DNA from: a virus
DNA length: 26,310 nt
Virus record (IMG/VR): IMGVR_UViG_3300003690_000287
Coordinates: 1-26,310 of that record
Reading direction: 5' to 3' (one strand)
Within the stretch, counting starts at the first letter, position 1; each line of letters begins with the position of its first letter. The notes beneath the pieces are model-generated. The model was not told the DNA's origin. It worked only from the letters and a program-made list of their open reading frames with translations, and searched no databases. The position numbers were made by a program, and so were the translations under genes. Positions 1 to 26,310 of this stretch are shown here, piece by piece.

Positions 1-1
1 G

Positions 2-1183
2 GCGCGAGAGCAAGCCATTGCTGATCGCATAGAGCGGAATAAAAGGGCAGATTTACAGGCGGGAGTAAGGAGGAAACAGGAACTTGATGACGCATGGAGG
101 AGGATAGAGATTGCGCGTCAAGACAAGCAAGATGCCCTCACTAGAGGGGACGAGGTGGAGGCAAGGAAAGCGCAAGCGGTGATTGACTCTTTAGACCCAG
201 AAATCAGAAGTCAAGTTCAACCCAAAGCACCTCCCTTACTCGGTGGGCCAGCAATGGGAGTACCGGGGGCATTGCCCATGCCAATAGAATTTGAGGGTAG
301 CCCAGAGATAATGGAAGACATCAGGATAGCCCTTGAAGCGGAGAAGGGTGAAATTCCCATAGGCTCCAGATTAGCCGCAGCGGCAAAGGGAGAAAGGAAG
401 CAGAAAGCTCGCGATGCTGTTCTGGCACAAAAAGCGGAATATGAAACTGAACGAGGATTTGAGGCAGGGGAAAACCGGAGGCTAATTAAATCTGTAAAAG
501 AAGCAAACTCACCCTACCGTGATTTAATCAGGGCTATGAAGGAAGGAGAAACGATTCTGGGGGGCATTGATGATACGGATTTGGAAATAGCTACTGACGA
601 GAGAATCGCTTTTTTGGCTAATCAAATAAAGCCAGTTACTTCCTCTTGGAAAGAGACTCCCAAGCCCACGCCAGAGGAGGCGGCTGCTGCTGCCCATAAG
701 CTCAAGGCCGCTACTGAAAGAGCCAATGTCGGCTTGCCCTTGGATGCCCCCGACCAAGAGCTACAGGAAAGGAAAGCATCTATTGCGGGAGGAGCCACTA
801 AAAGACTTCCCTATAAGCTGGCTGTTCAAGGGCCAAAGGATGCGATGGGGAGGATGATGGGCGCAGCCACAGGTATTTCCATTGAAGCCCTTGCCGGTGA
901 AGACATGACCCCAGCCAACTGGATGAGAGCCATGAGGCAAAGAACAAGTTTAGCTAACAGCTTCAAGCCACCTCTAAAGATAGACCTATTTGAACCTGTC
1001 TTTGCGCCGGAACAGATGGGTGAAACTATTGCGATTGAAGCATTTAAGTTTGATGCTGATCCAACAAAGAATGAAGAAATAAAGGTGGTTATGCGCGGCA
1101 AGGAAGAGGGCGAATTGTTTAAGGTGGGCAACCAATACTTTATTAAGAAGGGTGACACGCTTATTGAAGTTAAGGACAAATAA
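2..1183 (+). CDS. Partial virion-module protein, N-terminus outside the window
   Basis: The frame is open from base 2, without a stop, to the TAA at 1181-1183, so the true start lies upstream. A GTG at 155 is in frame, but the coding character (Arg, Glu, Lys, Gln, Ala-rich, helical) is the same on both sides of it. The first half looks like a long charged coiled coil. The last 80 residues are more globular and end in a beta-rich stretch with GNQYFIKKGD. I do not recognise the family. The stop is followed at once by the ATG of the giant protein (TAAATG), and AAGGAC inside this gene supplies that gene's ribosome binding site. Co-expression with an ejection-type protein suggests an internal virion or tail-associated protein. 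That role is inference from position. Confidence 0.75.
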   Translation, partial: AREQAIADRIERNKRADLQAGVRRKQELDDAWRRIEIARQDKQDALTRGDEVEARKAQAVIDSLDPEIRSQVQPKAPPLLGGPAMGVPGALPMPIEFEGSPEIMEDIRIALEAEKGEIPIGSRLAAAAKGERKQKARDAVLAQKAEYETERGFEAGENRRLIKSVKEANSPYRDLIRAMKEGETILGGIDDTDLEIATDERIAFLANQIKPVTSSWKETPKPTPEEAAAAAHKLKAATERANVGLPLDAPDQELQERKASIAGGATKRLPYKLAVQGPKDAMGRMMGAATGISIEALAGEDMTPANWMRAMRQRTSLANSFKPPLKIDLFEPVFAPEQMGETIAIEAFKFDADPTKNEEIKVVMRGKEEGELFKVGNQYFIKKGDTLIEVKDK

Positions 1184-4100
1184 ATGGCCGAAGCTGCGTC
1201 AACCAAAACGCCTTGGAGCGATCTTTTACCCAAAAAGAAGAAGGAGGAAAAGACCCCTTGGTCGGATCTCCTGAAGAAACCGGCTGACGCGCCATCTCCA
1301 TTCCCGCAGCCACTTGTCTCCGGCGGGAAACTAACTGCCGAAGAAATTGAATTACTTTTCGGCAAAACCCCCGGTCAATTAAAGGCGGAAGGGTTGATGA
1401 CCGGGGATGTCAAGGAGCCTTACGTTCCGGCCCCGAAGCTGGAGGATTACTCTCCAGCCCAGAGAAGAATAATGCGGCTCCAACTAAAGCACAAAGGAGG
1501 GGTAGCCCCTGTTCCCACATCCGAAACAGGAGAGATAGTTTACGGACAGGTAAAGCCGGATTTGCCGGAATTAAGAAAGCAACTCCGAATAGGGGGAGCA
1601 GGAGCTGAACCAAAGCGACTAGAGGAGTGGACAGAGGAAACAATAAAAAAGCGACTACGCGAAGCAGGAGAGAAAGCTTCGCAAATGGGGATGATCGGAG
1701 GCGCGATTTATGGGGCGTCCCAAGGGGCGAAGTCTCCGCGCCCCGGACTCGGAGCAATCGGAGGCGGCATATTGGGAGGGGCCGCTGGATTGGGGATTTT
1801 CAAGCCACTTTTGACGGGGGAAACGGCAACCATTCCCGAACTCGGAGAGGCAGCGGTTTGGGGGGCGTTGCCACAGGGGCGGATGTTCAAACCGTCTCTC
1901 TCGCGAATGAGAAACATTTTAAGGGGAGCAGGAGAGGTTGGAACGGTGGCGGCTGGCGCAGCACAAACCAAAGAGATGCTTGAAACAGGGAAGCCCCTTT
2001 CCGCCAAGGAGACAATAAAGCACGCCGCGATCCCGGTGGTAATGGGCGCGGGAATTGGAGCCATGGGCAAAGCCCAAAAGCAACCACAGTTCCTTTCCCA
2101 GAAAGAGCAAAACCTAGCTGACACCTACGCGGTGTTTGAAGCCATCGGAGAAAAACCGCCGCCCTCCATCATTAAGCGCATAAAGAAATCAGGCGATGAC
2201 TTGCGCACTATCTTCCTTGCCAGAGCGCGGCCAGTTGAGGTGGGTCAGCGGCAGATATATGATTATTACAAGAATGAATTGCCGAAGCTGGATATGGCAG
2301 CGCAATTGGAGCAGCTTGCCGGGACACCAGCTATGGCGGAAGCGGCAGTGCATCCTTTCAGGCAGCAGGTAATGAAACCCATCCACCGATTGGCAGGGCC
2401 GCTGGGCAAATTCTTCCCAAGCCTTCAGAAGGAAATGCGGGATGATTTCAGCACTTATATGTTCCTGAAACGCACAGTGGATCGCCTTCAATCGGCGGAA
2501 ATAACTGCTGCCCAGATTAAAGAATCATCAACCCTGCTTAAAAAGCTAAAGAGACTGCGCCCCACCAAGAAAAGAGCCGCCGAGATTGGGGAACTTGAGT
2601 TCAAGCTCACAGGCTTGAGGGCGAGATCAGGCAAGGAGGTTGGGGAATTTACGGTCAAAGAAGCCCAAACCCAATTAAAGACCTTGGAGGGGAAGCTGGG
2701 AGCAGATCGCTTCTCACAACTGGCAGAGATTGGTGAGAAATATCAGTTACACGCCGATACAGCCCTGAAGCGTCAAGTGGAGTCTGGGCGCATTTCACAG
2801 AAGACTTATGACAACATCAAGGCTGATAACGATTTTTATGCGCCGTTCAGGCTCTTGGAACATGCTGACAAGCCATGGCAGTTAAAGGCTATTAAGGGAA
2901 TCAAGCGGAAAGAGCTTCCCAAGATGAAAGACATGGTGTCGGCCTTGGACGAAGTGATTTGGACGACCACCCAAATGGCAGAAAGGAATGAGTTCCTTCT
3001 CAAGTTCAAGAAACTGGCTGAAATGGATAAGGACGGGATATTCATTCAGCCAATCAAGGAGGCAACAAAGGTTCCAAAGGGGTTTGACAAGATAATGGTA
3101 TTGGAAAAGGGCGAACCATTTTACTATCAGGTTAAATCCGAGATTGCTGAACCCATTAAGTTTTTCCAAGGCGAGAAGGATGAATTGGTAAAAATGCTTG
3201 GCAAGTGGTCAACGATACCAAAAGCGGGAATGACCATGTATAATGTCAGGTTCCAAATTGGAAACCTGCTTTCGGCTGATTTACCCACGGCTGCTACATT
3301 ATCGGACATGGGGATTTACATGGGAGGAAAGCGTTCTCCCTTCCCCAAAGAAATTCCGATACTACCCACGACAGGTATCCCGCTTTTGGGGATTAAACCA
3401 GGACAGTTTAATATCCCAATGCCAAAGCTCGGCCCAAAGGGAGAGAAAACCTATCAGGCATTGACCAGAATTGTTGATCCAATGATTTTCGGGATTGACT
3501 TGGTGAAATCCCTGTCATCAGCAGGAAAAGCAAAGTTTGGCGTGTACGATGAGCGATTTTTGAACGCGCTCAAGGCTGGGAATATGCGTAATACGATTCA
3601 GGCCATGCTGACCCCGGAAGCGATTACAGGCTACAAGCCCCTCGGCAAATCCACATTTAATGTTTTCAAAAAGGCAGGGGATTTAAGCAATGCAGTTGAG
3701 GAGGCGTTTGCGATTCAGGGCGTCATGCGTGCCATGCGGAAAAGGGGCATGAAGGATGTGGAAGCGTGGAGAAGGAAATTCCCCGAAGACGTTACCGAGA
3801 TACGAAGGCTCCATGGTTCCCCAGATTTTAACAGGCTTGGCAGGGGCTTGCCGGAATACGGACTTTCCATGCAGCGAGCGAATCTTCTCTACTTTTTCCT
3901 GAATGCAAGAATCCAGGGGCAGGTCAGGGATTTGGAAAGAATGGGCAATGTCACGAACACCAAAAAGTGGCTGTATGCCATGGGAAGAATGGGGTCAACA
4001 GTTGGAACGGCCACTGCGTTAAATCATCTTCATAACAAGGAAAACTATGCTGAAGACTTGGCTAAAGTGCCGCAATGGGAGAAGGATAATTACTGGATAT

Positions 4101-5260
4101 TTTTCAGGCCCAATTTCATTCCGAATCCATCTAACCCAGATGAAATGGTTCGGGACAGGGATTTGTTCCAGAAACGTGAATCTGCAAAGCTGATGGCAAA
4201 TTCGGTTGAGTTTGCCATTGACCAGATGAAGGACGATGACCCGCAATCTTACGGGGATTTCCTTGGGAATGTGGCGGAAATGATTTCGCCCATAAACATT
4301 GAGGGTGACACCGGGGGTGAAAGATTTGAGAGTGCGTTGGCTGGGGTCAACCCGTTAGTTCGCGGCCCAGCGGAAGTCTTTTTCAATCGGAAACTTTGGC
4401 AGCACCGGCCTATCATGTCGGAGCAAGCGAAAAAGAGATTCCCAGAGCTACAAGTCACCTCCCGCACTAGACCTGTCTTTGAAGATTTAGCCCATGAAAT
4501 CTCCCTACAAACGGGGGGTGAATATAACGATACCCTGAAGGTTCCCATCGGCGGCAAAGCTCCAAGCTGGCTGCGCTCGCCAGCAGACTTGGAGCATTTG
4601 GCAGATTCCGTAACTGGAGGATTGTTCACGCAGTTCGCACAAAAACCAGAGGTGGTGGGGCGCGATGATTGGCGCAATTCATGGTTCATGCGAACTGTGG
4701 GATCAAGGTTCTTAACTGCTGGTTATGCCGTGCAAGACAAGGAACTGGAAAAGAAACGGAGAGAGGCAGAGAAATGGGCGGCGTCATTAGCGTTTGCCCG
4801 CCAGCAGGAGGTGAAAAAGTTTAAGGAGTTGGGTCGTAAAGCAGAGTGGTCAGATGAAACAATTTTGAAAGAGTTCATTAAGAGACACCCAATGGAGCCG
4901 GGGGAAGTGACCAAAGAGAACTTGGTGAATATGGGACAAGTTGAGAGGATGATGGCAAGCATAAAGGTGGAGATGCTGCGGGGTTCACCCGGATGGGATA
5001 TAAAGAGCTTGGGGAATTATCCACCAGAGCAAAGGGCGGAACTTATCATGCACATGGCAGAGCAGTTGCCCATGCTTGACGATCAGGCGACTGCTCGCGG
5101 CGATTTCATTCAGAAGTTAGTGCAAGAAAAATGGATTAACCCAAAGACCATGATGTGGATGGGGCTTCTGAACAAAGAGAGAATAAATGCCGGGAAGAAG
5201 GGAATGTTGCCACCAGAAATGATGGAGAGAATGTTCCCGCAACAAAAAGAAGAAGAGTAA
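1184..5260 (+). CDS. Giant internal virion / polyvalent protein (LPD38-like C-terminal part)
   Basis: This 1358-residue protein starts with ATG directly after the previous stop and has AAGGAC upstream. The N-terminus carries KTPWSDLL twice (residues 8-15 and 23-30) separated by a lysine-rich spacer. Residues about 168-206 form a glycine zipper (GMIGGAIYG, GAIGGGILGGAAG), as found in membrane-inserting phage ejection proteins. The middle is helical and charged. The region after about residue 680 contains NLLSADLPTAATLSDMG and, further on, YAEDLAKVPQWEKDNYWIFF, which I associate with the LPD38 domain of phage polyvalent proteins. No catalytic motif is evident. By family and position it is probably packaged in the capsid and delivered with DNA. 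The LPD38 call is by eye. The large intact frame argues against general sequencing error in this contig. Confidence 0.75.
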   Translation: MAEAASTKTPWSDLLPKKKKEEKTPWSDLLKKPADAPSPFPQPLVSGGKLTAEEIELLFGKTPGQLKAEGLMTGDVKEPYVPAPKLEDYSPAQRRIMRLQLKHKGGVAPVPTSETGEIVYGQVKPDLPELRKQLRIGGAGAEPKRLEEWTEETIKKRLREAGEKASQMGMIGGAIYGASQGAKSPRPGLGAIGGGILGGAAGLGIFKPLLTGETATIPELGEAAVWGALPQGRMFKPSLSRMRNILRGAGEVGTVAAGAAQTKEMLETGKPLSAKETIKHAAIPVVMGAGIGAMGKAQKQPQFLSQKEQNLADTYAVFEAIGEKPPPSIIKRIKKSGDDLRTIFLARARPVEVGQRQIYDYYKNELPKLDMAAQLEQLAGTPAMAEAAVHPFRQQVMKPIHRLAGPLGKFFPSLQKEMRDDFSTYMFLKRTVDRLQSAEITAAQIKESSTLLKKLKRLRPTKKRAAEIGELEFKLTGLRARSGKEVGEFTVKEAQTQLKTLEGKLGADRFSQLAEIGEKYQLHADTALKRQVESGRISQKTYDNIKADNDFYAPFRLLEHADKPWQLKAIKGIKRKELPKMKDMVSALDEVIWTTTQMAERNEFLLKFKKLAEMDKDGIFIQPIKEATKVPKGFDKIMVLEKGEPFYYQVKSEIAEPIKFFQGEKDELVKMLGKWSTIPKAGMTMYNVRFQIGNLLSADLPTAATLSDMGIYMGGKRSPFPKEIPILPTTGIPLLGIKPGQFNIPMPKLGPKGEKTYQALTRIVDPMIFGIDLVKSLSSAGKAKFGVYDERFLNALKAGNMRNTIQAMLTPEAITGYKPLGKSTFNVFKKAGDLSNAVEEAFAIQGVMRAMRKRGMKDVEAWRRKFPEDVTEIRRLHGSPDFNRLGRGLPEYGLSMQRANLLYFFLNARIQGQVRDLERMGNVTNTKKWLYAMGRMGSTVGTATALNHLHNKENYAEDLAKVPQWEKDNYWIFFRPNFIPNPSNPDEMVRDRDLFQKRESAKLMANSVEFAIDQMKDDDPQSYGDFLGNVAEMISPINIEGDTGGERFESALAGVNPLVRGPAEVFFNRKLWQHRPIMSEQAKKRFPELQVTSRTRPVFEDLAHEISLQTGGEYNDTLKVPIGGKAPSWLRSPADLEHLADSVTGGLFTQFAQKPEVVGRDDWRNSWFMRTVGSRFLTAGYAVQDKELEKKRREAEKWAASLAFARQQEVKKFKELGRKAEWSDETILKEFIKRHPMEPGEVTKENLVNMGQVERMMASIKVEMLRGSPGWDIKSLGNYPPEQRAELIMHMAEQLPMLDDQATARGDFIQKLVQEKWINPKTMMWMGLLNKERINAGKKGMLPPEMMERMFPQQKEEE

Positions 5261-5293
5261 CCTCACATCAAGAGGCGTGAGTGGGGGCCACGC

Positions 5294-6043
5294 ATGAAGG
5301 GATTTGATACATTCGTAGCGTTCGGAGACTACCATGGTCAGCATGGTTGCCGTGACACGCTCGCAGCCCTTGAGCGTCACATCAAGGAGCTAAAGCCCAA
5401 GCATCGCATCTGCCTTGGCGATATGTTTGACATGGCGTGCCTCCGCAAAGGTGCGCGATCTCAAGATGGGGAATCGTGGGAAGGATTGCTTCAAGACCAG
5501 AACGCCGGATACATGGCAATCTCCCGATTGCGCCCCAATGTCTTCCTAAATGGCAACCATGAATACCGGCTCTACCAAGCAGCAGAGGAAGCTGCCAGCG
5601 GCATTGTGCGCGAGTATTGTCAGGACGGCGTGAACAAGCTGGAAAAATACCTGCGGAAGATGGGCTGCAAGGTGTATCCCTACCATTACGACCAAGGAGT
5701 GCATAGGATTGGGCCTGTCGCCTTTGTCCACGGCTACACAGCCAACCTTGCGTCATGTAAGCAACATTCCGAGATGTACGCAGAGCCAGGAGGAGCTTGC
5801 GTGATGGGTCACATACACAGAATTGAAGCAGCGAGCGCGGTGCGGCATGGAGGAGCGCGAGGTTATTCCGGCGGATGTATGGCCGACATACCTCGCTTAA
5901 CTTACGCTGCACTGCGCCCTGCGACGATGCGATGGAGTAACGGGTGGCTTTTCGGAGTCATCGGCAAACGGGGATACCGAATATGGCAAGCAGAAAGAAC
6001 AAACGGAAAGTGGATTCTGCCGACAAGCCTCCGCGAGCTTTAA
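5294..6043 (+). CDS. Calcineurin-like metallophosphoesterase
   Basis: This 249-residue protein has the metallophosphoesterase signature in order: GDYHG (D12, H14), LGDMFD (D43), LNGNHEYR (N88, H89), a VHGY histidine, and the closing GHIHR motif. These residues form the two-metal site that hydrolyses phosphomono- or diesters. The family includes nucleases, nucleotide phosphatases and protein phosphatases, so the substrate cannot be named. The start is the first ATG after a short gap. Upstream, GCGTG (5275-5279) and CACGC (5289-5293) could form a small hairpin next to the start codon, and no strong Shine-Dalgarno is visible. The 3' end overlaps the next gene by 61 bases. Such enzymes are common phage accessory genes of unknown role. 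Confidence 0.88.
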   Translation: MKGFDTFVAFGDYHGQHGCRDTLAALERHIKELKPKHRICLGDMFDMACLRKGARSQDGESWEGLLQDQNAGYMAISRLRPNVFLNGNHEYRLYQAAEEAASGIVREYCQDGVNKLEKYLRKMGCKVYPYHYDQGVHRIGPVAFVHGYTANLASCKQHSEMYAEPGGACVMGHIHRIEAASAVRHGGARGYSGGCMADIPRLTYAALRPATMRWSNGWLFGVIGKRGYRIWQAERTNGKWILPTSLREL

Positions 6044-6267
6044 CGGAGTGGGCAGAGGCGTTGCAGTCAGTAGTAGAGCCTACGGACGCTGTTCCAGACG
6101 GCTTTTACACCGTGGTGGAATTAGCGGATCAACTGCATCTCTCCATATCCTCGGTGCGACGCAAAATCTACATGATGCGGAAAGAAGGCAAAGTTGAAGT
6201 GAAGCGGTTCAGGCGTCAAGGCCCAGCAAAGGTTTACCCAGTTGACCACTTCAAAATACTGGAATGA
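5983..6267 (+). CDS. Small winged-helix / HTH DNA-binding protein
   Basis: I choose the internal ATG at 5983 (MASRKNKRK), giving 94 residues, over the earlier in-frame ATG at 5944, because the protein then begins with a normal basic tail. The stretch before it reads as a shadow of the phosphoesterase. From about residue 36, the segment FYTVVELADQLHLSISSVRRKIYMMRKEGKVEVKRF looks like a helix-turn-helix with a beta wing: two helices, a turn at HLS, then a recognition helix rich in Ser/Arg. It overlaps the phosphoesterase by 61 bases and the next gene by 4 (ATGA). It is probably a transcriptional regulator of this accessory block. The target is unknown. Confidence 0.65.
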   Translation: MASRKNKRKVDSADKPPRALTEWAEALQSVVEPTDAVPDGFYTVVELADQLHLSISSVRRKIYMMRKEGKVEVKRFRRQGPAKVYPVDHFKILE

Positions 6268-6506
6268 AAAGACCTCCAAAGACTTGGATTGGCAAGCGTA
6301 TCTCGGTGCGCTGGCTAGACCCGTGCGGATTCGTAAATTCAGAACTCTCGCAGGTGGATGTAGCCGAGTGCGTCAGCGAAGGAACCCTGATCTCCGTTGA
6401 TGAGCGGAAGCTGATCCTCCGCACGGCAGTCTACCCCAAGGACAAGAGCTTTGGCGATTGGACGGCCATCACGCTGGGGGCTTGCGTCAACTGCAAAAGA
6501 CTCTAA
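6264..6506 (+). CDS. Hypothetical small protein, beta-rich
   Basis: This 80-residue protein starts at an ATG overlapping the stop of the HTH gene (ATGA), which implies translational coupling. The sequence begins with a basic segment (MKRPPKTWIGKRISVRW) and continues with alternating hydrophobic residues (GTLISVDERKLILRTAVY) typical of a small beta-barrel. It ends with GACVNCKRL. I do not recognise the family. It is the last rightward gene before a leftward gene and the integrase region, so it closes the short operon begun by the phosphoesterase. Confidence 0.6.
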   Translation: MKRPPKTWIGKRISVRWLDPCGFVNSELSQVDVAECVSEGTLISVDERKLILRTAVYPKDKSFGDWTAITLGACVNCKRL

Positions 6507-6535
6507 CTTACTGTGTTTGTAGTAAGGTAGACAGA

Positions 6536-6760
6536 TTACTTCCCAAGGATATACCGGCACAACTCAATGAACGTGCGCTTGGGCCTTCTCTTTGCCTCAA
6601 CCCGATCCATGGTGTCAACCACCGAGCGGGATATGAATTGAGAGCGGCTCATGCCCACGCGCTGGGCCATGTCGTTGATGCGTTTGATTTCCGCGTCTGT
6701 CATCCGAAAGGCGACAAACGTGGATTTTAATGTGGATTTCCTGCGGAGCGTCCTAGCCAT
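6536..6760 (-). CDS. Ribbon-helix-helix DNA-binding protein
   Basis: This leftward gene of 74 residues starts at the ATG at 6760 (MARTLRRKS). A GTG at 6775 would add five residues, and neither start has a strong Shine-Dalgarno. The sequence STLKSTFVAFRMTDAEIKRINDMAQRVGMSRSQFISRSVVDTM fits a CopG/Arc-like fold: a beta strand (KSTFVAFRMT), helix A, a turn at VGMS, and helix B. A basic tail follows. Such proteins act as dimeric repressors or plasmid/phage copy and immunity regulators. It is transcribed towards the phosphoesterase operon and away from the integrase, with a 361-base gene-free stretch between. It is the best candidate in the window for a lysogeny regulator, but that is inference. 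Confidence 0.7.
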   Translation of the reverse strand: MARTLRRKSTLKSTFVAFRMTDAEIKRINDMAQRVGMSRSQFISRSVVDTMDRVEAKRRPKRTFIELCRYILGK

Positions 6761-7121
6761 CCACAAGATTTCCACAGCGTGACACTTTAGGCGAGCTTTA
6801 TTTCACATTGAGGATAAGTTGTTGATGGATGGGCGAGCCACTGGAGCCACAAAAACTAATGCTCCCCGCGATAAGGCGTGCCACCCGAAGCCATTCAGGT
6901 TTGGAATGTGCCTATTTCCAATTAAAATAATGACATGGGCAAAGGTTCCGGAAACCTGTGCCTTCCCCCCATAAATGCGGGATGTCTAGCATTGTAGCTT
7001 CTCCATAGTGGACAATTCAGGACGATTTGGTTTGACAGCAAGCCACTGGTGAACCATTTTGCCCTCGGCTTTGGAGCCATCGGTGGTCTTCAAAACCTTT
7101 GACCATTAACGAAAGTCTAGG
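6761..7121. other. Gene-free region upstream of integrase; possible attP and operators
   Basis: About 360 bases lie between the ribbon-helix-helix start and the integrase start, with no credible ORF. I see a candidate promoter (6901-6928), the dyad TTGGAA/TTCCAA, a second dyad AGGTT-CCGGA-AACCT at 6943-6957, a TTGACA at about 7032 without a convincing -10 box, and TTTCACATTG at 6801-6810 resembling the motif found elsewhere in the window. Phage attachment sites usually lie next to the integrase, so attP is plausible here. The core cannot be identified without the host junction. Confidence 0.4.
6901..6928 (+). promoter_or_regulatory. Candidate sigma70-type promoter overlapping a dyad
   Basis: TTGGAA (6901-6906, 4 of 6 to the -35 consensus) is followed after 16 bases by TAAAAT (6923-6928, 5 of 6 to the -10 consensus). 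The -35 box is one arm of TTGGAA...TTCCAA, so a repressor could bind over it. It points towards the integrase but lies about 190 bases upstream. Confidence 0.35.
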
Positions 7122-8321
7122 ATGACGATCAACGAAGATAAATCTCAACGCCCCGGCACGACTCTGTTCAGGGTTCAATATCGCGACAAAAACAACAAGC
7201 GCAAGCGTGTCTTTTACAAGACCATGGAGGAGGCAGAGGGCTTTGTGAAAAAGCGTGATGCCGAAATCGTTCAGCACGGCTCGTCCATTGCCGACATGAA
7301 CGGCGATGACCGCCGCAGCCTTTCTGTGATTGCCGACCTTGCCGAGAAGATGGGCTGCACGCTTCAAGACGTAACCCAAATGCTCGCGCAGAAGGCTGAT
7401 GATTCGGCCATGAAGGAGGACAAGTTTGTGAGCGAACTATACTGGGAGTTTGCCGAATCTCTTAACGGAGTTGTGGACGGCAAGCAGTTGGCGAACCCGA
7501 ATCTGCGGGAGACGACCAAGGATACCCTTCAACGGGTCATCCAACACTTTTATGCCTTCAAAGACATGACCATCCGCACCATAACCCAAGACATGATTCT
7601 GGATTATCTTCATAGCCAGGAGTGGGGTGTTAACACCAAGCGTGGGAGGCGGCGGGAACTCCATCGGTTCTTTGAGTGGGCGGTGGAGGAAAATTATCGG
7701 GAGGACAATCCCTGTGCCATGACCAAGCGGCAGTTGGCAAAGTTTGTGGGCGACTACGAGCCGCCAGACATCTGCACGCTCACCCCCGCCGAGGTTCGCA
7801 AGGTTCTGGAGGCTTGTCGCACGCATGACGCTGACCTGTTGCCCTTTTATGTAACCGGAATCTTTACTGGCGTGCGCCCCACCGAGATCACCGGAGAGGG
7901 AGGCAAGATAGGTATGAAATGGAAGACCGACATCCCGCGCAAGGAGTGGGACAGGAACAGTTTTGTTTGCCTTGAAACACTGAAGGTGCGGGTGGGGGCT
8001 TTGGGCGCAAAAGGTCGCATGGCGCGTACCGTAGACATCCATCCCTGCGCCGAGGCTTGGTACAAGTGCGCTGGCGAACTGCCACCGGGAAAGAATCTCC
8101 GCCGCCGCCGGGATCGCATCTCCATTCTGGCAGATGTGGAGTTGCCAAGGAACATCCTGCGCCACACTTACGCCAGCCATCACGCCGAATACTTTCGGGA
8201 TGAAAGCATTCTGAAAACCTCCATGGGCCACACGCTGCCTTCAACAGTGCTTTATAAAAAGTACATAGACATTTCCGTGACACCGAAGGAAGCCGAGGAG
8301 TTCTGGAATCTCTTTCCTTAA
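7122..8321 (+). CDS. int: Tyrosine recombinase / phage integrase
   Basis: This 399-residue protein has an N-terminal beta-rich arm-binding-like region (FRVQYRDKNNKRKRVFY), a core-binding helical domain around residues 110-200, and a C-terminal catalytic domain. Catalytic landmarks are R252 in TGVRPTEIT, a beta-hairpin lysine near GAKGRMART, R347 in NILRHTYASHH, H370 in MGHTLP, and the nucleophile Y381 (Y378 is an alternative) in LYKKYID. The usual first His of the HxxR box is Asn344. The tail SVTPKEAEEFWNLF resembles integrases I recall from Verrucomicrobia-type genomes. It would catalyse site-specific integration and excision. The start is ATG after TCTAGG, a poor ribosome binding site, so expression may be low or controlled. 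A terminator follows directly. Confidence 0.92.
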   Translation: MTINEDKSQRPGTTLFRVQYRDKNNKRKRVFYKTMEEAEGFVKKRDAEIVQHGSSIADMNGDDRRSLSVIADLAEKMGCTLQDVTQMLAQKADDSAMKEDKFVSELYWEFAESLNGVVDGKQLANPNLRETTKDTLQRVIQHFYAFKDMTIRTITQDMILDYLHSQEWGVNTKRGRRRELHRFFEWAVEENYREDNPCAMTKRQLAKFVGDYEPPDICTLTPAEVRKVLEACRTHDADLLPFYVTGIFTGVRPTEITGEGGKIGMKWKTDIPRKEWDRNSFVCLETLKVRVGALGAKGRMARTVDIHPCAEAWYKCAGELPPGKNLRRRRDRISILADVELPRNILRHTYASHHAEYFRDESILKTSMGHTLPSTVLYKKYIDISVTPKEAEEFWNLFP

Positions 8322-8324
8322 ACT

Positions 8325-8377
8325 CGGTTATCAACCGCTTGTGAATAAGCTGTGAGTGACCTGCTCGCAGCTTTTTC
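8325..8377 (+). terminator. Double hairpin with T-tract after integrase
   Basis: Two hairpins follow the integrase stop. The first is CGGTT-ATC-AACCG (8325-8337). The second is AGCTGTGAG (8348-8356), a 7-base loop, and CTCGCAGCT (8364-8372), a 9-bp stem with one G-T pair, followed by a run of T. The second is a standard intrinsic terminator. Between them TGTGAATAA (8340-8348) matches the DnaA box consensus on the reverse strand (TTATTCACA). Confidence 0.75.
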
Positions 8378-8411
8378 TTTGCCACTCCGCATCCGCTGGC
8401 ATACTGCACTT

Positions 8412-8567
8412 GTGCTAACCACAAAAGAAGTCGCAGAGAGGCTGAAGGTTTCCCCCAAGACAGTAAGGCGATGGGTTGATGCTGGGAAATTGAAAGTGAG
8501 GCGCATGGGTTACAGGACACTCCGCTTCCGCCTAGCCGACATTGTGAAATTTGAAGAGGGGCGATGA
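8412..8567 (+). CDS. Excisionase-like HTH protein (first of a pair)
   Basis: I choose the GTG at 8412, giving 51 residues starting at LTTKEVAERLKVSPKTVRRWVDAGKLKVRR. The alternative GTG at 8352 lies inside the terminator stem, and the added residues do not look like protein. The sequence is a nearly bare HTH_17/MerR-like domain: helix 1 (TKEVAERL), turn at VSP, recognition helix (KTVRRWVDAG), and a wing (KLKVRRMGYRTLRFRLADIVKFE). Such minimal proteins are phage excisionases or small regulators. The stop overlaps the next start (ATGA). Position right after integrase fits a recombination directionality factor. No strong Shine-Dalgarno is seen. Confidence 0.72.
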   Translation: MLTTKEVAERLKVSPKTVRRWVDAGKLKVRRMGYRTLRFRLADIVKFEEGR

Positions 8568-8860
8568 CCACCGATTTTACTTATGAATATAAATCCGGCG
8601 TTATCATGCAGGACGGAGAGGACTTGGAAATCTCCACGTTGCTCACAATCCACGATGTGGCTGCGATCCTCGGCCTTCACCACTGCACCATCCGAAGATG
8701 GGTTCGCGCTGACAAGCTGGATGCTTTCAAGTTTGGAGACGCTGGAAATGCCACGCTGCGATTCAGGGCGCAAGACATTGACAAATTGCTTTTACAGAAG
8801 CTAATAAAGAATGCCGCGAAAAAGAAAAGAGATGCCGAGGATGGGAATACAACTAGTTAG
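8564..8860 (+). CDS. Excisionase-like HTH protein (second of a pair)
   Basis: This 98-residue protein is coupled to the preceding gene (ATGA) with GAGGGG just upstream. After an acidic N-terminal extension (residues 1-25), the segment LLTIHDVAAILGLHHCTIRRWVRADKLDAFKF is the same HTH_17 fold as its neighbour, followed by a wing (ATLRFRAQDIDKLLLQKL) and a lysine-rich tail. The shared architecture suggests an old duplication, with the second copy specialised by its N-terminal extension. It may act as excisionase or as regulator of the recombination operon. The two proteins could bind neighbouring half sites. Confidence 0.72.
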   Translation: MTTDFTYEYKSGVIMQDGEDLEISTLLTIHDVAAILGLHHCTIRRWVRADKLDAFKFGDAGNATLRFRAQDIDKLLLQKLIKNAAKKKRDAEDGNTTS

Positions 8861-9074
8861 CTTACCAGTTCCGCGTGGCGGGTATTGTTACATTTGCGAT
8901 GACCCGGATTGCGTTATCGTAGCAGCCGATACATCCATCGGCTACAATCTCTGCGGGGATTGCGCCGCGAGCGCATTGGCAATTGAAAAAACACTTTGCA
9001 TTCTGTTTCCACCCATGGGCATCCGCCACCCATTCCCCCATGAACACTTTCCAAACCGATTTCAGAATCTATGA
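8832..9074 (+). CDS. Small zinc-finger-like protein
   Basis: This is about 80 residues from the ATG at 8832. In-frame ATGs at 8811 and 8841 are equally possible, and none has a clear Shine-Dalgarno. Cysteines occur as CYICDDPDC and CGDC (C-x2-C-x4-C, then C-x2-C), which fits a zinc-binding knuckle. The rest is unremarkable. It overlaps the second HTH gene and, by ATGA, recT, so it belongs to the recombination operon. The role is unknown. Confidence 0.6.
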   Translation: MPRMGIQLVSLPVPRGGYCYICDDPDCVIVAADTSIGYNLCGDCAASALAIEKTLCILFPPMGIRHPFPHEHFPNRFQNL

Positions 9075-9823
9075 CAACAACAGCACTAACTAAAAACACG
9101 AAGAAGCTCAAAGACCTAATCAGCAGCGACAAGTTCAAGGAGCAAATGGCCTTGGCCCTACCAAAGCACCTCACGCCAGACAGAATGGCGCGGGTCGCTC
9201 TAACCACGTTACTCAAGACGCCCAAGCTGGGAGAATGCGACCCAGCCAGCGTGCTGCAAGCACTGATGACTTGCAGCCAGCATGGCATTGAGCCGGACGG
9301 GCGCAGAGCCTACCTTATACCCTTTGGAAAGCAGTGCCAGCTTATCATCGGCTATCAAGGGCTGGTTGAACTCATGCTTAACGCCGAGGACATATCTAAC
9401 ATCTACGCCAAGGAGGTTCGGGCGAACGACGAATTTGACTATAATAAAGGCGAGCTAATCACCCACCGCTTTGACCTCGGCAATGATCGGGGCGACATCG
9501 TGGGGGCTTACTGCCTCATCCGTTACAAAGACGGCCATGAGAAGTGTGAGGTGATGGACATGAGCGAGCTGGAAGCGGTTAAGAATTGCAGCAAGGCAAA
9601 GGCGAGCGGCCCTTATCAATCTTTTCCAGCGGAAATGTACAAAAAAATCGTCGTGAAAAGAGCCAGCAAAATGTGCAGCCTCGCCCCCTCTCTCCGAGAT
9701 GCCATTGAGTCGGACGATGACCAGTTCAAGTTCAACGACAAGCCCAAACGCGCCAAGGCTACGCATGAAGATATGTTCACCGAGAATGTTGTCGCAGAGG
9801 AAACCGAGGAGGTATCGCGATGA
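9071..9823 (+). CDS. recT: RecT-family single-strand annealing protein
   Basis: This 250-residue protein has the RecT core: TPDRMARVALTTLLKTPKLGECDPASVLQALMTCSQHGIEPDGRRAYLIPFGKQCQLIIGYQGLVELML, then YAKEVRANDEF, a GAYCLIRYKDGH strand, and the closing EMYKKIVVKRASKMCSLAP. The family binds single-stranded DNA and anneals complementary strands without ATP, working with a 5'-3' exonuclease. The exonuclease is the next gene (ATGA overlap), so the pair forms a phage recombination system analogous to RecE/RecT. Length is close to the usual 250-300. The C-terminal 30 residues are acidic and probably flexible. Confidence 0.95.
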   Translation: MTTTALTKNTKKLKDLISSDKFKEQMALALPKHLTPDRMARVALTTLLKTPKLGECDPASVLQALMTCSQHGIEPDGRRAYLIPFGKQCQLIIGYQGLVELMLNAEDISNIYAKEVRANDEFDYNKGELITHRFDLGNDRGDIVGAYCLIRYKDGHEKCEVMDMSELEAVKNCSKAKASGPYQSFPAEMYKKIVVKRASKMCSLAPSLRDAIESDDDQFKFNDKPKRAKATHEDMFTENVVAEETEEVSR

Positions 9824-10644
9824 ACTGCACACGCGATGTCAGGGCAGGGTGGCCGAGTGCTTCAGCAATGGAGAACTTATCCCTTTGTCCTGGCTCCTTT
9901 GCGGCACAAAAGGATATAGCTGAAGAGCAGATGTCCTTTGACGCCATGGCTGGCATCCGCATCCATTCCTATCTTGAAGGGGTGGATGATCTAGTGCTGA
10001 ATGTTGAAGAACAGGACATTTCGGATGAACTGGAGATGAAGCGGGAAACAGTGATCGCGGAACTATTCCCCAAGCCGGGAAAGAAACCGCCCACGGTGAT
10101 GAAGGAGCATCGGATGTGGCTCTCACCTCCCGCCATGGGTGCGCCCGTCAACTTCAGCGGCATGGCGGATCACATAGTGATTCAAAGTTCAACAGCCCTG
10201 ATAGTGGATTACAAGACAGGTCGCGGGGAGGTAACGCCGAGCAGCCGCAATCTGCAACTGCTCGCCTTGGCGGTACTGCTCAAGGAAAACTTTCCCAAGG
10301 TTCGCAAGGTTCACACCGCCATCCTCCAGACTCGCGAGGATGTTGAGGTGGCAACCTTTACCCCCAAGCAGTTAAAGGAGGGAAAGGAATTGCTGCTCTC
10401 CATCCTTGAGTTGGCCCTGACTCCCTCGGCCCGAAGGTTCGCAGGGGAGAAGCAATGTAAGTGGTGCAAGTTTAAGACCCAATGCCCGGAAGCCTTGGGC
10501 GCAATGCTCACACTCGTTCAGGTAACAGAGTTAACTGACCCAGATCACCGACTCACAAGAAGCATTCAACCGGCTGCGCGAGGACAAGCTCATCAGCCCA
10601 GAAGAATTTCTCAAGGCAGTGAAGATTTCTGTGCGCCAACTTGA
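9820..10644 (+). CDS. PD-(D/E)XK exonuclease, Cas4/RecB-like (in-frame part)
   Basis: In frame this reads as 274 residues. Nuclease landmarks are H49 (GIRIHSYL), D117 (SGMADHIVI) and D130-x-K132 (LIVDYKTGRGE), the RecB/lambda-exonuclease-type site. C23 (SLCPGS) with C213, C216 and C222 (CKWCKFKTQC) matches the one-plus-three cysteine pattern of Fe-S nucleases such as Cas4 and AddB. It resembles phage DUF2800-type nucleases and would resect double-strand ends for RecT. After about residue 240 the in-frame sequence (RLTRSIQPAARGQAHQP) stops looking like protein, while the +1 frame becomes strongly coding to 10762. The natural protein is therefore probably about 314 residues and the frame is interrupted near 10540. 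Confidence 0.88.
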   Translation: MNCTRDVRAGWPSASAMENLSLCPGSFAAQKDIAEEQMSFDAMAGIRIHSYLEGVDDLVLNVEEQDISDELEMKRETVIAELFPKPGKKPPTVMKEHRMWLSPPAMGAPVNFSGMADHIVIQSSTALIVDYKTGRGEVTPSSRNLQLLALAVLLKENFPKVRKVHTAILQTREDVEVATFTPKQLKEGKELLLSILELALTPSARRFAGEKQCKWCKFKTQCPEALGAMLTLVQVTELTDPDHRLTRSIQPAARGQAHQPRRISQGSEDFCAPT

Positions 10645-10762
10645 GGCGGGGGTATGCGCTACCACAGGAAAGAAAAAGGGCGAGGCTTTCAATGCTGTCG
10701 CCGACTCATTGGAGGGACTTATCCAATTGTCCCAAGACCAACCACGTTTAACCAAGGAATAA
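10541..10762 (+). CDS. C-terminal segment of the exonuclease in the +1 frame
   Basis: This frame is open from just after the TAA at 10532-10534 to the TAA at 10760-10762. It encodes a regular helical sequence (ITDSQEAFNRLREDKL, then SPEEFLKAVKISVRQLEAG). No ATG, GTG or TTG occurs before GTG 10619. That GTG has AAGG six bases upstream and could alone give a 47-residue protein, but protein-like sequence begins well before it. The stop lies one base before the next gene's ATG, and AAGGA inside this segment is that gene's ribosome binding site. The best reading is that it continues the exonuclease through a +1 shift at GAC-C-CAG, whether mutational, technical or programmed. Confidence 0.6.
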   Translation, partial: QITDSQEAFNRLREDKLISPEEFLKAVKISVRQLEAGVCATTGKKKGEAFNAVADSLEGLIQLSQDQPRLTKE

Positions 10763-10763
10763 T

Positions 10764-11129
10764 ATGCCAGAAGAAAAAAGAAAGTTACAACCGGGCCGAT
10801 TCTCAATCACGCAGCAGGTGGAGAAGAAGGCAGAGAAACCCACATACCCAGACTTTAAGGGATTGTGGAACGACGATGGAAACCTGAAGTCAATTAGCTT
10901 CTGGATCAACGGGACGCTGGGGGAGGAATTCAATATCTCCGGGAGCATTGAACCGTTCAAGGACTACTCAAAGAAGGATGGGCCGTCTGTTCCAACGCCC
11001 ATGACCACTGATGAATCCAAGAAAGCCTTTGCGAATGTGATAGAGAGCTTGGAAGAGGGCGAGCCGCCCAAGACTGTGGAACAAAGCCTACCCGCCCCCA
11101 AGGCTGAAGAGGATGACGTACCGTTTTAA
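10764..11129 (+). CDS. SSB-like protein with DDVPF tail
   Basis: This 121-residue protein starts at the ATG after AAGGA. Residues about 27-66 (YPDFKGLWNDDGNLKSISFWINGTLGEEF) form a compact beta-rich core, too short for a classical OB fold to be certain. A proline- and acid-rich linker follows, and the last residues are EEDDVPF. That ending matches the conserved C-terminal tip of bacterial SSB proteins (DDDIPF), which recruits replication and repair partners. Position between the RecT/exonuclease pair and replication genes supports a single-strand DNA-related role. It could instead be a decoy that uses the host SSB-interaction network. The N-terminal fold is unrecognised. Confidence 0.55.
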   Translation: MPEEKRKLQPGRFSITQQVEKKAEKPTYPDFKGLWNDDGNLKSISFWINGTLGEEFNISGSIEPFKDYSKKDGPSVPTPMTTDESKKAFANVIESLEEGEPPKTVEQSLPAPKAEEDDVPF

Positions 11130-11863
11130 TGGCTGGTGTGGTTGACAGCTACGGGTTCATGCAACTCGACCCGTTCCTACGGTGCAACTCGCACTGGGTA
11201 AGGGACTTCTTTCCCATTGATGATGGCGAGACGCTCAAGGATGCCAATCGCACAGGAGCCTACAAGCATCAGGAGATCGTAAAGGTGCTGCCCAACTACA
11301 CCGAGCGTGAGCTTTCCGAGCGTGAGCTTTTGCAGCGCAGGGGAGTGTTTGACTGGGAGGAACTCCTAACGGATGCGTATGGCGATGACGGGGAGTATGT
11401 TAACTGGCATTGGGTCCGGCATGAGATTGAAGAAGACGCCGAGGAGCGCAAGAAGGAACTGGCAACATGGCGCAAGAGCAAATCGTCACGGGCAAGATAC
11501 AAGCCCGATGGGGTGCGGGTTTTCCCTCCCATGCCTTGGCCTCCTCCCAAGCCCTCTCGCCCAGTTAAACCAAAGCCCTTCTTTGGCGATGGCAAGACGA
11601 GTTGGCGTAAAGCAAAGCCACACAACTGGGATCACTTGAATTGTGAGGAAACCGAGTTGGTTCGCAGTCTTGCCAATCCTAGCCCCCAGGACCCGCCCCA
11701 AGTAAAGCAACTCATTGAGCGAATCAAAAAAGAACTAAAGAGGGACATGGGTAAGGCTATGGAATCTGCCGAAGTTCATGTTGCTTGGGGAATCTTTTTC
11801 AACTCCCTGAAAGAAATCCCAAAGCTCCGAGAGAAGCTGAAAGAGATTAACTATGAAATTTAG
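11129..11863 (+). CDS. Hypothetical protein with proline-rich linker
   Basis: This 244-residue protein is coupled to the previous gene by TAATG. The N-terminal 60 residues (MQLDPFLRCNSHWVRDFFPIDDGE) are globular, followed by charged helices. A proline-rich linker lies around residues 130-150 (PPMPWPPPKPSRPVKPKP), and the C-terminal helical domain is rich in Lys/Glu and ends KLREKLKEINYEI. A perfect 15-base tandem duplication encodes ERELS/ERELL in the N-terminal part. I do not recognise the family. Its place among RecT, SSB-like and DnaA-like genes suggests a replication accessory protein. The stop codon abuts the folded element at 11864. Confidence 0.7.
   Translation: MAGVVDSYGFMQLDPFLRCNSHWVRDFFPIDDGETLKDANRTGAYKHQEIVKVLPNYTERELSERELLQRRGVFDWEELLTDAYGDDGEYVNWHWVRHEIEEDAEERKKELATWRKSKSSRARYKPDGVRVFPPMPWPPPKPSRPVKPKPFFGDGKTSWRKAKPHNWDHLNCEETELVRSLANPSPQDPPQVKQLIERIKKELKRDMGKAMESAEVHVAWGIFFNSLKEIPKLREKLKEINYEI
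11301..11330 (+). repeat. Perfect 15-bp tandem duplication
   Basis: CCGAGCGTGAGCTTT occurs twice head to tail inside the preceding gene and keeps the frame, adding five residues. The absence of silent differences indicates a recent duplication or slippage. Confidence 0.9.
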
Positions 11864-11957
11864 CCGACACGCAGCGGTCTACCGGGTTCGCCTCCTAGCT
11901 AGGCGGGGTGCATCCACTCCGGCTATTCAAAAACCCGCGTTGCGTGTCGGTGCTTTT
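11864..11957 (+). ncRNA. Cloverleaf-like structured element of unknown class
   Basis: Directly after a stop codon, 13 bases (11864-11876, CCGACACGCAGCG) pair with 11938-11950 (CGTTGCGTGTCGG), with only one G-T pair. Stacked on this is CGGGTT/AACCCG (11883-11888 with 11932-11937). Inside are a 5-bp hairpin with a 7-base loop (CGCCT-CCTAGCT-AGGCG, 11889-11905) and a hairpin GGGTG-CATC-CACTC (11906-11919), then an A-rich single strand. GCTTTT follows the outer stem, as after an intrinsic terminator. It has no tRNA T-arm consensus or CCA-type end. It could be a small RNA, an attenuator, or a DNA structure such as an origin, since it lies just upstream of the DnaA-like gene. The strand is assumed from the T-tract. 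Confidence 0.6.
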
Positions 11958-11965
11958 AACATAAT

Positions 11966-12079
11966 ATGAAAACCAAAACCAAACAGGAACAAATCAACCA
12001 GATTGTCGCGGCAGTGGCAAAGGTCACAGGTGTTAGCGTGCCAACCATGTTGTCCAGACTGCGAACACCGATGAAGTAG
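11966..12079 (+). CDS. DnaA domain IV-like protein, N-terminal fragment
   Basis: This short frame encodes 37 residues ending at TAG 12077-12079: a basic start (MKTKTKQEQINQIVAAVAK) followed by VTGVSVPTMLSRLRT. This matches the first part of bacterial DnaA domain IV (I..IV......v....l.sr.R). The rest of the domain lies in another frame and starts at GTG 12079 inside the stop (TAGTG). The gene is therefore either a single frame-broken protein or a stop-start coupled pair. No strong Shine-Dalgarno precedes the ATG, which sits just after the folded element. Confidence 0.55.
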   Translation: MKTKTKQEQINQIVAAVAKVTGVSVPTMLSRLRTPMK

Positions 12080-12318
12080 TGGAAGCGCGGTGGATTGCTT
12101 GGCATTACATCCATTGCCATTTGGGCCTTCAATGCGCCGTAATTGGCCGTAGATGGGGCAACGGCGTGAACCATGCGACCGTCATTCATGGCCTCAAACA
12201 AATAGCGTACCGCTTAATGTACGCGAGAGATTGGGACTTGCGCCCGATGATGGAGGACGTTGCCGAGGTACTGAAGATTGAGCCGAAGCTGCCCAAGGCG
12301 CAAGGGAGGTGGGTGTGA
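12079..12318 (+). CDS. DnaA domain IV-like DNA-binding protein, C-terminal part
   Basis: This 79-residue frame starts at GTG overlapping the upstream TAG. EARWIAWHYIHCHLGLQCAVIGRRWGNGVNHATVIHGLKQI closely follows DnaA domain IV (eARqiamYl.......iG..FG.RDHsTVihA), including the box that reads DnaA-box DNA; here VNHATVIHG replaces RDHSTVIHA. Helix 1 of the domain sits in the preceding fragment. The ATPase domains of DnaA are absent, so it would bind origin-like sites without loading helicase. It may mark the phage origin or interfere with host DnaA. The C-terminal 25 residues are a charged tail. The stop is followed by the ATG of the RusA-like remnant. Confidence 0.7.
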   Translation: MEARWIAWHYIHCHLGLQCAVIGRRWGNGVNHATVIHGLKQIAYRLMYARDWDLRPMMEDVAEVLKIEPKLPKAQGRWV

Positions 12319-12521
12319 ATGATTCGCGTGGAAACAAAGATTCCCGTGCCGAGTCTAAACAAGCTCTTCGCATTGAACCATTGGCAGCGGAAGAAGCTCA
12401 AGGAGGAGATATTCAAAGAAGTGTGGTTAGCATTACTAGCTACAGAAACCGGTTGCTCGACCCGGACAATTTGTGTGTTAAATACCATATTGATGCAATC
12501 CGCCTCGCCAAAATTGAATGA
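12319..12521 (+). pseudogene. RusA-like Holliday-junction resolvase remnant, frameshifted and truncated
   Basis: The frame beginning at ATG 12319 encodes IPVPSLNKLFALNHWQRKKLKEE, the N-terminal signature of phage RusA-like resolvases. Near 12430 the similarity jumps by -1 to the frame ending at TGA 12521, which encodes ITSYRNRLLDPDNLCVKYHIDAIRLAKIE, the central RusA block with its conserved DPDN acidic residues. The two blocks are closer together than in family members. The C-terminal part, normally beginning with a DD motif, is missing because the frame stops and a new gene starts (ATGA). I read this as a decayed gene. A programmed shift would still leave a protein lacking its last third. 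Confidence 0.6.
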
Positions 12522-12679
12522 CCGAGTACGACTTTAGCGACGACGAATTGCAAGATGAGCCGGTGAATGAATGCCCGGAGTGCGGGACAATGCGATGGTT
12601 TGAAGCTGGCAGCAGCAATATGCTCGTTTGCCATGAATGTGGCTACGGCGAAAGGGAAGATGAAGTTCGGGGAGATTGA
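12518..12679 (+). CDS. Small zinc-ribbon protein
   Basis: This 53-residue gene starts at an ATG that overlaps the preceding TGA (ATGA). An acidic N-terminus (MTEYDFSDDELQDEP) is followed by CPEC-x17-CHECGYGER, a textbook zinc ribbon. Such single-domain ribbons are common in phage genomes, and their partners are unknown. It overlaps the next gene by 20 bases. Confidence 0.7.
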   Translation: MTEYDFSDDELQDEPVNECPECGTMRWFEAGSSNMLVCHECGYGEREDEVRGD

Positions 12680-12842
12680 AGAATGGGAGAACATCGCCCG
12701 CAAGATGCTGGCAGACCCCCATGCAAGCAGGAGTGAAGTGGATAGTGTGCTGATCGGAATAACCAGGAGTAAGGACATATGGCTGATAAAGGAACTGGAG
12801 AAGAAGAGAAAAAAGGCGTGGACGGCGGCGAGCAACTCGTAA
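12660..12842 (+). CDS. Hypothetical small helical protein
   Basis: I choose the ATG at 12660 (MKFGEIEEWENIARKML), giving 60 residues, because GAAAGGGAAG precedes it at good spacing. Upstream in-frame residues would overlap the zinc ribbon and read as shadow. The protein is helical and charged and ends in a lysine-rich stretch (ELEKKRKKAWTAASNS). No family is recognised. It overlaps the next gene, which starts at 12779, by 64 bases. Confidence 0.6.
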   Translation: MKFGEIEEWENIARKMLADPHASRSEVDSVLIGITRSKDIWLIKELEKKRKKAWTAASNS

Positions 12843-13045
12843 CCTCTTACCCGGAGGTGGACAAGTTTGTGGATAAATTCGCCATTGAACTGGATGATGC
12901 GAATATCACCGCAACCATGTTTATTCACCGATTCCTGTTCAAATATTACATGGCGGCAAGGGGTCGATATGGAAAGGAATGGGAACAGATGGCACGCCGC
13001 CGCATGGATCGCGTAATCACCCAAATAGTGGATGACCTTGAGTGA
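12779..13045 (+). CDS. Hypothetical small protein
   Basis: This 88-residue protein has an ATG preceded by an AGGAGTAAGG purine tract. The first 20 residues are low-complexity and acidic/lysine-rich. The remainder is helical (DKFVDKFAIELDDANITATMFIHRFLFKYYMAARGRYGKEWEQMARRRMDRV), with an aromatic patch and a basic helix. No family is recognised. The stop is shared with the start of the 27-residue membrane protein (GTGA). Confidence 0.6.
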   Translation: MADKGTGEEEKKGVDGGEQLVTSYPEVDKFVDKFAIELDDANITATMFIHRFLFKYYMAARGRYGKEWEQMARRRMDRVITQIVDDLE

Positions 13046-13125
13046 AAGATAAAGACCTCAAGCTCGCCATCGACATCCTGCTGGTGCTGGGGATGCTCTG
13101 GTTGCTTTATATGATTAGTAAATGA
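13042..13125 (+). CDS. 27-residue single-span membrane microprotein
   Basis: This GTG-started gene overlaps the stop of the gene before (GTGA) and the start of the gene after (ATGA). It encodes a charged N-terminus (MKDKDLK) and then LAIDILLVLGMLWLLYMI, one clear transmembrane helix, ending ISK. Four-base overlaps on both sides make it likely to be a translated gene despite its size. The function is unknown; possibilities include a regulator of a membrane process or a superinfection factor. Confidence 0.6.
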   Translation: MKDKDLKLAIDILLVLGMLWLLYMISK

Positions 13126-13709
13126 TCCTGTCACTCGACATCCCGCCTCTAGCAAAGCAATACGCTTGGCTTTTCCTCCGCCAGAACAACATGGGGCAAC
13201 GCGGGACGTTTGACGGCACAAAAGAACAGCAGTACACCGGCTTGCTTGGCGAGATTTGTTTCAAAAGGCTCACCACCGGCCTCTGGCCCATGCTGGAGTC
13301 AGGTTATGACGGTGGCTTTGACCTCACGCTCGACAATCGGCGGGTGGATGTCAAAACCATGGGTCGTAACGTCCGTGTAAGGCCCGATTTCGTTCACAAC
13401 TTTGTGATGAAACAAGCCAATTTAGCCGCCGAGACGCTAATCTTCCAATCTCTCATCAAAAAAACGTCCACACTTGAGGTATGCGGCTGGATAAACAAGT
13501 CCGAGGCATTGGGACAGGGGGAAATCATCCCCAAAGGAGCCGTCAGGACGCGGAAGGACGGAACCACCTTCACTACAGGGGCGGAGCTTCTGGAAGTCCC
13601 ACAGGCCATCCTGAAGCCCTTCAGCGGCCATCTAAACATCCCCTTGGAAGAGTCCCGCATGGTTGGCCCACTGTTCCCCAAGGAACATTTACAGATTGCG
13701 CTATTATGA
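13122..13709 (+). CDS. PD-(D/E)XK nuclease-like protein
   Basis: This 195-residue protein starts at an ATGA overlap. E44 in GLLGEICFKRL, D67 in GGFDLTLDN and D76-x-K78 in RRVDVKTMG match the alpha-beta-beta order of a PD-(D/E)XK nuclease core (E...D...(D/E)xK). Downstream strands (ETLIFQSLIK, EVCGWINKSEAL) fit the same fold, and a positively charged segment (AVRTRKDG) could contact DNA. Length fits small phage endonucleases. It may process replication or recombination intermediates or degrade host DNA, and the sequence cannot tell which. It is coupled by ATGA to the replication protein gene. Confidence 0.75.
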   Translation: MILSLDIPPLAKQYAWLFLRQNNMGQRGTFDGTKEQQYTGLLGEICFKRLTTGLWPMLESGYDGGFDLTLDNRRVDVKTMGRNVRVRPDFVHNFVMKQANLAAETLIFQSLIKKTSTLEVCGWINKSEALGQGEIIPKGAVRTRKDGTTFTTGAELLEVPQAILKPFSGHLNIPLEESRMVGPLFPKEHLQIALL

Positions 13710-14419
13710 AAGACAAAGACAGACTATTCCAATTCCCATTCTTCCCAGCAGACTTTCTGGTAAGCACCATGCTGATGACTCCGGCGGAGGTGGGCGGGTA
13801 TATGCGCCTCTTATGCCACTCCTGGTTGGAGGATGGAATCCCTTGGAAAAGCAAATCACATATTGCCCGTTTGGCTGGCGTTTCCACATCAAAATTGGAC
13901 ACAATCACAACCAGATTTTACATAGACGATGAAAAGCGATTAAGACACCCACGGCTGGAGGCGGTTCGGAAAGAGGTGATGGCTTTAAGAGATAAGCGCG
14001 TAAAAGCAGGGAGAATCGGAGGATTGGCAAGTAAGCAGTCGTTAACGATTGCCGAAGCAAAAGGGAAGCAAAAAAGCAGCACCGCTCAACCAAGCAAAAC
14101 AAAACAAATCACATCAAAACATATAAACCCCCATAGCCCCCTTTCCACCGCTGATAGGATTGGCCTTGAACACGCTCAAAAGCTATTGGCCGAGGAGATC
14201 AAAAACATCCTCAACGGCAGATGCTTGGATGCCACAGGAGATGTCATTAGCTGGAACCGCCAAGATGATCCTGACCGACTCCGCGAACTACGGGAGAAGG
14301 AAAGAGAAATCAAATCCACGCTCATGTCCTTCTCACCGCGTGAGGCACAGCAAGCCGACATCCCGCCGGGTATCGCCGGGATTGCAGAACTACTCGCACG
14401 CGGGAAAAAAGCCTCCTAG
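13706..14419 (+). CDS. DUF1376-type phage replication protein
   Basis: The chosen start is the ATG at 13706, which overlaps the previous stop (ATGA), giving 237 residues. The N-terminus FQFPFFPADFLVSTMLMTPAEVGGYMRLLCHSWLEDGIPWKSKSHIARLAGVS matches the DUF1376/YdaU domain: a winged-helix-like module in proteins at the position of phage replication initiators. A basic linker (about residues 90-130, Lys/Ser/Thr/Gln-rich) and a helical C-terminus follow. By position it may act as replisome organiser, recruiting host helicase at an origin. It is the last rightward gene; its stop CTAG is shared in antisense with a small leftward gene. Confidence 0.8.
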   Translation: MKDKDRLFQFPFFPADFLVSTMLMTPAEVGGYMRLLCHSWLEDGIPWKSKSHIARLAGVSTSKLDTITTRFYIDDEKRLRHPRLEAVRKEVMALRDKRVKAGRIGGLASKQSLTIAEAKGKQKSSTAQPSKTKQITSKHINPHSPLSTADRIGLEHAQKLLAEEIKNILNGRCLDATGDVISWNRQDDPDRLRELREKEREIKSTLMSFSPREAQQADIPPGIAGIAELLARGKKAS

Positions 14420-14529
14420 CTTTTCAAAACCTTAATCGCAATGACGGTCACGCCCAACCCCGTCAAAAGGGTCGCGAGCGTATCCACCAGAGCCATTATC
14501 AGCGATAACAAGAACATTGGGTCATACAT
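14416..14529 (-). CDS. 37-residue membrane protein, convergent with the replication gene
   Basis: On the reverse strand, an ATG at 14529 opens 37 residues: MYDPMFLLSLIMALVDTLATLLTGLGVTVIAIKVLKS, which fall into one or two hydrophobic helices with a basic end. AGGTGAG lies just upstream, closer to the ATG than ideal, and an in-frame ATG four codons later would fit it better. The two opposing genes end on the same CTAG. No family is recognised. It could be a small holin-like or regulatory membrane peptide and is the most distal gene of the leftward block. Confidence 0.5.
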   Translation of the reverse strand: MYDPMFLLSLIMALVDTLATLLTGLGVTVIAIKVLKS

Positions 14530-14597
14530 CTCACCTGATTAGACGCGAGACACCCGCTTAAAGTTCCAAGGATGTGCCTACAAGCACGAAAGACGCC

Positions 14598-14612
14598 CGT
14601 TGTGTCACATTG
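14598..14612 (-). promoter_or_regulatory. Dispersed motif TACAATGTGACACAA (copy 1)
   Basis: Read on the reverse strand this matches the sites at 21001, 23921 and 25121 (core ACAATGTGACAC). It lies in the 129-base gap between two leftward genes. The dyad TCACA/TGTGA is imperfect here. It is a possible operator of a phage regulator. Confidence 0.4.
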
Positions 14613-14658
14613 TATGCCTCCCACAATTAGGATGGCTTACAGGCGCGATTTGGGGCTT

Positions 14659-15048
14659 TTAGGATTCAGGTGGGATTTCAGGCCCATGACCCAGTTTTGC
14701 CAAGGCTTTCGCTCGCTTCAGCCGCAACTCAAATGCGCGGTAAAATGCATCAATGGAATCCATCTCCATCTCGCCAATCGTGTCAAGCGTGCGCGGCTTT
14801 TTAGCCTCATCATATCGCTCGCGAAAGACGCGGTCAAAGCGGGCAACTACTAGCTCGCGGATGTCGTCCCGCGTCCATTCCTCGCGCCAAATAAATGCCT
14901 GATTCTCATACTCGCCCAACGGTTCGCATATTTCGCAATACCACGTTTCGCTTTCATCGTCCCAACTCTTTTCCACCGGAGCATTCGCTATGCTGCATTC
15001 CTCGCAGCGTGGGGGATCATGGGGGTACGGTTCTTCTCTTGTTTTCAT
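14659..15048 (-). CDS. Hypothetical zinc-binding protein
   Basis: This is a 129-residue leftward gene. The N-terminus has two CxxC pairs, RCEECSIA and WYCEICEP, about 20 residues apart, consistent with a treble-clef or ribbon zinc site. The middle is acidic and aromatic (YENQAFIWREEWTRDDIRELVVARFDRVFRERYDEA), and the C-terminus is a helix. No family is recognised. A strong hairpin with a GAAA loop (15070-15097) lies just upstream of the start. On position it belongs to the early leftward operon. Confidence 0.65.
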   Translation of the reverse strand: MKTREEPYPHDPPRCEECSIANAPVEKSWDDESETWYCEICEPLGEYENQAFIWREEWTRDDIRELVVARFDRVFRERYDEAKKPRTLDTIGEMEMDSIDAFYRAFELRLKRAKALAKLGHGPEIPPES

Positions 15049-15069
15049 ATTTTACCTTTCACCCGGAAA

Positions 15070-15122
15070 GGGGCCACCAGCTTTCGCCAGTGACCCCGCT
15101 AGGATACGGGTGACTAGCCCGT
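15070..15122 (-). other. Strong hairpin with GAAA tetraloop plus second hairpin
   Basis: In the leftward transcript GGGGTCACTGGC-GAAA-GCTGGTGGCCCC forms a 12-bp stem (three G-T pairs) closed by a GNRA-type loop (15097 to 15070). Next to it, ACGGG-TGACTAG-CCCGT (15106-15122) overlaps the stop of the previous gene. Neither has a T-tract, so RNA stabilisation, processing or attenuation is more likely than simple termination. Confidence 0.55.
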
Positions 15123-15431
15123 GGGAAGGTTTTCTGCTGCTGCTATGGCGTTGCCAGCTATGTCTCTAAAAACGGCAGGATCAGTCCGAAATCCGTTTCC
15201 AATTGAGCTTTCGCTTAACGATTTGATTTCCCGCAATGCCTCAAGCAAAGCCGGGGCTGCCGCGATCAATGCCGCGTTGGCGTCATCGTTCAACGTGCCG
15301 TAAACCTTGCAAACATAATTGTCCTCATTTATTGAGGCAGATTGAACGTGAATATCTGTGCCGCAAGTCGTGGCGTACCATGGCCCCGGCGTGTGTTTGG
15401 TTTGTGTTTCAGTTTGTGTTTGTGTTTTCAT
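15114..15431 (-). CDS. HTPGPW-family conserved phage protein
   Basis: I choose the ATG at 15431, with GGGAAG at ideal spacing, giving 105 residues. An ATG at 15470 would overlap the upstream stop (ATGA) and adds 13 residues that lack family character. The N-terminus KHTPGPWYATTCG and the block DDANAALIAAAPALLEALREI are the two hallmarks of a very common small phage protein family of unknown function. The protein ends in a helical segment (RDIAGNAIAAAENL). It sits in the middle of the leftward early operon, a typical context for this family. Confidence 0.85.
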   Translation of the reverse strand: MKTQTQTETQTKHTPGPWYATTCGTDIHVQSASINEDNYVCKVYGTLNDDANAALIAAAPALLEALREIKSLSESSIGNGFRTDPAVFRDIAGNAIAAAENLPTG

Positions 15432-15466
15432 AAATCTTCCCTGTCCCAAAAATGGGTAATCTGTTG

Positions 15467-15901
15467 TCATATTACTGCCCCTTCCCCGTTACAGGTGGAG
15501 CATTTTGGGTTAATCATTTGCGTACCGTATTCCGGATGATCCATGCCGCAATCATCGCATCCATGGGTATCATTCCAAATCTCGTTGGCCTCATCTTCCA
15601 CCGTCTTTAGTGCCTTCCAAAAATCATCCAAGGCAAACGGATATTTTACGGTTACAGGTTGGCAATCAAAATCCACGCCTTCCACAATTGACCCCACAGT
15701 AATTCCAACGGGATGATCGTAGGTTGGGGCATCACAGAATTCCTCTATATGCGGAGACTCATAGTCCACCCTGCTCTCTGTTTCTTCCACCACCCATGCA
15801 CCACAGTCGGTAAACTTGTAGGTGTTCCGTTTAACGTCCGAAAGTTTTTGCTCTCCAAATCCACGCGCGTGCATGAATTGCTTTAAGTTTTCAATGTTCA
15901 T
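15467..15901 (-). CDS. Conserved hypothetical phage protein with C-terminal zinc motif
   Basis: This 144-residue gene starts with ATG at 15901 and has no clear Shine-Dalgarno. The central region VGITVGSIVEGVDFDCQPVTVKYPFALDDFWKALKTVEDEANEIW resembles a phage family I have seen near early genes. The C-terminus has CDDCGMDHPEYG and PKCSTCNGEG, two CxxC pairs suggesting a zinc ribbon. The N-terminal 40 residues (LKQFMHARGF) are helical. The function is unknown. Confidence 0.72.
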   Translation of the reverse strand: MNIENLKQFMHARGFGEQKLSDVKRNTYKFTDCGAWVVEETESRVDYESPHIEEFCDAPTYDHPVGITVGSIVEGVDFDCQPVTVKYPFALDDFWKALKTVEDEANEIWNDTHGCDDCGMDHPEYGTQMINPKCSTCNGEGAVI

Positions 15902-15907
15902 AATGTT

Positions 15908-16108
15908 TTAATGTGTTAATTGATAATACCTGGCATTCTCAAATTGCTTATACGCGAGCGAGTAAGCGCAATAAACGTCTTGCGTTAAGGGATGGAAAAT
16001 AATCCATTCACCCGCGTGAATTGGCAAGCCTGTTTCCACGCAATACCCGGCAAAGCGGGCGCGGATGTGGCGGGGGTCTGTGGCTAGTTGCTGCTGTGGT
16101 GCAATCAT
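15908..16108 (-). CDS. Hypothetical small phage protein
   Basis: The start is the ATG at 16108, with GGAGGAG at good spacing, and overlaps the upstream stop (ATGA). This gives 66 residues; the ATG at 16123 would put the ribosome binding site inside the gene. The sequence ARFAGYCVETGLPIHAGEWIIFHPLTQDVYC has the pattern of a compact beta fold that could bind a ligand or metal, with two cysteines that are not paired as CxxC. It ends in an aromatic helix. No family is named. Confidence 0.65.
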   Translation of the reverse strand: MIAPQQQLATDPRHIRARFAGYCVETGLPIHAGEWIIFHPLTQDVYCAYSLAYKQFENARYYQLTH

Positions 16109-16596
16109 TCTTGCTCCTCCCATTGCGCCACAAATGCGGCAATCATCACATCGGCAATTTCCCGCTTGGCAAGGTATTGGCCGCCGGAAATTAGGCTTGT
16201 CACTTGGTCGGTCGGTGCTTCGTTTGAATTGTCAAAACCGAATTCGGTTGCATACTGATTGCAGTAATTCAGATTGTCCAAATGATCCGCCAGCCATGCC
16301 GTGACGTTTGCCGTGTAAATGTCCGGCTCAATCTCAATATAATCGGCAATATCTTCCGGCTCACGATCATCATGCACAATGGCTTGCCGAATATCGCTGG
16401 CGATTGAATCGCATTGCTGGTAAATCCAATCACAAGGCAAACGCTCGCCATGTGCCGCCCTCACGGCATCGCTCACCCATTCCGGCGCGTTATCCTTTAG
16501 CGCGTGAAATGTGCCGCCAGATTGGCGCTCGCGTGTTTCAAATGATCCGGCGAGAATATCCGCCAGCGATTTAGCTTGGTTTAGTTTTGCTTTCAT
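16105..16596 (-). CDS. Conserved hypothetical phage protein
   Basis: I choose the ATG at 16596, preceded by CTAGGAAAC (the recurrent RBS of this operon), giving 163 residues. The longer frame from 16671 would run through the structured intergenic region. GTFHALKDNAPEWVSDAVRAAHGERLPCDWIYQQCDSIASDIR and EIEPDIYTANVTAWLADHLDNLNYCNQYATEFG match a phage family of unknown function that I recognise from other genomes. It is alpha-helical with a C-terminal helix ending WEEQE. The stop overlaps the next gene (ATGA). Confidence 0.78.
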   Translation of the reverse strand: MKAKLNQAKSLADILAGSFETRERQSGGTFHALKDNAPEWVSDAVRAAHGERLPCDWIYQQCDSIASDIRQAIVHDDREPEDIADYIEIEPDIYTANVTAWLADHLDNLNYCNQYATEFGFDNSNEAPTDQVTSLISGGQYLAKREIADVMIAAFVAQWEEQE

Positions 16597-16650
16597 GTTT
16601 CCTAGCTTTGCCTTGGGCGTGCTAATAACACGTTGCCCGTTTGTTCTTAT

Positions 16651-16690
16651 CCTAGCCAAGCGGGCATCCAAGGCACTTTGCTTGGCTAGG
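16651..16690 (-). repeat. 11-bp perfect inverted repeat
   Basis: CCTAGCCAAGC (16651-16661) and GCTTGGCTAGG (16680-16690) are exact complements around an 18-base loop, in the 151-base gap upstream of the 163-residue gene. CGTG/CACG and GGG/CCC arms (about 16617-16640) form a weaker hairpin next to it. The repeat contains CTAGG, the same core as the ribosome binding site, so folding could mimic or mask it. Confidence 0.7.
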
Positions 16691-16698
16691 TTTGTGCT

Positions 16699-16751
16699 TA
16701 ATCACACATTACCGCCCTCGCCAATCGCAAGGGCGGAGTATGTAGGATTAA
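16699..16751 (-). other. Stop-hairpin cassette, copy A
   Basis: TAATCACACA and GGATTA flank a strong hairpin CCGCCCT-(11 bases)-AGGGCGG (16712-16736) at the end of the clamp-like gene. The flanks match those of copies B and C, while the hairpin sequence differs. The loop holds CCAATCGCA. Confidence 0.55.
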
Positions 16752-17347
16752 GGATTGCGGCAAGGCATCAAGATGCCTTTTGCGCCGGTTGTCTTTTCTT
16801 CAATCACAAGCGGCCCCGTGGGATCATTCACCGGAATTTGCAATGTGATTTGATTATTCACCGCGCCAATGGCTTGCGATAATTCAAACAAAAGCTTGGC
16901 GTCAAACCGGATTGTTTTATACACTTCCGGTTCCCATCCGCCTTTTGAATCTTTCAGCCATTCTGCCCGCCCTTCCGGCATTACTTGCCGCCAATTCGGA
17001 AAGGTCAAATCCTTTCGGAAGGGGTACGCTTGCCCGTTTTCAATCATGGCCGCGCCATTCATTCCAATGATGCTTTCCTTTTGTGCCTTGCCGCCAATCC
17101 TACGCGCTTCTGTTAATACTTTGACCGGCAAAAGCTTTTCACCGTCAATTTTGTCTTCCGGCGTAGTGTCAACCGGCACAATCACCATTGCCTTGCCATT
17201 AGTGGCAATCGCATGGGCTTGCGTGTTCCCGTATTGATTCATTGCACCGTTGTATTCTTTCGGGTCAATCATTACATAATTGAGGACTTCCCGGTTTTGG
17301 TCTTTGCTCGCAACTTTTTCCAGTTTGCAGTTTTTTGGTATCTTCAT
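16748..17347 (-). CDS. Sliding-clamp (beta-clamp)-like phage protein
   Basis: This 199-residue gene starts at the ATG at 17347 after CTAGGATAAA. Clamp-like features are AHAIATNGKAMVIVPVD near residues 45-60, FPNWRQVMPEG near the middle, FDAKLLFELSQAIG, and the C-terminal VIEEKTTGAKGILMPCR, which matches the PMR-type end of DNA polymerase III beta. Length is about half of the bacterial protein, as in other phage clamp-like proteins, so the ring would need more subunits or a different geometry. It could act as processivity factor for a host polymerase or as a competitor of the host clamp. It is the longest gene of the leftward operon. Confidence 0.78.
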   Translation of the reverse strand: MKIPKNCKLEKVASKDQNREVLNYVMIDPKEYNGAMNQYGNTQAHAIATNGKAMVIVPVDTTPEDKIDGEKLLPVKVLTEARRIGGKAQKESIIGMNGAAMIENGQAYPFRKDLTFPNWRQVMPEGRAEWLKDSKGGWEPEVYKTIRFDAKLLFELSQAIGAVNNQITLQIPVNDPTGPLVIEEKTTGAKGILMPCRNP

Positions 17348-17374
17348 TTTTTTATCCTAGTCTATTGGTTTACT

Positions 17375-17422
17375 AATCACACAAGGCAAACACCGGTTTC
17401 CTGGTGATTGCACAATGGGATT
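17375..17422 (-). other. Stop-hairpin cassette, copy B
   Basis: AATCACACAAGGCAAACACC and GGTGATTGCACAATGGGATT form interrupted complementary arms (CACC/GGTG, CAA/TTG, AATC/GATT) directly after the stop of the 70-residue gene. They are followed, reading leftward, by the CTAGGA ribosome binding site of the clamp-like gene. It shares AATC-CACAAGGCAA and ATTGCACAATG with copy C. Confidence 0.6.
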
Positions 17423-17633
17423 ACATTAACAATTCCCGCCTTTCATCTTCCAAGCCTTCCCAAGTTGAAACCTTGCCGCAATCCAAGCAAGTTGACTTGC
17501 CGGTTGCACTATCCGGTCCACCTTGCCGCCTTTCATGCGTGCAAATCCCTTTGCGCCGCAATTGTGATATTTGCCGTGCCTTGCTTTCAAATTGCAAGGT
17601 CAACAAATCCGCGTCATTATTTGGGTCAATCAT
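17421..17633 (-). CDS. Small zinc-knuckle-like protein
   Basis: This 70-residue gene is coupled to its upstream neighbour by TAATG, with AAGG before the start. An acidic N-terminus (MIDPNNDADLL), a basic helix (ESKARQISQLRRKG), and then CTHERR and CLDCGKVSTWEG suggest a zinc-binding knuckle with C, H, C, C ligands. The family is unrecognised. A hairpin cassette follows its stop. Confidence 0.65.
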   Translation of the reverse strand: MIDPNNDADLLTLQFESKARQISQLRRKGICTHERRQGGPDSATGKSTCLDCGKVSTWEGLEDERRELLM

Positions 17634-17875
17634 TATTCAGCCTTTCTTATGATGTACGCTACATAATCGCAAACGTCTCCGCCTAAATTGGTGGCATCGT
17701 TTGTCCATGAAAAGTATTGCTCGCCGCAATCAACAAAGCTTGGTTCGCTTTCACTTTGTAAGAATGAGTCAACCGTTTGCAATTCGCTTTCCTCCAATCC
17801 GCTTGCGTCGCCATTGATTAGATAGCTCGCCCAATAAGCGGGGAGTTTGTAAGTGATTGTTTCAATTTGTGTCAT
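17633..17875 (-). CDS. Small conserved phage protein (DUF6926-like)
   Basis: This 80-residue gene has CTAGGAAAC and ATG at 17875. The start ITYKLPAYWASYLINGDASGLEESELQTVDSFL matches a small phage family I associate with the lp.wa.ylinGDasgl motif (DUF6926, from memory). The second half (CGEQYFSWTNDATNLGGDVCDYVAYI) is aromatic and beta-like. The function is unknown. It is translated together with the zinc-knuckle gene. Confidence 0.75.
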   Translation of the reverse strand: MTQIETITYKLPAYWASYLINGDASGLEESELQTVDSFLQSESEPSFVDCGEQYFSWTNDATNLGGDVCDYVAYIIRKAE

Positions 17876-17902
17876 ATGTTTCCTAGTCTTTTAACTGTGC
17901 AT

Positions 17903-17951
17903 AATCGCACAAGGCAATCCACGCAAAACGCATGGATTGCACAATGTGATT
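17903..17951 (-). other. Stop-hairpin cassette, copy C
   Basis: CAATCCA (17915-17921) and TGGATTG (17933-17939) form a perfect 7-bp stem around CGCAAAACGCA. They are flanked by AATCGCACA and TGTGATT. It starts at the stop of the gene at 17950-18228 and precedes the CTAGGAAAC leader of the next gene. Confidence 0.65.
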
Positions 17952-18228
17952 AATTAATGTGGCGCACCGTTTTCCCGTCATCCAATACCAGCAGAGTTGA
18001 CGGCACTGGCGGCAAATGGTTTGCCTTGTCAAACCAGTCACCGTTTGTTGCATAAAACTTGCCGTGGATTTCTTCCGCCACCGCCTCAACCAAGTCGTCC
18101 GGTTTAACGATGCTTCCGCCAGCAACAAAATGCGGGCTATTATCCCACTCCGTTTGCTTGGCCTTTGTTGATGTTTCAAAAGTAACGTTGCCGTCACTAT
18201 CCGTAATTGTGATTGTGATGTTTTTCAT
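17950..18228 (-). CDS. Hypothetical protein, first gene of the leftward operon
   Basis: I choose the ATG at 18228 (MKNITITITDSDGNVTFE), preceded by CTAGGAAAC, giving 92 residues. The frame is open to 18423, but the extra 65 codons overlap the divergent promoter region and lack a ribosome binding site. The N-terminus is two beta strands; the middle holds HFVAGGSIVKPDDLVEAVAEEIHGKF and the end a strand-rich stretch (STLLVLDDGKTVRHIN). The family is unrecognised. Being first in the operon, it is probably expressed early. Confidence 0.65.
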   Translation of the reverse strand: MKNITITITDSDGNVTFETSTKAKQTEWDNSPHFVAGGSIVKPDDLVEAVAEEIHGKFYATNGDWFDKANHLPPVPSTLLVLDDGKTVRHIN

Positions 18229-18409
18229 AATTGAGTTTCCTAGTCTCGCACTCGCACTTCCCAAGATTGCCATGATGCTCATGAATGCACCAGCTAATTC
18301 GTAAAATACTTTGCCCGGATTGTAAGCAGCAAACGTGCCAACATGTGATAAATTGTGATACATTGAATTATTGCCAATCTCGCCTCGTCCTGATAAAGAA
18401 CTATTTGCA
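18229..18409. promoter_or_regulatory. Divergent promoter/operator region
   Basis: This 181-base gap separates the leftward early operon from the rightward packaging genes. It contains the direct repeat TGTGATA-AAT-TGTGATA (18346-18362) and TTATTGCCAA (18369-18378), whose reverse reading TTGGCA is a fair -35 box for leftward transcription. On the other strand TTGCCA is followed 17 bases later by TAAAGA as a weak rightward promoter. The repeat sits where a regulator could control both directions. Boxes are matches by eye only. Confidence 0.45.
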
Positions 18410-18859
18410 ATGAGCGTGAACATTATAAAGGCTCCGCGTCAACCTAGCCAAACAAAGCGCAAGGTTGCCAGGGTAGTACGCAAACTCTCGCCACAGCAAA
18501 TCACAGAGGCGCAAGAATGCTTTGAGCTTGGAATGAGCGAACGTGCCACAGCCGGTGTCATTGGCGTGCCAGTCAGTCAATTTAATAAGATTTGCAGGAG
18601 AGACACTGACCTAGCACTACTTTTGGAACAAAAGAGGGAGTCAGGTAAAAAGAGAATCTTGCAAGGCATTGCAAAGGCTGGGTACTCCTCGCCTTCCCGG
18701 TGGACTGCCCTTGCGTGGATGGGAGAGAGAATACACGGTTTCACCATCCCAAACGCCCAAACCGGAACCAGTTCGGGTTCTCACAATGTGCTTGTGCAGT
18801 TGATCCAAAGCACAAGCGGAACCCAAGAGGCCACAAAGAAAGCCACGGTTGACGTTTGA
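18410..18859 (+). CDS. Small terminase subunit candidate (HTH protein)
   Basis: I choose ATG 18410 (MSVNIIKAPRQPS), giving 149 residues; an earlier ATG at 18371 would extend into the promoter region. After a basic tail, LSPQQITEAQECFELGMSERATAGVIGVPVSQFNKICRRDTDLALLLEQKRESGKK is a helix-turn-helix with a long following helix, and GYSSPSRWTALAWMGERIHGF resembles the aromatic segment that follows the HTH in small terminases. It precedes terL by one gene. By family it would recognise the packaging site and form a ring. Shine-Dalgarno is weak. It could alternatively be a transcription factor. The end is Ser/Thr-rich and flexible. Confidence 0.6.
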   Translation: MSVNIIKAPRQPSQTKRKVARVVRKLSPQQITEAQECFELGMSERATAGVIGVPVSQFNKICRRDTDLALLLEQKRESGKKRILQGIAKAGYSSPSRWTALAWMGERIHGFTIPNAQTGTSSGSHNVLVQLIQSTSGTQEATKKATVDV

Positions 18860-18926
18860 ACCCTATAAACGTGGGCTGTGCGCTGGTTCTTAAAACCAAT
18901 GCGCTTCAAATCCAGGAGCAGTTCAC
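18852..18926 (+). other. Folded segment after small terminase gene
   Basis: ACGTTT/AAACGT (18852-18857, 18867-18872) straddles the stop codon. GCGCTGGTT-CTTAA-AACCA-AT-GCGC (18880-18904) forms a 9-bp hairpin with a 2-base bulge. An outer stem GTGGGCTG/CAGTTCAC (18871-18878 with 18919-18926, two G-T pairs) encloses it. The first and outer stems share two bases and would compete. No T-tract follows. It may be a packaging site (pac or cos) or an RNA control element. Confidence 0.45.
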
Positions 18927-18936
18927 CCCATGCAAA

Positions 18937-18992
18937 CCACCTCCCCACCCCACCACCACCCATCGGCGTCCGGTGTTAATACTCCCCCCCCC
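18937..18992. other. C-rich tract, G-quadruplex-prone on the reverse strand
   Basis: The + strand carries CCCC (18943-18946), CCCC (18948-18951), CCC (18959-18961) and a run of nine C (18984-18992), plus several CC steps. The reverse strand therefore has four G-runs of at least three, with one long loop. This is unlike anything else in the window and sits at a compositional boundary before terL. Confidence 0.65.
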
Positions 18993-19019
18993 ATCCAATA
19001 GCCCTAAACAAAAAAGCAT

Positions 19020-19481
19020 ATGACTATTGTTCCGGTAACATTGCGTGAGGCTAATGATTTCGTTGAGTCGTTTCATCGGCACAACGGGAGGACGGTTAGG
19101 AATGGTGGGAAGTTTGCGATTGGTTTGGAGGAAGGCGAACTGGTTGGGGTAGCGATAGTGGGTAATCCGTTATCGGCTACGTTCATGGTGCGAGGAACTG
19201 CGGAGGTGTTGCGGGTTTGTGTGAATGGGAAGGCTCCGAGGAACTCTAATTCAAAGTTGTATGGCGCGTGTTGGCGAGCGTGGAGGGCGATGGGTGGTGA
19301 CAGGTTGGTGACTTATACATTGCAGGATGAGAGTGGTGCGAGTTTGCGTGGATCGGGATGGCGAATAGTCGCGGAGGTAGAGCCGCATGATGCTTGGGGC
19401 CGTAAGAGCAAGCGAGACGGCAAGGTGCGTGAATGGCAACCGATATACGGCCAACAGAAATTCAGGTGGGAGATAGCATGA
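19020..19481 (+). CDS. XF1762-like phage protein (GNAT-type fold likely)
   Basis: This 153-residue protein starts with ATG at 19020 and has no clear Shine-Dalgarno. IVPVTLREANDFVESFHRHN, GELVGVAIVGNP, TAEVLRVCVNG, SKLYGACWRAWRAMG, RLVTYTLQDESGASLRGSGWRIVAEV and the closing basic segment follow the XF1762 family found in many phages, with an overall pattern like N-acetyltransferases. The biochemical role is not established to my knowledge. The stop overlaps the terL start (ATGA). Leucine is encoded almost only by TTG/TTA, as in terL. Confidence 0.85.
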   Translation: MTIVPVTLREANDFVESFHRHNGRTVRNGGKFAIGLEEGELVGVAIVGNPLSATFMVRGTAEVLRVCVNGKAPRNSNSKLYGACWRAWRAMGGDRLVTYTLQDESGASLRGSGWRIVAEVEPHDAWGRKSKRDGKVREWQPIYGQQKFRWEIA

Positions 19482-20977
19482 ACAAGTCATCAAAGCCTGT
19501 TACAAGTAAACCTGTGGCCAAGAAAGCTGGTCGTCCGAAAGGATCGCGTAACCGGAAAGGTAAGGAGAGTGAATTGGCTCGGTCAAAGCGATCTGATTTG
19601 CATTGGTTTGCGAAGACGTATTTGGGGATGGATTTGTATCCTTGGCAGGTGGATGTATTGAGGGAGTTAAATTACCGGGAGAGTCGGGTGGCGTTGAAGG
19701 CGGCTAATGGTAGTGGGAAGACTAGTATGATAGCGGCTGTTGCGGTGTTGTGGCATGTGATTAGTTTCCCGGATAGTTTGGTGGTGTGTACTGCTGGGGT
19801 TTACCGGCAGGTAGAGGCGGTGTTATGGCCTACGTTGAAGAGGTATGTGCATCAATTGACGGCGGGCGAGGGGTTTGAGGTTACGCAGAGTGGGTTGCGG
19901 TTTGTGAATGGTGGGCGTGCTATTGGGTTTAGTGCTAGTGACCCGCACAAGGCGGAGGGTTGGCATAGGCAAGGGCCTAGCAAGAATTTATTGTTTATAG
20001 TGGATGAAGCGAAGGGGATACATGACGAGGAGATATTCCATGCTGTTGAGCGTTGTCAGCCTAGTCGGTTATTGGTGATGAGCAGTCCGGGTGCGGCTAC
20101 TGGATTCTTTTATGAGGCATTTACGAAGCAGCGTGAGAGGTGGGAGACGTTTACTGTTACGGCTTATGACTGCCCGCATTTGACGAAGGATTGGATTAGC
20201 GAGCAGATAGCTACTTATGGTGAGAGCAGTCCATTGATTCGTAGTATGATTTATGGTGAGTTCATGGATGACAGTGATGACGGGGTGGTGTTGATGTTGA
20301 AGGATTTGGAGAAGTGTTTGGGTAATCCACCGGAGCGGAAGGATGGGGTTAGGGTTGCGTTTGTGGATTTTGCGGCTGGTGGTGATGAGTGTGTGTTTGC
20401 ATTGCGGGAAGGTAATGAGGTAACGGTGATGGAGTGTTGGAAGGAGCGGGATACTAACAAGAGTATTGGTAGGTTATTGCAGTTGTTTGATACCCATGGG
20501 TTGGTGAGTGACGAGGTATTTGGAGATGAGGGTGGGTTGGGGTTGCCTATGTGTGATGCTTTGATGGAAGCGGGGTTTGACATTCACCGGGTGAACTTTG
20601 GTGGTAAGCCTTATGATCCTAGGTATACTAATCGTGGTGCGGAGATGTGGCATCAGGCTGCTCGGAGTATTGAGCGGTGTGAGGTGAGGTTATTTGATGA
20701 TGGGTTGTTGCATCAACAGATGATTACGAGGAGGAGTGATGTGGGTCGGTCGGGCAAGTTGGGGGTGGAGCCGAAGGATCGGATGAAGGCGCGTGGGTTG
20801 GCTAGTCCTGATCGGGCTGATGCGGTGTTGGGGTGTATAGCTTGTGGTGGCGGGATCGGGAGTGCTTGGGAATATTACCAGCAGATAAGTCGTCCATCCA
20901 TGGGAGAGATTTATGAGGAAGCGAATGCGATGGCGGAGCATATGGCTTTACCGGGGGGGATGGATGCGGGGTGTTAG
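19478..20977 (+). CDS. terL: Terminase large subunit
   Basis: I choose ATG 19478 (ATGA overlap), giving 499 residues. The ATPase domain has Walker A NGSGKT (residues 77-82) and Walker B LLFIVDEA with D176 and E177. The nuclease domain has the three acidic positions D297 (VAFVDFAAGGDE), D350 (VFGDEGG) and D445 (SPDRADAV), an RNase H-like site. The enzyme cuts concatemeric phage DNA and pumps it through the portal into the capsid. I find no CTN leucine codon anywhere in the gene, in contrast to neighbours such as the integrase and capsid genes. The fold matches the Terminase_6 group by eye. It is probably transcribed with the genes downstream to the capsid. Confidence 0.95.
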   Translation: MNKSSKPVTSKPVAKKAGRPKGSRNRKGKESELARSKRSDLHWFAKTYLGMDLYPWQVDVLRELNYRESRVALKAANGSGKTSMIAAVAVLWHVISFPDSLVVCTAGVYRQVEAVLWPTLKRYVHQLTAGEGFEVTQSGLRFVNGGRAIGFSASDPHKAEGWHRQGPSKNLLFIVDEAKGIHDEEIFHAVERCQPSRLLVMSSPGAATGFFYEAFTKQRERWETFTVTAYDCPHLTKDWISEQIATYGESSPLIRSMIYGEFMDDSDDGVVLMLKDLEKCLGNPPERKDGVRVAFVDFAAGGDECVFALREGNEVTVMECWKERDTNKSIGRLLQLFDTHGLVSDEVFGDEGGLGLPMCDALMEAGFDIHRVNFGGKPYDPRYTNRGAEMWHQAARSIERCEVRLFDDGLLHQQMITRRSDVGRSGKLGVEPKDRMKARGLASPDRADAVLGCIACGGGIGSAWEYYQQISRPSMGEIYEEANAMAEHMALPGGMDAGC

Positions 20978-21000
20978 GTTGAATTATTTATTTGCCAGAG

Positions 21001-21016
21001 GTGTCACATTGTGATA
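21001..21016 (-). promoter_or_regulatory. Dispersed motif TATCACAATGTGACAC (copy 2)
   Basis: On the reverse strand this gives the full dyad TCACA-A-TGTGA plus CAC. It lies between terL and a small basic ORF, 15 bases before the ORF start, where a bound protein would block transcription or translation initiation. Confidence 0.5.
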
Positions 21017-21030
21017 GTGGGTTTTGAGGG

Positions 21031-21162
21031 ATGAGAGTTGTCAAACAGAAAAAGGTTGAGGTGGGGAAGGTGACGGCGCAAGGGGTGGTTGTGCCTAGCA
21101 AGGAAGATATTAAGGCGGGGAAGATTGCCCCGCGAGGGCGTAACCGTGGAAGGGGAAGGTAG
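21031..21162 (+). CDS. Small basic protein
   Basis: This gene encodes 43 residues, MRVVKQKKVEVGKVTAQGVVVPSK and on to a Gly/Arg tail (APRGRNRGRGR). GAGGG lies immediately before the ATG, tighter than usual. It contains an ordered beta-like core and a strongly basic disordered end, which could bind nucleic acid. It sits between terL and the portal gene cluster. No family is recognised. Confidence 0.55.
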   Translation: MRVVKQKKVEVGKVTAQGVVVPSKEDIKAGKIAPRGRNRGRGR

Positions 21163-21164
21163 AT

Positions 21165-21373
21165 ATGCCGAAGCATTGGAAGTTATCACCAAGAGTACGA
21201 GCGGCTAGGAAGAATCATTTGCTGGGCCGTCTGGTGGCGCACCTGCTGGGAGTTATCCTATTAACACAAGGAAGCGTGCGGAGTCGGCTATTAAGCTGGC
21301 GCATAACGCGCCTAACCCGGCTGGGATACAGGCTGCTGCTCGGAAGAAATATCCGGGGTTGAAGAAAGGATAA
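21165..21373 (+). pseudogene. SYP-motif phage protein (DUF6582-like), frame-broken
   Basis: ATG 21165 has GGGGAAGG at good spacing and begins MPKHWKLSPRVRAARK. Near 21209 the protein-like reading moves to the -1 frame: EESFAGPSGGAPAGSYPINTRKRAESAIKLAHNAPN and on to KYPGLKKG with TAA at 21371-21373. The FAGP...SYPI block with spaced alanines and histidine is typical of a small phage family (DUF6582, from memory) found in this genome position. The -1 frame has no start codon at a sensible place. In the original frame the translation becomes leucine/arginine-rich nonsense. It is either a broken gene, a technical indel, or a shift at AGGAAGAA. Confidence 0.6.
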
Positions 21374-21377
21374 AGAG

Positions 21378-21668
21378 ATGCCGGAGATAAAGAGAGCAGG
21401 AGCCAGAAGCGCGCCCATGACCAAGGCAGAAGAAGCAAGGCGCACCCAGCGACGGGCGGCGGCAGTAGAGATGGCTGGCAGGGAAGAAAACACGGCTGAA
21501 ATTATGGCCGAGGTTTTGACGAAAAGTAAGTGGTTGCAGGATCAAAGGGTAAAGGATTTGCTTACAGGAAAGAGGGTTGCCGCTACGGACTACGAAGAAT
21601 TTTTAAAGAAGGCGTATAATGCAGACAAGCCGGGTCGCAGGGTTTGGAGGCTAAAGAAAAAGAACTGA
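21378..21668 (+). CDS. Hypothetical small basic helical protein
   Basis: This 96-residue protein has ATG after AAAGGATAAAGAG. It is rich in Ala, Arg, Glu and Lys and probably one or two long helices (AEEARRTQRRAAAVEMAGREENTAEIMAEVL), then VKDLLTGKRVAATDYEEFLKKAYNADKPGRRVWRLKKK. No family is recognised. It ends one base before the portal start and is probably in the same transcript. It may be a head assembly accessory protein. Confidence 0.65.
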   Translation: MPEIKRAGARSAPMTKAEEARRTQRRAAAVEMAGREENTAEIMAEVLTKSKWLQDQRVKDLLTGKRVAATDYEEFLKKAYNADKPGRRVWRLKKKN

Positions 21669-21669
21669 C

Positions 21670-23583
21670 ATGAGCCAGAAACTTTACACGCAGGTTATTG
21701 ATGACATCAAGAGTCGTGTGCGTTGGGAGACGCGACAGGCGACTTGGTATCAGATGCGAAATGATGGGCTACCGAGGAAAGGCAAGCCTTGGCCGCGAGC
21801 GGCTGATATGCATTTCCCCCTAATAGATACCACCATCAACAAGTTGAAGCCGAGCTTCTTTCAACAGGCCATGGGGCTGGATGTGTTGGCTACGTTTGTG
21901 CCTATGCGAAGTCAGCTTGCGGGGTTCACTACTGCGGCTGAACATTGGTTCAGTTATAAGTTGCAGGAGAAGAGTAATTTTCCCACGGAAGTAATGAGTT
22001 GGATAGATCATATGCTTGTTAGTGGGCATGGGGTAATAAAGACGTTCTGGAATCCCGACACCAAACAGGTCGAGTTCCAGAGCGTCGATCCCACTCACAT
22101 CATTGTTCCTCCGTGGACGAAGGATATACAGGGGGCAGACCGCATTTGTCAGGTACTACCCATGAGCTTGGAGTCATACAAGCGGGCGGGGATTTATGAT
22201 GACAGCAAGGCGACCTTGGATCGGATTATTGGCGGGCGTGCTGGTGAAGATTCGGGGGTGAGTACGGAGCTAAAGAACAACCGTGAGTTGCGTGAGGGCT
22301 TGACCTATTCGCCTGACAAAGAGCAGGTGATTGTGTGGGAGGCATACACGCACGATGACGATGGCAAATGGGTGATGAAGACCTTCTCACCACAAGCACC
22401 GGGGATACCGTTACGCAAGACCATGGAGGTTCCTTATGACCATGGGTTGCCACCTTTCTCCTCGGCCAAGTATGAGATCACGGATGGGGGTTGGTATTCG
22501 CCGCGTGGTGTGTGTGAGATACTGGCGAGCTTTGAGGCTGCGCTGACCAAGACTTGGAATGAGCGCATGGACGCCTCCACGTTATTTAACAAACCGCTCT
22601 TCAGGGCGGAACGGGATTTGCCCAATTCAATTAACTTGAGGATGAGTCCGGGCCAGATATTGCCCTTTGGGATTGCGCCGGTTCAGATGCCCAACACGCC
22701 CGCAGACTTTGACACGGAGATGACGCAGACACAGTCCATAGCTGAACAGCGTGTGACGGTTCCTGATTATGGAATCATGGCTGATCGGGATAGGCGCACG
22801 GCCACGGAGATTGAGAGTGTGAATGCACAGGCGCAGCAGAACATGGACTTGCGGTTGCGCCTTTTCCGGCAAGCCTTGGGTAGCTTGTTTCGTCAGGCTT
22901 GGGAGTTGTTGTTGCAGTACGACAAGAAGAGTTTGCAGTATCGGTTCCTAGAGGATTCCTTGGCGATAGACCCGGTGGCGTTGCACGCGGAATACCAGAT
23001 TGAACCGCGTGGAGGCATGGACATGGTAAGCAAAGCCATGCTCCTCAACAAGGCGGTGCAACGGAAACAATTGTTTATGAACAGCCCTTGGATAAACCAG
23101 GTGGAACTGGACAAGAGCATTTTGGAATTGGAAGACCCGGCGTTGGTTCCGAGGTTGATACAAGACCCGAACCAGAAGGCGACAGATGAGGGTGCAGACG
23201 AGCAGAAGGTGATACCTGCGTTGTTGATTGGGCAGATGGTTCCGGTTGCCCAAGGGATGGATTACCAGACGCGGATTGGGATTATCATGGGGTTCCTGCA
23301 GCAATCGCAGCAGAGTGGTATGCAGATCAGCCCGCAGGGGGGTCAGGCGATTGTGATGAGGCTGGACGGGTTGCTTAATGGATATGAGCAGGTAGACACG
23401 AATAATGCGCGGGCCATGCGTAAGGATGTTTGGGAATATTTACAGGCCATTGGGCTTATGCCGAGTGAGGAGCAGGTAATAGAAGGAGAGGCGGCTGCGC
23501 TGGAGACGCAGGAATCAATGCCGCCGGGAGCGATGGCCCCGGAGGAACTGGCGTTGCAGGAAGCGGCAACCGGCCCACAGTAA
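21670..23583 (+). CDS. Portal protein
   Basis: This 637-residue protein has the P22/N4-like portal pattern: an N-terminal acting segment WETRQATWYQMRNDGLPRKGKPWPRAADMHFPLIDTTINKLKP, the stem-forming middle VDPTHIIVPPWTKDIQGADRICQVLPM, the long central domain ending in TATEIESVNAQAQQNMDLRLRLFRQALGSLFRQAWELLLQYDKK, and a C-terminal acidic tail. Twelve copies form the ring through which terminase packages DNA. Position after terL and before scaffold and capsid fits. No motif is missing that I can see. The start has a weak Shine-Dalgarno (AAAGAA) and follows the previous stop by one base. Confidence 0.9.
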   Translation: MSQKLYTQVIDDIKSRVRWETRQATWYQMRNDGLPRKGKPWPRAADMHFPLIDTTINKLKPSFFQQAMGLDVLATFVPMRSQLAGFTTAAEHWFSYKLQEKSNFPTEVMSWIDHMLVSGHGVIKTFWNPDTKQVEFQSVDPTHIIVPPWTKDIQGADRICQVLPMSLESYKRAGIYDDSKATLDRIIGGRAGEDSGVSTELKNNRELREGLTYSPDKEQVIVWEAYTHDDDGKWVMKTFSPQAPGIPLRKTMEVPYDHGLPPFSSAKYEITDGGWYSPRGVCEILASFEAALTKTWNERMDASTLFNKPLFRAERDLPNSINLRMSPGQILPFGIAPVQMPNTPADFDTEMTQTQSIAEQRVTVPDYGIMADRDRRTATEIESVNAQAQQNMDLRLRLFRQALGSLFRQAWELLLQYDKKSLQYRFLEDSLAIDPVALHAEYQIEPRGGMDMVSKAMLLNKAVQRKQLFMNSPWINQVELDKSILELEDPALVPRLIQDPNQKATDEGADEQKVIPALLIGQMVPVAQGMDYQTRIGIIMGFLQQSQQSGMQISPQGGQAIVMRLDGLLNGYEQVDTNNARAMRKDVWEYLQAIGLMPSEEQVIEGEAAALETQESMPPGAMAPEELALQEAATGPQ

Positions 23584-23584
23584 T

Positions 23585-23737
23585 ATGAGTCATTCATATG
23601 ATTATGTGCCGGACGAAAACACCGAGTTTGAGTGTGATAGATGTGGCGCATCCTTGAGGGCGTTTGATAAAGAAAGGGAAGAATTGCAGATAGCAAACGG
23701 AGAGCATTTTGAGTGCTACCTTGAGGCACAGGATTAA
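23585..23737 (+). CDS. Small zinc-finger-like protein
   Basis: This 50-residue gene lies between the portal stop (TAATATG) and the next ATG. An acidic N-terminus is followed by FECDRCGASLRAF and, after a short helix, GEHFECYLEA, giving C, C, H, C ligands for one zinc. It ends directly at the next start. The role is unknown, perhaps a small head or regulatory protein. No strong Shine-Dalgarno is visible. Confidence 0.6.
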   Translation: MSHSYDYVPDENTEFECDRCGASLRAFDKEREELQIANGEHFECYLEAQD

Positions 23738-24076
23738 ATGAGCAGATTATTGAAATTTATTAGGATTGCTTGGCGTCTATCTAGTAACCTCCCTTGGGTG
23801 GATGAGCCGGAATGGCGGGTGGAAGATTCCAATTCGCTGCGTCAGTTTCTTTCCAGCCCATCGGGGAAAAGGTTGAGGGGTATCCTGTTGAACATGGTTC
23901 TCCGCCAGAACGCGCATTGTGTTTCACAATGTGACACAAAGAACTTGCAGGTAGAGGCGGGATATGCGAACGGTATGCGTGCCACGGTTCACACCTTGGA
24001 AACTCTGGCGAGGAAGGTGGAGCCGATTGAAGAATTTACAACGGACGAAATTGGGGTTGAACGTCTGTTGAGTTAA
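23738..24076 (+). CDS. Hypothetical protein
   Basis: This 112-residue protein begins with an amphipathic basic helix (MSRLLKFIRIAWRL) and continues RQFLSSPSGKRLRGILLNMVLRQNAHCVSQCDTKN, YANGMRATVHTLETL and an acidic end (EEFTTDEIGVE). The pattern of a helical bundle with one possible cysteine pair (CVSQC) is visible. No family is recognised. A copy of the dispersed motif lies inside the frame (23921-23938). It resembles small proteins between portal and scaffold in related phages by position only. Confidence 0.65.
   Translation: MSRLLKFIRIAWRLSSNLPWVDEPEWRVEDSNSLRQFLSSPSGKRLRGILLNMVLRQNAHCVSQCDTKNLQVEAGYANGMRATVHTLETLARKVEPIEEFTTDEIGVERLLS
23921..23938 (+). promoter_or_regulatory. Dispersed motif GTTTCACAATGTGACACA (copy 3)
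   Basis: This is identical to the copy before the capsid gene except for one base (T in place of G after CACAA, giving AATG against AAGG), but it lies inside a coding frame, where it encodes CVSQCDT. Conservation over 18 bases in a different context argues for a shared binding site rather than shared protein sequence. Confidence 0.5.
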
Positions 24077-24152
24077 GACCCCACAGCACGGATCGGTTCT
24101 CTTTAGTGCGTGGAACCGGGACGAGGATAAACGCGCTTATACGGGAAACATT

Positions 24153-25115
24153 ATGCCAGAAGAATCCGGCGATACAACCGCCGAAGCACTGTTGGCCGCT
24201 GCACAGGAGTACGATACTGCTGTTGAAGCGGGGGAAACACCGACCATTGAATTGGTCGAGGAAGAACCTGAAAAGGTGGAGAAGGAGGAAACTCCCGCAC
24301 CTGAAGAGCCGACAGAAGTGGAGGAGGATAAGCCGCCGGAAACGGAGGGGGATAATGTGGATGAACCGGATAGTTCATTGACAAACGGCGAGGCTCCTGA
24401 AGGGGAGAAGTCGAGCAAGAGCAAGAGCAAGTATGCCAGGAACCGTGAGCGTTTGGACAAGACTTGGGCTGGTGTGAACGAGGCCAAGGAAGCGAACAAA
24501 CGCGAAGCAGCCCAGCTTGCCGAGGCCAAGGCGCATCTTGAAAAAGATCGTGCAGAGGCCATGGCGCAGGGTGGATACCGTGATGAACACGGTCACACGG
24601 CGAAGGACTACGAGGAAGCGGCGAAGGGGTTTGAGGAGGAAGGCGATACCGGACTCCGCGACTCTGCGCTGGCGAAGGGCAAGGAACTCCAGATGATGGA
24701 GGCCGAGGCTGTTCAGCAGGTGCAGATGGACAAATACACGCAGGATTGGAAGGCAGGGCGTCAAGCCTTGGAGAGGGAGATTCCTGAAATTAAGGACTCC
24801 AAAGCAGACCTGACAATCGCGGCGAACGAAATCCTGAAGGCGAATCCTGACTTGTTCCATTTACCGGAAGCCAAGGGACTGCGACAGGCAGTTGACATGG
24901 CACGGTACAAGCTCAAGGCGGATCAAGCTGATGCGAGCCAAACTGAAGTCAAAGAGTTATCCGATAAACTAACTAAACTGGAAAAGAAAACGTCAGTGAC
25001 AGGTGGGTTCACCAGTGACAGGCCGGACGGAGAATCAGCATTTGATGACATGAGCGATGACGAGCAGGAAAACTTTCTGCGCCGAGCCGCCATGGCACAT
25101 GATGAGGGTCTTTAG
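24153..25115 (+). CDS. Scaffolding protein
   Basis: This 320-residue protein starts at ATG after GGGAAAC. Residues 1-90 are extremely acidic (Glu/Pro/Asp), followed by a basic turn (KSSKSKSKYARNRERL) and a long coiled coil (VNEAKEANKREAAQLAEAKAHLEKDRAEAMAQ, then EEAVQQVQMDKYTQDWKAGRQALEREI-like segments). The C-terminal tail is helical and acidic (AFDDMSDDEQENFLRRAAMAHDEGL), which in scaffolds contacts the coat protein. Position directly before the major capsid gene is the classic place. A weak hairpin CGGTTC/GAACCG lies in the 76-base gap upstream, without a T-tract. Confidence 0.85.
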   Translation: MPEESGDTTAEALLAAAQEYDTAVEAGETPTIELVEEEPEKVEKEETPAPEEPTEVEEDKPPETEGDNVDEPDSSLTNGEAPEGEKSSKSKSKYARNRERLDKTWAGVNEAKEANKREAAQLAEAKAHLEKDRAEAMAQGGYRDEHGHTAKDYEEAAKGFEEEGDTGLRDSALAKGKELQMMEAEAVQQVQMDKYTQDWKAGRQALEREIPEIKDSKADLTIAANEILKANPDLFHLPEAKGLRQAVDMARYKLKADQADASQTEVKELSDKLTKLEKKTSVTGGFTSDRPDGESAFDDMSDDEQENFLRRAAMAHDEGL

Positions 25116-25120
25116 TCTGG

Positions 25121-25138
25121 GTTTCACAAGGTGACACA
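25121..25138 (+). promoter_or_regulatory. Dispersed motif GTTTCACAAGGTGACACA (copy 4) over the capsid RBS
   Basis: The motif includes AAGGTG (25128-25133), six bases before the capsid ATG. The only difference from copy 3 is the G that creates the Shine-Dalgarno. A protein or RNA bound here would block capsid translation or transcription. Confidence 0.5.
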
Positions 25139-25139
25139 C

Positions 25140-26201
25140 ATGACCTACGCTGTACAAGCACTGGTACTGGATCAGTTCGCCCAAAAGTCTCCGCTTCCTG
25201 CGAAGTCGGGACACAAGGCGATATCAATGTTTCGGTTCGGCGCACCTTCAAGATCAGCTATTGACACGCTGTCCACGGAAGGCACTGCACCTACCTCAAC
25301 ACGAACACTGTCCCTAGACAAGATTGACGCTACGTTGATCCAACGGGGCCAGATAATCAAAATGACGGATATTCTGAATGCAACGGATTTATTTAATTCG
25401 CTGCAACAGAGCATCAAGACAAATGGACAGGATGCTGCATTGGACTTGGACACGATTACCCGCAATATCATTGTGGGATCAAACGTGGTCGGGGATGCAA
25501 TGGAGAATACCTACTCAACCTATGCGCTGGAGAATGGAGATCAACTCACAGAGTTGTACGCTGATGGCACAAGGGAAGTGTGGGCAGACGGAGACGGAGC
25601 GGCTCAATACACCACGTTTGAGGGAACCACCAATGGTGATGACTGCCTCTTGGACGCACCGGCTGTCTTGAATGCCGTTACTCAACTGAAGGTCAACCGC
25701 GCATCACCCGCCAGAGGCGGGATGTATGTCGGGGTTTGCAGCCCTCAAGTCTTGAGTGATGTGATGAGTGACAGCACCTGGAAAACTGCGGCTCAATACA
25801 GCAATGTTGAAGACCTCTACAAAGGGGAAGTCGGCTCGCTGTACGGGGCAAAGTTCATTATGACCACCAACGGGTTCATTACCGGAGGTACGCTGGCAAC
25901 TGACGGCGACCGCTTCAAATACGATGATGATGGCGGTGGCGGAACAGCAGTGGCAAAGGACGTTCATGCGTCCATCTTCTTGGGCGAGCAAGCCTATGGA
26001 GTGCCGGACTTGTCGAGTCAATCGCCGTTTAGCCCGAAGGTTATTATTACCGATCAAGCAGATAAAACTGATCCTTTGAATCAGATAATTACTGCCGGTT
26101 TTAAGACCTTTTGGACGACATTGCGACTGAATCCTACTTACTACCTTATTATGCGTAGCAAGACGGACTCAACTGCGACACCGGGCGACCCTAATCCGTA
26201 A
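25140..26201 (+). CDS. Major capsid protein, N4-gp56 family
   Basis: I choose ATG 25140, with AAGGTG six bases upstream; a GTG at 25131 lies inside that ribosome binding site. The 353 residues begin MTYAVQALVLDQFAQKSPLPAK and contain RFGAPSRSAIDTLSTEG, IIKMTDILNATDLFNSLQQSI, the ARGGMYVGVCSPQVLSDVMSDSTWKTAAQYS segment, GAKFIMTTNGF and the C-terminal ITAGFKTFWTTLRLNPTYYLIMRS, a pattern I recognise from the N4-gp56-type HK97-fold major capsid family. It forms the icosahedral shell. No delta domain is evident, in keeping with the separate scaffold gene. Leucine codons are mixed here, unlike terL. Confidence 0.88.
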   Translation: MTYAVQALVLDQFAQKSPLPAKSGHKAISMFRFGAPSRSAIDTLSTEGTAPTSTRTLSLDKIDATLIQRGQIIKMTDILNATDLFNSLQQSIKTNGQDAALDLDTITRNIIVGSNVVGDAMENTYSTYALENGDQLTELYADGTREVWADGDGAAQYTTFEGTTNGDDCLLDAPAVLNAVTQLKVNRASPARGGMYVGVCSPQVLSDVMSDSTWKTAAQYSNVEDLYKGEVGSLYGAKFIMTTNGFITGGTLATDGDRFKYDDDGGGGTAVAKDVHASIFLGEQAYGVPDLSSQSPFSPKVIITDQADKTDPLNQIITAGFKTFWTTLRLNPTYYLIMRSKTDSTATPGDPNP

Positions 26202-26212
26202 CAAACCAAGTC

Positions 26213-26310
26213 ATGGCTCATAAGAAAGGCATGACCATTATTATTGCCGTGGGTGGGGGTCAAAAGCCCCCGCCCACAGGCTCTAATGCTAAACCTTCAA
26301 AGAAATCCCA
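26213..26310 (+). CDS. Partial ORF running off the right edge
   Basis: An ATG 11 bases after the capsid stop opens a frame without stop to the window end: MAHKKGMTIIIAVGGGQKPPP and on to a Ser/Lys-rich stretch. Too little is visible to assign a function. Position suggests a head or connector gene. No strong Shine-Dalgarno precedes it. Confidence 0.45.
   Translation, partial: MAHKKGMTIIIAVGGGQKPPPTGSNAKPSKKS

Follow-up and report, generated by a model that had tools for sequence, protein, structure and literature searches.

Positions 11862-11951 of the viral record IMGVR_UViG_3300003690_000287, whose 26,310 nt are here called the window (the whole stretch of DNA that was analysed), hold a real, conserved structured RNA candidate, an assignment made with high confidence from its fold and its conservation. 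This element sits in a replication/recombination gene block and is spanned in full by a short open reading frame (mini-ORF), which was missed in an earlier note that had singled out 94 nt (11864-11957). Chances are about even that the unit acts in cis as a translational-coupling linker, MIRU-like and with a conserved fold, through which translation of a downstream gene would depend on that of the upstream operon.

Fold and architecture of the element

The data set consists of nine metagenomic contigs, the window and eight relatives (L002-L009, all from IMG/VR and retrieved with the DnaA-like protein), which form two independent sequence classes: class A (the window, L002, L003, and L004) and class B (L005 to L009). 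The features of the element and its neighbours in the window are as follows:

11129-11863, + strand: upstream gene of 244 aa, directly followed by the element in all relatives except L002
11853-11969, + strand: mini-ORF of 38 codons, MKFSRHAAVYRVRLLARRGASTPAIQKPALRVGAFNII, the sole frame of six that is open in both classes
11863-11876, + strand: 5' strand (14 nt) of the outer stem P1, from the fold; its inner end varies compensatorily between classes
11877-11882, + strand: unpaired 5' bulge GUCUAC, from the comparison (AACCUAC in class B, CUAC being kept)
11883-11888, + strand: 5' strand of stem P2, with compensatory changes between classes A and B in four of six pairs
11890-11899, + strand: invariant junction GCCUCCUAGC, including CCUCCU, identical in all nine records
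11900-11925, + strand: long hairpin P3 (11900-11910, loop CAUC, 11915-11925), a hairpin also in class B
11926-11931, + strand: unpaired 3' junction UUCAAA, from the comparison (UUCUUAA in class B)
11932-11937, + strand: 3' strand of P2, from the fold and the pair changes
11938-11951, + strand: 3' strand of P1, from the fold, with GGUG at its end, a weak Shine-Dalgarno-like sequence and the only one ahead of the next start
11966-12318, + strand: DnaA-domain-IV-like gene, whose relative in L006 matches PF08299 at 5.8e-12

RNA folding of the 90 bases at 11862-11951 yields -46.7 kcal/mol (z -4.85), and the minimum free energy of the 94 nt singled out earlier, -45 kcal/mol (z -4.85), is equalled by none of 200 dinucleotide shuffles. 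Among 13,110 overlapping 92-nt stretches on both strands of the window, the element has the lowest energy (-46.9 kcal/mol); three other sites, at 5829 (+), 16647 (-), and 26201 (+), come within 3-4 kcal/mol of its fold. The outer stem P1, of 13-14 bp, is stacked on the 6-bp stem P2 and encloses further hairpins, the order in the best fold being P1, the 5' bulge GUCUAC, P2, a nearly unpaired arm (GCCUCCUAGC), the long hairpin P3, and UUCAAA. The CCUCCU of the arm has the same letters as the anti-Shine-Dalgarno sequence. The near-perfect outer stem over a coaxial 6-bp stem that the earlier note described (11863-11876/11938-11951 and 11883-11888/11932-11937) is upheld. On the other hand, the cloverleaf interior drawn there, with an anticodon-like hairpin (5-bp stem, 7-nt loop) and a second hairpin, reaches -42.3 kcal/mol and so costs about 4.4 kcal/mol relative to the single long hairpin. 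Class B does not preserve this interior: the equivalent fold there lags by 8 kcal/mol and lacks the second hairpin.

A tRNA, already argued against in the earlier note, or a tmRNA was rejected, as ARAGORN finds no such gene and the anticodon-like arm is neither part of the best fold nor kept in class B. The absence of a recognised RNA class was likewise borne out by the Rfam covariance check, in which class A has no match at gathering or relaxed thresholds and class B none at E 10. An intrinsic terminator was also rejected, none being listed at the element (the tail of class B is GUCCUUUG).

The 20-bp interrupted duplex found here between genes of one operon resembles phage intercistronic processing sites, and P1 is followed by a short run of U in class A, both of which would suit an RNase III-type or other hairpin for mRNA processing or stability, or a transcription attenuator. 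Such a role is nonetheless improbable: the terminator scan lists nothing resembling a terminator there, the U run, itself weak, is absent from class B, and processing sites require neither invariant loops nor an open frame.

Sequence classes, covariation, and strand

All eight relatives have the element at the same operon position. Class A elements are 96-100% identical to each other, while the five class B records are identical over 2 kb and thus represent one lineage, with about 57-59% identity to class A. Class B shares with class A CUAC, GCCUCCUAGC, AGGC, GCAUCC, UUC, and nine or ten pairs at the outer end of the element. Its P2 and P3 have other letters, those of P3 entirely so, with the hairpin retained. 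Folded alone, class B adopts the same architecture at -48 kcal/mol (z -6.32). Shuffling its 46 positions that are not shared with class A reproduces the architecture in 1 of 5000 cases and the energy in 2 of 5000.

The compensatory base changes that the earlier note had proposed to look for in homologues are present. By hand alignment of the two classes (MAFFT misplaces one base), double changes are seen in the four P2 pairs given above and in one pair of P1. The first P2 pair, for instance, is C-G in the window, U-A in the other class A members, and G-C in class B; the difference within class A is a further double change, and it alters two amino acids. All variable positions in class A lie within pairs. 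Since few of the sequences are independent, the claim made from these comparisons is limited to a well-supported fold.

The one-sided pair changes bear on the nature of the molecule. On the + strand, which is the direction of the neighbouring genes, they are A-U to G-U at three sites and G-U to G-C at one, whereas on the opposite strand they read as A-C mismatches. A covariance model scores 117-119 bits on the + strand vs. 12-17 bits on the - strand. The use of G-U pairs on the + strand makes it probable that the functional molecule is RNA rather than single-stranded + DNA, judging from these alignments. The location in a replication/recombination gene block would be fitting for a single-strand DNA origin or a DnaA-type binding structure, an origin having been among the suggestions of the earlier note. 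This is highly improbable, however, given that the pair changes fit G-U on the + strand only, that no DnaA box occurs in or near the element (the nearest is at 12868), that no GC-skew switch is found at the element, and that the element is not beside the DnaA-like gene in relatives. A DnaA-dependent origin was accordingly rejected, with DnaA boxes absent in and beside the structure.

Conservation of unpaired bases with P2 and P3 rewritten is the usual sign of an aptamer, a ribozyme, or a protein site. The element could thus belong to a new class, either of regulatory RNA that binds a protein or ligand or of processed small RNA. Unpaired CUAC, CCUCCUAGC, GCAUCC, and UUC..AA would then be what is recognised, Shine-Dalgarno sequences could be pairing partners of CCUCCU, and the mini-ORF would be incidental. 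This is the main rival to coupling, possible though on balance unlikely. Its case is strengthened by the confinement of class A variation to pairs, with three of four substitutions altering the peptide, and by the conservation of AGGC, a potential partner of GCCU in an alternative hairpin. Against it, the alternative fold is 4-8 kcal/mol worse, Rfam contains no match, the comparison spans two sequence classes only, and the meeting of the mini-ORF stop with the next start at every junction (see below) is left unexplained.

Searches for further carriers covered several collections. INPHARED, searched by DNA and protein, gave chance-level matches only; PLSDB gave no match, and neither did GTDB genomes searched by pattern and by RecT protein. 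Wider patterns and profiles of the 244-aa, DnaA-like, RecT, and SSB-like genes found no additional carrier in IMG/VR. The covariance model finds no second copy in any of the nine records, and with one copy per record the element is not a repeat family.

The mini-ORF and its neighbouring genes

According to the earlier note, the element lies exactly between a stop codon and the DnaA-like gene. This is superficially so, but the mini-ORF covers the whole element and overlaps both neighbours: its ATG overlaps the end and stop of the 244-aa gene, and its TGA and the DnaA-like start codon ATG share bases in ATGA. The frame in class B has 37 codons, and the two classes have in common MKFNRHA (MKFSRHA in the window), Y, LLA, and LRVG. 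The codons TAT GAA ATT of the upstream gene, which hold the ATG of the mini-ORF, are identical in all four sequences that have this gene; third positions of the gene vary just before these codons and cease to vary exactly there.

At the other end, the mini-ORF stop in each case overlaps or touches the start of the gene that follows, by ATGA in the window, GTGA in L004, TGAATG in L002 and L006, and TAATATG in L003. Four distinct right-hand junctions to three different genes would arise by chance less than once in a thousand, by an estimate rather than a simulation. The mini-ORF thereby has one property of a translationally coupled linker ORF, a start and stop that overlap or abut the stop and start of its neighbours. 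As the stop codon sits at the base of a hairpin, ribosomal bypassing of the T4 gene 60 type was also considered; it was rejected, since the sequence downstream offers no matching landing codon and the next gene starts from a codon of its own.

The association with a DnaA-like gene, to which the earlier note gave weight, does not extend to the relatives. There the element is anchored to the 3' end of the 244-aa gene, not to the 5' side of the DnaA-like gene, and across the eight its next gene is a methylase, a GNAT gene, or a methylase remnant. The gene is DnaA-like in the window, a GNAT acetyltransferase in L003, and a C5 cytosine methylase in L004 and L006, and these differences indicate that element and DnaA-like gene do not belong together. 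In L002, the 244-aa gene at the site of the element and most of the methylase have been lost, and the element is retained; a 22-codon, in-frame C5 methylase remnant (MNERRTHIDLFSGVAYEILKLI, L002 4825-4893) lies between it and the DnaA-like gene. What the sequence has kept after this deletion is the element plus an in-frame ATG. The 244-aa gene has no Pfam or PHROG match. The DnaA-like gene is split over two frames in the window and is an intact ORF of 116-117 aa in all eight relatives; the frameshift in the window is either a real mutation or an assembly error.

As coding evidence, the open frame alone is not significant, since random sequences that preserve the structure are open in this frame in a fraction of 0.43 (class A) and 0.37 (class B). 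All four class A substitutions retain pairing and, with three of them changing an amino acid, the peptide seems little constrained. The peptides of both classes have no Pfam or PHROGs match. Taken together, openness and substitutions suggest that the frame is useful for being a frame and the RNA for its fold, with the peptide sequence of less consequence. The combination of a short ORF with two mutually exclusive inner folds is shared with leader-peptide attenuators; unlike these, the element lies within an operon and not at its start, and its alternative fold is weaker by 4-8 kcal/mol. We know of no stall motif in the element.

Proposed translational coupling and apparent exchange of the unit

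Coupling by the unfolding of an inhibitory structure and short ORFs that "deliver" ribosomes are established ideas (PMC12548453), from which we infer the same for the element. It would belong to the early mRNA for recombination/replication in a temperate podovirus-like phage, as a small translated linker ORF whose mRNA forms the conserved fold (P1, the 5' bulge, P2, the invariant CCUCCUAGC, and the variable P3). Ribosomes finishing the 244-aa gene would restart at the overlapping ATG of the mini-ORF and plough through the fold, thereby opening P1, which would otherwise hide the weak GGUG and the start region of the next gene. A second restart would then take place at the overlapping mini-ORF stop and next start. 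In the absence of ribosomes on the mini-ORF, the fold would keep the downstream gene shut, such that translation of the upstream operon would be coupled to any gene placed there, whether methylase, acetyltransferase, or DnaA-like. This proposal would require that the element is transcribed with the operon, that the mini-ORF is translated, and that P1 is repressive. The genes that follow the element have no good Shine-Dalgarno sequence, the best being the GGUG at the end of P1, whose pairing with the anti-Shine-Dalgarno sequence is weak (-3.0 kcal/mol in every relative). However, many other genes of the phage likewise have no good Shine-Dalgarno sequence, which counts against coupling.

Known systems share parts of this arrangement. 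In the passage of PMC12548453 that cites Supply et al. (1997), an ORF in a MIRU is coupled to the neighbouring gene by stop/start overlap, and the element resembles the unit described there as a short intercistronic unit with an ORF overlapping a neighbouring gene. MIRUs, though, are repeated and dispersed in mycobacterial genomes, whereas the element is single copy at one place in phages and has a conserved fold with pair changes. In the coat-lysis coupling of MS2 and fr, the genes overlap and a structure over the start region is thought to be opened by the upstream ribosome (PMC12548453). The element differs in being a separate mini-ORF between genes, with a multi-part fold, invariant unpaired bases, and an exchangeable downstream gene. 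A simple coupling hairpin needs no invariant unpaired bases, and the conservation of CUAC and CCUCCUAGC suggests that something may bind them. As coupling leaves these bases unexplained, a second layer, such as a bound protein, is suggested, and it is for this reason that a binding RNA is the main rival.

The unit also looks exchangeable, as phages with 61-80% identity in the flanks have class A units of 96-100% identity. For instance, the elements of L003 and L004 are identical at 93 of 94 bases, the 60 bases upstream being 68% identical and the downstream genes unrelated. Conversely, L004 and L006 have 82-87% identical DNA on both sides of the element and differ in core alleles (53-72% identity). 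Class B shows that most stem letters can change, which points to recent exchange, not constraint alone, behind the near-identity of class A. A bolder and rather doubtful proposal is that a unit of about 120 bp, a fold in its own linker mini-ORF, is swapped between phages as an allelic cassette at a hot spot for cargo genes. As a phage regulatory RNA of a new class, it would use its invariant unpaired bases to bind a factor from phage or host and to gate translation of the exchangeable genes downstream.

Near-identical class A units in differing flanks could also be the mark of a small, MITE-like mobile DNA element, with P1 as terminal inverted repeats flanked by TTTAAC/TTTTAAC and the frame kept by chance. 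The element is short and palindromic and has TTTAAC-like repeats at both ends, yet mobility of this kind is quite improbable: each record has one copy in a constant place, class B is a diverged allele at the same place, the pair changes use G-U on one strand, and none of the nine records shows an empty site. Rickettsia palindromic elements and REP sequences are short palindromic units found in coding sequence or between genes (PMC2229807, PMC3733652). The element is likewise a short palindromic unit, but it is unrepeated in the genome, and the complement of the REP motif GTAG is on the wrong side of the hairpin. One copy per record also argues against a REP/GTAG or MITE repeat, which implies multiple copies in one genome.

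If coupling is right, the element would be a compact natural device by which the expression of exchangeable phage genes depends on the upstream operon, a folded RNA doubling as a reading frame, and an example of how cargo genes can be swapped without added ribosome-binding sites. It would also provide a testable candidate RNA class without an Rfam entry. Should the fold alone be functional, what is left is a new candidate structured RNA, with nine metagenomic contigs as its known carriers.

Some observations concern the surroundings. Following the DnaA-like gene, at 12309-12537 in the window and at the same place in L002, L003, L004, and L006, are two long overlapping ORFs in different frames, one starting MIRVE..PVPSLN and the other containing LLDPDNLCVKY. 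They look like a RusA-like gene over two frames, for which frameshifting is possible; a Pfam search with either ORF or their fusion gave no recognition. RecT (9071-9820 in the window) is 94.5% identical between the window and L003 and 68% to the others, while the DnaA-like and DUF1376 genes group differently from it, a sign of strong mosaicism. GC skew is 0.42-0.51 over the terminase region (19000-21500) and near zero elsewhere in the window. Very low folding energies also occur at 16647-16738 (-; -46.5 kcal/mol), 5829-5920 (+; -46.0 kcal/mol), and 26197-26300 (+; -43.8 kcal/mol); the low-energy stretch at 26201 comes after the capsid gene and may be a terminator.
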